DNA from: Acidimicrobiales bacterium
GTDB taxonomy: Bacteria; Actinomycetota; Acidimicrobiia; Acidimicrobiales; Aldehydirespiratoraceae
Direction: 5' to 3'
Assembly (NCBI GenBank): GCA_033344915.1
Contig: JAWPML010000001.1
Coordinates: forward strand, 3,862,263 to 3,926,262
DNA: 64,000 nucleotides
Shown here: piece by piece, positions 1 through 64,000 of the stretch
How the letters are laid out: every line of letters starts with the position of its first letter
Numbering within the stretch: position 1 is the stretch's first letter
Made by a program: the position numbers and the translations under genes
The notes under the pieces: generated by a model
Told to the model about the DNA's origin: nothing
What the model saw: the letters and a program-made list of their open reading frames with translations, nothing else
Database searches by the model: none

Positions 1-309
1 CGGATGCGGCCCGACCGGCTCGTGATCGGCGAGATCCGGGGGCCGGAGGCGTTCGATCTGATGCAGGCGTTCAACACCGGTCACCGCGGCGGGATGGCGA
101 CCGTCCACGCCAACTCGCCGGCCGACGCCCTCCGGCGTCTGCTCACCCTCGTTCTGTCGGCGGACACCGGCGTGCCGGCCGGCGTCGTCGCCGATCAACT
201 CGCCGCCGCGATCGACGTGGTGGTGCATCTGACGCGCGGGGCCGGCGCGGTCCGTCGCATCGCCGACATCGTGACCGTCCACGAATCACTGGAGATCCGG
301 CCGTGCTGA
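1..309 (+). CDS. CpaF/TadA-type secretion ATPase, C-terminal end (partial)
   Basis: This is the last 102 codons of a gene that begins before the window. The residues MRPDRLVIGEIRGPEA and the following GGMATVHANSP match the Walker B/His-box part of CpaF/TadA ATPases, which power assembly of Tad (Flp) pili at the inner membrane. The stop overlaps the GTG start of the next gene by 7 bases. A TadB, TadC, pilin-like and TadE order follows, which supports the assignment. The Walker A motif lies outside the window, so activity cannot be judged. Confidence 0.88.
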   Translation, partial: RMRPDRLVIGEIRGPEAFDLMQAFNTGHRGGMATVHANSPADALRRLLTLVLSADTGVPAGVVADQLAAAIDVVVHLTRGAGAVRRIADIVTVHESLEIRPC

Positions 310-869
310 TCGGACGACGTCGGACGGGCACGGCGTGGCAGATCGAGCGCCTCTCGCCGCTGCTCTACGCCCTGAGCCGCGAGCTGCGGGCCGGGGCCAC
401 CGTGCATGCAGCGGTCGACGCCGTGGCCCACGACGCGGCCGTCGCCGGACCGGAGTTCGTCGAGATGGCCCGCCGGGTGGCGGCCGGCGCGCCGGTGATC
501 GACCAGTTGGACCGTTGGGCGACGCGGCTGGACCATCCGGACGCAGAGCTCGTCCGGGCGGTCCTTGCGCTCGGGGTCACGACCGGCAGCGCGCTGGCCG
601 CAACGCTCGACCGGGCCGCCGGTCGTCTCGCCGATCGGGTCGAGCTGCACCGCGAGATCCGCACACTTGGTGCTCCGGCCCGGGCCTCGGCCCTCGTCCT
701 CACCGTCGCCCCGGTCGGTTTCCTCGCCCTGCTCGCGTCGGTCGACGACCGGATCGTCGAGACCGTGCTCACCCATCCGGTCGCCGGTGGGTGTGTGGTG
801 GCGGGCCTCGTGCTGAACGTCCTCGGCTGGCTGTGGATGCGGCACCTCGCCGCGGGGGTCGAGGCATGA
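303..869 (+). CDS. TadB-like type II secretion F-domain membrane protein
   Basis: This 188-residue protein resembles the GspF-like domain of TadB, an inner-membrane platform protein of Tad pilus assembly. A helical cytoplasmic domain (about residues 15-115, with the LYALSRELRAGATVHAAVD pattern) precedes two hydrophobic helices at about 128-150 and 160-180. It starts with GTG inside the upstream ATPase gene and its stop overlaps the ATG of the next gene, so translation is probably coupled. It is shorter than full TadB, which is common in actinobacterial tight-adherence clusters. Confidence 0.75.
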   Translation: MLIGRRRTGTAWQIERLSPLLYALSRELRAGATVHAAVDAVAHDAAVAGPEFVEMARRVAAGAPVIDQLDRWATRLDHPDAELVRAVLALGVTTGSALAATLDRAAGRLADRVELHREIRTLGAPARASALVLTVAPVGFLALLASVDDRIVETVLTHPVAGGCVVAGLVLNVLGWLWMRHLAAGVEA

Positions 870-1576
870 CCGCGACGGTCGTGGCCACCGCGTTGGCCCT
901 CGTGGTCGTTCGGCCGTGGCGCGCGCCGGCCCGTTCGCTGCGCGCCGCGGAGAACCACGATGTGGTGGCCCGCTGGCGCTCGATCGTCGTCGTCGGCGGT
1001 CCGCTGTGGGGTGCGGCCGTGGGCATCGCCGCTCTGACCGCCCCGCCCCTCGCGGTGCTGGTGCTGGCGTGGCCGACCGTCCGGCAGTGGCGGGCAACGC
1101 GGCGATCTCGGGTCGACCAGGACCGCGCCGTGGTGCAGGCCCTCCCCGACGTGGTCGATCTGCTCGTGCTCGGCGTGGGCTCCGGTGCCACCCCCCGGGC
1201 GGCGATCGAGATCGCGGCGCCCTGGCTTCCCGAGCCGTTCGGCTCGGCACTACGGCGAGCGGTGAGTCGCAGCGAGCGCGGGGAGCCCTTCGGCGTCGCC
1301 CTCGCCGCGGCCTGTAGGCCGTTGGGCGACCTCACCCTCCCGCTGGTCAGCCTCTTCGCCGACGTCGAGCTCGGCAGCGGAGCGGTGCTCCCCGGGCTCG
1401 TCCGGATCGGCGACGATGCCCGCCGCCGGCGCCGGGCCGACGCCCACGAGCGCGCTCGTCGGCTCCCCGTCACGTTGCTGCTCCCACTCGTCCTCTGTGT
1501 GCTCCCGGCCGTCGCCCTGATCGGCATCGTGCCGCTGCTGTTCGCGTCGCTCGGCGAGTTCCGGTTCGCCCCGTGA
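866..1576 (+). CDS. TadC-like type II secretion F-domain membrane protein
   Basis: This 236-residue protein has N-terminal hydrophobic helices (about 1-15 and 40-70), a cytoplasmic GspF-like helical domain (about 90-205, with the stretch QALPDVVDLLVLGVGSG), and a C-terminal membrane helix at about 208-230. That is the usual TadC layout; TadC partners TadB in the pilus assembly platform. The ATG at 866 overlaps the previous stop in ATGA form, which selects this start over longer in-frame options. Confidence 0.75.
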   Translation: MTATVVATALALVVVRPWRAPARSLRAAENHDVVARWRSIVVVGGPLWGAAVGIAALTAPPLAVLVLAWPTVRQWRATRRSRVDQDRAVVQALPDVVDLLVLGVGSGATPRAAIEIAAPWLPEPFGSALRRAVSRSERGEPFGVALAAACRPLGDLTLPLVSLFADVELGSGAVLPGLVRIGDDARRRRRADAHERARRLPVTLLLPLVLCVLPAVALIGIVPLLFASLGEFRFAP

Positions 1577-1617
1577 TCGAGCTTCCCCCCGTCCCACGAA
1601 TCCAAGGAGAAGAAGCC

Positions 1618-1854
1618 ATGCCCGATCACCCCCAGGAACGCACCACGCCGGGTCACCCCGTGTTGTGGCTGTGGTGTCGGATCCAGAGCCGGATCGCGAC
1701 CGGCGAGCGCGGTCAGACGACGGCCGAGTACGCACTCGTCGTGCTCGGCGCGGCCACCGTGGCGATGCTGCTCATCGCGTGGGCGACGGACACCGGCAAG
1801 GTGGCCACGTTGCTCAACAAGGTCGTGGCCTCGGTGAGCGACCGGATCGCGTGA
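1618..1854 (+). CDS. DUF4244-type Flp pilin-like small protein
   Basis: A 78-residue protein with a short N-terminal region, the motif RGQTTAEYALVVLGAA and one hydrophobic helix (about residues 37-58). The G-QTTAEYA signature resembles the processing site and helix of Flp/type IV-like pilins, and DUF4244 proteins sit at this place in actinobacterial Tad clusters. The ATG at 1618 is chosen because AAGGAGAAG lies just upstream; a GTG at 1573 would overlap the tadC end but has no ribosome site. It is probably a pilin subunit. Confidence 0.72.
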   Translation: MPDHPQERTTPGHPVLWLWCRIQSRIATGERGQTTAEYALVVLGAATVAMLLIAWATDTGKVATLLNKVVASVSDRIA

Positions 1855-2216
1855 CCGTGCGGGAGCGGGGACAGTCCACGGTGGAGCTCGCCCTCGTGCT
1901 GCCGCTCGTGGCTGTCCTCGCGCTCGCGATCGCCCAGGTCGCGCTGGTCTCTCGCGAGCGGGTCCTCGTCACCCACGCGGCGCGGGTCGGGGCCCGCTCA
2001 GCGTCGGTCGGTGCGGCGGACGCCGACGTGCGCCGCGACGTGTTGGCCGCGGTCGACCTGGACCCGGCTCGTGTCGCCGTCGAGGTCGCCCGCTCGGCCG
2101 GACAGGTCGAGGTCGTCGTGCGCTACCGCTCGGCCACCGACCTGCCGCTGGTCGGCGCGCTCCTCGACGACGTCGAGCTGCTCGGCCGGGCCCGGATGCC
2201 CCGCGAGCCGCCATGA
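1851..2216 (+). CDS. TadE-like minor pilin / pseudopilin
   Basis: This 121-residue protein starts with GTG overlapping the previous stop. It has the motif RERGQSTVELALVLPLV and a single N-terminal membrane helix, typical of TadE-family pseudopilins (GQ[ST]xVEhA), followed by a small extracytoplasmic domain. It is the last complete gene of the Tad cluster in the window. Its stop overlaps an ATG that opens an 8-codon frame only, where a TadG-like gene might be expected. Confidence 0.78.
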   Translation: MTVRERGQSTVELALVLPLVAVLALAIAQVALVSRERVLVTHAARVGARSASVGAADADVRRDVLAAVDLDPARVAVEVARSAGQVEVVVRYRSATDLPLVGALLDDVELLGRARMPREPP

Positions 2217-2231
2217 CGGTCGGCCGCGGGG

Positions 2232-4142
2232 CTAGGTGAGTCGGAAGCGGGACGGGTAGTCGTCGGTCCCGAAGGCGATCCAGGTGTCGTTCGCCATGCT
2301 CTGGGGCACGGTCATGCTCACCAGGAGCGTGTGGCCGGCCGCGAGGGTGTGGTCGACCGCACCGAGGTTCACCGTGACGACACCGAAGTCGTCGCCGAAG
2401 GCGCTCTGGGAGAAGAGGGCCGATCCGGTCGCGATGGTCGTGCAGTCGGTCGACTGGTTCGTGCAGTCGACCAGGCCGGCCTGCAGCGCGCCGGAGAGGT
2501 CCTGGTCGAAGTCGGGGGCGGCCACGTAGAGCCGGAGGGTCGCGTTGCCCGTGATGGAGGTCTCGTCGGCGAGGGTGATCGCCCAGGCGGTCACGTTGTC
2601 GGCGTCGATCTCGATCAGGCCGGTCGGGCCGGACGTGAGGGTGTGGCCGGGATCAGCGTTGGCTGCGCTGTCCCAGTTCGTCGCGCCGGTTCCGCTCGTT
2701 CCCGACACCAGACCGTAGAGCGATCCGCCCGAGCCCGGGCCGAGATAGCCGCCCGCGAAGGCCGACGGTGGCAGGGTCGTGGTGGTGGTCGTGGTCGTCG
2801 TGGTGGTCGGCACCTCGAAGACCTCGGCGAGCGTGGTCGTGGTGGTCGGCGCGGCCGTGGTCGTGGTGGCGGGTGCCGCGGTGGCGGGCGGCGACACCGT
2901 CGTGGCCGGCGACGTCGTCGTCGTGGTGGTCGTCGTCGTGCTGGTCGTGGTGGTTGCGGGCGCCCGCGTCGTGGTGGGTGGTGCGGTGGTGGCCGTCATC
3001 TCGACGACGATCTCCTGCACGACCCGTTCGGCGGCCAACTCCGGATCCGGCTGGTTCATGGCCGGCGCCACCACCGTGATGGCCGCGAGGGCGGCGGCGA
3101 TCGTGGAGGTCGCGGCCGCCGGGATCTGGGCGACCGACGTCGCCTGCATCGCCATCGGCGAGTTCGCGAGCCAGGCGCCGACCTTGCCGCGCTGGTTGGG
3201 GGCCAGGACGACATTCAGGAACGCCCGCACGACGTCGGGATCGAACTGGGTGCCGGCACAGCGGGCGAGCTCGGCCTGGGCGTCCTCGTGGGAGTACGCG
3301 GGCTTGTACGCCCGCACGGACGTCATGACGTCGTAGGCGTCCACCACGCTGATGATCCGACCCGCGCGCGAGATCTCGGTGCCCTTCAGGCCCCGGGGAT
3401 AGCCGCTTCCGTCCCAGTTCTCGTGGTGGTCACGCGTGGCGCGGGCCCATTCACCGAGCCAGCCCCGCATCGGGCGGATGAGCTTCCATCCCTCGTTGGG
3501 GTGGGTCTTGAGCCGGGACCATTCGCGATCGGAGAGCTTGGTCTGCTTGTTCAGGACGTCGGCGGGAACGGTGAGCTTGCCGACGTCATGGATCAGTCCG
3601 GCCCACTGGAGCTTCATCCGCTCGTCGGCCGTGAGTCCCATCTCGACCGCGACGAGATCGGCGTAGGCCCGCACCCGTTCGGTGTGGCCCCGGGTGAGGC
3701 GGTCGTGGGCGGTGAGCTTGCCGACGATGCGCAGGAGGTACTCGGCCGCTTCCTGGGCGCTCGCGTTCTCGAGGGCGGCGACCTCCTGGGCGAGATGCTT
3801 CGCGGTGCCCCGGCGCAGCGCCAGCTTCATACGGGACGGCGCCTGGTCGGGGAACACGATGGAGAGCTGCAACAGGGCGGGCAATGGCACCAGTTGGCGG
3901 GCGACGCGGTCGATGCCGACGAGCGCGATCGTGGAGACGACCGAGAGGGCGGACCAGCGGGCGACCGCTTCGATCACGCTCCCGGCCGGGCCGAGGAGAC
4001 TGTTCAGCTCCCATGCGCCGGCCACGACCGCGAGGAAGGGCACACCGAGCATGGCGAGGCGCGCCAGACGGGCGAGGGCCGGTCGGCTGCGCCATTCGGC
4101 GGCGCGTTGCTCCAGGGGAGGGGTCCCCACCTCGTTGGACAT
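2232..4142 (-). CDS. Membrane HD-GYP domain protein with extracytoplasmic Thr-rich stalk and C-terminal domain
   Basis: A 636-residue protein. Two N-terminal membrane helices (about 33-53 and 67-90) precede an HD-GYP domain whose metal and catalytic signatures look intact (HDVGK with H185-D186, later DHHE and DGSGYPRG), so c-di-GMP phosphodiesterase activity is plausible. A third helix at about 338-361 is followed by a Thr/Ala/Pro-rich linker (about 377-457) and a C-terminal domain of about 175 residues that should lie outside the membrane. The ATG at 4142 has GGGAAG upstream; the ATG at 4178 has no ribosome site. The outer domain was not recognised. Confidence 0.82.
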   Translation of the reverse strand: MSNEVGTPPLEQRAAEWRSRPALARLARLAMLGVPFLAVVAGAWELNSLLGPAGSVIEAVARWSALSVVSTIALVGIDRVARQLVPLPALLQLSIVFPDQAPSRMKLALRRGTAKHLAQEVAALENASAQEAAEYLLRIVGKLTAHDRLTRGHTERVRAYADLVAVEMGLTADERMKLQWAGLIHDVGKLTVPADVLNKQTKLSDREWSRLKTHPNEGWKLIRPMRGWLGEWARATRDHHENWDGSGYPRGLKGTEISRAGRIISVVDAYDVMTSVRAYKPAYSHEDAQAELARCAGTQFDPDVVRAFLNVVLAPNQRGKVGAWLANSPMAMQATSVAQIPAAATSTIAAALAAITVVAPAMNQPDPELAAERVVQEIVVEMTATTAPPTTTRAPATTTTSTTTTTTTTTSPATTVSPPATAAPATTTTAAPTTTTTLAEVFEVPTTTTTTTTTTTLPPSAFAGGYLGPGSGGSLYGLVSGTSGTGATNWDSAANADPGHTLTSGPTGLIEIDADNVTAWAITLADETSITGNATLRLYVAAPDFDQDLSGALQAGLVDCTNQSTDCTTIATGSALFSQSAFGDDFGVVTVNLGAVDHTLAAGHTLLVSMTVPQSMANDTWIAFGTDDYPSRFRLT

Positions 4143-4205
4143 ACCGCTTCCCATCGGTTCGGAAGTCCATGGCTGCATGGGCCGAACGGCCCAACGAAGC
4201 GGAAC

Positions 4206-6569
4206 TCAGGCCGAGGTGACCGTTGCCAGCACCGCCCGCAGCAGCCGGGACGCGCCCGATTTGTCGAGCGGCTCGTTGCCGTTTCCACACTTGGGTGACT
4301 GCACGCAGGACGGGCAGCCGTCGACGCAGGCGCACGCGTCGATCACGTCGGCGGTCGCGGCGAGGTGGCGTTCGCCCGCCTCCCAGCCGAGCTCGGCGAT
4401 GCCGGCCCCGCCCGGGTAGCCGTCGTAGACGAAGATCGTGGGGGCGCCGGTGTCGGCATGGTTGGCGGTGGACACGCCGCCGACATCCCACCGGTCGCAG
4501 ATGGTGAAGAGGGGAAGAAGCCCGATCGCGGCATGTTCGGCCGCATGGAGCGTGCCGCCCACGTCGGCGCCGGCCTGAGCAACGGTGTCGTGATCGACCG
4601 TGTACCAGAACGCCCGGGTGACGAGCCGCTGCTCGGGGAGATCGAGGGTCTCGTTGCTCAGGATCTTGCGGCTGCGCGACTCCCGGAGCTGGTAGCCGGT
4701 GACCTGGGTGATCACCTCGACGGACCCGAGATGCAGCGTGGCCGCACCGACCGGGCGGGTGCGCTCCACCTCGAGCACCCGGATGTCGGTGTTGCTGCGG
4801 GCCTGGGTGTACTCGCCCCCGTCGGCCTCCACGACGCGGGCCTCCCGCTCGACGAGGTCGAGGGTCAGCACCTCGAAGGACTGTCCGCGGTGGAGGTAGA
4901 TCGCCCCGGTGTGGACGGCGCTGTGGGCCCGGGCCTCGTCCACGGTGCCGATCAGACGGTCGGTGTGGTGGTCGACGATGCGCACCTCGCCCGACGATCC
5001 CGAGCGGAGGCTGATGCCGCGCGACGGATAGCCCGTGCCGCACCAGTGGGCGAAGGGTTCCTCCGTGCCGTTGCGCCACCGCCGGCGCATGCGTAGATCG
5101 TCGAGCGCGACGAGATCGCGCACGCCGTCGTGCAGTTCCTCGTCCGTCCAGAACCGCAGGTCGTCGTAGCTGATCGGGAGCTCGTAGGCCGCGCAGGCGA
5201 GATGCGGGTTGCGGATGTAGGGATTCGCGGTGTTCACCACGCAGGGCTCGGGCGGGCGGGAGAAGACCTCCTCCGGATGCGCCATCAGGTAGCGGTCGAG
5301 CTGATCCTCACCGCCGACGAGCACGGTGACCGACGCGGCGCTGCTGCGCCCGGCCCGACCGGCCTGCTGCCACATCGAGGCGATCGTGCCGGGGAACCCG
5401 TTCATCACGCACGCGTCGAGCCCACCGATGTCGACGCCGAGCTCGAGCGCCGACGTGGACACCACGCCGCGGAGGTTGCCGCCGAACAACTCGTGTTCGA
5501 TGGCCCGTCGCTCCTCCGCGAGATAGCCCGCCCGGTAGGGCACCACCGACTCCTCCAGCTCGCTCGGCAGCCGGCGGGCGATGTCGGCCGCGACCAGCTC
5601 GGTGCCCTTGCGGGACCGGCAGAAGGTGATGGTGCGATGGCCCGACTCCACGAGCGCGGCGGCGACCGACGCGCACTCGGAGTTGGCCGACGAGCGCGCC
5701 CCGGTGGCTTCGTCCACCACGGGCGGATCGAGGAGCGCGAACCGACGGGGTCCGGCCGGGGAGTCGTCGTCGGTGATCGCCGTGACCGGGGCGCCGCACA
5801 GGGCCGACGCCAGCCGGGCCGGTTCGCCGATGGTCGCCGAGCAGAAGATGAAGGTGGGATCGCTGCCGTAGTGACGGCAGATCCGCCGGAGCCGGCGGAG
5901 GATGTGGGCCACGTGGGTGCCGAAGATGCCCCGCAACACGTGGAGCTCGTCGATCACGACATAGCGGAGCCGCATGAGGAGGGCGTCCCACTTCTGGTGG
6001 CGAGGGAGCAGGCCGCCGTGGAGCATCTCCGGATTCGTGAGCAGCACGTTGGCGTTGTCGCGGACCCAGGCCTTCTCCTCCCGGGTGGCGTCGCCGTCGT
6101 AGGCGCCGGCGACGAGGTTCGGGAAGTCCAGGGCGGTCAGCGCCCGGAGCTGGTCGTGGGCGAGTGCTTTGGTGGGGTAGAGGACGAGCGCGGTGCCGGG
6201 CTTGATCGGGTCGTTGACCGCCTCGGCGATCGGCAGCTGGAAGCAGCGACTCTTGCCGGAGGCGGTGCCGGTCGCGACGACGACATTCGTGCCCTCGCGG
6301 GCGAGGTCGATCGCCGAGGCCTGGTGGGCCCACAGGGGGGCGTCGTCGATCGAGCCGGCGATCAGGTCGGGGAGCGGACGGCTCAGCCCCGCGAACCGTT
6401 CGCCGCGGGCGGGCACGTCCTCGACGTGGACGAGCCGGCCGTCGTCGGCGAGCTCGGCAAGGAGGTCGTCGAACGCGGCGGTGCGTCGGAGCGGCGGTGG
6501 CGCGAGGCGAAGGTCGGGCGCGTCGAGGCCGGGCGAGTCGAGGGACTGCGGCTCGGGGGCGAGCGCCAT
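4206..6569 (-). CDS. DEAD/DEAH helicase with DUF1998, MrfA/YprA-like
   Basis: A 787-residue superfamily 2 helicase. Visible motifs are ATGTASGKS (Walker A), VVIDELHVLRG (Walker B, DELH), FCSATI (motif III), STSALELGVDIGGLD and QQAGRAGR (motifs V and VI). The C-terminal part carries a four-cysteine cluster (CACVDGCPSCVQSPKC) typical of DUF1998 proteins of the MrfA/YprA/Hrq1 group, which act in DNA repair. Start 6569 is selected by a TACGAT hexamer six bases upstream; an ATG at 6632 would place that hexamer inside the gene. No MrfB-like nuclease lies beside it. Confidence 0.87.
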   Translation of the reverse strand: MALAPEPQSLDSPGLDAPDLRLAPPPLRRTAAFDDLLAELADDGRLVHVEDVPARGERFAGLSRPLPDLIAGSIDDAPLWAHQASAIDLAREGTNVVVATGTASGKSRCFQLPIAEAVNDPIKPGTALVLYPTKALAHDQLRALTALDFPNLVAGAYDGDATREEKAWVRDNANVLLTNPEMLHGGLLPRHQKWDALLMRLRYVVIDELHVLRGIFGTHVAHILRRLRRICRHYGSDPTFIFCSATIGEPARLASALCGAPVTAITDDDSPAGPRRFALLDPPVVDEATGARSSANSECASVAAALVESGHRTITFCRSRKGTELVAADIARRLPSELEESVVPYRAGYLAEERRAIEHELFGGNLRGVVSTSALELGVDIGGLDACVMNGFPGTIASMWQQAGRAGRSSAASVTVLVGGEDQLDRYLMAHPEEVFSRPPEPCVVNTANPYIRNPHLACAAYELPISYDDLRFWTDEELHDGVRDLVALDDLRMRRRWRNGTEEPFAHWCGTGYPSRGISLRSGSSGEVRIVDHHTDRLIGTVDEARAHSAVHTGAIYLHRGQSFEVLTLDLVEREARVVEADGGEYTQARSNTDIRVLEVERTRPVGAATLHLGSVEVITQVTGYQLRESRSRKILSNETLDLPEQRLVTRAFWYTVDHDTVAQAGADVGGTLHAAEHAAIGLLPLFTICDRWDVGGVSTANHADTGAPTIFVYDGYPGGAGIAELGWEAGERHLAATADVIDACACVDGCPSCVQSPKCGNGNEPLDKSGASRLLRAVLATVTSA

Positions 6570-6575
6570 TCCCCG

Positions 6576-6581
6576 ATCGTA
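6576..6581 (-). promoter_or_regulatory. Leaderless -10 hexamer of the helicase gene
   Basis: The minus-strand hexamer TACGAT ends six bases before the ATG at 6569. No Shine-Dalgarno is present. Inferred from the pattern seen throughout the window. Confidence 0.5.
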
Positions 6582-6663
6582 CGAGACGGGTGTGACCAAA
6601 TCACATGGATGTGGTCCGCGGGGGCCGGACACGGCGCGGCACGGACGGGGTCCCGGCGCGTAT

Positions 6664-6669
6664 TAGCGT
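6664..6669 (+). promoter_or_regulatory. Leaderless -10 hexamer of the STAS gene
   Basis: TAGCGT ends six bases before the GTG at 6676, with no Shine-Dalgarno, so transcription should begin at or next to the start codon. Confidence 0.55.
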
Positions 6670-6675
6670 CGTTCT

Positions 6676-7008
6676 GTGCAGATCGTGACCGCCACCCACC
6701 ATGTCGGGGACTGGACCGTCGTCACGGTGGCGGGGGAACTCGACGTCGTCGGAGGCCCCGATCTGCGCCACGCCGTCATGCGCGAGGTGCAGGCCGGACA
6801 CAACCGGCTCGTGCTCGACCTCACCGGGGTCGACTTCCTGGACTCGTTCGGACTGGGTGTGATCGTCGGGGCGCTCAAGCGGGTCCGTCTGCTGGACGGC
6901 GACCTCCGACTGGTCGTGCCCGAGCCGCGCCTCCGACGCGTTTTCGAGGTCTGTGATCTCGACCGGGTGTTCGAGATGTATCCCGACGCCGAGGCGGCGA
7001 GCGCATGA
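6676..7008 (+). CDS. STAS-domain anti-sigma factor antagonist
   Basis: A 110-residue single-domain protein of the SpoIIAA/RsbV family. The segment LDLTGVDFLDSFGLGVIVG contains the regulatory site: Ser57 in D-S-F-G-L-G matches the serine phosphorylated in SpoIIAA. In the partner-switch model the unphosphorylated form binds the anti-sigma kinase and frees a sigma factor. The next gene is a matching kinase and overlaps it (ATGA). No sigma factor is adjacent, so the target is unknown. Confidence 0.85.
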   Translation: MQIVTATHHVGDWTVVTVAGELDVVGGPDLRHAVMREVQAGHNRLVLDLTGVDFLDSFGLGVIVGALKRVRLLDGDLRLVVPEPRLRRVFEVCDLDRVFEMYPDAEAASA

Positions 7009-7505
7009 GCGGCCCGGAGCAGACACCGGGCGACGAGATGGCGGTCGCGGACTTCCGCCCCGGTGAGATCGTCCTCGAGATCCCGGCCCGCACCGAATAC
7101 GTCTCCTTCGTCCGCGTGGTCGTCGCCGCAGCCGCGGAGATCGAGCCGGACATGGATGTCGACCGGATCGACGACCTCCGCGTGGCGGTGTCCGAGGCGA
7201 CCACGAACGCGATCGAGGCCCACGGTCTGCGCGGTGTCGACGACCGGATCCGGATCCAGTGCAACCTCGCGGACGACGAGGTCGCGGTCGTCGTCCACGA
7301 TCAGGGAATGGGGTTCGAACCCGAGGAGGTGCCGGCCCTGCCCGAGCCGGACACACCCGAGCGGCTGCTCCACGAGGACGGCCTCGGCGTGCACCTCATG
7401 GAGCTGCTGGCCGACGAGGCGGAGATCTCGTCGACCGATTCGGGCACGGACGTCCGACTGGTCGTGTATTCCTCGAGGCGTCGCCGCGAACAATCTGACG
7501 GATAG
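7005..7505 (+). CDS. RsbW/SpoIIAB-like anti-sigma factor with HATPase domain
   Basis: A 166-residue GHKL ATPase-like protein. The N box (AVSEATTNAIEAH), G1 box (VVHDQGMGF) and G2 region (EDGLGVHLMELLAD) are all present, as in the serine kinases that bind sigma factors and phosphorylate STAS antagonists. Its start overlaps the STAS gene stop, so the two are probably co-translated and made in fixed ratio. The nearest sigma gene in the window (15.05 kb) has its own zinc anti-sigma factor and is not an obvious partner. Confidence 0.85.
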   Translation: MSGPEQTPGDEMAVADFRPGEIVLEIPARTEYVSFVRVVVAAAAEIEPDMDVDRIDDLRVAVSEATTNAIEAHGLRGVDDRIRIQCNLADDEVAVVVHDQGMGFEPEEVPALPEPDTPERLLHEDGLGVHLMELLADEAEISSTDSGTDVRLVVYSSRRRREQSDG

Positions 7506-7508
7506 CGT
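7503..7508 (+). promoter_or_regulatory. Putative -10 hexamer of nhaA
   Basis: TAGCGT overlaps the previous stop region and ends 12 bases before the ATG at 7521. The gap is longer than at other genes here, so a very short leader is likely. Confidence 0.4.
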
Positions 7509-7520
7509 TTCTCTCCGTCT

Positions 7521-8888
7521 ATGGCATCCCACGATGATCTCCCCCTCTCGCCACTGACCTGGATCGGTGGCGATCGCCGCCTCGCTCGCCGGGTCGGACG
7601 CCCGGTCCGCAACTTCCTGCGCATCGAGGCGGCCGGCGGCATCCTGCTGCTGATCGCCACGATCGCGGCCCTCGTGTGGGCCAACTCACCGTGGAGCGAC
7701 AGCTACCACGAGATCCTCGACACCCACATCAGCATCCACATCGGCGATCTCGTCCACCTCGACGAGTCCGTCCTGCACTGGATCAACGACGGCCTGATGG
7801 TGATCTTCTTCTTCGTCGTCGGGCTCGAGATCAAACGCGAACTCGTCGTCGGTGAGTTGCGAGACCCGCGGGCGGCGGCCTTGCCGGCCATCGCCGCGAT
7901 CGGCGGCATGGTCGTGCCTGCGGCGATCTTCATCGCCTTCAACAGCTCCGGCCCGGAGTTCGACGGCTGGGGTATCCCGATGGCCACCGACATCGCGTTC
8001 GCCATCGGCGTCGTGTCGCTGCTCGGCAATCGGGTGCCGAGCGCGATGAAGGTCTTCCTGCTGACCCTCGCGATCGTCGACGACATCGGCGCGATCGCGG
8101 TGATCGCCATCTTCTACACGGACGACTTCTCGTCGGGCTGGTTCCTCGTGGGCATGGCCGCGATCCTGGTCGTGCTGGTCATGCGGGTCGTGAAGATCTG
8201 GTGGATCCCGGCCTACGTCCTCGTGGGCGCGTTCGTGTGGTTCGCCGTCTTCGAGTCCGGCATCCACGCGACGATCGCCGGTGTGATCCTGGGCCTGATC
8301 ACCCCGGCGAAGCCGCTCCTTCCGGAGGCCGAGGAAGAGGACCTCGACGACGTGATCCGCGCCGCCGTGCGCGGCGATGCCAGTGCCCCGGTCGTGCGCC
8401 GGGCGAACTTCGAGCTGAAGGAGAAGGTGTCGGTCGTCGAGCGGCTCGAGGACGTGCTCCACCCGTTCTCCAGCTATCTCATCATCCCGGTCTTCGCCCT
8501 CGCGAACGCGGGCGTCGAGCTGTCGAGCGACACCCTGCGCGAGGCGGCCACCGCACCCCTGACCCTCGGTGTGGTGTTCGGCCTCGTGGTCGGCAAGATC
8601 GTCGGCGTCTCGCTCGCGACCGGGATCGCCGTCAAGACCGGGATCGCCCGCCTGCCGAGGGCGGCCACCTGGACCCACGTGTTCGGTCTCGCCGCCATCG
8701 CCGGCATCGGTTTCACGGTCTCACTTTTCATCACCGGGCTGGCCTTCGACGATCAACTGCTCGTCGACGAGGCCCGAATCGGTATCCTCGCCGCGTCGTT
8801 CATCGCGGCGATGGTCGGCGTGCTCATCCTGCTGCGGGCCAAATCGGTCGTCGAGGTGGACGTCGACGACACCGCAGCAGCGAAGTAG
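7521..8888 (+). CDS. nhaA: NhaA-type Na+/H+ antiporter
   Basis: A 455-residue polytopic membrane protein with about 11-12 hydrophobic segments. The NhaA hallmarks are visible: FFFVVGLEIKREL, the ATDIAFAIGV segment, and the double aspartate in LTLAIVDDIGAIAVIAIFY that binds Na+ and protons. The protein should exchange external protons for internal sodium in salt and pH homeostasis. A hydrophilic insert at about 250-300 and an acidic C-terminus are present. Length is slightly above that of E. coli NhaA (388), which is common in actinobacteria. Confidence 0.93.
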   Translation: MASHDDLPLSPLTWIGGDRRLARRVGRPVRNFLRIEAAGGILLLIATIAALVWANSPWSDSYHEILDTHISIHIGDLVHLDESVLHWINDGLMVIFFFVVGLEIKRELVVGELRDPRAAALPAIAAIGGMVVPAAIFIAFNSSGPEFDGWGIPMATDIAFAIGVVSLLGNRVPSAMKVFLLTLAIVDDIGAIAVIAIFYTDDFSSGWFLVGMAAILVVLVMRVVKIWWIPAYVLVGAFVWFAVFESGIHATIAGVILGLITPAKPLLPEAEEEDLDDVIRAAVRGDASAPVVRRANFELKEKVSVVERLEDVLHPFSSYLIIPVFALANAGVELSSDTLREAATAPLTLGVVFGLVVGKIVGVSLATGIAVKTGIARLPRAATWTHVFGLAAIAGIGFTVSLFITGLAFDDQLLVDEARIGILAASFIAAMVGVLILLRAKSVVEVDVDDTAAAK

Positions 8889-8917
8889 TTGACAAGACCC
8901 CTCCCCATCAGTTTGGT
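8889..8917 (+). promoter_or_regulatory. Putative topA promoter (TTGACA, 17-base spacer, TTTGGT)
   Basis: A perfect -35 TTGACA at 8889-8894 is followed after 17 bases by TTTGGT at 8912-8917, which ends eight bases before the GTG at 8926. The arrangement suggests a leaderless or nearly leaderless transcript and argues against the in-frame TTG at 8917. Confidence 0.5.
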
Positions 8918-8925
8918 TGCGCCTC

Positions 8926-11634
8926 GTGGCAAATGCCCTCGTCATCGTCGAGTCTCCGACGAAAGCAAAGAAGATCGCCGAGTACCTCGGCGCCGGATTC
9001 ACCGTGGAGTCGTCCATCGGTCACGTCCGTGACCTCCCGCGCAACGCCGCCGACGTGCCGAAGGCGTACAAGGGCGAGAAGTGGGCCCGCACCGGCATCG
9101 ACGTCGACAACGGGTTCAAGCCGCTCTATGTCGAGAACGCGGACAAGAAGGACCACATCAAGCTCCTGAAGTCGCTCCTGAAGGACGCCGACGAGCTGTA
9201 TCTCGCGACGGATGAGGATCGTGAGGGCGAGGCGATCGCCTGGCACCTGATCGAGGTGTTGAACCCGCAGGTCCCGGTCAAGCGGATGGTGTTCCACGAG
9301 ATCACCGAACGGGCGATCCAGGAGGCGATCGAGTCACCCCGCGAGCTCGACCGCAAGATGGTCGACGCCCAGGAGGCCCGCCGCATTCTCGATCGTCTCT
9401 ACGGCTACGAGGTCAGCCCCGTCCTCTGGAAGAAGGTCATGCCGGCGCTGTCGGCCGGCCGCGTCCAGTCCGTCGGCACCCGCCTCGTCGTCGAGCGCGA
9501 ACGCGAGCGCATGGCGTTCATCGCCGCGAGCTACTGGGACATCAAGGGCATGTTCGCCGCCGTCGAGGGCGACACGCGGGAGTTCTCCGCCGCCCTGGCC
9601 CAGATCGACGGTGTCCGGCTCGCGTCGGGCCGTGACTTCAACGACGACGGCACCCTTTCTCGCGACGACGTGGTCGTCCTCGACGAGGCTGCCGCCACGA
9701 GCCTGGTCGACGACCTCGAGGGCGTGCCCTACGAGGTGCGGTCGCGTGAGTCGAAGCCGTACCGGCGCCGTCCGGCTGCGCCCTTCATCACGTCCACGTT
9801 CCAGCAGGAGGCCGGCCGCAAGCTCGGTCTGTCGTCCGCCATGGCGATGCGGGCCGCGCAGGGACTCTACGAGAAGGGCTACATCACCTACATGCGAACG
9901 GACAGCACGACGCTGTCCGCCACCGCACTCGAGGCGGCCAAGTCCACCATCCTCGAACGCTACGGCAACGACTTCTACCCGGCCGACGGCCCCCGCCTCT
10001 ACACGAAGAAGTCCAAGAACGCCCAGGAGGCGCACGAGGCCATCCGCCCGGCCGGCGACACGTTCAAGACGCCCGATCAGGTCGCCGGCGAGGTGCCGAT
10101 CAGCGAGGCCCGCGTCTACGAACTGATCTGGAAGCGCACCGTCGCCTCCCAGATGACCGACTGCACCGGCGAGACCGTGCAGCTCCGCCTCGGCGCGACC
10201 AGTGCCGGGGGCAAGGACGTCGAGTTCAACGCGACGGGCACGGTCATCCAGCACCGCGGTTTCCGCGAGGTCTACGAGGAGTCCGTGGAAGCAGCCCGCA
10301 ACGGCGACGAGTCCGAGGGTGACGACGACGAGCGGCGCCTGCCGCCGCTGCAGCAGGGCGACAGCGCCCGGGCCGCCGGCCCGCTGGAGTTCGCCGGGCA
10401 CGAGACCCAACCGCCCTCGCGCTTCACGGAGGCGTCGCTCGTGAAGCGCCTGGAGGAGCTCGGGGTCGGCCGTCCCTCCACCTACGCGTCGATCATCGGC
10501 ACGATCCAGGATCGTGGCTATGTCTGGAAGAAGGGGTCGGCCCTCGTGCCGTCGTTCACCGCCTTTTCCGTCGTGAACGTGATGGAGGGCCACTTCCCGA
10601 ACCTCGTCGACTACGCCTTCACCGCGAAGATGGAGGACGACCTCGACAAGATCGCCGGCGGCAGCGAGTTCGCCGAGCCGTGGCTCACCCGCTTCTACTT
10701 CGGTGAGGGTGGTGACGGTGAGCCGGGTCTGAAGGAGAAGGTTTCGACGCGGCTCCCCGACATCGACGCCCGCGCCGTCAACACCATCCCGCTCGGCATG
10801 AGCGAGGACGGCAAGCCGGTCGTGGCGCGCGTGGGTCGCTACGGGCCCTACGTCCAGCTGGGTGACAGCGAGAACGCCGACGACAACTCGACCGCGTCGA
10901 TTCCCGACGACATCCCGCCCGACGAGCTCTCGCTCGAGAAGGCGATGGAGTACCTGTCGCAGCCGAAGGAGGGTCGGATCCTCGGGCAGGACCCCGAGAC
11001 CGGCATGGACATCTACGCGAAGGCCGGACGCTTCGGCCCCTACGTGCAGGTCGGCACGTTCGAGGAGTTCGACGGCACCGACGAGAAGCCGAAGACCGCC
11101 TCGTTGTTCTCGACGATGACGCTCGAGGACGTCACCCTCGAAGACGCACTGAAGCTGTTGTCCCTGCCCCGCACCGTCGGCGTCGATCCTGCCGATGGCG
11201 AGGACATCACCGTGCAGAACGGGCGCTACGGCCCCTACCTCAAGAAGGGCAAGGACAGCCGCAGCCTCCAGACCGAGGAACAGCTCCTCACCATCACCCT
11301 GGACGAGTGCCTGAAGATCCTCGCGGAGCCCAAGCGGGGCCGGGGCCAGGTCGCCAAGCCGCCGCTGCGCGAGATGGGGCCGGACCCGGAGACGGGCAAG
11401 GACATGATCGTCAAGGACGGCCGTTTCGGCCCCTACGTCACCGACGGCGAGTACAACGCGTCGCTGCGCAAGGGTGACACGGTCGAAGAACTGACCGTCG
11501 ACCGGGCCGCCGAACTGCTCGCCGACCGCCGGGCCAAGGGGCCGGCGAAGAAGGCCAAGAAGAAGGCGGCCAAGAAGAAGAAGTCGGCCAAGAAGAAGGC
11601 GACCAAGAAAAAGGCCGCGAAGAAGAAAGCGTGA
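8926..11634 (+). CDS. topA: DNA topoisomerase I (type IA)
   Basis: A 902-residue type IA topoisomerase that relaxes negative supercoils. The N-terminal TOPRIM domain begins at ALVIVESPTKAKK and contains ATDEDREGEAIAWHL; the active tyrosine lies in YITYMRTDSTTLS. C-terminal zinc fingers are absent and are replaced by repeated GRYGPYV/GRFGPYV units (TOPRIM_C repeats) and a lysine-rich tail of about 30 residues, as in other actinobacterial TopA proteins. GTG 8926 gives the usual MANALVIVESP start. Confidence 0.96.
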   Translation: MANALVIVESPTKAKKIAEYLGAGFTVESSIGHVRDLPRNAADVPKAYKGEKWARTGIDVDNGFKPLYVENADKKDHIKLLKSLLKDADELYLATDEDREGEAIAWHLIEVLNPQVPVKRMVFHEITERAIQEAIESPRELDRKMVDAQEARRILDRLYGYEVSPVLWKKVMPALSAGRVQSVGTRLVVERERERMAFIAASYWDIKGMFAAVEGDTREFSAALAQIDGVRLASGRDFNDDGTLSRDDVVVLDEAAATSLVDDLEGVPYEVRSRESKPYRRRPAAPFITSTFQQEAGRKLGLSSAMAMRAAQGLYEKGYITYMRTDSTTLSATALEAAKSTILERYGNDFYPADGPRLYTKKSKNAQEAHEAIRPAGDTFKTPDQVAGEVPISEARVYELIWKRTVASQMTDCTGETVQLRLGATSAGGKDVEFNATGTVIQHRGFREVYEESVEAARNGDESEGDDDERRLPPLQQGDSARAAGPLEFAGHETQPPSRFTEASLVKRLEELGVGRPSTYASIIGTIQDRGYVWKKGSALVPSFTAFSVVNVMEGHFPNLVDYAFTAKMEDDLDKIAGGSEFAEPWLTRFYFGEGGDGEPGLKEKVSTRLPDIDARAVNTIPLGMSEDGKPVVARVGRYGPYVQLGDSENADDNSTASIPDDIPPDELSLEKAMEYLSQPKEGRILGQDPETGMDIYAKAGRFGPYVQVGTFEEFDGTDEKPKTASLFSTMTLEDVTLEDALKLLSLPRTVGVDPADGEDITVQNGRYGPYLKKGKDSRSLQTEEQLLTITLDECLKILAEPKRGRGQVAKPPLREMGPDPETGKDMIVKDGRFGPYVTDGEYNASLRKGDTVEELTVDRAAELLADRRAKGPAKKAKKKAAKKKKSAKKKATKKKAAKKKA

Positions 11635-11667
11635 CGGATCCAGGCGGACGGTCCTGCTCCGACCGCC

Positions 11668-11673
11668 TAGGGT
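11668..11673 (+). promoter_or_regulatory. Leaderless -10 hexamer of the MFS gene
   Basis: TAGGGT ends seven bases before the GTG at 11681. A GTG at 11672 falls inside this hexamer, so 11681 is the better start. Confidence 0.55.
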
Positions 11674-11680
11674 GAACTCG

Positions 11681-13195
11681 GTGGGAGACAGTCAGTCGAG
11701 CAGCGCGTCCCGCATGGGCGAAGCCATGTCGCAGACGCGCCAGGCGGGTCGGATCGAGTCGATGTTCGGCTCCCGCGAGTTCTTCCGCCTGTGGATCGCG
11801 CAGGTCATCTCGGCCACCGGCGACTGGCTCGGCCTGCTCGCCACGATCTCCCTCGCCGCCAAGCTGAGCCCGGGCGGCAACGAGGGCACGGCCATCGCGA
11901 TCGTGCTGGCGACGCGCATCGCGCCGGGCTTCTTCCTGGCCACCGCCGCCGGCATCATCGTCGACCGGTTCAACCGCAAGCGCCTGCTCCTGGTCTGCGA
12001 CATCGGCCGGGCGATGGTGATGTTCTCGCTGCCCTTCGTGGACAGCCTGTTCGGGCTGATCATCGCCTCGTTCCTGCTCGAGATCTTCACGATGCTGTGG
12101 TCGCCGGCCAAGGAGGCGATCGTCCCGAACATCGTCCCCACCGAGAAGCTCACCACGGCGAACTCCCTCAACGTCGCGGCCGCCTACGGCATGTTCCCGG
12201 TCGCCGCGGGCATCGCAGCCCTGCTCGCCAAGGTCGCGGAGTCGCTGGCGGACGAGGGCTGGGTCGACACCTGGCGGCTCAACGAGGAGGGACTGGCGTT
12301 CTATGTCGACGGGATCTCGTTCCTCCTGACCGCGCTGATCATCTACACGATCGCGTTCCCCGTCCGTCCGCGGGACGAGCGGGGGAAGGAGGGCCGCGAA
12401 GGATGGGACCTCGGCGGTGCCTGGCGTGAGTTGCGCGAGGGCTGGCGCGTCATCGCGGTCAACCCGATCGTGCGAGCGGTGAACGTCGGCCTCGGGGTCG
12501 GCGTGATCGGCGGCGGCATGCTCGTCCCGCTGGGGGCGATCTATGTCGACGAGCTGATCGTCGGGGACGACGCGGACTTCAACCTCGTCCTCTTCGCGCT
12601 CGGGCTCGGGATGGCGCTCGGCGTCATCACCGCGTCCGTGCTGCAGAACCGCATCAACCGCTCGGCGGTCTTCCCGGTGGCCCTCATCGTCGCGGGCGGC
12701 GCGCTCTTCGTCGTCTCGTCCTCGCCGTTCCTGTCCGTCGTTGTGCCGGTCATCGGCATCGTCGGCTTCGCGGCCGGGCCCATCTACGTGCTCGGATTCA
12801 CGCTCCTGCACGAGAACGTCGACGACGAACTCCGGGGCCGCATCTTCAGTGCGCTGCTCGTGCTCGTCCGGTTCTGCATGCTCTTCGCGCTGGCGATCGC
12901 CCCGCTCGTCTCCGAGGGGCTCGACACGCTCTCCAACCGCTGGTGGGACGGGGATCTCAACCTGTTCGGACTCACGATCCTGGCGCCGGGCGTCCGTCTC
13001 ACTCTGTGGCTCGCGTCGTCCACCATCATCGGCGCCGGCCTGTTGGCGTCATGGAGCCTGCGCGCCGGGAGCGGTGCCTATCTCGCCCACGACGAGCCCG
13101 GGGGGATCGACCTAGCGGCGGCCGCGAGCGTCCTTGCCCCACGGGACGCGGAGTCGGACGACGACGATCCGGCGCTCTCGGAGGAGCGGTGTTGA
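11681..13195 (+). CDS. MFS transporter (DHA3/enterobactin-exporter type)
   Basis: A 504-residue membrane protein with about 12 predicted helices, an N-terminal cytoplasmic stretch of about 30 residues and a polar C-terminal tail. The segment FFRLWIAQVISATGDWL and the later loop IIVDRFNRKRLLLVCDIGRA match the MFS_3 group of drug or siderophore exporters. The substrate cannot be read from sequence. The stop overlaps the TTG start of tmk, so it may be co-transcribed with replication genes. Confidence 0.8.
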   Translation: MGDSQSSSASRMGEAMSQTRQAGRIESMFGSREFFRLWIAQVISATGDWLGLLATISLAAKLSPGGNEGTAIAIVLATRIAPGFFLATAAGIIVDRFNRKRLLLVCDIGRAMVMFSLPFVDSLFGLIIASFLLEIFTMLWSPAKEAIVPNIVPTEKLTTANSLNVAAAYGMFPVAAGIAALLAKVAESLADEGWVDTWRLNEEGLAFYVDGISFLLTALIIYTIAFPVRPRDERGKEGREGWDLGGAWRELREGWRVIAVNPIVRAVNVGLGVGVIGGGMLVPLGAIYVDELIVGDDADFNLVLFALGLGMALGVITASVLQNRINRSAVFPVALIVAGGALFVVSSSPFLSVVVPVIGIVGFAAGPIYVLGFTLLHENVDDELRGRIFSALLVLVRFCMLFALAIAPLVSEGLDTLSNRWWDGDLNLFGLTILAPGVRLTLWLASSTIIGAGLLASWSLRAGSGAYLAHDEPGGIDLAAAASVLAPRDAESDDDDPALSEERC

Positions 13196-13800
13196 CCGGA
13201 CTCCTGATCGCGTTCGAAGGCGCGGACGCGTCCGGTAAATCCACCCAGGCCCGTCGACTCGGCGAGCGGTTGGGCCTGCCCGTCACGTTCCAGTTCGGCG
13301 CCACCGACATCGGTGGCGCGATCCGGTCCATCGTGTTGGACCCCACGAACGACAACCTCGACGACCGCGCCGAGGCGTTGCTGATCATCGCCGACAAGGC
13401 CCAGCATGTCGCCGAGATCGTCGGTCCGGCGCTGGCGATCGGTGACACGATCATCAGCGACCGGTTCACGGCCTCGACGATCGCGTACCAGGGCTTCGGC
13501 CGGGGCCTCGACCTCGACCTTCTGGCGGCGATGATGGACTTCGCGACCCACGGACTCGAACCGGATCTGACGGTGCTGTTGGACGTCGACCTCGAGGTGG
13601 CCCGGGAGCGGCTCGGTGACCAGTTCGACCGGATCGAGGGCGCCGGCGCCCAGTTCCACCGGCGGGTGCGGGACGGCTACCTCACCCTCGCGGAGGCCGA
13701 CCCCGACCGCTGGGTCGTCGTCGACGCCGGCGGAACGGTGGAGGAGGTCGGCGCCCGGGTCGACGCCGCCGTCGACGCCTGGTTTGATCGGCATCGATGA
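13192..13800 (+). CDS. tmk: Thymidylate kinase
   Basis: A 202-residue P-loop kinase that phosphorylates dTMP to dTDP. The P-loop FEGADASGKSTQARRL is at the N-terminus; DRFTASTIAYQGFGRGLD holds the DRY-like substrate motif. The start is a TTG at 13192 with GGAGCGG upstream and a 4-base TTGA overlap with the MFS stop. It overlaps the next gene (delta') by 4 bases; tmk-holB is a common bacterial pair. Confidence 0.93.
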   Translation: MTGLLIAFEGADASGKSTQARRLGERLGLPVTFQFGATDIGGAIRSIVLDPTNDNLDDRAEALLIIADKAQHVAEIVGPALAIGDTIISDRFTASTIAYQGFGRGLDLDLLAAMMDFATHGLEPDLTVLLDVDLEVARERLGDQFDRIEGAGAQFHRRVRDGYLTLAEADPDRWVVVDAGGTVEEVGARVDAAVDAWFDRHR

Positions 13801-14891
13801 CCGACACCGCCGCTCCGACCACTGCGGACACGGACCCGTGGCGCGCGGTGGTCGGCCAGCCCGATGCCGTGCGTCGCCTCGCGGCCGCCGCGGCCAACCC
13901 GGTGCACGCCTACCTCTTCGTCGGGCCGACCGGAGCCGGGAAGCGACGGGCGGCCGCGATCTTCGGTGGAGAGGTCCTGGCCGCGGTCGACCCGGACCGC
14001 GCCGAGCGCCACCGTCGCCTCGCCGCGGACGACAAGCATCCCGACGTCGTCGTGATCGCCCCGCGCGGCACCATGCTGCGCAAGGGCACCGACGCCGACC
14101 CGGGCGAGGTGAGCGAGATCATCAAGGAGGCGACCCGCTCACCGATCGAGGGGTCGCGCAAGGTGGTCGTCGTGGACCAGTTCCACACCGCCGAAGCCGT
14201 GCCGTCCAACATGCTGCTGAAGCTCGTCGAGGAGCCGCCGGCCAGCACGATCTTCGTGCTCCTCGCGACCGACGTCCCGCCTCACCAGATCACCATCGAG
14301 TCGCGCTGCACCCGCGTCGACTTCGGGGCGCTGTCGGCCGATGACATCGCGGCCGCGCTCGTCGCCGAGGGGCTGGCCGACGCCGAACGTGCCGTCGTCG
14401 TCGCCGGGGCGGCCAACGGTGATCTCGCCCGGGCGCGGGTGCTCGTCCTCGACGAACGACTGGCCGGACGTCGTGACGCCTGGTGGTCGGTGCCCGACCG
14501 GCTCGACGGCACGGGCGCGGCGGTGGGCGCCCTCGTGGAGGAGCTGCGCACGCTGATCGATGACGCGTCGGCGGCGCGCGTCGCCCGCCACGCCGAGGAG
14601 ATCGCGGCGCTCGAGGAACGCGAGGAACAGCTGGGCACCCGCGGCTCCGGCCGCCGCGAGATGGAGGCCCGCCACAAGCGTGAGCTGCGACAGTTCCGCA
14701 CCGACGAGGTGCGGTTCGGACTGGCGACGCTCGCTCGCCGCTATCGGGAAACCGTGGCGTCGGGTGACCCGCGCCAGGGGCCGCTTGACGCCGTCGACCG
14801 GATCCGCGCGGCGGCCGACGCGCTGGTCCGCAACCCCAACGAGGCGCTGTTGCTCCAGGCCCTCTTCGTCCGTCTCCCACCCCTCGGCTGA
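13797..14891 (+). CDS. holB: DNA polymerase III delta' clamp-loader subunit
   Basis: A 364-residue AAA+ clamp-loader protein. It has a Walker A (FVGPTGAGKRRA), the LLKLVEEPPASTIFVLLA segment and the SRC sensor-1 motif (TIESRCTRV) shared by delta' and tau/gamma subunits. The zinc-binding cysteines found in many homologues are missing; the region between Walker A and the VVIAPRG strand is short. A charged helical insert lies at about 250-300. It follows tmk with an ATGA overlap. Confidence 0.88.
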   Translation: MTDTAAPTTADTDPWRAVVGQPDAVRRLAAAAANPVHAYLFVGPTGAGKRRAAAIFGGEVLAAVDPDRAERHRRLAADDKHPDVVVIAPRGTMLRKGTDADPGEVSEIIKEATRSPIEGSRKVVVVDQFHTAEAVPSNMLLKLVEEPPASTIFVLLATDVPPHQITIESRCTRVDFGALSADDIAAALVAEGLADAERAVVVAGAANGDLARARVLVLDERLAGRRDAWWSVPDRLDGTGAAVGALVEELRTLIDDASAARVARHAEEIAALEEREEQLGTRGSGRREMEARHKRELRQFRTDEVRFGLATLARRYRETVASGDPRQGPLDAVDRIRAAADALVRNPNEALLLQALFVRLPPLG

Positions 14892-14934
14892 GCCGCGATC
14901 CCGCCGGAACCAGGGAGGATCGGCCGGGCCGGTT

Positions 14935-14943
14935 TGGTACGTT
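14935..14943 (+). promoter_or_regulatory. Extended -10 of tRNA-Thr(CGU)
   Basis: TGG followed by TACGTT (14938-14943) ends ten bases before the mature tRNA 5' end at 14954, the expected spacing for a stable-RNA transcript. Confidence 0.5.
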
Positions 14944-14953
14944 TTCTGCTCTC

Positions 14954-15026
14954 GCCCGAGTAGCTCAGTTGGTAGAGCGACGCTCTCGTAAAGCGTAGGT
15001 CAGGAGTTCAATTCTCCTCTCGGGCT
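14954..15026 (+). tRNA. tRNA-Thr (anticodon CGU)
   Basis: A complete cloverleaf of 73 bases: acceptor stem GCCCGAG with CTCGGGC, D-arm GCTC/GAGC, anticodon stem ACGCT/AGCGT with loop CTCGTAA (anticodon CGT at 14987-14989), and T-arm AGGAG/CTCCT with loop TTCAATT. The discriminator base is T and CCA is not encoded. It decodes ACG codons. The sigma-factor gene starts 27 bases downstream. Confidence 0.95.
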
Positions 15027-15052
15027 CGCTCACGACTCCCGCGGAGGAGTTC

Positions 15053-15640
15053 ATGGCTGATCCGGCCGCCTTTGCTGACGATGCGATGCCCCTCATGTCC
15101 TCGCTCTACAGCGCGGCCCTGCGCATGACGCGAAACCCCGCCGACGCGGAGGATCTCGTCCAGGAGACGTATCTCAAGGCGTACCGCGCCTACGAGCGTT
15201 TCGAGGCCGGCACGAACCTGAAGGCCTGGATGTACCGCATCCTGACCAACACCTACATCAACGCCTATCGCAAGAAGCAGCGGCGGCCCGACGAGCAGGA
15301 TCTCGACGACGTCGAGGACCTCTACCTGTACCGCCGCATCGGTGGTCTCGAGGGCGCGACGCTCGGACGCAGCGCCGAGGACGAGCTCATGGACCTCTTC
15401 GGCGAGGCCGAGGTGAAGGAAGCGGTCGAGGACCTCCCGGAGCACTACCGACTCCCCATCCTGCTGGCCGACGTGGAGGGCTTCGCCTACAAGGAGATCG
15501 CCGAGATCCTCGACGTGCCGATCGGCACCGTGATGAGTCGGCTCCATCGGGGAAGAAAGCAGCTGCAGAAGCGGTTGTACGACTTTGCCGAGAAACGACG
15601 GCTCCTCCCGGACCCCACGACATCGGAAGCGACAGCCTGA
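15053..15640 (+). CDS. SigR/SigH-type ECF sigma factor
   Basis: A 195-residue group IV sigma factor. Region 2 contains [20 protein letters not shown] and [20 protein letters not shown]; region 4 contains [19 protein letters not shown] and [15 protein letters not shown]. These match the SigR (Streptomyces) and SigH (mycobacteria) thiol-stress sigma factors (ECF12). GGAGGAG precedes the ATG. The next gene encodes a zinc anti-sigma factor of the RsrA type. A matching promoter box (GGGAAC, 18 bases, GTT) lies just downstream of the pair, supporting the assignment. Confidence 0.9.
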
Positions 15641-15912
15641 TGCAGACTCCCGACCCCGACGACCTCTGTGCCGGTGATCCCGACTGTCAGGCCGCCCTCG
15701 CCGAGATCTACTCGTACCTGGACGACGAGCTCACCATCGAGCGGCGCACCATCATCCGTACCCATCTCGACGCGTGCTCGCCCTGCGGCGATCGCTACAC
15801 GTTCGAGACCGAGCTGCGCCAGGTCATCTCGATGCGTTGCCAGGAATCCGTGCCCGAGGCGCTGAAGCATCGCATCGCCGAGGCGATCCGCCAGGAGATG
15901 CAGGGTCGCTAG
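15640..15912 (+). CDS. RsrA-like zinc anti-sigma factor
   Basis: A 90-residue anti-sigma factor with the ZAS motif H42-x3-C46-x2-C49 (THLDACSPCG) and further cysteines at 10, 16 and 67. RsrA-type proteins hold their sigma factor until disulfide stress oxidises the zinc site and releases it. The ATG overlaps the sigma stop (TGATG), so the two are translationally coupled. Redox sensing is inferred from the motif and gene order. Confidence 0.87.
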   Translation: MQTPDPDDLCAGDPDCQAALAEIYSYLDDELTIERRTIIRTHLDACSPCGDRYTFETELRQVISMRCQESVPEALKHRIAEAIRQEMQGR

Positions 15913-15933
15913 CGCGACGTTTCCGCCGCGAAC

Positions 15934-15960
15934 GGGAACGAATCGACCCCTGTCGTCGTT
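15934..15960 (+). promoter_or_regulatory. SigR/SigH-type promoter of the microprotein gene
   Basis: GGGAAC (15934-15939) and GTT (15958-15960) are separated by exactly 18 bases, matching the SigR consensus GGAAT-N18-GTT. The GTT ends nine bases before the ATG at 15970, so a transcript from it would be leaderless or nearly so. This is the only promoter-like element in the 57-base gap after the anti-sigma gene. Confidence 0.6.
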
Positions 15961-15969
15961 GCCATAGGC

Positions 15970-16152
15970 ATGCGGGTCCAAGGTGAACGATTCACGAGCA
16001 TCGAGCGCAACCTCCCCACTGCGGCGGACGGCCGGGTCTGTGGCGAGGCGGGCTGTGAGGTCAAGCTGAGCATCTACAACGACCAGGAGTTCTGTGCGCT
16101 CCACGCGCCGATGGTCGTTCCTCGCATGCGGGGCAAAGTCCTGGACGACTAG
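15970..16152 (+). CDS. 60-residue Cys/His microprotein (putative zinc finger)
   Basis: I do not recognise this family. The 60-residue protein has C24-x4-C29-x12-C42-x2-H45, a plausible zinc-binding set, flanked by polar segments (GERFTSIERNLP before, a basic VVPRMRGK after). It follows the SigR/RsrA-like pair and sits behind a SigR-type promoter, so a role in thiol or metal stress is likely. There is no Shine-Dalgarno, consistent with leaderless expression. The large gene at 16176 starts 23 bases after its stop and may be co-transcribed. Confidence 0.65.
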   Translation: MRVQGERFTSIERNLPTAADGRVCGEAGCEVKLSIYNDQEFCALHAPMVVPRMRGKVLDD

Positions 16153-16175
16153 CCTCCGCGCAAGGGGGTGGGGCG

Positions 16176-19100
16176 ATGCGCACACGCATCCACCGAGCTG
16201 CGTGGTGTCCGGCCGGCACTGTCGCGGCAGCACTGTTCATCGCCGTCATCGGGGTGGGCCTCGCCCCGGGAGCCGGCGCCCAGGACGCCGATCTGCCCGA
16301 GAGCGCGGAGCTCGTCCAGCTTCGGTCCGATCTCGAGGTCCTCGCCTGTCCCGAGTTGGACCTCCCGGATGTCACGCTCAACGAACGTCCGCTGAACATC
16401 CGCGGTGAGCCCGGCGACGGCGTCCTCCTCCCGCCCCGCAGTGTCGTGCTCAAGTGCGACTACGGATCCGACGTCGTCGATCTCGCCGACCGACCGTTCA
16501 TGAACGTGCAGATCCAGGTGGCCACCCGCAGCGACGGGGTCCCGTTCGAGTGCCAGGCGGAACCGACCGAGGATCGCACCAACCCCGACTTCCAGCGGTA
16601 CGGGTTGGGCCAACCCGTCGACAGTGCGGCCATCGTCGTCCAGTACACGGCCGGTCAGGCGTTCCTGGACGCGCATCCGGGCCTGGACGGCGCGATCGAT
16701 GCGGCCTTCACCGCGCTTGCCGAGCAGGTGGCGCCGTTCGCGCTCCTGTGCCAGTACGAGCCGGTCGCGGTCGTCTGCCCGCCGATCGCTGGGTACGGCG
16801 CGGCGAGTGGATCCGAGGCCCGGCTCGAGGACCGGTTGACCACCGGATGCACGTATCAGCACGAGGATCAGGTCAGCTCGGTCGAGATCGTCGTCACCTG
16901 GGCCACCGACCGCAGCTCGGACGACGCGATTCGCCGAGCGTGCGAGGACTTCGGTGAATCGCCCCGCCTGCGGGTCGGTTTCGTCGGCGGCGACGGCGTG
17001 GCGTCGCAGGCGACCTGGCGTTTCATCGGGCCGGAGACGTCGCTCGATTCCGACGCGGTGACCGCGACCGCGAGCGCCATGCGCGCGGAGGTCGCGCCCC
17101 AGGCGACGTCGTGCACCGACACCGGGGTCGAGCCGGTCTGGACCGCGCTTCCGCCCTATCTCGAGGATGCCTTCGCGCCGGATCGGATCGACGCACCACT
17201 GCTCGACGGGGCGGTCGTCAGCCTGTTCGCCGGGGGCGGGGCGGATCTGACCGTTGTCGGCCCGCCGGCCACGACGGATGGGGCGCCCGACAACGACGCC
17301 GCGCCGGTCGCCGGGGACGCCGATGCGGACGCCGCTGCGCCGAGCGCTTCGCCGTCGGCTGCTTCGCGTTGGACACCCATCCTGCGGATCGTCGCCATCG
17401 TCGCGCTGGTTCTCTCGGTGCTCTCGTTGCTGCTGAGCCTGCTGCTCAGCCGGCGGGAGACGCGACTGCGGCCCCGCATGGACGTGTTCCGCATCGGCAT
17501 GGTCGGCGTGGTGGCCGTCGTGTCCATCGTCGTCTTCTCGAGGGGCGCCCCGATCTGGGCCGTCGTGGCCGCGATCGTGATCGGTGGCGGCCTGGGGTGG
17601 CTCCAGGGCCGGAATCTGGAGGTGCGGGTCGCCCGTGGACGCCTGATGGCGACGCGGCCGCCGATCGCCGTCGTCGCGTTCGCGGCCGGTCTCGTGCTCA
17701 CCCAGGTGGCCGGGCTGGCGAACCGCCGCGGCGTGATCGCCCTCGGGATCGCGCTGTCCTTCCTGTCGGCGGCGACGACCGCAGGACTGCTGATCGGACG
17801 GCGGGAGAAGGTGCGGATGGCGCGGGCCAGTGCCACCACGATGGTCCTTCTCGTCCTCGGCACGGTGGCGGTGGTCCCCCTCGTCACGGCCGAACCGGCC
17901 CCCGCCCAGGAGTCCACGGAGGACGTGCCGTGCGGGTCCGACGTACCGGGCGAGCGCTGCGCCGCCCACGAGCATCTGATCGATCTTGTTCCGTGGGAGG
18001 AGATCCGGCTCAACGGCGGATTGCTCTGGACGGAGGGCAAGCCGTGGATCGACATCGCCGTGCCCCGCGCCCTCGACGCCCCGCCCGACCCCGTCGAGCG
18101 CGAGGTCGAGTGGACCTGGGACGGCGTCGACTACGAGGTGACGGAGCGCTTCGCCTTCGGGCCCCGTGACGACGGTCGCTGCTGTTCGGTCGACTACGCC
18201 GGCTCGGGCTCGCGGACGACGGGCGGCGTCGCCACGACGTACGTCGCCGAGGGTCGCCTCGACGACATCGGGGTGCTCGGCGGGTCCGGTGGCGGGGGGA
18301 GCTTCGCGGTCGACAACCAACCCGGCGTCCCGTTCGACGAAGTCGGCGCGTTCGCGGGCGAACCCGAGGGCGCGTGCGGTCGCCTGGTGGCCGGCACCGT
18401 CGGCCAGAGCGAGCGGGGCCAGGCCTCGTTCGCGACCTACACGATCGACGGAGAACCGTTCGACGCAGGATTCAGCGACACCGCCACCGTCCTGACGGCC
18501 CCCTGCGAGATCGAGGGATTCGACCTCGCCGGCGCCCTCGCCCTCGCACCCGAGCTGCCGTCGCGGGAGCAGCGCTCGTCGCCCTGCCCGGCGCGCAGCG
18601 AGCTGGTGCCGGCCCTCGCCGAGGCCTCGAGTGAGCCGGAGGCGGTCAACACGCTCGGGCGGATGTACACCTCCCCGGCCGAGGCCCTGTGCAACGAGGG
18701 CGGCGAGTTCCGTCCGATGCAGTTCGGCACGCCGGGCCCCGGCGGGACCCGATCGGAGTTCGCCTTCCAGTTCACGACACCCGAGACCGACACCGGACTC
18801 GGGTTGACGGGTTTCGCCGACGACTCGACCCTCGCCGGCGTCGCCCGGCCGGCCGATGTCCCGCTCGCGGAGCGGTGCGACGTCAACGAGGTCGGTCAGG
18901 CAGAGCCGATCGAACCCGGTGAGCGCTGCCGGCTGATCACGATGCACAAGGTCGACAACACGGGAAGCTGGATCTGGGTGTTCACCGACAACCAGACCTT
19001 CGACGGGCCCAATGTCACGATCCGGGCCAGCATCGAGTGGGCGACCTACTGGTACACGTGCCACCACTGCTCACCCGAGTCGCCCGAGATCCAGGGCTTT

Positions 19101-21560
19101 CTCTCGCGGTTCCACGACGTCGGCGTCAGCTGGATCGACGGGCAACCGGCCGGGACCGGTGGCGCTCCGACGGGCGTGGACGATCCCGATGAACTCCAGC
19201 GCCAGGCCGAGGCGCTGGGGGTCGATGCGGACCTCCTCGACGCGGTAGTGGACCCCGATGCGGACGACGAGACCCGAGCCGCCGCGATCGCCGCGATCGT
19301 CGGACTGCTCGCCAGCACGGGCATGTTGGGCGCCGCGCTGGCCGAGTCGGGGTTGAGTGCGACCCGGATCGCGGAAGCCTTCCGGCGTGGGGGCATCGGC
19401 GCCCTGAACGACCTGCTCAACCCGACCCCGGAGAACATCCCGCCCGATGGCCTCCTCGACGAGTACGGCGCGCTCCTGCTGCCCAACGACGAGGGCCTGT
19501 ATCCGTGGGTGACCGGCGAGGGCACCGAGTGGCTCGAACGAGCAGAGGTGGAGGAGCGCATCGCCGCGGAGCGGGCGGCGATCGCGGCGCGAGAGGGCCG
19601 ATCGGACGCAATCGCCGACGAGATGGACCGCCGCCACGACACGCTCGGCGACGACGACCTGTTCGGCGACATCCGGTCCCGCATCACCGCCGAGAACGAC
19701 GAGATGATGGCGGAGATCCGCCAGGGATGGCACGAGGTCGACGAGATCCAGCAGAACCTCGACGCCCGACCCGAGGCGTTGGCCCGTCTCGAAGCGGCCC
19801 AGGCAGCCCAGGATCTCGCCAACGAGATGACCGGGTGGGAGGACATCGCGGTCGCGACGTTCGACGGCAGCGTGGAGGATCTCGAGGAGCTCGGCGAGGA
19901 CGTCACCGACATGACCCGTGCGGTGGTCACGGCGGCCGCGGATCCGGAGAACTGGCGGGTGGTCGGTGAGACGTTCGCCGAGAGCGTCTATGACGTCACC
20001 GGCCTTCTTGCCGGCGGGCAGTTCGGCGACGGCGCGCAGAGCATCGTCGCTGGTGTGGAAGTGAGCGCCGATGTTGCCGCGGCCCTGGGTGTCGCCTTCG
20101 CGCGCGACCCGCTCGGCACCGTCGCGATGTTGACGCCCATCCAGGACTTCAAGAACGCCGTCGACGGCGACCTGCGCCTCAGCGAGCGGCTCGGTTCGCT
20201 CAGCGTCGGACTGTTGGACGTCGCCGGCACGCTCTCCGGCATGGGCCTGGCGACCGCAGCCGACGACATGGTGGCGGCGGCACGCGCCGCCGAGGTGGCC
20301 GCGCAGACCGCCCGCGACGCCGCCCGGGCGGCCGAAGCAGCAGCCGAAGCGCGCCGCGTTGCCGACGGGCTCACCGACGCCGGCTTCGGGGTCGCCCGCG
20401 TCGGTGACGAGGCGCTGGACGCGGCGTTGCTGCCGAAGCGCGACGAGATCGTCGACGCGATCAGCGCGGCCCAGGCGCGCGCGGCCCGCGACGGATCCGC
20501 CATCGACGAGCTCGATCTGCGGGAGATGCCCGAGGTCCGGGCCATCTTCCAGGGCGGCGGCATGAACGACATGGGTCGCTTGGAGGCGACTGGCGGCCTG
20601 AGCGAGGAGATGGCACAGGCGGTCGTGCGGATGCACGACAACCTGACCGACGCGGCGGTGCGGACCGGGACGGGCGACGCGATCGCGGACATGGAGCGAC
20701 TGACCGGGTACAAGCCCCGGCAGGTTCTCGTCGGCGACAGTGGCTCGGTGGGTACGGCTCGGTCGGTCATGACCGACGCCGACCGCACCGTCGTCACCGT
20801 CTTCGACGATGCCGACATCGACCTCTACATCAGCCGCAACGGCGGCAGCCGCGCCGAAGCGGCGGAGGCCCTCCAGGAGCAGTTCAAGGTCTTCCATGAA
20901 CGCAACGTCGAGCTGGCCCTGAACGACCCGACCGATCCGGCGGTCGTCCTGGCTCGTGAGAACGGCATGACCCTCGGCGAGGCCGTCGACCACCTCGACG
21001 CCCTCGGGCAGGACGATCCGGTGGCCGCGGCCGCGCGTCTGACCGCCGAGCAGATGGACACCGCCTCGTACGCGGGCTTCGGTTCGATGACCCAGAGCGA
21101 CGCGTACCCCGCGGGTTTCACCCGGTCCCGCATGGAGGTCCAGGGTTCGTCGACCGTGTACACGGTCGACGCCGGAGGTGGGGTCACGAGCTACGACACG
21201 TCCGGCCAGGCGATCATCGACCAGCACGAGCTGGAGCGCCTGCGTCACACCGGCGAGCTCCTCGACATCGACCCGACGCGGATCCCGGCGAGCGAGCTGC
21301 AACCGCTCCTGCAACAGCAGGTCGACGCGATCGGGCGGTACGACGACGCCAAGTCGGTCGCCAAGGCACTCGACCGGGTGCAGTACATCGCCGGACGGGT
21401 CGACAATCCGATGCCCGATTCGGCCGTCGTCGACGCCGCCATCGCCATCCGCGCAAACCCGCGGGCCACGGTCGATGTCCTCGCCGAGTTGGGGATGTCG
21501 GAGGCGGAGTTCGTCGCGGAGGCGAAGAACGTGGTCGCGGGGTACGGAAGCGGCCTCTGA
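16176..21560 (+). CDS. Very large exported/membrane protein of unknown function (1794 aa)
   Basis: Not recognised as a whole. A signal peptide (about 1-35, ending in GAGA) leads into an external domain with several cysteines (to about 370). An Ala/Asp-rich linker precedes about six membrane helices at 398-572; the last resembles a second signal sequence (ending in EPAPAQES). A second Cys-containing domain follows (about 573-1010), then an Asp/Ala-rich helical and coiled-coil region (about 1030-1420) and a C-terminal domain (about 1430-1794). AAGGGGG precedes the ATG. The order of external, membrane and long helical parts recalls polymorphic secreted effectors, but no toxin motif is certain and no immunity-like gene follows. 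Confidence 0.8.
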   Translation: MRTRIHRAAWCPAGTVAAALFIAVIGVGLAPGAGAQDADLPESAELVQLRSDLEVLACPELDLPDVTLNERPLNIRGEPGDGVLLPPRSVVLKCDYGSDVVDLADRPFMNVQIQVATRSDGVPFECQAEPTEDRTNPDFQRYGLGQPVDSAAIVVQYTAGQAFLDAHPGLDGAIDAAFTALAEQVAPFALLCQYEPVAVVCPPIAGYGAASGSEARLEDRLTTGCTYQHEDQVSSVEIVVTWATDRSSDDAIRRACEDFGESPRLRVGFVGGDGVASQATWRFIGPETSLDSDAVTATASAMRAEVAPQATSCTDTGVEPVWTALPPYLEDAFAPDRIDAPLLDGAVVSLFAGGGADLTVVGPPATTDGAPDNDAAPVAGDADADAAAPSASPSAASRWTPILRIVAIVALVLSVLSLLLSLLLSRRETRLRPRMDVFRIGMVGVVAVVSIVVFSRGAPIWAVVAAIVIGGGLGWLQGRNLEVRVARGRLMATRPPIAVVAFAAGLVLTQVAGLANRRGVIALGIALSFLSAATTAGLLIGRREKVRMARASATTMVLLVLGTVAVVPLVTAEPAPAQESTEDVPCGSDVPGERCAAHEHLIDLVPWEEIRLNGGLLWTEGKPWIDIAVPRALDAPPDPVEREVEWTWDGVDYEVTERFAFGPRDDGRCCSVDYAGSGSRTTGGVATTYVAEGRLDDIGVLGGSGGGGSFAVDNQPGVPFDEVGAFAGEPEGACGRLVAGTVGQSERGQASFATYTIDGEPFDAGFSDTATVLTAPCEIEGFDLAGALALAPELPSREQRSSPCPARSELVPALAEASSEPEAVNTLGRMYTSPAEALCNEGGEFRPMQFGTPGPGGTRSEFAFQFTTPETDTGLGLTGFADDSTLAGVARPADVPLAERCDVNEVGQAEPIEPGERCRLITMHKVDNTGSWIWVFTDNQTFDGPNVTIRASIEWATYWYTCHHCSPESPEIQGFLSRFHDVGVSWIDGQPAGTGGAPTGVDDPDELQRQAEALGVDADLLDAVVDPDADDETRAAAIAAIVGLLASTGMLGAALAESGLSATRIAEAFRRGGIGALNDLLNPTPENIPPDGLLDEYGALLLPNDEGLYPWVTGEGTEWLERAEVEERIAAERAAIAAREGRSDAIADEMDRRHDTLGDDDLFGDIRSRITAENDEMMAEIRQGWHEVDEIQQNLDARPEALARLEAAQAAQDLANEMTGWEDIAVATFDGSVEDLEELGEDVTDMTRAVVTAAADPENWRVVGETFAESVYDVTGLLAGGQFGDGAQSIVAGVEVSADVAAALGVAFARDPLGTVAMLTPIQDFKNAVDGDLRLSERLGSLSVGLLDVAGTLSGMGLATAADDMVAAARAAEVAAQTARDAARAAEAAAEARRVADGLTDAGFGVARVGDEALDAALLPKRDEIVDAISAAQARAARDGSAIDELDLREMPEVRAIFQGGGMNDMGRLEATGGLSEEMAQAVVRMHDNLTDAAVRTGTGDAIADMERLTGYKPRQVLVGDSGSVGTARSVMTDADRTVVTVFDDADIDLYISRNGGSRAEAAEALQEQFKVFHERNVELALNDPTDPAVVLARENGMTLGEAVDHLDALGQDDPVAAAARLTAEQMDTASYAGFGSMTQSDAYPAGFTRSRMEVQGSSTVYTVDAGGGVTSYDTSGQAIIDQHELERLRHTGELLDIDPTRIPASELQPLLQQQVDAIGRYDDAKSVAKALDRVQYIAGRVDNPMPDSAVVDAAIAIRANPRATVDVLAELGMSEAEFVAEAKNVVAGYGSGL

Positions 21561-21644
21561 ACCCGGCCTCGTCCTGAGCGCAGATGTAAGCCGGCCGAAA
21601 CCGATCGTTCACGATCCGGCGATCCGGCCGAGACATGCGTTCTC

Positions 21645-21650
21645 TACGTT
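21645..21650 (+). promoter_or_regulatory. Leaderless -10 hexamer of plsC
   Basis: TACGTT ends six bases before the ATG at 21657; no Shine-Dalgarno is present. Confidence 0.55.
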
Positions 21651-21656
21651 CGCTCC

Positions 21657-22355
21657 ATGGACGATGAGATCGGACGTTGGTATTGGACCGTTCGCCGGAT
21701 GACGAGCCCGCTGCACCGCGGTTGGCTCCGGACCGAGCTCCGGGGGATGGAGAACATCCCTGCGCACGGCGGCGTGATCCTCGCGGCGAACCATCTCTCG
21801 TTCATCGATTCGGTTCTGCTGATGTACGCCCCGCCTCGACGCGTGTCGTTCCTCGGCAAACAGGAGTACGTGACGGCGCGTTCCACACGGCGGCTGTTCC
21901 CCGCTGCCGGGATGATTCCCGTGGACCGCAGCGGCCGAGGTGTTGCCCGCAGCCTCGGTCTTGCCATCGAACGTCTCCGAGCGGGCGAAATCGTCGGCAT
22001 ATTCCCGGAGGGGACCCGGAGCCGGGATGGGTTGCTGCATCCCGGCCACGCCGGGGTCGCTCACCTGGCCCTGCGATCGGGCGCCCCGATCATCCCGGTG
22101 GGCATCGTCGGCAGCGACCGGGCAATGGCGCCCGGTCGCCTGCTGCCGACCCGTGACCCGATCACCGTGACCGTGGGCGAGCCGATCGACATCGGTCCCT
22201 GGGCCGGCCGGCCCTCGTCGGCCACGGTCAAGGCGGAGATCACCGAAGAGGTCATGGCGTCCATCGCAGCGATCTCTGGTCAGGAAAGGGTCGTCGCCGG
22301 CGCCGATCTCGGGGCCGCAGAGCGAATCTCTGGTGACGAAAGGGTCGCGGCCTAG
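21657..22355 (+). CDS. plsC: 1-acyl-sn-glycerol-3-phosphate acyltransferase (PlsC family)
   Basis: A 232-residue acyltransferase that would add the second acyl chain to make phosphatidic acid at the membrane. The catalytic NHLSFIDS (H-x4-D) and the substrate motif IFPEGTRSRDG are present, with VPRS-like block IIPVGIVGSD. The last 28 residues are unusual: they contain an 18-residue near-repeat (ISGQERV..., ISGDERV...) encoded by two copies of a DNA repeat also found after groEL. The stop overlaps the stop of the convergent gene. Confidence 0.88.
   Translation: MDDEIGRWYWTVRRMTSPLHRGWLRTELRGMENIPAHGGVILAANHLSFIDSVLLMYAPPRRVSFLGKQEYVTARSTRRLFPAAGMIPVDRSGRGVARSLGLAIERLRAGEIVGIFPEGTRSRDGLLHPGHAGVAHLALRSGAPIIPVGIVGSDRAMAPGRLLPTRDPITVTVGEPIDIGPWAGRPSSATVKAEITEEVMASIAAISGQERVVAGADLGAAERISGDERVAA
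22272..22347 (+). repeat. Two direct copies of the ATCTCTGGTCAGGAAAGGG repeat inside plsC
   Basis: Copy 1 is at 22272-22293 and copy 2 at 22325-22347, offset 54 bases (18 codons) and in the same reading frame. Copy 1 is identical over 22 bases to the reverse complement of the right arm of the hairpin at 52588-52610. Copy 2 differs in the centre (GACG for CAGG). Confidence 0.75.
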
Positions 22356-22972
22356 GAGGTGGCGCGGCCGTCGCCGAGCAGGCCGCCGTCGATCTCGCGG
22401 ATGTCGTCGTCCACATTGTCGAACTCGAGCTTCAACGCCTTGCTCATCCGGGCGTACATGTCGTAGGTGAGCGTGATGTAGGTGAACTCGAGGATCTCCT
22501 CCTCGCTGAGGTGCGCCTTCAGGGCGTCCATCAGCTGCTCGTCGACCCGGCCGCCTTCGAGCACGAGGGCGTCGGTGTACGCGAGAAGGGCCCGTTCCAC
22601 CGGCTCGAACAGGTCCGACGTCTGCCAGGCCCGAGCCGCCTGGATCTTCCCGTCGCTCCATCCCATCTCGCGGCACGCCTTGCAGTGCTGGGACCAGACG
22701 AACCGGCTCATCGTGATGTAGCCGACGCGCAGCTGGCCGAGTTCACGCAGGTGGGGCGAGATGATCCGGTCCGGGCTGCGGTAGAAGCCGATGCCGCCGA
22801 GGATGTGGTCGAACGCGTCGGGGACGAGGGCGGTGACGGTCCACCAGTCGCCCGGGCTGCCGGTGGACGTGCCCGGATCGGTGACCGGGTCTCGATCGCC
22901 GAAGAGGAAGTCGTACATGGCGATGGCGGCCGGGTGCGCTTCGGCGCGCCCGACCTCGCGGAGGCGGGGCAT
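22352..22972 (-). CDS. AhpD-like / carboxymuconolactone decarboxylase family protein
   Basis: A 206-residue helical protein. The segment FVWSQHCKACREMGWSD carries the C-x2-C pair with nearby histidine seen in AhpD-like proteins, which act as disulfide reductants or decarboxylases. Its ATG overlaps the stop of the upstream VOC gene (ATGA), so the two form an operon, a pairing typical of degradation or detoxification modules. The specific reaction is unknown. Its stop overlaps the plsC stop (CTAG). Confidence 0.8.
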   Translation of the reverse strand: MPRLREVGRAEAHPAAIAMYDFLFGDRDPVTDPGTSTGSPGDWWTVTALVPDAFDHILGGIGFYRSPDRIISPHLRELGQLRVGYITMSRFVWSQHCKACREMGWSDGKIQAARAWQTSDLFEPVERALLAYTDALVLEGGRVDEQLMDALKAHLSEEEILEFTYITLTYDMYARMSKALKLEFDNVDDDIREIDGGLLGDGRATS

Positions 22973-23535
22973 CAGCTGTCCGCCCCCATCAGCACCAGGG
23001 GCTCCTCGACGCCGGGCTGATGCAGGGTGGCGAGGATCTTCTCGGTGCTGGGCGTGGGCTCCTCGGCGAAGAGGAGGGCCGCGGCCTCGGTCCGGTCCGC
23101 GTCGGTGAACGGGCGGGTGACGACGGCGAACTCCACGGCGATCTTGTCGGGATCCTCGGTGTAGATCGAGTGCACCCAGCCGTGGTCGATCTCGAGGACG
23201 GTGTGGCCGTGGTCGAGCCAGTGCTTCTTCTTGGCCATGAGGTCGTCCACGTCGTCCGCCTGGAACGCGATGTGGTTCGTCAGCGGCTCGAGCCCGAGAT
23301 CGCGGCTGATGTCGGTCTTGAAATCGGTGCCCGCGCCGACGTCGTTGGCCAGATCCCAGAACGCGATCAGCTGATCCTCGGCCGATCCCGTCGAGTAGAA
23401 GGCGTGGCGGGCGAACCCGCCGGTCTCCTTCGGGACGATCTCGGTCTTCACGAGCTCGAATCCCATGGACTCGGTGTAGAACGCGTGCGTCGCCGCCATG
23501 TCCTTCACCGCGAATGCCAGATGGTTGATCCCCAT
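22972..23535 (-). CDS. VOC-family (glyoxalase/ring-cleavage dioxygenase-like) protein
   Basis: A 187-residue protein with two beta-alpha-beta-beta-beta halves of the vicinal-oxygen-chelate fold. Candidate metal ligands are H5 in MGINHLAFAV, a histidine in PLTNHIAFQADD, and a glutamate in DKIAVEFAVV. The family includes dioxygenases, glyoxalases and isomerases; the substrate is not evident. It starts from a leaderless-type promoter and is coupled to the AhpD-like gene. Confidence 0.8.
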   Translation of the reverse strand: MGINHLAFAVKDMAATHAFYTESMGFELVKTEIVPKETGGFARHAFYSTGSAEDQLIAFWDLANDVGAGTDFKTDISRDLGLEPLTNHIAFQADDVDDLMAKKKHWLDHGHTVLEIDHGWVHSIYTEDPDKIAVEFAVVTRPFTDADRTEAAALLFAEEPTPSTEKILATLHQPGVEEPLVLMGADS

Positions 23536-23541
23536 GGGCCG

Positions 23542-23547
23542 ACCCTA
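23542..23547 (-). promoter_or_regulatory. Leaderless -10 hexamer of the VOC operon
   Basis: Minus-strand TAGGGT ends six bases before the ATG at 23535. Confidence 0.5.
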
Positions 23548-23616
23548 TGCGGCTCGCTCGCGCCGGTCGATCGCGGTGGCGCCGGACCCGGCTGCGGACA
23601 CGGGGGCGTGACCATC

Positions 23617-23622
23617 TACACT
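23617..23622 (+). promoter_or_regulatory. Leaderless -10 hexamer of the 41-residue membrane peptide gene
   Basis: TACACT ends seven bases before the ATG at 23630, with no Shine-Dalgarno. Confidence 0.5.
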
Positions 23623-23629
23623 CGTCGCC

Positions 23630-23755
23630 ATGACTGCTGTTGTCTGGCACTTCTGGATCGCCGTCCCTCTCGCTGCGAGCGCGGTGCTCGTCACCGTTGG
23701 TCTGATCGCCGGCTACGTCGGCACGGTCAGCCGGGCCCGCTACCCGCGGGACTGA
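23630..23755 (+). CDS. 41-residue single-helix membrane peptide
   Basis: A small reading frame of 41 codons plus stop. The product has a short aromatic N-terminus (VVWHFWIAVPL), one hydrophobic helix at about residues 10-31 and a basic end (SRARYPRD), so the C-terminus should face the cytoplasm. It has its own TACACT hexamer and lies 7 bases before the DUF2342 metalloprotease gene, with which it is probably co-transcribed. I do not recognise a family; a role as a partner or membrane anchor for the protease is conjecture. Confidence 0.55.
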   Translation: MTAVVWHFWIAVPLAASAVLVTVGLIAGYVGTVSRARYPRD

Positions 23756-23762
23756 GGGCGTT

Positions 23763-24851
23763 TTGGCGGCTGATCCCGTCGACTGGGAGATCGCCCGGAA
23801 GGTGGCGCGCCGCGTCGCGGGCAAGGAGCCCTTCACGGGCGCCCAGCATCGCGACGGACTCGAAGAGGACTTCGATCGCTACACGGCGATGGCGGAGGAT
23901 CTCGTCGCCGCCGAAACGGGCCTGCGGTCGCTGAGCGGCAACGCGCGCGGTCGGGTCACCGACCGCAACGGCTGGATCGAAGCCAACCTCGCGTCGTTCC
24001 AGCGACTGCTCCGGCCGATCACGACGAAGCTCGGCGAGAAGCTCGACGAGGGGTCGGGCCCGAACCTCGGCGGCAAGATCGCGGGCGCCGAGCTGGGCGC
24101 CATGCTCGGCTGGATGTCCACCCGGGTGCTGGGGCAGTACGACCTGCTCGTGATCGAGGACGAGAGTCCCGACGACCAGGACATCGTCTACTACGTCGCC
24201 CCCAACGTGCTCGCGCTCGAGCGGCGCTACGCGTTCCCCAAGCAGGAGTTCCGGTTGTGGCTGGCGCTCCACGAGGTCACCCACCGGGCCCAGTTCACGG
24301 GTGTGCCGTGGATGCGCGAGCACTTCCTCGGGCTCGTGAACTCCACGATGGAGTCGGTCGACCCGGACCCGCAGCGTTTCCTCGCGGCGATCCAGCGCCT
24401 GATGGAAGCCCGCAAGCGGGGTGAGGACCCGATGGACCAGGGCGGGATGATGGCGCTGTTCGCCTCGGAGGAACAGCTCGCCGTCATCAACGAGGTGGCC
24501 GGCTTGATGAGCCTCCTCGAAGGACATGGCGACGTCACGATGGACCGCGCCGGCAAGGGGCTCGTGCCGTCCCAGGAGCGCTTCGCCCGGGTCCTGCGTC
24601 AGCGGCGCCAGAACTCGAGTGGGTTCACGAAGGTGTTCCAGCGGCTCGCCGGGCTCGAGGCGAAGATCAAGCAGTACGCGGAGGGCGAGCACTTCATCTC
24701 GGTCGTGGAGGATCACGGCGGATCGTCGTTGCTCGATCGGGCGTGGGCGGAGCCGGCCAACGTGCCGTCGATCGGCGAGATCCGCGAGCCCGAACTCTGG
24801 ATCGCCCGAGTCGGCAGCGACGACTCCGACTCCGACGACGCCGCGGCCTGA
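23763..24851 (+). CDS. Zinc-dependent metalloprotease-like protein (DUF2342, F420-associated type)
   Basis: A 362-residue protein with a zincin motif in LWLALHEVTHRAQFTGVPW (HExxH) after a long helical N-terminal region. The family (DUF2342, often named coenzyme F420 biosynthesis-associated) is widespread in Actinomycetota and its substrate is unknown. TTG is the only suitable start after the small upstream frame. It is followed after 3 bases by tilS, a conserved actinobacterial order. Confidence 0.8.
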   Translation: MAADPVDWEIARKVARRVAGKEPFTGAQHRDGLEEDFDRYTAMAEDLVAAETGLRSLSGNARGRVTDRNGWIEANLASFQRLLRPITTKLGEKLDEGSGPNLGGKIAGAELGAMLGWMSTRVLGQYDLLVIEDESPDDQDIVYYVAPNVLALERRYAFPKQEFRLWLALHEVTHRAQFTGVPWMREHFLGLVNSTMESVDPDPQRFLAAIQRLMEARKRGEDPMDQGGMMALFASEEQLAVINEVAGLMSLLEGHGDVTMDRAGKGLVPSQERFARVLRQRRQNSSGFTKVFQRLAGLEAKIKQYAEGEHFISVVEDHGGSSLLDRAWAEPANVPSIGEIREPELWIARVGSDDSDSDDAAA

Positions 24852-24854
24852 TCG

Positions 24855-25721
24855 GTGGATCCGGTCGACCTGCTCGACCGGTGCGAGTTCCCCGCGGGGC
24901 ATCTGCATCTCGGCGTGAGCGGGGGTGCGGACAGCGTCGCCATGGCACTGCTGGCCCACGCGGCGCAGCGACCGTTCACGATCTGGCACGTCCACCACGG
25001 CCTGCAGGCGGGGGCGGACGACGACGCCGAGGCGGTCGCGAGACTCGCCGCGGACCTCGGTGCGGCGTGCGAGATTCGGCGGGTGGAGATCGACGCCGGT
25101 GGGGACCTCGAAGCCCGGGCGCGGGCCGCCCGCTATGCGGCTCTGCCCGACGACGTGTGCGTGGGTCACACGGCCGACGACCGGGCCGAGACGGTGCTGC
25201 TCAACCTCTTCCGCGGGGCGGGGCTCGCCGGCGTGGCGGCGCGCATGGATCGGGTCCACCGGCCGATCCTGGGTCTGCGCAGAGCCGAGACGGAGGCCGT
25301 CTGCGCGATCGCCGGATACCGGCCGGTGGCCGATCCGATGAACGACGACCCGACCTTTCGGCGGGTCGCGGTGCGGCGCTCGGTGCTGCCGGCGGCGGCC
25401 GAGGCGTTCGACCGCGATGTCGTCCCGCTGCTCAACCGGCATGCCGATCTGGTCGCCGATGCGCTGGAGGTGATCGGCGCGGCCGCTGACGACGTGGACG
25501 CGACGAACGTCGTCGCGCTGCGAGGGGTCCCCCGGGCGGTCGCCACCGAGGTGCTGCGGCGCTGGATCGCGGCCGAACTCGGCTCGGCCGCCGGCATCGA
25601 CCTGGCGGCCATCGACCGGGCGATGCTCGTCGTGGACGGCACCCACAAGGCCACCGAGCTCCCGGGCGGCCACCGACTGGCCCGGACCGACGGAGTCCTG
25701 CGCATCGAGCAGCGACCGTGA
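24855..25721 (+). CDS. tilS: tRNA(Ile)-lysidine synthetase
   Basis: A 288-residue N-type ATP pyrophosphatase that modifies the CAU anticodon of tRNA-Ile to lysidine. The PP-loop LGVSGGADSVAMALL and the VGHTADDRAETVLLNL motif are intact, as is the RxxxxR-like MNDDPTFRRVAVRRSVLP segment. The protein lacks the extra C-terminal domain of E. coli TilS, as usual in short actinobacterial forms. It starts with GTG and precedes hpt. Confidence 0.9.
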   Translation: MDPVDLLDRCEFPAGHLHLGVSGGADSVAMALLAHAAQRPFTIWHVHHGLQAGADDDAEAVARLAADLGAACEIRRVEIDAGGDLEARARAARYAALPDDVCVGHTADDRAETVLLNLFRGAGLAGVAARMDRVHRPILGLRRAETEAVCAIAGYRPVADPMNDDPTFRRVAVRRSVLPAAAEAFDRDVVPLLNRHADLVADALEVIGAAADDVDATNVVALRGVPRAVATEVLRRWIAAELGSAAGIDLAAIDRAMLVVDGTHKATELPGGHRLARTDGVLRIEQRP

Positions 25722-25727
25722 ACGAGA

Positions 25728-25807
25728 TGAGACAGCGGGGTCAGAGTCCCGTCCCACCTTTCCGCTGGAGGTTGGAGATGGGACGGGACTCTGACCCCGG
25801 CGTCTCA
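25728..25807. repeat. Full palindromic GGGGTCAGA element between tilS and hpt
   Basis: Left arm 25728-25756 and right arm 25779-25807 are 29 bases each and pair at 27 positions, around a 22-base loop. The core is GGGGTCAGAGTCCCGTCCCA. Half or variant copies occur at 39736, 47501 and 48931. It would fold into a long hairpin in RNA and could end tilS transcription. Confidence 0.85.
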
Positions 25808-25825
25808 ACATCCCACGGTCCAAAG

Positions 25826-25831
25826 TAGGGT
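25826..25831 (+). promoter_or_regulatory. Leaderless -10 hexamer of hpt
   Basis: TAGGGT ends seven bases before the ATG at 25839. Confidence 0.55.
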
Positions 25832-25838
25832 CGCGGCG

Positions 25839-26372
25839 ATGGGCGTACCCGCGGGCTCTCTCGGCAGGACGGTGATCGGGGCGGACGAGCTCGCGGCGCG
25901 GGTGCAGGACCTCGGCCGGCAGATCACCGAGGACTACCACGACCGCCAGCCTCTGCTCGTCGGGGTGCTGAAGGGCGCGTTCATCTTCATGAGCGACCTC
26001 GGTCGGGCGATCAACCGACCAGTCGAGTTCGACTTCATGGCGGTCTCCTCGTACGGCGACTCGACCGCGTCCTCCGGCGTGGTCCGCATCGTCAAGGACC
26101 TGGAGACGGACATCCGGGACCGAGACGTCATCCTCGTCGAGGACATCGTCGACTCCGGGCTCACCCTGCGTTACCTCCGCCAGTTGCTGGAGGACCGTGG
26201 TCCCGCGAGCCTCGAGGTGTGCGCTCTGCTCGTTCGCGAGGGCGCCCGTTCGGATGACGTGAAGTACGTCGGCTTCCCCATTCAGCCCGACTTCGTCGTC
26301 GGCTACGGGCTCGATGTCGCCCAGCACTACCGGGAACTCGACTCCATCCGGGTGTTCGAGCCGGCCGAGTGA
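25839..26372 (+). CDS. hpt: Hypoxanthine phosphoribosyltransferase
   Basis: A 177-residue type I phosphoribosyltransferase for purine salvage (hypoxanthine or guanine to IMP or GMP). The PRPP-binding loop VILVEDIVDSGLTLRYL and the MAVSSYGDST segment are typical. In most actinobacteria hpt is followed by ftsH; here folE follows directly. It has a private leaderless promoter separated from tilS by the palindromic element. Confidence 0.93.
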   Translation: MGVPAGSLGRTVIGADELAARVQDLGRQITEDYHDRQPLLVGVLKGAFIFMSDLGRAINRPVEFDFMAVSSYGDSTASSGVVRIVKDLETDIRDRDVILVEDIVDSGLTLRYLRQLLEDRGPASLEVCALLVREGARSDDVKYVGFPIQPDFVVGYGLDVAQHYRELDSIRVFEPAE

Positions 26373-26389
26373 AGCCCGACGCCGCTCGC

Positions 26390-26395
26390 TAGGTT
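26390..26395 (+). promoter_or_regulatory. Leaderless -10 hexamer of folE
   Basis: TAGGTT ends seven bases before the GTG at 26403, which supports that start over a TTG at 26394 inside the hexamer. Confidence 0.5.
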
Positions 26396-26402
26396 GCGAA
26401 CC

Positions 26403-27035
26403 GTGAGCCATGACCACGACGACGATTTCGACACCGACCGGCCACTGATCAACGGCATCCATGCGCCGGAGGTCGATCAGCCCCGGATCGCCGCCGCGGT
26501 GCGGGAGATCCTGGAGGCGATCGGCGAGGATCCCACCCGCGACGGCCTGCTCGACACGCCCGATCGCGTCGCCCGCATGTACGCCGAGGTGTGCGCCGGG
26601 CTCCACCAGGATCCGGCCGAGCACCTGATGAAGACGTTCGAGGCGGGTCACGACGAGATGGTGATGGTGCGGGACATTCCGCTCTACTCGCTGTGCGAAC
26701 ACCACCTGATCCCCTTCCTCGGCAAGGCCCACGTCGCCTACATCCCGAACGAGACCGGGCGGGTCACCGGCCTCTCGAAGCTGGCTCGTCTCGTCGACGG
26801 CTACGCCAAGCGCCCGCAGGTGCAGGAGCGGCTCACCCGTCAGGTCGCGGATGCCATCGAGCACCAGCTCGCCCCCAGCGGCGTCCTCGTGGTCATCGAA
26901 GCGGAGCACCTCTGCATGTCGATGCGGGGCGTCCGCAAGCCGGGCTCGAGCACGGTCACGTCGAGCGTCACCGGCATCTTCCGCGACAACGTCGCCACCC
27001 GTGCGGAGGCGATGCGGTTCCTGGAGCGGCGCTGA
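26403..27035 (+). CDS. folE: GTP cyclohydrolase I
   Basis: A 210-residue enzyme that converts GTP to dihydroneopterin triphosphate, the first step of folate synthesis. Conserved segments [33 protein letters not shown] (zinc Cys and His), and [14 protein letters not shown] (second zinc cysteine) are present. It heads a tight operon folE-folP-(phosphatase-like)-folB-folK fusion-panC. Confidence 0.95.
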
Positions 27036-27045
27036 GGTCACGGCG

Positions 27046-27837
27046 ATGACCCGGGTCATGGGCGTCGTCAACGTCACACCGGATTCGTTCTCGGACGGCG
27101 GCGAGTTCGCCGATCCGGCCACCGCGGTCGCCCACGCCCGTCGGCTGCTCGCCGAGGGCGCCGAGCTGATCGACATCGGCGGCGAGAGCACCCGGCCAGG
27201 GTCCGAACCGGTGCCCGAGCAGGTCGAACTCGACCGGGTCGTACCCGTGATCGAGGCACTCGCGGGAACCATCGGCGACGCGGCGATCTCGGTCGACACG
27301 ACCAAACCGGCGGTGGCGATCGCCGCGGTCGGTGCCGGCGCGACGATCATCAACGACGTGTCGGCGTCGTTGGAGACCGTGGCCGCCGATCTGGGTGTCG
27401 GCTGGGTGGCGATGCACTCGCTCGGCCCGTCGGCGACCATGCAGGACGACCCCCGCTATGACGACGTGGTCGAGGAGATCGCGACGTTTCTCGACGATGC
27501 GGCCGCCCGGGGCCGGCGGGCCGGCGTGGAGCGGATGTGGGTGGATCCCGGCATCGGCTTCGGGAAGACGTCCGTGCACAATCTCGAGCTCGTCGCGAAC
27601 CTCGACCGGTTCGTCCCGATCGCGCCGGTGCTCGTGGGGGTCAGCCGCAAGCGTTTCGTCGGCGAGCTCCACGCCGTTTCCGATGGCATTGCAGGGGAAA
27701 CCCCGGCGACACCGGTCGACGACCGCTACGAGGGATCCGTCGCGATGGCCACGTGGAGCGCGCATATGGGCGCGGACATCGTCCGCGTGCACGATGTCCG
27801 CGGTACGGTCCACGCCGTGCGAGTGGTGAACTCATGA
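27046..27837 (+). CDS. folP: Dihydropteroate synthase
   Basis: A 263-residue TIM-barrel enzyme joining p-aminobenzoate to hydroxymethyl-dihydropterin diphosphate. It has the N-terminal VMGVVNVTPDSFSDGG loop, DIGGESTRPGS, ISVDTTKP, INDVSA and GVSRKRFVG motifs. The stop overlaps the ATG of the next gene (ATGA). Confidence 0.95.
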   Translation: MTRVMGVVNVTPDSFSDGGEFADPATAVAHARRLLAEGAELIDIGGESTRPGSEPVPEQVELDRVVPVIEALAGTIGDAAISVDTTKPAVAIAAVGAGATIINDVSASLETVAADLGVGWVAMHSLGPSATMQDDPRYDDVVEEIATFLDDAAARGRRAGVERMWVDPGIGFGKTSVHNLELVANLDRFVPIAPVLVGVSRKRFVGELHAVSDGIAGETPATPVDDRYEGSVAMATWSAHMGADIVRVHDVRGTVHAVRVVNS

Positions 27838-28457
27838 GGGGGAAATGGGCGCAGGGCATCGAGCCGCGCCATTTCCGTTGGATCGTCAAGGATCGCGTGG
27901 CCGTGTGCGAGCGGCCCGGCGGCTACGGCGACAGTCATCGCAAGGTGCGCCGGCAGGAAGAGATCATCTGGCTGCGCCAGCACGAGTTCGACTTCGTCGT
28001 GTCGCTGATCGGATCCACGCACAACCTGCACAACTACGAGGAACTGGGCGTCCCGTTCCACCATGTGCCCTTCTCCGGTCCGGCCGATGGCCCCCTCGGG
28101 CTCACCCGGGCGATGGCCTCGATCCGCGACCATGTCGACGCCGGCCACAAGATCGTCGTGCACCGCGAGGAGCTCGGGGAGCGGGTTGCGGGCCTGATGG
28201 CGGCCTACCTGCTCTGGATGGAGCTCGTGCCCGACGGGCCCCGGGCGATCATGGTCACCGAGCAGCTCTTCGAACGCGAGCTCGGCCCGCTCGCCCGTGA
28301 GCTCGTGGCCATGGTCGAGAAGTGCACGCCGTCGGCCGAGCTCGGCCCGGATGCCTTCGCGCCCGAACCCGAGCCGGAGCCGGAGGACGGCGAGGGCGAC
28401 GAGGGCGGCGAGGACGACGAGTCGGCGGCCGAGGCGGCCGACGGGGACGACGACTGA
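27834..28457 (+). CDS. Phosphatase-like protein lacking the catalytic cysteine, in the folate operon
   Basis: A 207-residue protein. Residues about 55-130 resemble a dual-specificity/tyrosine phosphatase fold: VVSLIGSTHNLHNYEELGVPF, then HVPFSGPADGP, then H110-R111-EELGE-R117 where active enzymes have HC-x5-R. The catalytic Cys is replaced by Arg111, so it is probably a binding or regulatory pseudophosphatase. The C-terminal 45 residues are very acidic (Glu/Asp/Pro-rich). It is translationally coupled to folP and precedes folB by 8 bases. The fold call is pattern-based and not certain. Confidence 0.6.
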   Translation: MRGKWAQGIEPRHFRWIVKDRVAVCERPGGYGDSHRKVRRQEEIIWLRQHEFDFVVSLIGSTHNLHNYEELGVPFHHVPFSGPADGPLGLTRAMASIRDHVDAGHKIVVHREELGERVAGLMAAYLLWMELVPDGPRAIMVTEQLFERELGPLARELVAMVEKCTPSAELGPDAFAPEPEPEPEDGEGDEGGEDDESAAEAADGDDD

Positions 28458-28465
28458 GGGTCGGC

Positions 28466-28828
28466 ATGGCCACCGACACCATCCAGCTCCGCGACCTGCG
28501 CCTCATGTGCCTCTGTGGCGCGTTGCCCGAGGAGCAGGACCGACAGCAGCCCTACGCGTTCGACATCGATCTCGTCGCCGAACTTCCGGCGACGATGTCG
28601 GACCGGCTGGAGGAGACCGTCGACTACGGCGCTGTGCTCGATCGGATCGAGGCCGTGACGTCCAGTGAGGCATTCCAGCTGTTCGAGCGCATGGCGGAGC
28701 GCATCGCCGAGGAGATGCTGCGCTTCGACCGGGTCGTCGAGGTGACCGTCGAGGTGCGCAAACTCCGCCCACCGGTTGCCCAGGATCTCGGGTCGAGCGG
28801 TATCCGGCTGACCCGCCGGCGGGGATGA
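28466..28828 (+). CDS. folB: Dihydroneopterin aldolase
   Basis: A 120-residue tunnelling-fold enzyme that cleaves dihydroneopterin. The N-terminal IQLRDLRLMCLCGALPEEQ matches the FolB start region with its active-site Glu, and the C-terminal VRKLRPPVAQDLGS holds the conserved lysine. The stop overlaps the start of the folK fusion gene. Confidence 0.88.
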   Translation: MATDTIQLRDLRLMCLCGALPEEQDRQQPYAFDIDLVAELPATMSDRLEETVDYGAVLDRIEAVTSSEAFQLFERMAERIAEEMLRFDRVVEVTVEVRKLRPPVAQDLGSSGIRLTRRRG

Positions 28829-30051
28829 GCGAGCGACACCGGGCGTTCCTCGCGCTCGGGTCCAACATCGGGGATCGGGTCGGCCACCTGCGGCGGGCGA
28901 TCGCCTCGATCCCGGACGTGGACGGTGAGTCCGCCGTCTACGAGACCCCGCCGATCAGCGAGATCGCACAGGACGCGTTCCTCAACATGGTCGTGCGGCT
29001 CGACACGGAGCTCGACGCCCGCGCCCTGCTCGACGTCTGCCGCGCCTGTGAGGCCGAAGCCCAACGGGTGCGCATCGATCACTGGGGACCGCGCACGCTC
29101 GACGTCGACGTGCTCTGGGTGGACGGGGAGACGGTCGACGACCCGCCGGACCTGCTGGTGCCCCATCCCCGGATGTTCGAGCGCTCCTTCGTGCTCGTGC
29201 CGCTCGCCGACCTCGGCGCGGACCTGCTGCCGGACGGCTACGACGTCGAGGCCACCGCCGCAGCGGACGGGATCGTGCGGGTCGGCCGACTCGACGAGCT
29301 CGAGGCCGAACCCACCGTGCTGCGGACCCACATCGTGGGTGGCGGGCGCGCCGGTGGCGCGTTGGCGGCGGCGCTCACGAGGGCCGGGTGGCCCGAGCCG
29401 ACGATCTTCGGGCGCGACGCGGACCGCTCGACGGTGGGAGCCGACGCGGATCTCGTCGTCATCGCCACGCCGGACGATGCGATCGCCGATGTCGCCGCCG
29501 CGTTGCCCCGGCGCGCGGACGTGGCCGTCGCCCATCTGGCCGGGTCCCTCGGCCTCGACGTCCTGGGTGACCACCCCCGGGTGGCGGCGATCCATCCGCT
29601 GGTCTCCATGCCGGACGCCGAGACGGGCGCGGCCCGCCTCCCGGGCGCGTGGTTCGCGATCGCCGGCGACCCACGCGTGCAGCAGATCGTGGCCGCGCTC
29701 GAGGGGCAGGCGTTCCACGTGGCCGACGCCGACCGGGCGGCCTACCACGCCGCCGCGGTGGTGGCCTCGAACCATCTGGTCGCCCTGCTCGGCCATGCCG
29801 AGCGCATCGCGGCGACGGCGGGTGTGCCCTTCGACGCCTTCCTGCAACTGATCCGCGGCTCGGTCGAGAACGTGGCCGCGCTCGGCCCCGCCGCCGCGCT
29901 GACCGGCCCCGCCGCCCGCGGCGACGAGGCGACGATCGAACGTCACCTCGCCGCGTTGCCGGAGGACGAACGGGCGTCCTACGAGGCGATGGCGCGCGAG
30001 GCCCGCCGCCTCGCCGGGCGGTCCGCGTCCGACGCGGAGGGAGCATCGTGA
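28825..30051 (+). CDS. folK: FolK (HPPK) fused to a Rossmann/DUF2520 domain
   Basis: A 408-residue fusion. Residues 1-165 are hydroxymethyl-dihydropterin pyrophosphokinase: FLALGSNIGDRVGHLRRAI, the HWGPRTLDVDVLW block and PHPRMFERSFVLVPL. Residues about 170-400 are a Rossmann domain (THIVGGGRAGGALAAALTRAG) followed by the helical DUF2520 part. DUF2520 proteins are usually separate genes next to panC, and here panC follows with a 4-base overlap. The role of the second domain is not established; a link to pantoate/pantothenate metabolism is inferred from context. Confidence 0.88.
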   Translation: MSERHRAFLALGSNIGDRVGHLRRAIASIPDVDGESAVYETPPISEIAQDAFLNMVVRLDTELDARALLDVCRACEAEAQRVRIDHWGPRTLDVDVLWVDGETVDDPPDLLVPHPRMFERSFVLVPLADLGADLLPDGYDVEATAAADGIVRVGRLDELEAEPTVLRTHIVGGGRAGGALAAALTRAGWPEPTIFGRDADRSTVGADADLVVIATPDDAIADVAAALPRRADVAVAHLAGSLGLDVLGDHPRVAAIHPLVSMPDAETGAARLPGAWFAIAGDPRVQQIVAALEGQAFHVADADRAAYHAAAVVASNHLVALLGHAERIAATAGVPFDAFLQLIRGSVENVAALGPAAALTGPAARGDEATIERHLAALPEDERASYEAMAREARRLAGRSASDAEGAS

Positions 30052-30896
30052 TCATCTTCACGACGATCGCGGACGTGCGGGCACAGCTCGACGCCGACCG
30101 GGCTGCCGGCCGGCGTGTCGGCTTCGTCCCGACGATGGGCTACCTCCACGACGGCCATGTCTCGCTGATCGACGCCGCCGTCGCCGCGAACGACCGGACG
30201 GTCGTGTCGATCTTCGTCAACCCGCTCCAGTTCGCCGAGGGCGAGGACCTCGAGGACTACCCCCGAGACCTCGACGCGGACACCGCCCGCTGCGACGCGG
30301 CCGGTGCGGACTACGTGTTCGCGCCGTCCGTCGAGGAGATGTACCCGCGCCCGGTCGACACGGTGGTCACCGTGCCCGGTGTCAGTGCGCCGCTCGAGGG
30401 CGTGCACCGGCCGACCCACTTCGCCGGCGTCGCCACGGTCGTCACCAAGCTCTTCGCGATCGTTGGGCCGTGCCGCGCCTACTTCGGGGCGAAGGACTGG
30501 CAGCAGGTCGCCGTGGTGACCCGTATGGCGAGCGACCTCAGCATCCCGGCCGAGGTCGTGCCGTGCCCGATCGTGCGGGAGCCGGACGGCCTGGCCATGT
30601 CGAGCCGCAACGTCTACCTGACGCCGACCGAACGGGCACAGGCCCCGGCCCTGCGCCGGGCGCTCGACGCCGGGCTCGCCGCCCTGCGCGCCGGAGAGCG
30701 CGATGGCGCGTCGGTCGCGGCGGCCATGCGCGCCGTGCTCGCCGCCGATGCTCCCGACGGCTCGGTCGACTATGCGGCTGCCGTGTCGGCCGAATCGCTC
30801 ACCGCCGACGGGCCGCTGCGAGGCGACGTGCGACTGCTGCTCGCGGTGAAGTTCAGCAAGGCCCGCCTCATCGACAACGACGGCACGACCGTCTGA
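30048..30896 (+). CDS. panC: Pantothenate synthetase
   Basis: A 282-residue enzyme joining pantoate and beta-alanine with ATP. Motifs FVPTMGYLHDGHVSLI (HxGH-type site), VSIFVNPLQF, GAKDWQQVAVV and MSSRNVYLTP are intact. The GTG start overlaps the preceding stop. The usual downstream panD is absent; a scramblase-like gene follows. Confidence 0.95.
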   Translation: MIIFTTIADVRAQLDADRAAGRRVGFVPTMGYLHDGHVSLIDAAVAANDRTVVSIFVNPLQFAEGEDLEDYPRDLDADTARCDAAGADYVFAPSVEEMYPRPVDTVVTVPGVSAPLEGVHRPTHFAGVATVVTKLFAIVGPCRAYFGAKDWQQVAVVTRMASDLSIPAEVVPCPIVREPDGLAMSSRNVYLTPTERAQAPALRRALDAGLAALRAGERDGASVAAAMRAVLAADAPDGSVDYAAAVSAESLTADGPLRGDVRLLLAVKFSKARLIDNDGTTV

Positions 30897-30933
30897 CGCG
30901 TCGGCATGGCATCCCCCGGCCGTGGTCCGCGCC

Positions 30934-30939
30934 TACGCT
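30934..30939 (+). promoter_or_regulatory. Leaderless -10 hexamer of the scramblase-like gene
   Basis: TACGCT ends seven bases before the ATG at 30947. Confidence 0.5.
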
Positions 30940-30946
30940 CGCTTCC

Positions 30947-31771
30947 ATGACTGCGTACACGGCGGACTGGTATCCGGACCCCGGTGGCGTGCACGAGCTG
31001 CGCTACCACGACGGCACGAAGTGGACCGAGCACGTCTCGAACCACGGGCGCCAGAGCGTCGCTCCGCTCACCGATGCGGGCGCTGTGCCCACCACGGGCA
31101 TGAGCGCCGAGAAGATCCAGCAGCAGGTCTCCGCCAAGGCCGGCGTCCAGCCCGGCGCGGCGCCCGGTGGCGGCACCATCTTCACCGAGCCGGTCCTGGT
31201 GGTGAACCAGAAGGCCAAGCTGCTCGAGATGAACACGGAATACGCCGTGTACGACCAGAACGGCACCCAGATCGGGGCGATCCGGCAGGTCGGCCAGTCC
31301 ACCCTGAAGAAGGTCGCTCGCTTCGTCAGCAGCCTCGACCAGTTCATGACCCACACGCTCCAGCTCGTGGACACCAACGGCGCCGTGCAGCTCTCGGTCA
31401 CCCGGCCGGCCAAGTTCGCGAAGTCGAAGGTCCATGTCTCGGACGCCGCGGGCAACCAGATCGGGTCGATCGTCCAGAAGAACATGATCGGCAAGATCCG
31501 TTTCTCGCTCGAAGGCATGAACGGCGAGATCGGGTCCCTCAACGGCGAGAACTGGCGGGCCTGGAACTTCAACCTGCAGGACGCCGCCGGCAACGAGGTC
31601 GCCCGCATCACCAAGACGTGGGAGGGCCTCGCGAAGACGATGTTCACCACCGCCGACAACTATGTGCTCCAGATCCACCGTCCGCTGGAGGAGCCCATGC
31701 GCAGCCTCGTGGTCGCGTCCGCCGTCTCGGTCGATCTCGCCCTGAAACAGGATTCACGAGGTCTGGGCTGA
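30947..31771 (+). CDS. DUF2510 + phospholipid scramblase/LURP-one-like protein
   Basis: A 274-residue protein. The first 35 residues are a DUF2510 motif (ADWYPDPGGVHELRYHDG, then WTEHV), a short actinobacterial module. After a Gly/Pro linker, residues about 80-270 form a tubby-like beta-barrel typical of scramblase-related/LURP-one proteins (LLEMNTEYAVYDQNG, later IHRPLEEPMRSLVVASAVSVD). No clear membrane helix precedes it. Function is unknown; it lies between panC and coaX, the place panD often occupies. Confidence 0.78.
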   Translation: MTAYTADWYPDPGGVHELRYHDGTKWTEHVSNHGRQSVAPLTDAGAVPTTGMSAEKIQQQVSAKAGVQPGAAPGGGTIFTEPVLVVNQKAKLLEMNTEYAVYDQNGTQIGAIRQVGQSTLKKVARFVSSLDQFMTHTLQLVDTNGAVQLSVTRPAKFAKSKVHVSDAAGNQIGSIVQKNMIGKIRFSLEGMNGEIGSLNGENWRAWNFNLQDAAGNEVARITKTWEGLAKTMFTTADNYVLQIHRPLEEPMRSLVVASAVSVDLALKQDSRGLG

Positions 31772-31776
31772 ACCGA

Positions 31777-31782
31777 TAGCGT
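31777..31782 (+). promoter_or_regulatory. Leaderless -10 hexamer of coaX
   Basis: TAGCGT ends six bases before the GTG at 31789. Confidence 0.55.
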
Positions 31783-31788
31783 TTCGGG

Positions 31789-32583
31789 GTGCTCCTCACG
31801 ATCGACGTCGGCAACACCCAGAACGTCCTCGGGCTGTACGACCTCGACAGTGACCGGGGCGAAGGCGCGGCGGTCGGCCTCGTCGACCACTGGCGGCTGT
31901 CCACCGATCGGGAGCGCACCTCGGACGAGTACGCGATCGCGATCCGGTCCCTGCTCGACACCGCGGACGTGGAGCTCGAGTCCGACCTGCGGGGCGTGGC
32001 GATCTGCTCCGGTGTGCCGCGGATCCTCGCGAACCTGCGCGAGATGGTGAGCCGGTACCTCTCGTTCGATCCGATCGTGATCGAGCCCGGCGTGAAGACC
32101 GGCATGCCGATCCTCTACGACAATCCGAAGGAGGTCGGCGCCGACCGCATCGCCAACGCCATCGCGGCCCACGATCTCTACGGCGGGCCGACCGTGGTCG
32201 TCGACTTCGGAACGGGTAACAACTTCGACGTCATCTCCGCCGACGGTGAGTTCCTCGGTGGCGCCATCGCGCCGGGCATCGAGATCAGCCTCGACGCGCT
32301 GTTCGGCCGGGCCGCCCAGCTGCGGGCCATCGAGCTGGTCGAGCCCCGTAGCGTCATCGGCAAGTCCACCGTCGAGTCGATCCAGTCCGGTGCCGTCTAC
32401 GGCTTCGCCGCGATGATCGACGGCATGGTGGAGCGATTCGCCGCGGAGCTCGGGGACATCAACGTCGTCGCAACCGGCGGCCTCGCCCACCTCATCTCAC
32501 CGGTGGCCGAGTCGATCGAACACGTCGAGCCCTTCCTCACCCTCCACGGGCTGCGGATCGTCCACCATCGAAACCAGCGGTGA
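31789..32583 (+). CDS. coaX: Type III pantothenate kinase
   Basis: A 264-residue ASKHA-fold kinase, first step of CoA synthesis. The phosphate loop [15 protein letters not shown], the [12 protein letters not shown] block and [16 protein letters not shown] match CoaX. It lies 7 bases before lysS and probably shares a transcript with it. Confidence 0.92.
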
Positions 32584-32590
32584 CCCGCCC

Positions 32591-34051
32591 ATGACCGAAC
32601 CCGTCCCGTACCGCGCCGACGTGACCCACACGGTCGCTGACGTCCTGCCGTTCGACGAGAAGCTCGAGGACGGTCAGGAGACGGACGAATCGGTCACGCT
32701 CGCCGGGCGGATCATGCTCCGGCGCGACCAGGGCAAGCTCGCGTTCCTCGTGCTCCAGGACTCGACCGGGCGGATCCAACTGTTCGCCCGCGAGGCGTCG
32801 ACCCCGGACTTCGCGGCGCTCACGAACACCTCCATCGGTGACTGGCTCTGCGTCACCGGCACCATCATCAAGACCCGCCGCGGTGAGCTGTCGATCACGG
32901 TCGACGAGTGGACGGTGCTCGCTCACGCGCAGCGGCCGTTCCCCGACAAGTTCCACGGGATCAGTGACCAGGATCTCCGCTACCGCCAGCGCTATGTCGA
33001 CCTGTGGGTCACCGAGGAGGCTCGCACGGCGTTCCGCCGGCGCTCCCAGATCGTCGCCGCGATGCGGCGTTGGCTCGGCGAGCGCGACTTCATCGAGGTC
33101 GAGACCCCGATGCTGCACCCCATCCCCGGCGGCGCGCTGGCGAAGCCGTTCGCCACCCATCACAACGCGCTCGACACCGAGCTGTTCCTGCGGATCGCGC
33201 CGGAGCTGTACCTGAAGCGGCTGGTCGTCGGCGGCATGGAGAAGGTGTTCGAGATCGGCCGCGTCTTCCGCAACGAGGGGATGTCGACCCGGCACAACCC
33301 CGAGTTCACGATGCTCGAGCTCTACTGGGCCTACGCGGACCACAACGACATGATGACGCTCACCGAGGAGCTCGTGGCGGCCGCGGCGACGGACGTGCTC
33401 GGCACGACCACGATCGACTACGACGGCCGCGAGGTGGACCTCTCCACGCCGTGGCGCCGCGCCACGATGGAGGAGCTCATCCTCGAACACGCCGGCGTGG
33501 AGGTCAGCCTCGACACCCCGATCGACGAGCTCCGCGCCCTGTGCGACAAGTTCGGCGTCGAGACGAAGGCCCACTACGGGCCGGGCAAGCTGATCCTCGA
33601 GATCTACGAGAAGACCACCGAGTCCGAGCTCTGGGGCCCGGTGTTCGTGACGGACTACCCGATCGAGGTGTCGCCCCTCTCCCGTGAGCACCGGGATCGG
33701 CCGGGCTACACCGAGCGCTTCGAGGCGATCGTCGCGGGCCGCGAGCTGTGCAACGGCTTCTCCGAGCTCCAGGACCCCGCCGTGCAGCGGGCGCGGTTCG
33801 AGTCGCAGGAAGCCGAGCGCGATGCCGGCGACGACGAGGCGATGGTGGTCGACGAGGACTACATCCGCGCCCTCGAGTACGGACTGCCCGCGACCGCCGG
33901 CCTCGGTATCGGGGTGGACCGGCTCGTGATGCTGCTCACCGGTACCACGACGATCCGCGACGTCGTGCTGTTTCCCACGCTGCGGCCCGAACAGGTCAGC
34001 GACGGGACGGACGCAGCCGGCGACGAACCCCCCGAATCACCCGCCGACTGA
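32591..34051 (+). CDS. lysS: Lysine--tRNA ligase, class II
   Basis: A 486-residue class II synthetase. The N-terminal OB fold ([20 protein letters not shown]) is followed by motif 2 ([19 protein letters not shown]) and motif 3 ([13 protein letters not shown]). The last 56 bases overlap the 3' end of the convergent sulfotransferase gene, so the C-terminal tail (about 18 residues) is coded on both strands. Confidence 0.95.
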
Positions 34052-34835
34052 ACCGGCCCGCCCGCCGGGCCGCGTCGACCGACCGCACGCCGACGGCTCG
34101 CGCCGACCGGGCCACGGTCGGCTCCTCGCGGTCGTAGCCCCAGAACGCCATCGCGTCGTGGTGCTCGTCGAGCACGGTGTTGATCGCGCGGAGGGAACGA
34201 CCCGACAGGCGCCGGATCTTCCTCGCGTTGAGATTCACGACGCCCCGCGCGACGGTGCCGTCCACCGAGTGGATGGCGAACTCGCCGGTCGCGTCCATGT
34301 CGTCCAGCACGGGAAGCAGCTCGCGCACCCGGCCCAGCACGCCGGCGGGATCAGCGGCCAGGTCTTCGTAGGTGAAATGCACGGCATCGGGGAGCGTGCG
34401 GGCGTTGTCCGTCTGCACGTCGAGCGTCATGGCGGCGAACGCCGCGGCTCTCGTGGCCCGCCAACCGTTGCGCCGCATCAACCCCTCCACGTGGGCGTAG
34501 GGGTTGCGCACCATGACCAGGAACGCGACGGGGTCGAAGTGCTCGACGATCTCGCGCGCCCGAGCCGCGTTCGGCGGGCTCTTCTCCACCAGGACGGGCA
34601 TCGCCTGGTCCCAGTAGTCGTCCCACACCGCCTTGACGCGGGGCCAACCCACGTCGCGGTCCGGCTCCCAGGCCGCGGCGCGCATCTCGTCGCGGACCTC
34701 GGGCAGGAACTGACCCTCCGCGGGCAGGATCGAGGCGTGGGAGGAGGTCGCGACGAGTCGCCACAGCAGGGTCGACCCGGAGTAGGGCGGACACAGGATG
34801 AACAGGTAGGTCGGTGTGGTCGCCGGTTCGGTCAC
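33996..34835 (-). CDS. Sulfotransferase-family protein
   Basis: A 279-residue protein with the PAPS-binding loop near the N-terminus ([16 protein letters not shown]) and a 3'-phosphate-binding block ([18 protein letters not shown]), as in bacterial Sulfotransfer_3 proteins. The acceptor is unknown. The C-terminus is Arg-rich. Its ATG overlaps the stop of the upstream dehydrogenase gene (ATGA), and its 3' end overlaps lysS by 56 bases. Confidence 0.78.
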
Positions 34836-35944
34836 GTCCCTGAGTCTGGGTCGAGGGTGATCACGAGGTTGCCGATGTGGGCCTTGCGGCCGAATGCCTC
34901 CTGCGCCTCGTGGATCCGTTCGAGCGGATAGGTGCCGCCGAGCACCGGGCGCACCTCGCCCCGCTCGATGTAGCCGACGAGGTCGGCGAAGATCTGCGGC
35001 TCGAAAACCGTCGCCCCGTAGAGCTCGAGGTCGTTGAGGTAGAGCGTGCGGAGGTCCAACGCCACGATCGGGCCGGCGATGGCGCCCGAGGTCACGTAGC
35101 GACCGCCCCGGCGGAGGGCATCGAGCCAGGGCGCGAAGTCATCCCCACCGACGATGTCGGCCACGACGTCGAACGGACCACGGTTGGCCTCGACGACCGC
35201 GGGCACGAGGCCATCGTTCTCGCGGGCGACCACGGCGTCGGCGCCGAGCGCGCTGACCTGGTCGAGCTTCGCCTGCCCGGCGATCGCCACCACCCGGGCG
35301 CCGCGTCGCTTCGCGAGCTGGACCAGGGCGCTGCCGACTCCTCCGGACGCGCCCGGAACGGCGATCGACTGGCCGGCCCGCAGGCCGACGCGATGGAGCA
35401 TGTGTTCCGCGGTCGACCACGAGCAGGCGAACGTGGCGAGTTCCGCGTCGCTGAGATCGCAGTCGATCGGATGGACGTTGGGCGCCTGGACCTTCGCGTA
35501 CTCGGCGAAGCCCCCGTCCTGTTCGCTGCCCAGGTAGCCCGCGAGCTCACGGTTGGAGGGCTCGGCCAGATCGCGGATCCACGGGTCGACCATGACCCGC
35601 CGGCCGACGAGTCCGGCTTCGACACCGTCACCGACCGCGACGACGGTGCCGGCGATGTCGGCGCCCTGGATGCGGGGGAACTCGAGCCCGCCGCGCCCCC
35701 AGGTCGCGTCGTCGGTCTTCGACTCCTCGAACCCGCCATCCGTGGTCGCACCCGTCACCGATCGGCTGTACCAGCCGACCCGCGTGTTGATGTCGGTGTT
35801 GTTCATGCCGCAGGCATGCACCTTGATCAGCACATCACCGGGCCCTGGCGTCGGCACGGCCACGTCGTCGCGGACCTCGAGCGTCTCGGGCCCGCCGTTA
35901 CCGAGCAGCAGGGCGGCCCGCATGGTGTCGGGGCGTGGTGTCAT
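34832..35944 (-). CDS. Zinc-binding/quinone-oxidoreductase-type alcohol dehydrogenase (MDR family)
   Basis: A 370-residue medium-chain reductase. It has the GroES-like N-terminal domain (GDVLIKVHACGMNNTDINTR) and a Rossmann domain (SIAVPGASGGVGSALVQLAKRR). The structural zinc cysteines of classic alcohol dehydrogenases are not evident, which favours the quinone oxidoreductase-like branch. An internal ATG at residue 8 is an alternative start. It is coupled to the sulfotransferase gene. Confidence 0.8.
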   Translation of the reverse strand: MTPRPDTMRAALLLGNGGPETLEVRDDVAVPTPGPGDVLIKVHACGMNNTDINTRVGWYSRSVTGATTDGGFEESKTDDATWGRGGLEFPRIQGADIAGTVVAVGDGVEAGLVGRRVMVDPWIRDLAEPSNRELAGYLGSEQDGGFAEYAKVQAPNVHPIDCDLSDAELATFACSWSTAEHMLHRVGLRAGQSIAVPGASGGVGSALVQLAKRRGARVVAIAGQAKLDQVSALGADAVVARENDGLVPAVVEANRGPFDVVADIVGGDDFAPWLDALRRGGRYVTSGAIAGPIVALDLRTLYLNDLELYGATVFEPQIFADLVGYIERGEVRPVLGGTYPLERIHEAQEAFGRKAHIGNLVITLDPDSGT

Positions 35945-35969
35945 CGACGCTCGGGTCGGCCGCGATCGC

Positions 35970-36989
35970 TCAGCGGGGCTTGCGGCTGAAACGCTTGCGG
36001 CCCAACGGGGCGGCAGCGCGCTCGATCAGGTGATCGGCGGCGGCTCGCAGGGCCCGGGCGCCGGGCGTGTCCGGCAGATCCGTGAGTGTCGCGGCGGCCT
36101 TGTCGGCCCAGGACTGGGCGACGTCGAGCGCGATGCGCACCCCGTCGCTCCCCCGCACGATCTCGCGGGCCCGGTCCCGTTGGTCGGACGTGATGTCCTC
36201 GGTGAGCAGGGGACGCAGATCCGGACCGAGGATCGGATCCGCCAGGGCGTGGATCACGGGGAGCGTGTAGATGCCCTCGACGAGATCGTTGCCGGCCGGC
36301 TTCCCGAGCTGCTGATCGGTGGCGATGATGTCGAGGATGTCGTCGACCACCTGGAAGGCCATGCCGTAGGCCGTGCCGAACTCGGTCATCGCCTCGACGA
36401 CCGGGCGGGGCAGATCCCCGACGATCGCGCCGACGCGACAGGCCGTGGCGAGCAGGGACGAGGTCTTGCCGGCGATCGAACGCTCGTAGGCGTCGAGCGA
36501 CCGATCGGGGTCGTAGGCCGACTCGAGCTCGAGGATCTGGCCCTCGCAGAGCTCGGTGATCGTGGTGGCGAGGATGCCGGCGACCTCGGTGCCGAGCGCC
36601 GAGGCGAGCTCCGACGAGCGACCCAGCAGATAGTCACCGGCGAGGATGGCCCGCAGGTTGCCCCACTCGGCGTTGACGCTCTTCACACTGCGGCGGGTGG
36701 TGGCGTCGTCCATCACGTCGTCGTGGTAGAGCGAACCGATGTGGACGAGCTCGACCGCGCACCCGCCCCGGATCACGTCGAGCGAGGCCGGATGGCCCTC
36801 GGGATCCAGCACGGAGGACGCCGCAATGGCGAAGCCCGGGCGGACCCGCTTTCCCCCGGCCAGGATCAGATGACTGGCGATCTCGGTCAGGAAGTCGCCC
36901 TCGGCGGAGACGACCCGGAGCAGTTCGTCCTCGACGCGCTTCAGGTCGTCTTCCATGCTCGGCAGGATCGAGAGGGGGGACGAAGCCAC
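35970..36989 (-). CDS. Polyprenyl (trans-isoprenyl) diphosphate synthase
   Basis: A 339-residue all-helical prenyltransferase with both Asp-rich motifs (YHDDVMDDATTRR and QVVDDILDIIATD) and the GGKRVRPGFAI segment, typical of long-chain synthases such as those for menaquinone side chains. Product length cannot be read from sequence. The GTG at 36989 is supported by a TAGCGT hexamer six bases upstream; an ATG at 36956 is the alternative. It is divergent from clpC. Confidence 0.9.
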   Translation of the reverse strand: MASSPLSILPSMEDDLKRVEDELLRVVSAEGDFLTEIASHLILAGGKRVRPGFAIAASSVLDPEGHPASLDVIRGGCAVELVHIGSLYHDDVMDDATTRRSVKSVNAEWGNLRAILAGDYLLGRSSELASALGTEVAGILATTITELCEGQILELESAYDPDRSLDAYERSIAGKTSSLLATACRVGAIVGDLPRPVVEAMTEFGTAYGMAFQVVDDILDIIATDQQLGKPAGNDLVEGIYTLPVIHALADPILGPDLRPLLTEDITSDQRDRAREIVRGSDGVRIALDVAQSWADKAAATLTDLPDTPGARALRAAADHLIERAAAPLGRKRFSRKPR

Positions 36990-36995
36990 GGGGAC

Positions 36996-37001
36996 ACGCT
37001 A
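36996..37001 (-). promoter_or_regulatory. Leaderless -10 hexamer of the polyprenyl synthase gene
   Basis: Minus-strand TAGCGT ends six bases before the GTG at 36989. Confidence 0.55.
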
Positions 37002-37040
37002 GGTGAAAATGCCGGTTTCGGCCCATATGAGTTTCCGTGT

Positions 37041-37054
37041 CGGTGTTCACACCG
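37041..37054. promoter_or_regulatory. Perfect 14-base palindrome between the prenyl synthase gene and clpC
   Basis: CGGTGTTCACACCG is a perfect inverted repeat (6-base arms, 2-base centre) in the 175-base divergent intergenic region. It is a candidate operator; no regulator is identified. Confidence 0.35.
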
Positions 37055-37123
37055 GCAACGGTTGTGCCGATGGGCAGGACAGGAGTTCGCCGGATTCGAC
37101 CGTTTCAGGCCGGGTCACCCCGG

Positions 37124-37129
37124 TACACT
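37124..37129 (+). promoter_or_regulatory. Putative clpC -10 element
   Basis: TACACT lies 35 bases before the ATG and would give a leader of about 29 bases that contains the GGAGGG ribosome site. No convincing -35 is seen. Confidence 0.4.
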
Positions 37130-37164
37130 CCTTGCAACGACCCAGACCTGGGAGGGATAACCCG

Positions 37165-39726
37165 ATGTTCGAGCGGTTCACCGACAGGGCTCGACGTGTT
37201 GTGGTGTTGGCGCAGGAGGAAGCGCGCCTGCTCAACCACAACTACATCGGCACCGAACACATCCTTCTCGGCCTCATCCACGAGGGCGAGGGTGTCGCCG
37301 CCAAGGCGCTCGAGTCCCTGGGCATCTCCCTGGAAGCCGTGCGCAACCAGGTCGAGGAGATCATCGGTCAGGGCGGTTCGTCGCCCAGCGGGCACATCCC
37401 GTTCACCCCGCGGGCCAAGAAGGTCCTCGAGCTGAGCCTGCGCGAAGCGCTCCAGCTCGGTCACAACTACATCGGCACCGAACACATCCTGCTCGGCCTG
37501 ATCCGTGAGGGCGAGGGTGTCGCCGCCCAGGTCCTCGTGAAGCTCGGCGCGGATCTGTCCCGCGTCCGTCAGCAGGTCATCCAGCTGCTCTCCGGCTACT
37601 CCGGGTCGGGCGGCGGTGGCAGCGATTCGTCCGGCAGCTCCGGCGGAAGCGAGAAGGCCGGCGCCACGGCCGGCGGTTCCGGGGGCGACAGTGCCTCGGG
37701 TTCGCTCGTGCTCGACCAGTTCGGCCGCAATCTCACCCAGCTCGCCCGCGAGAAGGGCCTCGATCCGGTGATCGGTCGGAGCCGTGAGGCCGAGCGGGTC
37801 ATGCAGATCCTGTCGCGGCGCACGAAGAACAACCCGGTGCTCGTCGGCGAGCCCGGCGTCGGCAAGACCGCCATCGTCGAGGGCCTCGCCCAGTCGATCG
37901 CGGCGGACGACGTGCCCGAGACACTGCACAACAAGCAGCTCTACACGCTCGATCTCGGCGCCCTCGTCGCCGGCTCGCGCTACCGCGGTGACTTCGAGGA
38001 GCGCCTCAAGAAGGTGCTCAAGGAGATCAAGACCCGCGGCGACATCATCCTGTTCATCGACGAGATCCACACCCTCGTCGGTGCCGGTGCGGCCGAGGGC
38101 GCGATCGACGCTGCGTCGATCCTCAAGCCGATGCTCGCCCGCGGTGAGCTCCAGACCATCGGTGCCACCACGCTTGACGAGTACCGCAAGCACCTCGAGA
38201 AGGACGCCGCGCTCGAGCGTCGCTTCCAGAAGGTGGTCGTGGACGAGCCGACCGTGCCCCACACGATCGAGATCCTGAAGGGTCTGCGCGACCGCTACGA
38301 GACCCACCACCGGGTCACCATCACCGATCAGGCGCTCGTGGCCGCGGCCAACCTGGCCGATCGCTACATCTCGGACCGCCACCTGCCGGACAAGGCCATC
38401 GACCTGATCGACGAGGCCGGCTCCCGTCTGCGCATCAAGCGCATGGAGACGCCGCCGGAATACAAGGAGCTCGAAGCCGAGCTCGCGGACGTCGTCCGTT
38501 CGAAGAAGGACGCCGTCGAGAGCCAGCAGTTCGAGGAAGCCGGCCGTCTCCGTGACAAGGAGAAGGAACTCCTCGCCCGCCGTGAATCCCTCGAGGGCGA
38601 AGCCAAGGCGTCCGGCGTCGACCTGTTCGACGAGGTCGACGAAGAGGCCATCGCCGAGGTGCTGTCCCTTTGGACCGGCATCCCGGTCTACAAGCTCACC
38701 GAAGAGGAGACCGAGAAGCTCCTGCGCATGGAGGAAGAGCTCCACAAGCGGGTCATCGGTCAAGAAGACGCGATCAAGGCCGTGTCCCAGGCGATCCGCC
38801 GGACGCGGGCCGGTCTCAAGGACCCCAAGCGACCCAGCGGGTCGTTCATCTTCCTGGGCCCCTCGGGCGTGGGCAAGACCGAACTCGCCAAGACCCTCGC
38901 CGAGTTCCTCTTCGGCGACGAGTCGTCACTCATCAGCCTCGACATGTCGGAATACATGGAGAAGCACACCGTGAGTCGCCTGGTCGGCTCGCCCCCCGGC
39001 TACGTCGGCTACGAAGAGGGCGGTCAGCTCACCGAGAAGGTGCGGCGCAAGCCGTTCTCCGTCGTGCTCTTCGACGAGGTCGAGAAGGCCCACCCCGATG
39101 TCTTCAACACGCTGCTGCAGATCCTCGAAGAGGGCCGACTCACCGACTCGCAGGGTCGCTCGGTCGACTTCCGCAACACCGTGCTGATCATGACCTCCAA
39201 CCTCGGCACCGCCGATCTCCGCAAGGCACAGATCGGCTTCGGCTCAGGCGACGAGGCCGTCAGCTACGAGAAGATGAAGGAGAAGGTCAACGACGCGCTG
39301 AAGCAGCACTTCCGCCCGGAGTTCCTGAACCGCATCGACGACACGATCGTGTTCCACGAGCTGAGCCAGCCCGAGGTCCGCCAGATCGTCGACCTCATGG
39401 TCAGCCGCACCGCGGTGCAGCTCGGCGGGCAGGGGATGGGCCTCGAGCTCACCGACGCCGCCAAGGACCATCTCGCGGCGAAGGGCTACGACCCGACCCT
39501 CGGTGCCCGTCCGCTGCGCCGGGCGCTCCAGCGCCTCGTCGAGGATCCGCTGTCGGAGAAGCTCCTCTACAAGGAGTTCCGCGCCGGTGAGATCATCATC
39601 GTCGACGTCGAGCCCGATCCCGAGACGGACAACGAGCTGATGGTCGTCTTCCGGGCCATCGAGGGCTTCGAGCCCCCCGAGCCCGAACTCGAGGACATCC
39701 TCGAAGGCGGCAGCGAAACCGTCTAG
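37165..39726 (+). CDS. clpC: ATP-dependent Clp protease ATP-binding subunit ClpC
   Basis: An 853-residue AAA+ unfoldase that feeds substrates to ClpP. Two Clp_N repeats (both with [13 protein letters not shown]) are followed by a Gly/Ser-rich linker (about 145-180), AAA1 ([15 protein letters not shown]), a UVR-containing middle domain ([14 protein letters not shown]), AAA2 ([15 protein letters not shown]) and the C-terminal D2-small domain. GGAGGG precedes the ATG. lysS-clpC proximity is conserved in actinobacteria, but lsr2, often between them, is absent. Confidence 0.96.
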
Positions 39727-39735
39727 TCGCGTCCC

Positions 39736-39771
39736 GTTGAGACGCCGGGGTCAGAGTCCCGTCCCACCTTT
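39736..39771 (+). repeat. Half copy of the GGGGTCAGA palindromic element after clpC
   Basis: The sequence from GTTGAGACGCC through the core GGGGTCAGAGTCCCGTCCCA to CCTTT matches one arm of the element at 25728-25807. No matching second arm follows, so it cannot form the long hairpin. Confidence 0.8.
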
Positions 39772-39861
39772 GCGCGCTGTCGATTCGTCGTGTCGTCGTC
39801 CGTCGAGGGTCGGAGGCGGGCCGGATTTGTGCCGTGGCCTCCGCGCTCGCGTTCTGGCGTC

Positions 39862-39867
39862 TAGCGT
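39862..39867 (+). promoter_or_regulatory. Leaderless -10 hexamer of the LppM-HAD gene
   Basis: TAGCGT ends seven bases before the ATG at 39875. Confidence 0.5.
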
Positions 39868-39874
39868 CGGACCG

Positions 39875-41350
39875 ATGCGTCGGGTTCGTGTGCTGCTCCT
39901 CGGGATGCTCGTCCTCCTGGCCGGTGCCTGCAAGGTCGACACCACCATCGACATCCATGTCGAGCCGGATGGGTCGGGCACCGTCACGGTCACCGTCGTT
40001 GCCGATCCGGCCGCCGTCGCCGCGCTGGCCGACGACCCCACCGAGCTCGTGTTCGACGATCTCACGGACGCGGGCTGGACCATCGAGGGCCCGACGGTCG
40101 ACGCCACCGGTGCGATGGACTTCAGCGCCGCGAAGCGGTTCGAGAACGCCGAGGACCTGCACGGCGTGCTCAGCGAGTTCATACGCGCCGACCGCGACGA
40201 CATCACCTTCGTCGACATCGTCCTCGAGAAGACCCACAACTTCGATCGCATCGGGCTCGCGCCGGCCAAGACGCACTACGACGTCGAGGGGACGCTCAAC
40301 CCGAACCCCTCACCCGACGCGTTCGTGGACGACTTCCTGCCGGCCGATCTCGACCTGAGCAATCGCGGCGCGGAGCTCGCCGAGGAACGCGGCGACGACA
40401 GCACGATCACGGTGCGGGTGCGACTGCCCGGCAGCGAGTCCACCGAGTCCGGCGAGGTCGACGGCGAGGCCGTGGTCTGGGAGGCGACGTTCGGAACCGC
40501 CGAGCTCGTGCCGATCGACGCGTCGTCGACGGTCGAGGACATCCTTCCCCGCGTCTGGGCCCTCGTGGCGCTGCTCGCCGGTCTGTTCCTGATCGGGATC
40601 CTGCTCGCCCGGCTCGGCGCCTTCGCCCTGGCCACGATCCGCACGCCCAAGGGCCGGCGTCGTCGTGACGTGCGCCGCCGCCAGCACCGGGCCGAGACGC
40701 GAGCCGAGGAGGCGAACCGGCCCCGCCGGCGCATGCTGCGGCTCCTCATCGTGGACGTCCACGGCGTGCTCGTCCGCCCCACCGACCCGGTCGAAGGATT
40801 GCTGATCCCGCTGATCACAGGGGAGCAGCCCGACGCGGACGCCGATCAGGTGCGGGAGCTGCACCGGAAGCTGATCCTCGGCCGGATCTCGGTGGAGGAG
40901 TTCTGGGCCGACGTCGGGCTCGGGCCGGTCGCGGAGGAGTTGGAGACGCGCTACCTGTCGTCGTTCCGGCTGGTTCCGGGGCTGCACCCGTTCCTCGACC
41001 GCATGCGTTCGAGCCGGCTACCGGTGGCCGCCATCGGCAACCAGCCGCGCGCCTGGGGTGACCGGCTGCGCCGCATGGCCGCGCTCGACGACGCCGTTGC
41101 GTCCTGGATGGTCAGCGGTGAGATCGGTTCCGCCCTGCCCGAGCCGGCGCTGTTCGAGGCCACGCGACGACGCATGTCCGTCGATCTGTTCGACTGCTTC
41201 TACCTGTCGAACGTGCCGGCCCATCTCGATGCGGCGAACGAGCTCGGCATGGCGACCGGCCTGTTCGTGGCCGGAACCGAGCCGGCGCCGGAGAGCGAGC
41301 ACACGCTGGTTCGCGGGTTCGAGGACCTGCTGCGGAGCCGCGGCAGTTGA
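39875..41350 (+). CDS. LppM-like lipoprotein domain fused to a degenerate HAD-like domain
   Basis: A 491-residue protein. The N-terminus is a lipoprotein signal (LVLLAGAC, Cys about 20) followed by an LppM/DUF3153-like extracytoplasmic beta domain (VDTTIDIHVEPDGSGTVTVT). A membrane helix at about 225-250 and a basic segment lead to a cytoplasmic HAD-like domain (about 290-491). HAD motif I reads VDVHGV (second Asp replaced by His), motif II is IGN, the motif III lysine is missing (SALPEP), and motif IV lacks acidic pairs (YLSNVP). It is therefore likely a pseudoenzyme. LppM is normally a stand-alone lipoprotein. Confidence 0.75.
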   Translation: MRRVRVLLLGMLVLLAGACKVDTTIDIHVEPDGSGTVTVTVVADPAAVAALADDPTELVFDDLTDAGWTIEGPTVDATGAMDFSAAKRFENAEDLHGVLSEFIRADRDDITFVDIVLEKTHNFDRIGLAPAKTHYDVEGTLNPNPSPDAFVDDFLPADLDLSNRGAELAEERGDDSTITVRVRLPGSESTESGEVDGEAVVWEATFGTAELVPIDASSTVEDILPRVWALVALLAGLFLIGILLARLGAFALATIRTPKGRRRRDVRRRQHRAETRAEEANRPRRRMLRLLIVDVHGVLVRPTDPVEGLLIPLITGEQPDADADQVRELHRKLILGRISVEEFWADVGLGPVAEELETRYLSSFRLVPGLHPFLDRMRSSRLPVAAIGNQPRAWGDRLRRMAALDDAVASWMVSGEIGSALPEPALFEATRRRMSVDLFDCFYLSNVPAHLDAANELGMATGLFVAGTEPAPESEHTLVRGFEDLLRSRGS

Positions 41351-41388
41351 TCGTCGGGTTCGGGCGGCTGACTGTCACACCCGGGTCG

Positions 41389-41394
41389 TAGGGT
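41389..41394 (+). promoter_or_regulatory. Leaderless -10 hexamer of radA
   Basis: TAGGGT ends six bases before the ATG at 41401. Confidence 0.55.
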
Positions 41395-41400
41395 CCTCCC

Positions 41401-42756
41401 ATGGCCCGCACCCGCACCGTCCACCGCTGCACGTCGTGTGGCACCGCCGCGCCGAAGTGGGCCGGCCGCTGCGATGGGTGCGGCGAGTGGAACACGCTGG
41501 TCGAGGAACTCGACGTACGCGAGGCGCCGCTGGCGGTGACCGGGCCGTCCGCCCTCGCACAACCGATCGCGGAGGTGGCGGACGAGTCTTCCCACATCCG
41601 CTCCACCGGTTTGGCGGAGGTCGACCGCGTCCTCGGAGGCGGTCTCGTGCCCGGATCGGTGACTCTGGTGGGCGGCGAGCCCGGCATCGGGAAGTCCACC
41701 CTGCTCCTCCAACTCGCCGGTGCGGTGGCGGAATCGGGCCAGCGGGCGCTCTACGTGTCCGGCGAGGAGTCGGCATCGCAGGTGCGGGGGCGGGCCGATC
41801 GGCTGGGCGCGCTCCACGACGAGCTGTGGCTGGTGGGCGAGACCGTGCTTCCCCATGTGCTCGCTCAGCTCGACGAGGTGAAGCCGGAGATCGTCGTCAT
41901 CGACTCGGTGCAGACCCTCGTGAACCCCGAGCTCTCGTCGGCGCCGGGCTCGGTCGCCCAGGTGCGCGAGTGCGCCCACCAGCTGGTGCAGGAGGCGAAG
42001 CGGCGCGGCATCGCGATGCTGCTCGTCGGACACGTCACGAAGGAGGGCACGCTCGCCGGCCCCCGCGTGCTGGAGCACGTCGTCGACACGGTCCTCGAGT
42101 TCGATGGTGATCGCCAACACGGTCTCCGGCTGCTGCGGGCGTCGAAACACCGCTTCGGTCCCACGAGCGAGGTCGGCTTGCTCCAGATGGACGAAATGGG
42201 GCTTGCCCCGGTCGATGATCCGAGCGGCCTGTTCCTCGCCGATCGGGTCACCGGTGTGTCGGGTTCCGCCGTCGTGCCCACGGTCGACGGCAACCGACCG
42301 CTGCTCGTCGAGGTGCAGGCCCTGGTGGCGCCGTCACAGCTCGCGACACCACGACGCAGCGCGCAGGGGCTCGATCCGGGCCGCCTCGCGATGCTGCTCG
42401 CCGTACTCGAACGGCGGGTCGGCCTGCCGGTCTCGAGCGCGGAGGTCTATGCCCTCGCCGTGGGCGGTGCCCGCATTCTCGACCCGGGCGCCGACGCGGG
42501 CGTCGCGCTGGCGGTTGCGTCGTCGCTCACGGGCAACGCGCTCGATGATGATCTGGTCGTCGTCGGCGAGGTCGGCCTCGGTGGCGAGTTGCGCCACGTG
42601 AGCCACATCAACCGGCGCCTCGGCGAGGCCGCACGCATGGGGTTCCGGCGAGCGATCGTGCCCCACGCCACCGGCGAGGCGCCGGAGGGGCTCACCGTGC
42701 TGCGGGCACCGACGCTTTCGGCCGCTGTGCAACTCGCCGACGTCGGTCCGAGCTGA
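41401..42756 (+). CDS. radA: DNA repair protein RadA/Sms
   Basis: A 451-residue branch-migration helicase of recombination. It has the N-terminal zinc finger (CTSCGTAAPKWAGRCDGCGEW), the RecA-like ATPase with Walker A GGEPGIGKSTLL, and the C-terminal Lon-protease-like domain. The RadA motif KNRFG is KHRFG here (ASKHRFGPTSEVG). disA, often next to radA in actinobacteria, is absent; a convergent Crp-type gene follows after 6 bases. Confidence 0.94.
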   Translation: MARTRTVHRCTSCGTAAPKWAGRCDGCGEWNTLVEELDVREAPLAVTGPSALAQPIAEVADESSHIRSTGLAEVDRVLGGGLVPGSVTLVGGEPGIGKSTLLLQLAGAVAESGQRALYVSGEESASQVRGRADRLGALHDELWLVGETVLPHVLAQLDEVKPEIVVIDSVQTLVNPELSSAPGSVAQVRECAHQLVQEAKRRGIAMLLVGHVTKEGTLAGPRVLEHVVDTVLEFDGDRQHGLRLLRASKHRFGPTSEVGLLQMDEMGLAPVDDPSGLFLADRVTGVSGSAVVPTVDGNRPLLVEVQALVAPSQLATPRRSAQGLDPGRLAMLLAVLERRVGLPVSSAEVYALAVGGARILDPGADAGVALAVASSLTGNALDDDLVVVGEVGLGGELRHVSHINRRLGEAARMGFRRAIVPHATGEAPEGLTVLRAPTLSAAVQLADVGPS

Positions 42757-42762
42757 CGGACC

Positions 42763-43422
42763 TCAGCGGGAGCGGATCGAGAGCTGTTCGCGGTTCGTGA
42801 TGGTGTAGCGGCGGTCGCTCTGTTCGAGCCAACCGAGCTTGACGAACGAGGCGATGGCCTTGTTCACCCGTTCACGGCTGGCGCCGACCATGCCGGCCAA
42901 CTCCTCCTGCGTGATCGGCAGGATGAACTCGTCGTCCTCGCCGGCCAGCTCGAGCAGTCGCTTGGCGGTCCGGCCGGTGACGTCGAGAAAGACGCTGTCG
43001 GCGAGTGTCTCGTCCATCGAGCGGAGCCGCATGGCGAGGAGCTTCACGACGCTCCAGAGTTCGGCCGGCTCCTGTTCGTACAGGTCGCGGACCGGCCCGT
43101 AGGGGATCGAGATCACCGACGAGGGTTCCAGCGCCCGGGCCTCCGCCGATCGCCCGAGTCCGTCGAAGAGGGGCATCTCACCGAAAAGGTCACCCGCCTC
43201 CATGAGCGCGACGACCGACTCGCGACCGTCGATCGACTTGTTCGCGATCGCGATGCGACCCGAGGTGACGATGTAGATCTGATCGGGTTCCTGGCCCTCG
43301 GTGAACAGCACGTCGCCGCGGCGAAGGACCTGCTCGTCGGCGGTAGCGGCGATCTCGGACAGTTGCGCCTCACCGACCTCGGCGAAGAGCAGGGTGGCGC
43401 GAAGTGTGCTGGTGTCAGGCAT
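42763..43422 (-). CDS. Crp/Fnr-family transcription regulator
   Basis: A 219-residue regulator. Residues 1-120 form a cyclic-nucleotide-binding domain (GDVLFTEGQEPDQIYIV and GDLFGEMPLFDGLGRSAEARA, matching the cAMP pocket with GE and RS-type residues). The C-terminal winged helix has ITQEELAGMVGASRERVNKAI. This resembles GlxR/Cmr-like actinobacterial Crp proteins. A minus-strand TAGTCT lies 11 bases upstream of the start. Confidence 0.9.
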   Translation of the reverse strand: MPDTSTLRATLLFAEVGEAQLSEIAATADEQVLRRGDVLFTEGQEPDQIYIVTSGRIAIANKSIDGRESVVALMEAGDLFGEMPLFDGLGRSAEARALEPSSVISIPYGPVRDLYEQEPAELWSVVKLLAMRLRSMDETLADSVFLDVTGRTAKRLLELAGEDDEFILPITQEELAGMVGASRERVNKAIASFVKLGWLEQSDRRYTITNREQLSIRSR

Positions 43423-43476
43423 GGGCGGCCACCAGACTAGGCAGGTGAACTCACCCCGTGCAGCCTGGCGACTCCG

Positions 43477-44160
43477 ATGAGTGACGAAGAGACGGGTTCC
43501 GTGTGGACGATCGTCGTCGCGGCCGGATCGGCCAGCCGCTTCGGCGCGCCGAAGCAGTTCCTCGACCTCGCCGGGTCCCGCGTGGTCGATCGGTCGGTGC
43601 GGACCGCATCCCGTCACAGTGACGGCGTGGTGGTGGTGACGCCGGCCGAGCCCGTCCCGGGTGTCGCGCCCGTGGTCGTACCGGACGGTCATGTCGTGCG
43701 GGAGGTGCTGGGCGCCGCGTCGCGGGCGGGCTCCGTGCGACGCGGTCTGGCCGCCGTGCCGGCCGACGCCGCCGTCATCCTCGTCCACGACGCGGCCCGA
43801 CCGCTGGCAACGGATCGTCTCTACGAGCAGGTGATCGCGGCCGTGCGCAACGGCGCCGACGCCGTGACCCCGGCGGTGCCGATCACCGACACGCTCCGGC
43901 GCCGCAGCGGCGGCACGGTCGACCGCGACGACCTGGTGGCCGTCCAGACCCCGCAGGGATTTCGGGCCGCGGTGCTGCGGGCGGCCCACGACGATGGCGT
44001 CGAAGCGACGGACGATGTGACCGTGGTGGAGGCTGCAGGGGGTACCGTCGCTCTGGTCGACGGCGACACCCGCAACATCAAACTCACCACGCCGCTGGAT
44101 CTCGACGTGGCGACCCGATTCCTCGAGCAGGACGATCCTGCACGAGAGGAGCACGAGTGA
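43477..44160 (+). CDS. ispD: 2-C-methyl-D-erythritol 4-phosphate cytidylyltransferase
   Basis: A 227-residue MEP-pathway enzyme. The CTP-binding motif VVAAGSASRFGAPKQFLDL and the later VHDAARPLAT and AVQTPQGFRA segments are characteristic. It overlaps ispF (ATGA). The actinobacterial order carD-ispD-ispF-cysS-rlmB is partly kept: carD and cysS are missing. Confidence 0.94.
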   Translation: MSDEETGSVWTIVVAAGSASRFGAPKQFLDLAGSRVVDRSVRTASRHSDGVVVVTPAEPVPGVAPVVVPDGHVVREVLGAASRAGSVRRGLAAVPADAAVILVHDAARPLATDRLYEQVIAAVRNGADAVTPAVPITDTLRRRSGGTVDRDDLVAVQTPQGFRAAVLRAAHDDGVEATDDVTVVEAAGGTVALVDGDTRNIKLTTPLDLDVATRFLEQDDPAREEHE

Positions 44161-44642
44161 GCGACGAGATTCCCTTCCGGGTCGGTCAGGCGTTCGACGT
44201 CCACGCGTACAGCGACGACCCCGAGCGCACCCTGGTGCTCGGCGGTGTGCGCTTCGACGATGAACGCGGTCTCGTCGGCCACAGCGACGCCGATGTGGTC
44301 GCCCACGCGTGCACCGACGCGCTGCTGGGGGCGGCCGGACTCGGGGACATCGGCCAGATGTTCCCCGACACCGACCCCGCACTGGCCGGAGCTGACAGCA
44401 TCGAGCTGCTGCGCCGGGCGGCCGACGCGGTGCGGGCCGGCGGCTGGCGGCCCGGCAATGTCGACTGTTCCGTGGTGCTCGACCGACCGAAGCTCGCACC
44501 GGTCAAGGCGGAGATGGAGGCGAACCTCTCCGCCGCCGTGGGTGCCCCGGTCTCGGTGACGGGACGCCGGAGCGAGGGTGTCGGGGCACTCGGTCGCGGC
44601 GAGGGAATCGTCGCGTGGGCCGTGGCGCTGGTGGCGCGATGA
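44157..44642 (+). CDS. ispF: 2-C-methyl-D-erythritol 2,4-cyclodiphosphate synthase
   Basis: A 161-residue trimeric enzyme of the MEP pathway. Metal ligands lie in QAFDVHAYSD (Asp and His) and GHSDADVVAHACTDALLGAA; the C-terminal RRSEGVGALGRGEGI closes the active site. It overlaps both ispD and rlmB by 4 bases, so all three are translationally coupled. Confidence 0.94.
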   Translation: MSDEIPFRVGQAFDVHAYSDDPERTLVLGGVRFDDERGLVGHSDADVVAHACTDALLGAAGLGDIGQMFPDTDPALAGADSIELLRRAADAVRAGGWRPGNVDCSVVLDRPKLAPVKAEMEANLSAAVGAPVSVTGRRSEGVGALGRGEGIVAWAVALVAR

Positions 44643-45583
44643 GCCGCGGTTCGGGCAAGACACCCAAGGGCGGCCCTCGCGGACCGAAAGGCGGCGGAGG
44701 TCGGGGGAAGGGGCAACCCCGCAACCCCCGTCAGAAGAGTGGTGGTCGCGGCGGTCCGCCCCGAGGCCGTGGGCGTGACGGCCAGCGGGGGACGACGCCA
44801 CTGCGTGAAGGCGATGGCGGTCGCAGCAAGGGCGGGTCGCTCGGTGGAGACCAGGTCGAGGGGCGTCATGCCGTGCGTGAGCTTCTGCTCGCGGGGACCC
44901 GCCGCACCCGTGAAGTCGTGCTCGCCGGCGACCTCGACCCCGCGCCGATTCTCGACGAGATCATCGACTTGGCAGACGAGGCGAAGGTCACGATCACGGA
45001 GATGAGCCGGGCGAAGTTCGAGTCGATGACCCGCACGGAGGGAAGCCAGGGTGTGATGGCGGTGGCGCAGCCGCTGCGTCCGACGGAACTGGAGGACCTG
45101 CTCCGCCCGGACTTCGACGGCACGCCCCCGTTCCTGCTGCTGCTCGACAGCATCACGGACCCCGGCAACCTCGGTGCCATCCTCCGCACCGCCGAATGCG
45201 CGGGCGTGACCGGGATCGTCCTGCCCCGCCATCGGGCGGCGCACATCACGCCGACCGTCGCCAAGGCGGCCGCGGGAGCGATCGAGCATCTCCGCATGGC
45301 GCTCGTGGGCGGCCTGCCGGCCGCGATGACCACGATGCGCAAGCACGGGATCTGGACGGTCGGGCTCGACGCCGGCGGCGAACGGTCGATCCACGATCTT
45401 CCCGTCGCCTCGGAGCCGGTCGGACTCGTGCTCGGCGCCGAGGGCCCCGGCCTGTCCCGCCTCGTGCGGGAGCGCTGCGACACCGTGGTGTCCATCCCGA
45501 TGGCGGGTGTCCTCGACAGCCTGAACGTCAGCGCAGCGGCTGCCGTCGCCTGCTACGAGGTCGCCCGGCTGCGTTCGGCCTGA
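44639..45583 (+). CDS. rlmB: 23S rRNA 2'-O-methyltransferase (RlmB/SpoU family)
   Basis: A 314-residue SPOUT methyltransferase. A disordered Gly/Arg/Lys-rich N-terminus (about 1-70) probably binds RNA. Next come the substrate-binding domain (VEGRHAVRELLLAG) and the trefoil-knot motifs (LLDSITDPGNLGAILRTAE, LVLGAEGPGLS, SIPMAGVLDSLNVSAAAAV). It is coupled to ispF and followed by tRNA-Thr on the opposite strand. Confidence 0.92.
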   Translation: MSRGSGKTPKGGPRGPKGGGGRGKGQPRNPRQKSGGRGGPPRGRGRDGQRGTTPLREGDGGRSKGGSLGGDQVEGRHAVRELLLAGTRRTREVVLAGDLDPAPILDEIIDLADEAKVTITEMSRAKFESMTRTEGSQGVMAVAQPLRPTELEDLLRPDFDGTPPFLLLLDSITDPGNLGAILRTAECAGVTGIVLPRHRAAHITPTVAKAAAGAIEHLRMALVGGLPAAMTTMRKHGIWTVGLDAGGERSIHDLPVASEPVGLVLGAEGPGLSRLVRERCDTVVSIPMAGVLDSLNVSAAAAVACYEVARLRSA

Positions 45584-45601
45584 CCGGCGAAGCGGCTCGA
45601 G

Positions 45602-45674
45602 AGCCCGCGACAGGAGTCGAACCTGCGACCTGCTGTTTACAAGACAGCTGCTCTACCAACTGAGCTACACGGGC
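45602..45674 (-). tRNA. tRNA-Thr (anticodon UGU)
   Basis: On the minus strand a 73-base cloverleaf forms: acceptor GCCCGTG with CGCGGGC, D-arm GCTC/GAGC, anticodon stem GCTGT/ACAGC with loop CTTGTAA (anticodon TGT), and T-arm GCAGG/CCTGT with loop TTCGACT. The discriminator is T and CCA is not encoded. It decodes ACA and probably other ACN codons. Confidence 0.95.
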
Positions 45675-45683
45675 GTCGCTGAC

Positions 45684-45689
45684 AGCGTA
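45684..45689 (-). promoter_or_regulatory. -10 hexamer of tRNA-Thr(UGU)
   Basis: Minus-strand TACGCT ends nine bases before the mature tRNA 5' end at 45674. Confidence 0.5.
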
Positions 45690-45737
45690 GGGCGCGCCCG
45701 GCGCCACCGAGGGCCTCGTTTCTGCAAGGCTGGGGGA

Positions 45738-45998
45738 ATGCAGCTCACGGAGGCCGAACAGGCGATCCTCGATTTCGAACGTTCGTGGTGGACCGAGCCG
45801 GGTCCGAAGGATGAAGCCATCCACGAGCAGCTCGAGATCTCGGCGACGCGGTACTACGAGTTGCTGAACGAGCTCATCGATCGGCCCGAAGCCGAGTCGC
45901 ACGATCCGTTGGTCGTGCGCCGGTTGCGGCGTATGCGGGACCGGCGCCGCCGATCCCGTGCTGAACAGGTCGGCGCAAGCAGCGAGGAGCACAGCTGA
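45738..45998 (+). CDS. DUF3263 domain protein
   Basis: An 86-residue basic protein matching DUF3263 (LTEAEQAILDFERSWW and ISATRYYELLNELID), a short actinobacterial family that looks like a helix-turn-helix module. Function is unknown. It overlaps the LytR_C gene by one base (TGATG), an arrangement repeated in other actinobacteria near trehalose genes. The hexamer AAGGCT ends six bases before the ATG, a weak leaderless candidate. Confidence 0.82.
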   Translation: MQLTEAEQAILDFERSWWTEPGPKDEAIHEQLEISATRYYELLNELIDRPEAESHDPLVVRRLRRMRDRRRRSRAEQVGASSEEHS

Positions 45999-46690
45999 TG
46001 ACTGCACCAGGGCGCTATGCCGCCTCAGACGGATCGTTCGCGAAGTCGGCTGGTGGCGCTGCCGCTCGCGGTGGCGTGTTGATCGTGATCGCACTCGTGA
46101 TCGGGTTCGCGCTGCTCCAGTGGGGCTTCGACGGCGGCGATTCCGATGCCGCGCTGCCGGGCGGGGACGGCGACGGGTCGGCCGATGACGGCGGCACGGA
46201 CGACGGTTCGACCGACGACGGCACTGCCGATGACGGCACCACGGACGACGGGTCGACCGACGAGGCGACCGACGACGGAGGCACCGACGGCACGGGCACC
46301 GATGACGGCACCACGGACGACGGCACGACCGACGACACCGCCTCCGATGACGCGGTGTCCATCGATCCGCCCTCGGATGTGATCGTGGCCGTCCTGAACG
46401 GCAGCGGTGTCGGCGGGTTGGCCGCCGAGCGTGGCGGTGTGCTCGGCGTGGTCGGCTATGTGTGGACCGCCGGCAACGCAGCGACGTTCGAGGTCTCGGA
46501 CAGCCGCGTCTACTTCACCGAGGGTTACGCAGACGAGGCCAAGCAGGTCGCCGAGGCGTTGTCGGGTACCGCAGCGGTGCTCGAGCAGGCCCCGGCCGAC
46601 CCTACGACGCTCGCCAGCGAGAGCAGCGCGGCCGACGTCGCCGCGGCCGACATCATCGTCGTGCTCGGCACCGACGAGCAGCTCCGCTGA
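45998..46690 (+). CDS. LytR C-terminal-domain membrane protein with Asp/Thr/Gly repeats
   Basis: A 230-residue protein with one membrane helix (about 27-43, GGVLIVIALVIGFALLQWG), then about 75 residues of imperfect DDGT/DDGS repeats, then a LytR_C domain (VIVAVLNGSGVGGLAAERG, to VVLGTDEQLR). LytR_C domains occur in cell-wall proteins, so an envelope role is likely. The acidic linker would lie outside the membrane. Confidence 0.83.
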   Translation: MTAPGRYAASDGSFAKSAGGAAARGGVLIVIALVIGFALLQWGFDGGDSDAALPGGDGDGSADDGGTDDGSTDDGTADDGTTDDGSTDEATDDGGTDGTGTDDGTTDDGTTDDTASDDAVSIDPPSDVIVAVLNGSGVGGLAAERGGVLGVVGYVWTAGNAATFEVSDSRVYFTEGYADEAKQVAEALSGTAAVLEQAPADPTTLASESSAADVAAADIIVVLGTDEQLR

Positions 46691-46723
46691 CCCTCCTCCA
46701 TCCCCTTGAAGGCAACCGACGCG

Positions 46724-47503
46724 ATGGATGAGTCGCTCGATCCGTTCGGGTGGGCGCCCGCCCGCGCCGGCCTGTTCCTGGACTTCGACGGGGTGTTGGC
46801 CGACATCGCCGCCGAACCCGAGGCGGCCGTCATCCGGCCCGGCGTCGCTGATCTGCTGGTCGAGCTGAGCGATCGGCTGGGTCGCGTGGCCGTGATCTCG
46901 GGCCGCCCGGTCGCCTACCTGGCGCCGATGGTGCCGACCGAGATCGACGTCGTCGGTCTGTACGGTCTCGAGTGGCGCCGCGCCGGCGTGCCCGGCACGC
47001 TCCCCGAGGCCGAGCCCTATCGTGCCGCGGTGCAGGAACTCGTCGACGCGGCCTCGGCGTCGTTCGGCGCCGAGGTGGTCGAGCCGAAAGGCCTGTCGCT
47101 CACCATCCACTACCGCAGCGACCCCGCCGTGGCGCCGCGGATGCGGGACTGGGTGGTCGAACAGGGCGAACGCACCGGCATGGAGCACCGTCCGGCCAAG
47201 CAGTCCTTCGAGCTGCACCCGCCGGTCGAGCGGGACAAGGGCACGGCGCTCGTCGAGCTCGCGGCGGGTCTCGATCCGGTGGCGTACGTCGGCGACGACC
47301 TCGGGGATCTGCCGGCGTTCGACGGTCTCGACGAGCTCGCGGCCAAGGATGTGACGACGCTGCGGGTGGCCGTCGACTCGGCCGAGGCCCCGCCGATCCT
47401 GCGCCGTCGCGCCGATCTCGTGGTCGACGGTCCGGCGGGAGCGGAGGCGTTCCTCCGCCGGCTCCTCGCGGTGGCGGCGGACGGGGCCGATCGTTCGAGA
47501 TGA
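46724..47503 (+). CDS. otsB: Trehalose-6-phosphate phosphatase
   Basis: A 259-residue HAD-superfamily phosphatase. Motif I is FLDFDGVLADIA (DxD intact), motif II is VISGRPVAYL, and later DKGTALVEL and VAYVGDDLGDLPAF give motifs III and IV. It would dephosphorylate trehalose-6-phosphate made by the convergent otsA. ATG 46724 is preferred to a TTG at 46706 because it starts nearest the conserved domain. Its TGA stop is part of the palindromic repeat at 47501. Confidence 0.87.
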   Translation: MDESLDPFGWAPARAGLFLDFDGVLADIAAEPEAAVIRPGVADLLVELSDRLGRVAVISGRPVAYLAPMVPTEIDVVGLYGLEWRRAGVPGTLPEAEPYRAAVQELVDAASASFGAEVVEPKGLSLTIHYRSDPAVAPRMRDWVVEQGERTGMEHRPAKQSFELHPPVERDKGTALVELAAGLDPVAYVGDDLGDLPAFDGLDELAAKDVTTLRVAVDSAEAPPILRRRADLVVDGPAGAEAFLRRLLAVAADGADRSR

Positions 47504-47531
47504 GACGGGGCTCTGACCCCGGCGTCTCAAC
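47501..47531. repeat. GGGGTCAGA-family hairpin between otsB and otsA
   Basis: The element reads TGAGACGGGG, then CTCTGA, then CCCCGGCGTCTCAAC, and folds on itself (GAGAC with GTCTC, GGGG with CCCC). It supplies the TGA stop of otsB on the plus strand (47501-47503) and the TGA stop of otsA on the minus strand (47527-47529). It could also act as a two-way terminator. Confidence 0.75.
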
Positions 47532-48909
47532 TCGGGCGGGACGAGTCGGCGGCCGCGAGTTGTTCGGCGAGCCAGTCGGCGGGGGTTCGGGCTTCGGCGC
47601 GGCGTAGCAACTCGGTGGCCCGCGCCGCGCGAGTGGATGCGTCGAGATCGAGCGCGTCGGCCAGCGCGGCCGCCTGATCGGCGATGTCGAAGGGATTCAC
47701 CGTACGAACCGCGCCGTCGAGCTGGTCGTGGACCCCGGCCTCGCGGCTGAGCACGACCGTGCCGTCGCGCTCGTTGACGAGCGGGCCCTCCATCGCCACG
47801 AGGTTCAACCCGTCACGGATCGGGTTCACGAGGAGCACGTCGTAGCGACGGAGATGAGCCACGGACTTCGGGAAGTCATCGCTGAGGTCGAGCTCGATCG
47901 GGGTCCAGCCATCGGTCTGCCAGCGCCGGTTGATCACGTCGGCGAGCGCCTCGACCTCGGATCGATACGCGAGGTACTCGGGAAGCCCCTCCCGGCTCGG
48001 ATAGCCGAGGGCTCGGAAGACGACGGTCTCGCGGAGGTCCGGACGGTCGACCAACATCTGGTCGAAGGCGCGAAAGCCCCGCAGCATGTTCTTGGAGAGC
48101 TCGATGCGATCGACGCGCACGATCAGCCGGCGCTCGCCGATCGCTTCGTCGAGGCTCGCGAACTCGGCCTCACATCGCTCGCTCGAGGCTGCGGCCCGGA
48201 TGTCGTCCGGATCCGGCGCGAGGGGAGAGACGAACGTGGTCGGTTCCCGGCCGATGGTCGCGAGGCAGCAGGCGCGGAAGTCCGCCGCCCAGCGCTCCGA
48301 GTGGAAGCCGCAGGCGTCGTGGGCGGCCATGCCGTCGAGCAACTCGGACGCGAGATCGTCGGGAAGCATCCGCATCTGGAGCGGCGGTGCGAACGGCGTG
48401 TGGGAGAAGTGGACGAGGCGGAGGTCGGGGCGGCGCGACTTCACGAGCGGCGCCAGCAGGGCGAGGTGGTAGTCCTGCACGAGCACGACGGCTCCCTGCG
48501 GTGTCTCGTCCACCACAACGTCGGCGAACTCGGCGTTGTAGCGCCGATAGGCGTCCCACGCCTCGCGGAAGCCGGCGTCCACGATGGGCCGGCGGCTGGC
48601 GTCGTGCAGTGCGTGGTAGAGGAACCAGAGCATCGCGTTGCACACGACGTCGTAGGACAGCGCCATCACGTCGGGATCGATGGCGAGCGTGCGCACCCGG
48701 AGCCCGTCGGCTTCGATCACGCCCTCGGCCGCAGCCGCCCGGTCGGCATCGCTGAGCGCCGCCGCGATCCAGATCGCGTCCGTGCCGGCGACGAGGGGCG
48801 CGAGTCCGGACACGAGGCCACCGCCGCCGCGGGTGGCGACGAGCCGACCGCCGTCGTCCTGGAACGACAACGGCCCGCGGTTCGAGACGAGCACAACCGG
48901 AGCGGGCAC
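47527..48909 (-). CDS. otsA: Trehalose-6-phosphate synthase (GT20 family)
   Basis: A 460-residue GT-B glycosyltransferase of family 20. It starts VPAPVVLVSNRGPLSF and contains VLVQDYHLALLAPLV, LVHFSHTPFAPP, the donor-site segment VRVDRIELSKNMLRGFRAF, and LLVNPIRDGLNLVAMEG. With otsB it would make trehalose from UDP- or GDP-glucose and glucose-6-phosphate. A glucosylglycerol-phosphate synthase of the same family cannot be excluded. The GTG at 48909 has TAGCGT seven bases upstream. Confidence 0.85.
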   Translation of the reverse strand: MPAPVVLVSNRGPLSFQDDGGRLVATRGGGGLVSGLAPLVAGTDAIWIAAALSDADRAAAAEGVIEADGLRVRTLAIDPDVMALSYDVVCNAMLWFLYHALHDASRRPIVDAGFREAWDAYRRYNAEFADVVVDETPQGAVVLVQDYHLALLAPLVKSRRPDLRLVHFSHTPFAPPLQMRMLPDDLASELLDGMAAHDACGFHSERWAADFRACCLATIGREPTTFVSPLAPDPDDIRAAASSERCEAEFASLDEAIGERRLIVRVDRIELSKNMLRGFRAFDQMLVDRPDLRETVVFRALGYPSREGLPEYLAYRSEVEALADVINRRWQTDGWTPIELDLSDDFPKSVAHLRRYDVLLVNPIRDGLNLVAMEGPLVNERDGTVVLSREAGVHDQLDGAVRTVNPFDIADQAAALADALDLDASTRAARATELLRRAEARTPADWLAEQLAAADSSRPS

Positions 48910-48916
48910 GAGTCCG

Positions 48917-48922
48917 ACGCTA
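48917..48922 (-). promoter_or_regulatory. Leaderless -10 hexamer of otsA
   Basis: Minus-strand TAGCGT ends seven bases before the GTG at 48909. Confidence 0.55.
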
Positions 48923-48930
48923 GTGACCGA

Positions 48931-48967
48931 GAAAGTATTGGGGTCTGACCCCAGAAAGTATTGGGGT
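48931..48967. repeat. GAAAGTATTGGGGT direct repeat with GGGGTCTGACCCC palindrome
   Basis: Two identical 14-base copies of GAAAGTATTGGGGT (48931-48944 and 48954-48967) flank and partly form a TGGGGTCTGACCCCA palindrome. It belongs with the GGGGTCAGA family. It sits between otsA and glycerate kinase, and the second copy runs into the region just before TACACC, a possible weak -10 for the kinase gene. Confidence 0.75.
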
Positions 48968-48981
48968 GGTACACCCGGGTG

Positions 48982-49962
48982 GTGCGCGTGCTCGTGTGTG
49001 CCGACAAGTTCCGCGGAACGGTGACGGCCCGCGAGGTCGGGGATGCAGTCGCGGTCGGTGCCCCAGAGCTCGATGTCGTGGTGCAACCGCTCGCCGACGG
49101 CGGGGAAGGCACCCTCGAGGCGTTCGGGGGAGCGAACCGGACCACCACGGTGACCGGACCGCTGGGAACTCCGGTCGATGCGGACTGGTCCCTGCGGGGC
49201 GGACGGGCGGTCATCGAGATGGCCCGGGCCTCGGGCCTGCTGCTCGCCGGGGGCCCGGAGGCGAACGATCCGATGGAGGCGTCGACGATCGGCACCGGGC
49301 AGCTGATCGCCTCCGCCGCGGAGGCGGGCGCGGAGGAGATCCTCGTCGGCCTCGGCGGGAGCGCGACGACCGACGGCGGGCTCGGCGCGCTGCGGGCCAT
49401 GGCGCCGTTGGCGCGCTATCGCGGGATCCGCCTCGAGGTCGCGTGCGACGTGCGGACGACCTTCGTCGACGCGGCCGCGGTCTTCGGCCCACAGAAGGGA
49501 GCCACGCCGAGTCAGGTGAAGCTCCTCGGCCGACGGCTCGAGCGGCTCGCCCAGGTCTACGCCGACGAGCACGGCGTGGACGTCCGCGAGCTCGAACGGG
49601 CGGGTGCCGCCGGTGGTCTCGCCGGCGGACTCGCGGCGGCGGGTGCGACCCTGCACGACGGGTTCTCGTTGATCGCGGACGCGGTGGAGCTCTACGACCA
49701 GATCGAGTCGGCCGACCTCGTCGTCACCGGTGAAGGCAGGCTCGACGAGAGCTCGTTCGCCGGGAAGGTCGTCGGCGGTGTCGCCTCGCTGGCGGCCGCG
49801 GCCGGCGTGCCCGTGATCGCGGTGGTCGGGCAGTCGGCCCTGACCGATCCGCCCATTCCGGTCATCGATCTGACCGAGCGTTTCGGCGAGCGGGCGATGG
49901 CCGACACCGCGGCGACGATCGCCGAGGCGGCCGCGTCGTTCAGCGACGGCCCTTGGCGCTGA
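48982..49962 (+). CDS. Glycerate kinase
   Basis: A 326-residue kinase of the GlxK/GarK fold. It starts VRVLVCADKFRGTVTAREV and contains QPLADGGEGTLEAF, GLGGSATTDGGLGALRAM and the C-terminal TGEGRLDESSFAGK segment, all typical. It would phosphorylate glycerate for entry to glycolysis. Several GTG codons (48979, 48982, 48988) are possible starts; 48982 gives the family-like N-terminus and has TACACC six bases upstream. Confidence 0.88.
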   Translation: MRVLVCADKFRGTVTAREVGDAVAVGAPELDVVVQPLADGGEGTLEAFGGANRTTTVTGPLGTPVDADWSLRGGRAVIEMARASGLLLAGGPEANDPMEASTIGTGQLIASAAEAGAEEILVGLGGSATTDGGLGALRAMAPLARYRGIRLEVACDVRTTFVDAAAVFGPQKGATPSQVKLLGRRLERLAQVYADEHGVDVRELERAGAAGGLAGGLAAAGATLHDGFSLIADAVELYDQIESADLVVTGEGRLDESSFAGKVVGGVASLAAAAGVPVIAVVGQSALTDPPIPVIDLTERFGERAMADTAATIAEAAASFSDGPWR

Positions 49963-50149
49963 GCACCCAGCCCACGACGCCGACGACGATCACGATCATC
50001 AGGCCGAATTTCACGATGCCGATCAGTGAGGTCAGGACCCATTGCACCAGCGAGATGGCGCCGAACAGGGCCAGACCGCCGATGACGAGCCGCGCCGGCA
50101 TGGACAGGCCTCGTTGGCTCGGCGTGTTCTGCTGTCGTTCGAGCTCCAC
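49940..50149 (-). CDS. 69-residue membrane protein
   Basis: A small protein with a polar N-terminus and two closely spaced hydrophobic segments (about 19-36 and 41-62), ending AKGRR. It is not assigned to a family. The GTG at 50149 has a TACGCT hexamer six bases upstream, a typical leaderless arrangement here, which supports it as a real gene. Its 3' end overlaps the glycerate kinase gene by 23 bases. Confidence 0.6.
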   Translation of the reverse strand: MELERQQNTPSQRGLSMPARLVIGGLALFGAISLVQWVLTSLIGIVKFGLMIVIVVGVVGWVLSAKGRR

Positions 50150-50155
50150 GTCCCC

Positions 50156-50161
50156 AGCGTA
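50156..50161 (-). promoter_or_regulatory. Leaderless -10 hexamer of the 69-residue membrane protein gene
   Basis: Minus-strand TACGCT ends six bases before the GTG at 50149. Confidence 0.5.
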
Positions 50162-50163
50162 GG

Positions 50164-50367
50164 TCAGTCGCCGGGGGCGATCTCGGCGGGACCGTTGCGC
50201 AGGGTGATGATGGCGTCCGCGATGTTCAGGAGTTGATCGCCGGTGTCGCCGTTGCGGGCCAGTGCGGCGTCGACCGCCTCACGCGCGGCCGGGGCCGTCG
50301 CACCGCTCAGGGATACGACCAATTCGGCCAGACGGGCATGCGCAGCGGCGCGGGATTCGACGGACAT
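50164..50367 (-). CDS. 67-residue hypothetical helical protein
   Basis: A short frame coding for an Ala-rich, probably all-helical soluble protein (ARLAELVVSLSGATAPAAREA, then LLNIADAIITLR). GAGG lies about seven bases before the ATG. It ends 14 bases before the membrane protein start, so the two may be co-transcribed. No family is recognised; codon usage looks coding but the call rests on position and ribosome site. Confidence 0.45.
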   Translation of the reverse strand: MSVESRAAAHARLAELVVSLSGATAPAAREAVDAALARNGDTGDQLLNIADAIITLRNGPAEIAPGD

Positions 50368-50457
50368 CCATGACCTCGGAGACGGATCGGCGGGGAAGGA
50401 CCCGCCACGGGCGACACCGCGATGTCATCGGATCCCGACGCATCGATCTGTACCTGG

Positions 50458-50496
50458 TTGGTGAATTCCTTTATATCCGATAAGTTTGGTCGGGAT
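50458..50496 (+). promoter_or_regulatory. Promoter of the MoaD-like gene with overlapping CCGA/TCGG inverted repeat
   Basis: TTGGTG (50458-50463), 17 bases, TAAGTT (50481-50486) form a promoter. Across the -10 lie CCGA (50477-50480) and TCGG (50490-50493) with a 9-base AT-rich centre, and wider halves ATCCGA/TCGGGAT. This shape resembles operators of Rrf2-family (CymR/IscR-like) regulators. It would block the -10 if bound. Confidence 0.45.
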
Positions 50497-50510
50497 TTAA
50501 GGAGCCGCAC

Positions 50511-50786
50511 ATGAGTGTCACCGTTCGAGTCCCCACCACCCTTCGCACCCTGACCGCCGGCGAGGCCGAGATCTCCGTCAAGGGCGACACCGTCGCCGAG
50601 GTGCTCGAGAGCCTCGAAGGCGCACACCCGGGCTTCAAGGAGCGCATCCTCGACGACGACGGCTCCCTGCGTCGTTTCGTGAACGTGTTCGTCAGCGACG
50701 ACGACGTCCGTTTCCTGGACGGTCTCGGCACCACCGTGCCCGCCGGGGAGACGCTCAGCATCGTTCCGGCGGTCGCCGGCGGCTGA
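50511..50786 (+). CDS. MoaD/ThiS/CysO-family sulfur carrier protein
   Basis: A 91-residue beta-grasp protein ending in Gly-Gly (IVPAVAGG), the site of thiocarboxylate formation. RVPTTLRTLTAGEAEISV and RRFVNVFVSDDDVRFL match the MoaD/CysO group. AAGGAG precedes the ATG. No moa, cysM or mec gene is adjacent, so whether it serves molybdopterin or cysteine synthesis is open; the CysO-like RRFVN motif slightly favours cysteine. Confidence 0.82.
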   Translation: MSVTVRVPTTLRTLTAGEAEISVKGDTVAEVLESLEGAHPGFKERILDDDGSLRRFVNVFVSDDDVRFLDGLGTTVPAGETLSIVPAVAGG

Positions 50787-50792
50787 TCCCGC

Positions 50793-50831
50793 GATTTCCC
50801 GAACGGGTTCGGTCCGTTCGGTTGCGAAATC
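50793..50831. terminator. Hairpin between the MoaD-like gene and groEL
   Basis: CCGAACGG (50799-50806) pairs with CCGTTCGG (50814-50821) around a 7-base loop, and the outer GATTTC (50793-50798) pairs with GAAATC (50826-50831). It lies 6 bases after the upstream stop and before the groEL promoter region. No T-run follows. Confidence 0.45.
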
Positions 50832-50848
50832 CGCGCTCTCCGGGTTGA

Positions 50849-52531
<1,683 letters not shown>

Positions 52532-52558
52532 CCCCCCACCCCCAACCCCAACCCCGAG

Positions 52559-52610
52559 AATCTCTGGTCACCAAAGGGTCGCTCCGTCGACCCTTTCCTG
52601 ACCAGAGATT
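52559..52610. repeat. Long hairpin after groEL made of two inverted ATCTCTGGTCAGGAAAGGG repeats
   Basis: Left arm 52559-52581 and right arm 52588-52610 (23 bases each) pair with two central mismatches around a 6-base loop (CTCCGT). It would act as a terminator for groEL. The right arm is identical over 22 bases to the repeat inside plsC at 22272-22293. Confidence 0.8.
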
Positions 52611-52661
52611 GCAGTGGGAGTGAGAGAATTTCAGGCGAGTGAGAGGTTTCCAGGATTGAGA

Positions 52662-52689
52662 GAACGGGCCCGCTTCGGCGGGTCCGTTC
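52662..52689. terminator. GC-rich 12-base-pair hairpin with TTCG loop
   Basis: GAACGGGCCCGC (52662-52673), TTCG (52674-52677), GCGGGTCCGTTC (52678-52689): a near-perfect stem with one G-T pair and a stable tetraloop. It lies 11 bases beyond the SnoaL-like gene stop (minus strand) and after groEL, so it may end transcription from both sides. No clear T-run. Confidence 0.65.
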
Positions 52690-52700
52690 CGCGTTCGCGC

Positions 52701-53096
52701 TCAGCGCCAGAGGTGGTCGACGAGGGGCTGGTCCTCGTCGTAGAGCCAGCATTCGGCGAAGCGCTCGCCCTCGATCCGGTAGCGCAGGACGCGGGTGAGC
52801 ACATGGGACTCGTCGTCGCGGGTGAACCGTTCGGTCACGACGACGGTCGACGTGTCGTCGCCGACCATGATGTCGTCCACGGACAACAGTTCGCGGGTCG
52901 TGATCGTCGCGCCGGCCACGAGCGCGGCCACCGCGGCGTCCTTGCCGACATGGTCCCCGGAGAGCTGGTTCGCGCCGAAGTAGTGCAGGACGATGTCGTC
53001 GGCGTAGCTGTCGAGCAGGGACTCGAAATCGCCGCCGACCCAGGCGGCGCAGTAGCGCTCGGTGACGGCGCGGGCATCGGTCGAAGGCTCGGCCAT
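52701..53096 (-). CDS. SnoaL-like / NTF2-fold protein
   Basis: A 131-residue protein of the SnoaL/NTF2 cone fold: VTERYCAAWVGGDFESLLDSYADDIVLHYFG at the start is typical (written here as two segments, residues about 11-42), then the sheet with VVVTERFTRDD and VLRYRIEGERFAECWLYDED. Such proteins are isomerases or cyclases, or are non-catalytic; substrate unknown. TAGGGT lies seven bases before the ATG. Confidence 0.78.
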   Translation of the reverse strand: MAEPSTDARAVTERYCAAWVGGDFESLLDSYADDIVLHYFGANQLSGDHVGKDAAVAALVAGATITTRELLSVDDIMVGDDTSTVVVTERFTRDDESHVLTRVLRYRIEGERFAECWLYDEDQPLVDHLWR

Positions 53097-53103
53097 GGTG
53101 CCG

Positions 53104-53109
53104 ACCCTA
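53104..53109 (-). promoter_or_regulatory. Leaderless -10 hexamer of the SnoaL-like gene
   Basis: Minus-strand TAGGGT ends seven bases before the ATG at 53096. Confidence 0.5.
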
Positions 53110-53153
53110 GGGACCCACGTCCGGCCGAGTCGATGACGTCGCACGTAACTCGG

Positions 53154-53159
53154 TAGCGT
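53154..53159 (+). promoter_or_regulatory. -10 hexamer of the nitrobindin gene
   Basis: TAGCGT ends nine bases before the ATG at 53169, with no Shine-Dalgarno. Confidence 0.5.
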
Positions 53160-53168
53160 GGCGACCCG

Positions 53169-53657
53169 ATGCGCACCGGTCCCGAACTCCATGCCGCCTG
53201 CGAGGCACTCGCCCCGCTGTTGGGCACCTGGCGAGGCCCGGGAGAAGGCCACTACCCGACCATTCCCGACTTCTCGTACCTCGAGGAGCTGACGTTCGGG
53301 CATGTCGGCAAGCCGTTCCTCGCGATGACCCAGCGCACCCGGGATCCACAGTCCGACGCGCCGCTCCACACCGAGGTCGGCTACCTGCGCCCGCAGGCGA
53401 ACCGCGTGATCGAGATGGTCCTGACCCAACCGACGGGCGTCGTCGAGATCCACACGGGATCGCTCGAGGAGACGGGCGCCGGCGTGGTCGTCGAGCTGCG
53501 CACCGAGCGGGTCGAGGGCACGCGCACCGCGAAGCCGATCAGTGAGGTCCGGCGCCGGATCGAGGTGGCCGGCCAGGAGCTGGTCACGGAGATGTGGATG
53601 GCAGCCATGGGCCAGCCGCTCACCCATCACCTGCGGGCGGAACTCACCCGCGACTGA
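53169..53657 (+). CDS. Nitrobindin-like heme beta-barrel protein
   Basis: A 162-residue fatty-acid-binding-protein-like barrel. The signature LLGTWRGPGEGHYPTI is that of nitrobindins (peroxynitrite isomerases; DUF1794/THAP4 family), and the C-terminal histidine pair in LTHHLRAEL is where the axial heme ligand lies. It would bind heme and handle NO or peroxynitrite in the cytoplasm. It stands alone, divergent from the SnoaL-like gene and ending 1 base before the convergent gene's stop codon. Confidence 0.85.
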   Translation: MRTGPELHAACEALAPLLGTWRGPGEGHYPTIPDFSYLEELTFGHVGKPFLAMTQRTRDPQSDAPLHTEVGYLRPQANRVIEMVLTQPTGVVEIHTGSLEETGAGVVVELRTERVEGTRTAKPISEVRRRIEVAGQELVTEMWMAAMGQPLTHHLRAELTRD

Positions 53658-53658
53658 T

Positions 53659-54762
53659 TCAGTCGATCGCGGTCGGCTGCTCGGCGGCCAGCGCCGCGCC
53701 GATCGTGCGTAGCTGCTGGTTCGCGGCACCGAGGGTGACCTCGAGGTGCTTGTTCCACAGGGTGAACCGGTGCAGCGGATAGTCGACGTCCACGCCGATG
53801 CCACCGTGCATGTGCTGGGCGCCGTGGGCGACGAAGTGGGCACCCTCGGAGCCGAACCACTTGGCGATTCGCAGGTCCTCCCACGGGTCCTGCTCGTTGG
53901 CGATGCGCCACAGGGCCGACTGGGTCTGGAGCCGAAGCCCCTCGACCTGGATGAAGCAGTCGGCGAGTCGCTGGGTGACCGCCTGGAACGTGGCGATCGG
54001 CCGCCCGAACTGCTCGCGCTCGCTCGCGTAGCCGGCGGTCAGCCGGAGCTGACCCTCGACGACGCCGAGTTGGGTCGCGCAGACGAGCGCCAGATAGCGC
54101 GCCTCGAACCAGCGGACGGCCGATTCCCCTGTCGCCAGCAGGGTCGCCGGCGCACCGGCGAACGTCAGCTCGTGCACCGGCTCCTTGCGCGTCGACGTGC
54201 CCGTCTCGGCGGTGATGCCCGGCGCGGCCAGGTCGACGAGATAGAGCCCGACGCCGTCCGGACCGATCGCGTTCGCGACGGCGTGGGACGCGTGGGCCGC
54301 GAACTCGACCACGGACTTCGTGCCGGTGAGGTTCGCGTCGGCGTCGGCGGTGAGCCCCGGTTTGGCGAGGTCCTCACGGAGATGTTCGGCGACCGCGACG
54401 GTGAGCACGCGGGATCCGTCGCACACGCCCGGCAGCAGTTCTCCGGCGAGGGCGTCGTCGCCGAACTCGGCCACCGCCATCGCGGCGAGCGTCGTCGGCA
54501 GCATCGGCACCGGCGCGACATGGCGGCCGACCGCCTCGCACACGAGCCCGGCCTCGATGATGCCGAGCCCGCCACCCCCGTGGGCTTCCGGCAGGGCGAT
54601 ACCGGTCAGCCCGGCGTCGGCCAGCAGCGACCACTCTGCGGTGGCGAACCATTCGTCGCCACCTTCGATCTCCTTGAGTCGGTCGTGGTCGACCTTGTCG
54701 CCGAGGATCTGGTGGGCCAGATCGCTGACGGCCTGCTCTTGTTCGTCGAGATTGAAGTCCAT
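53659..54762 (-). CDS. Acyl-CoA dehydrogenase, small/atypical subunit type
   Basis: A 367-residue member of the acyl-CoA dehydrogenase family. The N-terminal helices (FNLDEQEQAVSDLAHQIL), middle beta domain and C-terminal helices with SEREQFGRPIATFQAV are visible. Parts of the FAD-binding signature are weak compared with its neighbour. GAGGAG precedes the ATG at 54762. It lies 13 bases after the other dehydrogenase gene, as in heterodimeric (alpha2-beta2) FadE pairs of actinobacteria that act on sterol or branched side chains. Confidence 0.85.
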   Translation of the reverse strand: MDFNLDEQEQAVSDLAHQILGDKVDHDRLKEIEGGDEWFATAEWSLLADAGLTGIALPEAHGGGGLGIIEAGLVCEAVGRHVAPVPMLPTTLAAMAVAEFGDDALAGELLPGVCDGSRVLTVAVAEHLREDLAKPGLTADADANLTGTKSVVEFAAHASHAVANAIGPDGVGLYLVDLAAPGITAETGTSTRKEPVHELTFAGAPATLLATGESAVRWFEARYLALVCATQLGVVEGQLRLTAGYASEREQFGRPIATFQAVTQRLADCFIQVEGLRLQTQSALWRIANEQDPWEDLRIAKWFGSEGAHFVAHGAQHMHGGIGVDVDYPLHRFTLWNKHLEVTLGAANQQLRTIGAALAAEQPTAID

Positions 54763-54775
54763 CGTTCGCTCCTCG

Positions 54776-55960
54776 CTACTTCCGGCGCTTCTCGCGGGGG
54801 AGGGCCATCCCGGCCCAGCCGATGATGTCTCTCTGGAGTTCGTTCGTGCCGCCGCCGAAGGTGAGGATCCAGACGCCCCGGTAGAGCTCGTCGATCCGGC
54901 CGGCGAGGACCGCGCCCGGGGAGCCGGGACGGAGGGCACCGAGGGCCCCGAACAGCTCGGTGGCCTCCTTGTAGATGATGTGCATCGACTCCGAGCCCCA
55001 GACCTTGACGGACGAGGCCACCGCCGGGTTGAGGGCGCCCGTCTGCTGGTTGTAGGCGACCTTCCAATTCAGCAGGTCGAGGAACCGGACGCGCGCCCGC
55101 ATCTCCGCAAGCTTCACCTGGACCCATTGCTGGTCGATCACCCGCCCGCCTTCGGGGTGCACCGTTTCGCTGCACCAGTCGATGATCTGGTTGACGGTGT
55201 TGGTGATGCCGCCCGCCGCGCAGAGCGACACGCGCTCCTGGTTGAGCTGGTTCGTGATCAGATTCCAGCCGCCGTTGACCTCGCCGACGACGGCCGTCTC
55301 CGGGACCCGCACGTCGTCGTAGAACGTCGCTGTCGTGTTCGTCGTGCCCATCGTGATGAAGGGCGTGATGGAGAACCCCGGATCGTCGGTCGGCACGAGG
55401 AAGATCGTGATGCCCTTGTGCGACGGCGCGTCCGGATCGGTGCGGGCCGCGAGCCAGATGTAGTCGGCGTCCCAGGCCAGCGAGGTGTAGAGCTTCTGCC
55501 CGTTGATCACCCACTCGTCGCCGTCCTTGACCGCCTTGGTCTGGAGCGAGGCCAGGTCCGACCCGGCACCCGGCTCCGAGTAGCCGATCGAGAAGAACAT
55601 GTCGCCGGTGAGGATCTTCGGGAGGAACTCGTTCTTCTGTTCCTCGGTGCCGAAGTTGCGCAGCGTCGGCCCGACCGTGTTGGTCGTCAGGAAGGGAATC
55701 GGACAGCCGGCCTTCTGGGCCTCGTTGAAGAAGATGTAGTTCTCGACGGGGGAGTAGCCCTTGCCGCCGTACTCCTCCGGCCAGGCCACGCCGAGCCACC
55801 CGTCGGCGCCGATCTTGCGGATCAGTTCGCGATACGGCTCGTTCGCGCTCAGCTCGTCGTTGCGGATCGACGCCTTGACCTCGTCGGTCATCAGCGTCGT
55901 GAAGTAGTCGCGGAGTTCGGCTTGGAGCGCCTTCTGGTCCGTCGTCAGGTCGACATGCAT
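54776..55960 (-). CDS. Acyl-CoA dehydrogenase, FadE26-like partner
   Basis: A 394-residue acyl-CoA dehydrogenase. FSIGYSEPGAGSDLASLQTKA carries the FAD/substrate motif, and the C-terminal ILTFGGGTNELQRDIIGW is the family signature. With the downstream gene it probably forms a mixed flavoenzyme that makes the first double bond in beta-oxidation of a bulky acyl-CoA. Other beta-oxidation genes are not nearby, so the substrate is open. Confidence 0.88.
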   Translation of the reverse strand: MHVDLTTDQKALQAELRDYFTTLMTDEVKASIRNDELSANEPYRELIRKIGADGWLGVAWPEEYGGKGYSPVENYIFFNEAQKAGCPIPFLTTNTVGPTLRNFGTEEQKNEFLPKILTGDMFFSIGYSEPGAGSDLASLQTKAVKDGDEWVINGQKLYTSLAWDADYIWLAARTDPDAPSHKGITIFLVPTDDPGFSITPFITMGTTNTTATFYDDVRVPETAVVGEVNGGWNLITNQLNQERVSLCAAGGITNTVNQIIDWCSETVHPEGGRVIDQQWVQVKLAEMRARVRFLDLLNWKVAYNQQTGALNPAVASSVKVWGSESMHIIYKEATELFGALGALRPGSPGAVLAGRIDELYRGVWILTFGGGTNELQRDIIGWAGMALPREKRRK

Positions 55961-55978
55961 GTCGAGACTGTCTCAGAC

Positions 55979-56028
55979 CGCCCCGCGCCGGCGCCAGACG
56001 ACGGCTCGGTCGGGTGCACCGCGGGGCG
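55979..56028. terminator. Inverted repeat after the zinc ABC permease gene
   Basis: CGCCCCGCG (55979-55987) and CGCGGGGCG (56020-56028) can pair over 9 bases around a GC-rich loop, directly after the permease stop on the minus strand. Candidate terminator separating the transporter genes from the dehydrogenases. Confidence 0.35.
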
Positions 56029-56874
56029 CTATGCCGTGACAGCGGCCGGTCGGCGCAGCGACGCGCCGACCTCGCGAACGGCGAAGACGACGAAGAACTG
56101 GAGCACCGAGAATCCGGCGATCGTCGCGCCGCCGGCGGTGTCGTGGTGGAAGCTGACGACGAGTCCGGTGACCACGGCGAGCGAGCCGAACGCGATCGAG
56201 GTGACCATGATCGCCGGCACCCGGCGGACCAGCAGTGACGCGGTGGCGGGTGGACCCACCAGGAGGCCGAAGACGAGGAGCGTGCCGATCGCCTGGAAGC
56301 TGGCGACGATGCTCAGCGCGAGGAGGGCGAGCAGCGCCGTCTGGGCGAGGGCGGGATGCATCCCCAGGGTCTGCGCCTTCGCCCGGTTGAAGGTGAGGGC
56401 GAGGAAGGGGCGGTGCAGGACCACCGACACCACGACGACGATGGCCGTTGCGATCGCCTGACCACGGATGTCCTCGTTGGTCACGCCGAGCACATCGCCG
56501 AACAACAGGGCGGTGACCTCGGTCGTGAACGAACGGGCCCGCGAGACGATCACGATGCCGAGGGCGAGCATCCCGACGAAGAGCAGCCCGATCGCCGTGT
56601 CCTCCCGTACGGTCGAGCGAGCGGAGACCACACTCACGAGGCCGCTCATGACGATCGCGGCGACGAACGCACCGATGATCGGGCTGAAGCCCCACAACAC
56701 CGCGAGCGCGATCCCGGGTATGACGCCGTGGGCGAGCGCGTCGCCCAGGAACGCCAGTCCGCGCAACACGACCCACGTGCCGACGAGCGACGTGGCGACG
56801 ACCGCGACGAGCCCACCGATCAGCGCCCGCTGCATGAAGGCGGGCTCGAAGGCGTCGGTGAAGAACTCGAGCAT
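56029..56874 (-). CDS. znuB: Zinc/manganese ABC transporter permease (ZnuB-like)
   Basis: A 281-residue membrane protein with about eight hydrophobic segments and the ABC-3 family features (LRGLAFLGDALAHGVIPGIAL, later LVFGLLVGPPATASLLV). It forms the channel for the binding protein encoded 10 bases upstream. Zinc is inferred from the His-rich binding protein, the Zur-like boxes and the Fur-family gene. Confidence 0.9.
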   Translation of the reverse strand: MLEFFTDAFEPAFMQRALIGGLVAVVATSLVGTWVVLRGLAFLGDALAHGVIPGIALAVLWGFSPIIGAFVAAIVMSGLVSVVSARSTVREDTAIGLLFVGMLALGIVIVSRARSFTTEVTALLFGDVLGVTNEDIRGQAIATAIVVVVSVVLHRPFLALTFNRAKAQTLGMHPALAQTALLALLALSIVASFQAIGTLLVFGLLVGPPATASLLVRRVPAIMVTSIAFGSLAVVTGLVVSFHHDTAGGATIAGFSVLQFFVVFAVREVGASLRRPAAVTA

Positions 56875-56884
56875 GTCGTGGAGG

Positions 56885-57850
56885 TCAGCTCCCGAGGGCG
56901 GCGGTGATGCGTTCCGCGTTGGTGCGGATCATTGCAACATAGGTCGCACCGTCGGAGTCGGCGTCGCCGAGCGACTCGGAGAAGAGCTCGACGACCTCGA
57001 TGTCGCCCACCTCGTCGGCGAGCGTCTCGACGAGTTCGTTCGATGACGACGTGTCGGCGAAGATCGCGTCGACACCCTCGTGTTCGATGGTCTCGGCGAG
57101 CTCCGCGAGGGCACCGGCGCTGGCCCCGTCGGTGGTGGAACCGGCGGGGATGACGGTGCCGACGATTTCGAAGCCGTAGCGATCGGCGAAGTACCCGAAC
57201 ACCTCGTGGTTGGTCACCAGGATGCGGTCGCCGGCGGGAACGCCCTCGATCATCCCCTCGACCTCGGCGTCGAGTGCTTCGAGCTCGGCCACGTAGGCGG
57301 CCGCGCTGGCCTCGACGGCCTCGACGTCGAGCCCGTCGACGTTCTCGATCAGGAAGTCGGCAATGGCATCGGCGGCGAGGGCCATGCGCGCCGGGTCGGT
57401 GAAGAGGTGCGGGTCGACGCCCTCATGGTCGTGGTCGTCGTGGTCGTCGTGGTCGTCCTCGTCCTTGTGGTCGTCGTGGTCGCCGAACTCGATGGTCGGC
57501 ACCGCGCTGATCGCGGCGAAGACGGCGACGCCGTCGGACTCGGCGCCGTCGATCACGTCGAGGAGTCCCTCCTCGAAGCCCGCGCCGTTGACGATCAACA
57601 CGTTGGCCGAGCGGATCGTGTCGACCTGGCGCGCCGATGCCTGGAAGTCGTGGGGGTCGGCGCCCACCGGCATGATCGTGACGACATCGGCCGCGTCGCC
57701 CACGATTCGGGTGACGACGTCGCCGAGGATGTTGGTCGTGACGACGACGGTCGGCTGCCCGGTGGCGCCGGTGTCGGCGTCGTCGCCGCACGCAGCCCCC
57801 AGGAGGACGCACACGAGGAACGGGATGATGACGTGGGAAAAGCGGCGCAC
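56885..57850 (-). CDS. znuA: Zinc ABC transporter substrate-binding lipoprotein (ZnuA-like)
   Basis: A 321-residue cluster A-1 binding protein. The signal ends in a lipobox (LLGAACGDD). Metal ligands are expected at the histidine in GADPHDF, the loop end GVDPHLF, VTNHEVFGYF and a C-terminal Asp (IFADTSSS). A His/Asp-rich loop (about 145-165, GDHDDHKDEDDHDDHDDHDH) is the hallmark of zinc-specific members. The GTG at 57850 has TTGGAG upstream and gives a proper signal peptide; an upstream ATG at 57892 does not. Confidence 0.9.
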   Translation of the reverse strand: MRRFSHVIIPFLVCVLLGAACGDDADTGATGQPTVVVTTNILGDVVTRIVGDAADVVTIMPVGADPHDFQASARQVDTIRSANVLIVNGAGFEEGLLDVIDGAESDGVAVFAAISAVPTIEFGDHDDHKDEDDHDDHDDHDHEGVDPHLFTDPARMALAADAIADFLIENVDGLDVEAVEASAAAYVAELEALDAEVEGMIEGVPAGDRILVTNHEVFGYFADRYGFEIVGTVIPAGSTTDGASAGALAELAETIEHEGVDAIFADTSSSNELVETLADEVGDIEVVELFSESLGDADSDGATYVAMIRTNAERITAALGS

Positions 57851-57864
57851 GAAGTCTCCAAGAA

Positions 57865-57879
57865 TGGGAATGACTATCA
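57865..57879. promoter_or_regulatory. Zur-like box on the znuA side
   Basis: TGGGAATGACTATCA matches 11 of 15 positions of the actinobacterial Zur consensus TGAAAATGATTTTCA. It lies 15 bases upstream of the znuA GTG. Confidence 0.5.
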
Positions 57880-57926
57880 GTTCGTCCGGCACCCTATCCG
57901 GGGGTGTCCGGGATCCCCAGTCAGAA

Positions 57927-57941
57927 TGAGAATTGTTTTCA
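57927..57941. promoter_or_regulatory. Zur-like box on the znuC side
   Basis: TGAGAATTGTTTTCA matches 12 of 15 positions of TGAAAATGATTTTCA. It covers the spacer and -35 area of the znuC promoter. Confidence 0.65.
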
Positions 57942-57946
57942 TCAGA

Positions 57947-57952
57947 TAAGGT
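57947..57952 (+). promoter_or_regulatory. Leaderless -10 hexamer of znuC
   Basis: TAAGGT ends eight bases before the ATG at 57961; no Shine-Dalgarno is present, so the transcript is probably leaderless and directly controlled by the adjacent Zur-like box. Confidence 0.45.
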
Positions 57953-57960
57953 TGCCCATC

Positions 57961-58704
57961 ATGTCGGCTGCACTCGAGATCCGGGGCCTGGAGGTCCGCT
58001 ACGGCGACATGGTTGCGTTGACCGACGTCGATGTGGATCTCCCGGCGGGCACATCGCTCGCCGTGATCGGGCCCAACGGATCGGGCAAGTCGACTCTGCT
58101 CAACGCGATCGCCGGGCTCGTCGCGCCCACGGCCGGCACGATCCGCTACGCGGGCACCGCACCGGCGCTCGTGCTCCAGGCGACCGAGGTCGACCGCAGT
58201 CTGCCGATCACGGTCGCCGACACGATCGGGCTCGCCCGCTATCCGGCGCTGGGCCTGCTTCGCCGCTTCCGCTCCGCCGACCGCGATGCGCTGGCCGATG
58301 CGATGCGCCGGCTCGCGATCGGGGACCTCGCGGCCCGCCAGCTCCACGACCTCTCCGGCGGTCAGCGTCAGCGGGTACTCGTCGCCCAGGGCATCGCTCA
58401 GCAATCCGACCTGCTGTTGCTCGACGAGCCGGTCACCGGCCTCGACGTCGTCTCCCGGGGGCTGATCCTCGACGTGATCCGCGATGAACTCGCCGAGCAA
58501 CGGTCGGTCGTCGTCACCACCCACGACCTCGACGACGCCCGGATCTGCGATCAGGTGCTGCTCGTCGACAAGCACGCGATCGCGATCGGTTCGCCCGACG
58601 AGGTCCTCACCGAGGACAATCTCGTCCACGCGTTCGGCGGGCGGTTCATCCGGGTCGGCGATCGCTTGATCCTCGACGATCCGCACCATCATCATCAGCA
58701 CTAG
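57961..58704 (+). CDS. znuC: Zinc ABC transporter ATP-binding protein (ZnuC-like)
   Basis: A 247-residue ABC ATPase: Walker A IGPNGSGKSTLLNA, signature LSGGQRQRVLVAQG, Walker B LLLLDEPVTGLD and switch histidine in TTHDLDDA. The C-terminus ends in a His-rich stretch (DDPHHHHQH), fitting a zinc system. It is divergent from znuA-znuB and precedes the regulator gene by 19 bases. Confidence 0.9.
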   Translation: MSAALEIRGLEVRYGDMVALTDVDVDLPAGTSLAVIGPNGSGKSTLLNAIAGLVAPTAGTIRYAGTAPALVLQATEVDRSLPITVADTIGLARYPALGLLRRFRSADRDALADAMRRLAIGDLAARQLHDLSGGQRQRVLVAQGIAQQSDLLLLDEPVTGLDVVSRGLILDVIRDELAEQRSVVVTTHDLDDARICDQVLLVDKHAIAIGSPDEVLTEDNLVHAFGGRFIRVGDRLILDDPHHHHQH

Positions 58705-58723
58705 CACCAGCGACACGAGCACC

Positions 58724-59161
58724 ATGTCCGACGACGACCTCGACAAGGAGATCACCGCTCTGCTCAAACGGGCGGAGCAGCGCTACACACGAGGCCGCCG
58801 CGCGCTCGTGGCGGCGTTGCGCGACGCGGGCCAGCCGGTGACGATCCACCAGATCCTGGACAAGGACGACGGCCTCGCCCAGTCGAGCGCCTACCGCAAC
58901 CTCGTCGTTCTCGAGGAGGCCGGCGTCGTCACCCGCATCGTCACCAACGACGAGTTCGCCCGGTACGAGCTCGCCGAGCGTCTCACCGAGCACCACCATC
59001 ACCTGATCTGCTCGTCGTGCGGCGACGTGATCGACTTCTCCCTCGCGGCGCGCACCGAGGCCAGCCTCGACCGGGCCCTGCACCGCGTCGCCGACGATGC
59101 CGGGTTCACCGTCGAGTCGCACCGCCTCGATCTCGTCGGTACCTGCGCCGGCTGCGACTGA
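58724..59161 (+). CDS. zur: Fur-family regulator, probably Zur
   Basis: A 145-residue Fur-type repressor with an N-terminal winged helix (TRGRRALVAALRDAGQPVTI; HQILDKDDGLAQSSAYRNL) and a metal-binding part with HHHHLICSSCGDVIDF and a C-terminal C-x2-C (TCAGCD) for structural zinc. Placement after znuC and near two Zur-like boxes supports zinc. Its stop abuts the next ATG without a gap. Confidence 0.87.
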   Translation: MSDDDLDKEITALLKRAEQRYTRGRRALVAALRDAGQPVTIHQILDKDDGLAQSSAYRNLVVLEEAGVVTRIVTNDEFARYELAERLTEHHHHLICSSCGDVIDFSLAARTEASLDRALHRVADDAGFTVESHRLDLVGTCAGCD

Positions 59162-59827
59162 ATGCGGCTCGGCGCGGCCAGGACCGTCGAGCTCGAAGGC
59201 GCGTCGCACACGCTGCTGGTGCCGCTCGGGGCGACCGAGCAGCACGGCCCCCACCTGCCGCTCGACACCGACACCCGCATCGCGACGGCGATTGCCGAGG
59301 CCGTGGCCGAGCAACTCGACGGTGCGCTGGTCGGACCGGCGATCGCCATCGGCGCGTCGGGCGAGCACGCGGGGTTCGCCGGAACGCTGTCGGTCGGGAC
59401 GCGGGTGCTCTCCGAGATGCTCATCGAGATCGTGCGGACGGCGGGCCCGGAGTTCGCCCGGATCGTGGTGATCAACGGCCATGGCGGCAACGCGTACGCG
59501 CTGCGGGCCGCGGCGGCGACGTGCGAGGCGGAGGGACGAAGCCTCGACGTGTGGTCGGTCCGCCTGCCCGGCGCCGACGCGCACGCCGGCCGCACCGAGA
59601 CGTCGCTGCTGTTGCACCTCGCGCCGGAGCTCGTCCGCCTCGATGCCGCCGAAGCGGGCAACCCGGCGCCGCTGGCGGAGATCCTCCCGACGATGATGGA
59701 CGGCGGTGTGAAAGAGGTGTCGCCCAACGGCGTGCTCGGCGATCCGACCGGGGCGTCGGCGGAGGACGGTGCCCGGCTCTTCGCGTCGCTGGTCGCCGAC
59801 GCGGTCGCCCAAATCCGCGGTGGGTAG
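59162..59827 (+). CDS. mftE: Creatininase-family peptidase, MftE-like (mycofactocin system)
   Basis: A 221-residue creatininase-family amidohydrolase. LVPLGATEQHGPHLPLDTDT and INGHGGN supply the metal ligands. The first block closely fits MftE, which trims the mycofactocin precursor peptide. It directly abuts zur and is followed by an SDR and an NDMA-dependent dehydrogenase, both mycofactocin-linked types. mftA-D are not in the window, so the name is probable rather than certain. Confidence 0.72.
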   Translation: MRLGAARTVELEGASHTLLVPLGATEQHGPHLPLDTDTRIATAIAEAVAEQLDGALVGPAIAIGASGEHAGFAGTLSVGTRVLSEMLIEIVRTAGPEFARIVVINGHGGNAYALRAAAATCEAEGRSLDVWSVRLPGADAHAGRTETSLLLHLAPELVRLDAAEAGNPAPLAEILPTMMDGGVKEVSPNGVLGDPTGASAEDGARLFASLVADAVAQIRGG

Positions 59828-59863
59828 TCGCACCGGGGCGCGGATGATGCGACGCTTGCGTTC

Positions 59864-60655
59864 GTGAGCCGACCCGTTGCCCTCGTCACCGGCGCTGCCC
59901 GCGGCATGGGTGCCGCCACGGTGGACCGCCTCGTCGCTGATGGTTGGAGCGTCGTGGCCACCGACATCTGTGCCGACGTCGATGCGATCCCGTACGCGAT
60001 GGGGAGTCGGGCCGAGCTCGAGGCGGTCGCGGCCGCCGGCGGTGACCACGTCACCGCCGTGGTTGCCGACGTGCGCGATCAGCAGGCGATGCGCGACGCG
60101 GTGCAGACCGCCGTCGATCTGCACGGGCGCCTCGACGCCGCCGTTGCCATAGCAGGTGTCTTCGCCGCCGGTCGACGCCTGTGGGAGGTGGAGGACGCCG
60201 AGTGGGACGCGATCGTCGACATCGACCTTCGCGGTGTCTTCCACACGGCCCGGGCCGCCGTCCCGGCGATCCTCGAGTCGCCGGAACCGTGGCGGGGACG
60301 CTTCGTCGGCGTGGCGTCCACCGCGGCGATGGTCGGTCTCCAGAACATGGCGCCCTACGTCGCCGCGAAGCACGGCGTCGTCGGGCTGGTCCGCTCGCTC
60401 GCGATCGACCTGGCCGGCACGGGCGTCACGGCGAATGCGGTGGCGCCGGGATCCACCCGGACCGCGATCCTCGAGGCGTCGGCGACCGCGTACGACACCG
60501 ACATCGACGAGTTCGCCCAGCATCAGCGGCCGATCGAACGGCTCGTCGAGCCCGAGGAGATCGCCGGCGCCATCGCCTATCTCGTCTCCGAGTCGGCCGC
60601 CGCCGTGACCGGCGTCGTCCTGCCCGTCGACGGCGGTATGACGAGCACGATCTGA
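59864..60655 (+). CDS. Mycofactocin-coupled SDR-family oxidoreductase
   Basis: A 263-residue short-chain dehydrogenase. The cofactor loop is ALVTGAARGMGAATV and the catalytic set includes VASTAAMVG and YVAAK. Extra length between strand 2 and helix 3 and the neighbours suggest the mycofactocin-coupled class, which holds its nicotinamide tightly and passes electrons to mycofactocin. Substrate unknown. It starts with GTG; GACGCT seven bases upstream is a weak -10 candidate. Confidence 0.78.
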   Translation: MSRPVALVTGAARGMGAATVDRLVADGWSVVATDICADVDAIPYAMGSRAELEAVAAAGGDHVTAVVADVRDQQAMRDAVQTAVDLHGRLDAAVAIAGVFAAGRRLWEVEDAEWDAIVDIDLRGVFHTARAAVPAILESPEPWRGRFVGVASTAAMVGLQNMAPYVAAKHGVVGLVRSLAIDLAGTGVTANAVAPGSTRTAILEASATAYDTDIDEFAQHQRPIERLVEPEEIAGAIAYLVSESAAAVTGVVLPVDGGMTSTI

Positions 60656-60660
60656 GCCGA

Positions 60661-60680
60661 GTACGTTCTGGCTTCACGCG
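60661..60680 (+). promoter_or_regulatory. Promoter motif of the NDMA-dependent dehydrogenase gene
   Basis: GTACGTTCTGGC (60661-60672) followed by TTCACGCG (60673-60680). The same two blocks precede the second dehydrogenase gene (63678-63700). TACGTT is the likely -10. Confidence 0.5.
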
Positions 60681-60699
60681 AGGCACAGGGGAACGGACG

Positions 60700-61833
60700 A
60701 TGAAGACGCGCGCTGCAGTGCTCTACGGGGTCGGCGAGGAATGGCAGGTCAAGGAGGTCGAACTCGACGGTCCGAAGACCGGGGAGGTGCTCGTCAAGAG
60801 CCACGCGGCCGGCCTGTGTCATTCCGACGAGCACCTGCTCACCGGCGACATGTTCTCGTCGGATCCGGAGAACTCGATCTTTCCCTGCATCGGCGGCCAT
60901 GAGGGTTCCGGTGTCGTCATCGAGGTCGGCGACGGTGTCACGGACTTCGAGGTCGGCGACCATGTTGCCGTCTCGTTCGTGCCGGCCTGCGGCAAGTGCC
61001 GCTGGTGCGCGTCGGGCATGCAGAACCTCTGCGACCAGGGGATGGGGACGCTCGGCCGCGGCATGATCACCGACGGTCGCAGCGCCCACCACGACCCCGA
61101 CGGCGAGGCGATCTACTGCATGGCGAAGCTCGGCACGTTCGCCGAGCACATGCTCCTGGGGCAGGACTCCCTGGTGAAGGTCGACAAGGACCTCGATCTC
61201 GTTCCCGTCGCGCTCGTCAGCTGCGGCGTCGCGACCGGCTACGGCTCGGCGGTCAACCGGGCCGAGGTGACGGCCGGCGACACGGTCGTGGTCGTGGGCT
61301 GTGGCGGCATCGGCAGCAACGCACTCCAGGGGGCGAAGCTGGCCGGCGCCAAGAACGTGGTCGCCGTGGACCCCGCCGAGTTCAAGCGGGAGAAGGCCAG
61401 CGAGTTCGGCGCCACCCACACCGCGTCGTCGATGGAGGAGGCGATGGAGCTCGTCGGCGGGCTGACCGCGGGGGTGATGGCCGACAAGGTGATCCTCTCA
61501 CCCGGCGTCGTGACCGGCGACATGATCGCTCCGGCCCAGTTCCTCACCCGCAAGGGCGGCACGATCGTGGTCACCGGTCTTGCCCCGATGGCGCAGATGG
61601 ACGTGCAGCTCAACCTCTTCGAGTTCGCCATGATGAACAAGGAGATCAAGGGGACCATCTACGGGTCGGACTCGCCCCGCCACGCGGTGCCGCGGCTGCT
61701 GTCGATGTATCAGGCCGGTCAGCTCAAACTCGACGAGTTGGTCACCCAGACTTACACCCTCGACCAGATCAACGAGGGCTATCAGGACATGCGCGACGAC
61801 AAGAACATCCGCGGGGTCATCGTCTTCGACTGA
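60700..61833 (+). CDS. NDMA-dependent alcohol dehydrogenase (mycofactocin-associated)
   Basis: A 377-residue zinc alcohol dehydrogenase of the type assayed with N,N-dimethyl-4-nitrosoaniline. The catalytic zinc site is in AAGLCHSDEHLLTGD with GGHEGSG; the structural zinc set is CGKCRWCASGMQNLC. The Rossmann motif is VVVGCGGIGSNALQGAK. These enzymes keep bound NAD and recycle it through mycofactocin. A ribosome site (AGGGGA) and a leader of about 25-30 bases precede the ATG. Confidence 0.88.
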   Translation: MKTRAAVLYGVGEEWQVKEVELDGPKTGEVLVKSHAAGLCHSDEHLLTGDMFSSDPENSIFPCIGGHEGSGVVIEVGDGVTDFEVGDHVAVSFVPACGKCRWCASGMQNLCDQGMGTLGRGMITDGRSAHHDPDGEAIYCMAKLGTFAEHMLLGQDSLVKVDKDLDLVPVALVSCGVATGYGSAVNRAEVTAGDTVVVVGCGGIGSNALQGAKLAGAKNVVAVDPAEFKREKASEFGATHTASSMEEAMELVGGLTAGVMADKVILSPGVVTGDMIAPAQFLTRKGGTIVVTGLAPMAQMDVQLNLFEFAMMNKEIKGTIYGSDSPRHAVPRLLSMYQAGQLKLDELVTQTYTLDQINEGYQDMRDDKNIRGVIVFD

Positions 61834-61848
61834 CCCGGGGAAGGCCGG

Positions 61849-62697
61849 TCAGCCCGGCCGGTCCGGCGCGGGACGACACAGCAGCGTGCTGCCCCCGATT
61901 GCCAGCAGCCGATCGTCGTCGGACCACACTTCGGACTGGACGCCGATCAGCCCGTCGTGGGCGACCGGGGCCGACCCCCAGCTGAGCAGCCACTCGGACG
62001 CGGGCTGGAGGAAGCGGCAGGACAGCTCGATCGTCGGGGCGAACCAGTCGAGCTCGCCGGTGTGTGGATAGCACGCGGGTCCCCATGCATCGAGGTCCGT
62101 GGCGATGAGCAGCCGACAGTCGTCGAGCCACCGGTCCGCGGTGGGCGTGTGATCCAGGAACCGATACCACGAGGCGGCCTCCGGTTCGCGCGGCTCGCGG
62201 TTCTCCCAGTCCTCGATCCATGTGGTCGGCCGGTAGTCGAGCCGGTGCCAGAACTCGTATGGCGACGGTTCCCCCGCTCGCCGGAGCAGCTCGATGAAGG
62301 TGTCGAGCCCGTCGGGCCCGGGCACCGCGGGCCGGGCGCGGGCGGCGTGGTGCGCCAAGCCGTCCTCGGTGTCCGTCCCCCACACCGTCGCCTCGAGCAC
62401 GGCCCGGTCACCCTGGGTCAGCTCCACCCGCATGCACGTGGCGACGCGGGTCGTCCGCAGCGTGGTGACGGTCACCGTCAGCTCGTCGTCGCCGGCGACG
62501 GCGAGGAAGTTGGCGTTGATCGACGCGGGCCGGGCCCGGCCGCAGTGGGCCCCGGCGGCCCGGAGCGCGATCGACGCGATGTAGCCCCCCATCGGCCCCC
62601 AGATCGCCCACTCGGACGACGCGGTGGCGGCGTAGGTCGTGACCCCGTCGGCCGCGCGGCGATGATCGACGCGGGTGTCCTGGTCGAGATCGGCCAT
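61849..62697 (-). CDS. Acyl-CoA thioesterase-like protein (double hotdog)
   Basis: A 282-residue protein whose two halves resemble hotdog folds of TesB-like thioesterases (SEWAIWGPMGGYIASIALRA and ANFLAVAGDDELTVTV in the first; FLQPASEWLLSWGSAPVAHDG and AIGGSTLLCRP in the second). It would hydrolyse acyl-CoA; substrate unknown. The ATG at 62697 is six bases from a TACGTT hexamer; the GTG at 62700 is too close. Confidence 0.78.
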   Translation of the reverse strand: MADLDQDTRVDHRRAADGVTTYAATASSEWAIWGPMGGYIASIALRAAGAHCGRARPASINANFLAVAGDDELTVTVTTLRTTRVATCMRVELTQGDRAVLEATVWGTDTEDGLAHHAARARPAVPGPDGLDTFIELLRRAGEPSPYEFWHRLDYRPTTWIEDWENREPREPEAASWYRFLDHTPTADRWLDDCRLLIATDLDAWGPACYPHTGELDWFAPTIELSCRFLQPASEWLLSWGSAPVAHDGLIGVQSEVWSDDDRLLAIGGSTLLCRPAPDRPG

Positions 62698-62703
62698 CAC
62701 GGG

Positions 62704-62713
62704 AACGTAGCCT
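62704..62713. promoter_or_regulatory. Overlapping divergent -10 elements of the thioesterase and asparaginase genes
   Basis: Minus-strand TACGTT (62704-62709) and plus-strand TAGCCT (62708-62713) share two bases. They end six and seven bases before the start codons at 62697 and 62721, so both transcripts should be leaderless. Confidence 0.55.
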
Positions 62714-62720
62714 CACGGTG

Positions 62721-63653
62721 ATGGCCGGCCCGCTCATTATCGACGTGACCCGTGGGGAACACATCGAGAGCCGCCACCGAGTCGACGTCGTCGCCGTGGA
62801 TGCCGATGGCTCGATCGTGTGGTGGCGCGGCGACGGCCGCCGTCCGACGTTGCCGCGCTCCGCGATCAAGCCGGTGCAGGCCCTCCCGGTGGCTCGTGTG
62901 GAGGATGATCCCGTCCGGCTCGCGCTGGCGGCATCGAGCCACAACGGCGAGCCCGAGCACGTCGCGCCCCTCCGGGCGTGGCTCGCGGCGCTCGGGCTCG
63001 ACGAGTCTGCCCTCCTCTGTGGCCCTCACCCGCCGATGCATCGCGCCAGCGCGGACCGCCTCGCGGCCGCAGGGGACACGCCGGGCCCGATCCACAGCGA
63101 CTGCTCCGGCAAGCATGTCGGCTTCCTGGCGGTGTGCCTGGCCCACGGTCTCGACATCGCCGGCTACCTGGCCCCGGACCATCCCCTCCAACGGGACCAT
63201 GTGTCTCCGGCGATTACCGCTCAGTGCGGTGTGGATCTCGGCGACCAGACCCCCGGGGTCGACGGCTGCGGCATCCCCGTCTGGACGATGCCGCTCGATC
63301 GGCTCGCCGCGGGCTGGGCGTCGCTTCCCGGCCACCCGGACGGGGCGAAGGTCATCGCGGCGATGGCGGCCCACCCCCATCTCGTCGCCGGGACGGATCG
63401 CCCCGGCACCCGGATGATCGAGACGGGCGGCGGACGAGTGGTCGCGAAGAGCGGCGCCGAGGGCGTCTACTGCGGGATCGACCGCGACAGCGGTGTTGCG
63501 ATCGCGGTCAAGGCGCAGGACGGGGCCGGGCGCGCCGCGGCGATTGCCGGCGAATGGGCGCTGGCCGAGCTCGGCGCGCTCCCGGCTCCGGCGCCGACCC
63601 CGGTGACGAACTGGGCGGGCACCCACGTCGGCGAGATCCGGGTGGTGGCTTGA
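62721..63653 (+). CDS. Asparaginase (type II, AnsA/Rhizobium-type family)
   Basis: A 310-residue protein of the PF06089 group (thermolabile rhizobial-type asparaginases, unrelated to E. coli AnsB). Conserved blocks are PRSAIKPVQALP, SSHNGEPEHV, SDCSGKHVGFLAVC and VDGCGIPVW. It would hydrolyse L-asparagine to aspartate and ammonia in the cytoplasm; there is no signal peptide. ATG 62721 is chosen over GTG 62718 by the promoter spacing. Confidence 0.85.
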   Translation: MAGPLIIDVTRGEHIESRHRVDVVAVDADGSIVWWRGDGRRPTLPRSAIKPVQALPVARVEDDPVRLALAASSHNGEPEHVAPLRAWLAALGLDESALLCGPHPPMHRASADRLAAAGDTPGPIHSDCSGKHVGFLAVCLAHGLDIAGYLAPDHPLQRDHVSPAITAQCGVDLGDQTPGVDGCGIPVWTMPLDRLAAGWASLPGHPDGAKVIAAMAAHPHLVAGTDRPGTRMIETGGGRVVAKSGAEGVYCGIDRDSGVAIAVKAQDGAGRAAAIAGEWALAELGALPAPAPTPVTNWAGTHVGEIRVVA

Positions 63654-63677
63654 CTGTCGCCGGGCGGCGGTCCACTG

Positions 63678-63700
63678 GTACGTTCTGGCCCGTTCACGCG
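63678..63700 (+). promoter_or_regulatory. Promoter motif of the second NDMA-type dehydrogenase
   Basis: GTACGTTCTGGC (63678-63689) and TTCACGCG (63693-63700), the same blocks as at 60661-60680 but with three extra bases between them. Confidence 0.5.
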
Positions 63701-63735
63701 CGTCACCTCCCCCGCAAAACCCCGAAGGGATCGTC

Positions 63736-64000
63736 ATGAAGACCAGGGCAGCCATTCTCCGCGAAGTCGGCCAGGACTGGAGCGTCGAGGAGATCGAGCT
63801 CGATGATCCCAAGGAAGGCGAAATCCTCGTCAAGACCATGGCCGCGGGCATGTGCCACTCCGACGAGCACGCGCACGACGGCACCATGCCGGTGCCGCTG
63901 CCGATCGTCGGCGGCCACGAGGGAGCCGGTGAGGTCATCGCCCTCGGCCCCGGTGTGACCGAGTTCGAAGTCGGTGACCACATCTCCTGTTCGTTCATCC
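63736..64000 (+). CDS. NDMA-dependent alcohol dehydrogenase, second copy (partial, 5' end)
   Basis: The first 88 codons of a paralogue of the gene at 60700; the window ends inside it. It starts KTRAAILREVGQDWSVEE and has AAGMCHSDEHAHDGT and GGHEGAGEV, the catalytic zinc segments. It lacks the short insert (MFSSDPENS) of its neighbour. GAAGGGA precedes the ATG. Confidence 0.85.
   Translation, partial: MKTRAAILREVGQDWSVEEIELDDPKEGEILVKTMAAGMCHSDEHAHDGTMPVPLPIVGGHEGAGEVIALGPGVTEFEVGDHISCSFI

Follow-up and report, generated by a model that had tools for sequence, protein, structure and literature searches.

A conserved SigR-type promoter before a small Cys/His protein gene adjoining sigR and rsrA in Acidimicrobiales

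Thiol-stress switches built from a sigma factor and a zinc-binding anti-sigma factor have been well studied as SigR/RsrA in Streptomyces and as SigH/RshA in Mycobacterium and Corynebacterium, and the locus described here shares with them both the sigma/zinc anti-sigma pair and a promoter of the GGAAY...GTT type, but shows a different wiring. In M. tuberculosis the SigH consensus is GGAAYR-N17-GTT, with 17 bases after GGAAYR in 19 of 25 promoters and 18 in four (PMC4803200), and another form of the promoter is given as GGGAAT(G/C)-16-(C/G)GTTG (PMC3489674). The SigR targets described in Streptomyces include genes for thioredoxin, mycothiol synthesis and methionine sulfoxide reductase (PMC5472188). 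As for the sigma gene itself, Streptomyces sigR is under autoregulation through sigRp2 (PMC5472188), and the same is said of M. tuberculosis sigH (PMC3489674); the sigH promoters mapped in Corynebacterium resemble the SigA type, and there it is rshA that has a SigH promoter (PMC3489674).

The window, by which we mean the whole stretch of 64,000 nucleotides that was analysed, carries on its forward strand a sigR-like gene (15053-15640) encoding an ECF sigma factor of 195 aa, which matches Pfam Sigma70_r2 and Sigma70_r4_2 and has TIGR02947 as its top NCBIfam match (247.3 bits, just below the cut-off of 251.55). The next gene, rsrA (15640-15912, forward strand), encodes a zinc-binding anti-sigma factor of 90 aa with H-x3-C-x2-C at residue 42, scoring 78.5 bits against TIGR03988 and thus above the 62.5 cut-off. 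Judged by these profile matches, the pair is a SigR-like sigma factor with an RsrA-type anti-sigma factor. Beyond rsrA, and on the same strand, lies a SigR-type promoter motif (15934-15960) made up of GGGAAC (15934-15939), an 18-base spacer and GTT (15958-15960). Nine bases further on, the ATG at 15970 opens a frame for a 60-residue protein (15970-16152, forward strand), which contains LSxYN and PRxRG motifs and whose C24, C29, C42 and H45 are its sole Cys and His residues. The gene is present in a single copy in its own genome, and a frame of 1794 aa (16176-21560) begins 23 nt past its stop. On the other side, a forward-strand tRNA-Thr (CGT) gene predicted by ARAGORN (14954-15027) stands 25 nt upstream of sigR. 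Such a tRNA gene was found at 9/9 tested loci of the window's own family (L001-L022), at 0/6 tested loci of L023-L029 and at 14 of the 30 tested loci overall; at L058 and L085 it is more than 1 kb from sigR. There may be readthrough from the tRNA transcript into sigR.

The motif matches the published SigH/SigR consensus: GGGAAC contains the -35 element GGAAY, and the -10 GTT stands at N18 from GGAAY, as it does in GGAAYR-N17-GTT, a likeness from which SigR dependence would be predicted. A single match proves nothing by itself, because about one is expected per 64 kb (GGGAAY-N17-19-GTT occurs once in the window, against 1.03 expected by chance), and the case for a promoter therefore rests on comparison. 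We compared relatives of the small gene whose start codons were set by a rule blind to the motif. This sample of loci is not random, 64 of them coming from one C-terminal peptide pattern and the others being the best-scoring matches of genome searches; 146 of 147 had a usable start (118 of them linked to sigR/rsrA), and reduction at 80% identity left 63, of which 43 are linked and 20 unlinked, the latter status being partly due to contig ends.

Among the 43 linked non-redundant loci, GGAAY-N17-19-GTT lies 8-13 nt before the start in 31, compared with 0.04 in mononucleotide shuffles, and in 26 of those 31 the distance from GTT to the start is exactly 9 nt. Their spacers (N18 in 20, N19 in nine, N17 in two) resemble those of the measured M. 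tuberculosis SigH set (PMC4803200). The remaining 12 linked loci have no exact motif near the start, three of them having it 38-79 nt upstream and nine having none within 150 nt, and no motif was found at the inspected linked loci of the phylum families f85, f79 and f113. Unlinked non-redundant loci have the motif at the near position (8-13 nt) in 4/20 (shuffle 0.005) and anywhere within 150 nt upstream in 9/20 (shuffle 0.16). At seven loci of the same genus, GGAAC and GTT are identical in 7/7, while the spacer columns average 4.5/7. The GGGAAC-N18-GTT arrangement with its GTT nine bases before the ATG, pointed out by a sequence-only reading of this DNA, is thus as that reading described it, and is a conserved feature of linked relatives. 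We also considered a promoter unrelated to the small gene and rejected it, since 0/20 sigR-rsrA loci that lack the gene show the motif in the 500 nt that follow rsrA; these 20 controls were chosen by hand from the 136 genomes that have RsrA but not the small gene. Several gene-less loci (L231-L234, L238, L239, L241, L247-L249) have another small frame after rsrA, with a membrane-like W-x-(F/W/Y)-W segment that, judged by eye, is apparently conserved.

No Shine-Dalgarno sequence precedes the ATG in the window. With GTT ending nine bases before the ATG, the forward-strand transcript is likely to start at 15967-15970, that is, at the ATG or no more than 3 nt from it. Across the same 63 non-redundant loci, a Shine-Dalgarno-like AGGA, GGAG or GAGG was present at 6 of the 35 with the motif at 8-13 nt, compared with 24 of the 28 others (Fisher p 4e-8). 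Leaderless translation is therefore likely, given how rarely a Shine-Dalgarno sequence accompanies a motif at the start.

The same layout recurs elsewhere in the genome, where GGGAAY-N18-GTT has 45 matches, as against 3 for the reversed pattern. At 10 of the 45 sites an ATG or GTG that opens a frame of 50 codons or more lies 8-10 nt after GTT, and for ATG alone there are 7 at offsets 8-10 compared with 28 spread over the 110 offsets 11-120. The genes that follow such sites at short range encode thioredoxin (+10), MshA (+10; 389.9 bits, short of its 462.5 cut-off), a pyridine-nucleotide disulfide reductase (+9), a DUF427 protein (+9), a Crp-like regulator (+8), a glyoxalase-fold protein (+9) and a DM13 protein (+8); at longer distances come MsrA (+63), cystathionine beta-synthase (+99) and a rhodanese/MoeB protein (+40). 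As with the SigR targets of Streptomyces, genes for thioredoxin, mycothiol synthesis and methionine sulfoxide reductase thus follow motif sites here (PMC5472188). In M. tuberculosis 3 of 25 newly mapped SigH starts fall within 5 bp of the start codon (PMC4803200), to be compared with the several start codons found here 8-10 nt after GTT. Not all 45 sites are promoters, because most (35/45) lack a start codon 8-10 nt after GTT and many fall within long open frames. To judge from motif and start positions, the genome has a SigR-like regulon with the small gene as one of its predicted leaderless members, and it possibly holds a leaderless thiol-stress regulon that includes thioredoxin and MshA. 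The earlier description of the small gene as leaderless accordingly stands as regards its layout, given the motif distance and the lack of a Shine-Dalgarno sequence, but leaderlessness as a trait special to this gene is rejected, as other SigR-type genes of the genome share it.

The frame itself behaves as a coding sequence. Among eight close relatives (28 pairs) dN/dS has a median of 0.098 and ranges from 0.03 to 0.20, and both C-x4-C-x12-C-x2-H and LSxYN are kept in 63/63 non-redundant relatives, with RxRG in 60/63. An alignment of 59 sequences has 15 invariant columns, among them those of the four presumed ligands and of L33, S34, Y36, N37, P51, R52, R54 and G55. A chance frame with a chance promoter would find some encouragement in a motif match that is expected about once per 64 kb, but a dN/dS near 0.1, a ligand spacing retained in 63/63 and a conserved promoter make that account barely credible, and we reject it. 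On these grounds we take it that the 60-codon frame is a gene. The prediction of a C24-x4-C29-x12-C42-x2-H45 protein whose frame and Cys/His pattern should persist beside sigR/rsrA in relatives was thereby borne out when such relatives were searched for. Conservation of the ligands suggests that the protein binds zinc. The protein has a net charge of -1, and its linked relatives vary between -3 and +10, so a single nucleic-acid target for all of them is not implied. The relative at L230 ends its pattern in C-x2-C, not C-x2-H, and its frame contains another Cys cluster as well.

Searches did not place the protein in a described family. It did not score above the cut-off of any Pfam, NCBIfam or PHROGs family: the best Pfam match was CxC6 (E 0.1, 13.3 bits, cut-off 27.5), and NCBIfam and PHROGs gave no match up to E 1. 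The plasmid and phage collections likewise yielded no match. The AlphaFold2 model has a mean pLDDT of 78.2 and a pTM of 0.50, with residues 21-40 at 92-94; it is weak outside residues 21-50 and shows no helix of four or more residues and no strand of three or more. Foldseek found no match among solved folds (3 listed, best E 6.3). The family profile gave eight matches to solved structures, the best being 9h0m (E 0.00039) and the next having E 0.013 or worse. The 9h0m match covers 23 residues (chain E, 320-342, of a molecule named PIT54 protein), and is probably a chance likeness of Cys patterns. Profile matches of about 32 residues to TAZ1 of CBP/p300 were not significant (E 0.28-8.8). TAZ1 is a helical zinc domain, unlike the helix-poor model of the small protein.

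Two kinds of described small zinc protein bear comparison. ZAS anti-sigma factors (RsrA, zf-HC2) are likewise small, have a zinc-ligand motif and are encoded next door, but theirs is H-x3-C-x2-C and that of the small protein C-x4-C-x12-C-x2-H; we tried the assignment and rejected it, there being no zf-HC2 or TIGR03988 match. The other is Ruc (Rv0991c) of M. tuberculosis, which holds zinc, is induced by SigH and becomes a chaperone once oxidised (PMC7448276; PMC4803200), and which by analogy raises the idea of a redox chaperone whose zinc would be ejected by oxidation, turning it into a holdase. Zinc and induction by a SigR-type sigma factor, both described for Ruc, would be common to the two proteins. 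Ruc has four zinc-binding Cys in a zinc-ribbon arrangement and needs a disordered, variable, hydrophilic C-terminal tail (PMC7448276), whereas the small protein has three Cys and one His within 60 residues and ends in the conserved PRxRG and a few further residues. These differences make a Ruc-type chaperone quite unlikely. We set Ruc apart on its published description, and would call it the closest functional parallel that we met and not a family label for the small protein.

Relatives are widespread, occurring in 30/61 near genomes, 212/395 genomes of the class and 79/396 of the phylum. A further 64 loci come from named records of Acidimicrobiia and their subgroups and of Actinomycetes/Actinobacteria, together with one Actinomyces, one Acidiferrimicrobium, one Ferrimicrobium and one Acidobacteriota MAG; the record of Acidiferrimicrobium sp. 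IK (L081) is not labelled as a MAG, and the exact promoter motif was not found at its locus. Many families of Acidimicrobiales share the order sigR-rsrA-gene, and the linkage is also present in the phylum families f79, f85 and f113, as detected with an RsrA profile built here. Where genomes have several copies, one of three examined is linked in G081, G477, G597 and G607, and none of the two or three examined is linked in G529, G516, G526, G545 and G584 (three of four copies were examined for G529, G545 and G597, and three of six for G607).

Some relatives have neighbours of another kind. Heavy-metal P-type ATPases, the metal of which is probably copper to judge by inference, adjoin relatives at L148 (5901-8379), L150, L151 and L164, and the relative at L152 adjoins a FecCD transporter and an M3 peptidase. 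M3 peptidase genes are also found at L151 and L164 and a MerR regulator at L151, and at L148 and L150 the palindrome GTGAATATATTCAC lies upstream of the relative's gene. The ATPases and the FecCD transporter would suit a buffer or shuttle for metal, either zinc released by RsrA or copper. Against such a role, which we think very unlikely, each protein has one presumed site, and the conserved non-ligand residues point to a docking partner. A plain zinc store, among the functions that had been suggested for the protein, is similarly unlikely when LSxYN is kept in 63/63 and RxRG in 60/63.

A closer involvement in the switch was the other suggestion. The protein could be a feedback part that determines how strong the response is or how long it lasts, either by binding to SigR or RsrA or by giving zinc or electrons back to oxidised RsrA. 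Recurrent sigR-rsrA-gene linkage across families, and the one linked copy among those examined in each of four multi-copy genomes, are consistent with this, as is the wiring of the locus. In the window the exact SigR motif belongs to the small gene and not to sigR; among 57 linked loci with a whole sigR (not de-duplicated), the motif was found within 300 nt before sigR at two and inside sigR-rsrA at none. This contrasts with Streptomyces, where sigR is autoregulated (PMC5472188), and a feedback role is conceivable because it is the small gene, not sigR, that has the exact motif. However, missing sigma autoregulation already has a parallel in the SigA-like mapped sigH promoters of Corynebacterium (PMC3489674), and the co-occurrence of gene and RsrA is loose. 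Over the class, 162 genomes have the gene and RsrA, 50 the gene only, 136 RsrA only and 47 neither, with RsrA scored by TIGR03988 at E 1e-5, which includes weak anti-sigma relatives (129/395 genomes exceed the cut-off). Thus 136/298 RsrA-bearing genomes are without the gene, and 50/212 gene-bearing genomes are without detected RsrA. Association of the two is absent over the class (p 0.64) and clear only without family f46 (p 7e-8), a family of genomes of about 1 Mb that supplies 41 of the 50 gene-only genomes; in each of six f46 genomes tested there is one sigma relative, with 26-30% identity to SigR. The unlinked copies, and those relatives that adjoin heavy-metal ATPases, point to a wider use. 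We therefore give the feedback role a low, though not negligible, probability. As an obligate third component that resets RsrA, the protein does not fit these counts. As far as sequence goes, the sequence-only reading was correct on both the promoter and the leaderless layout, and comparison with relatives makes its observation stronger than the window alone could; the function that it proposed was drawn too narrowly.

On balance, we favour the small gene as a direct leaderless SigR target encoding a zinc-knuckle protein that would dock on a cell machine as a stress output. In the proposed sequence of events, thiol oxidation would release SigR from RsrA, SigR-RNA polymerase would initiate at GGGAAC-N18-GTT, and a transcript beginning at or next to the ATG would give the 60-residue protein. 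C24, C29, C42 and H45 would most likely coordinate a single zinc ion as a small knuckle, and the LSxYN and PRxRG segments would dock on a conserved machine, which might be the ribosome, RNA polymerase or a proteostasis factor, with the protein acting there as a stress output. The promoter, frame, ligand conservation, linkage and lack of a Shine-Dalgarno sequence are features of the DNA itself, and to them the output reading adds SigR dependence, the transcript start, zinc, a partner and an effector role, all of which we infer. An output protein is more likely than a required switch part, because the presence of the gene does not track RsrA strictly, because some relatives occur in several copies and others lie next to heavy-metal ATPases, and because unlinked copies have a SigR-type motif: among 18 further unlinked copies it occurs within 200 nt upstream of five (three being orthologues), a count made without shuffle control. 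The common theme would be a zinc-knuckle-like small protein raised by thiol or metal stress.

A sigma gene without the motif has its precedent in Corynebacterium; the novelty here lies in a motif that belongs to a third gene. The exact motif stands here before the small gene, unlike in the studied systems, the Corynebacterium one being before rshA (PMC3489674). Among the literature matches listed, titles and abstracts mention no third gene of this kind, in a coverage that takes in part of the subscription papers on the Streptomyces regulon. The locus thus adds a conserved, apparently leaderless SigR-type gene whose protein has no Pfam, NCBIfam or PHROGs family. Since the family is widespread and is kept in genomes of about 1 Mb, the small protein is probably useful. 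A bolder interpretation, which we regard as unlikely, is that in this branch of the Actinomycetota the autoregulatory arm has moved from sigR to the third gene, whose protein would tune the switch via RsrA, SigR or RNA polymerase, and that this protein is one of an undescribed family spread across the phylum, which may also be used in metal stress.
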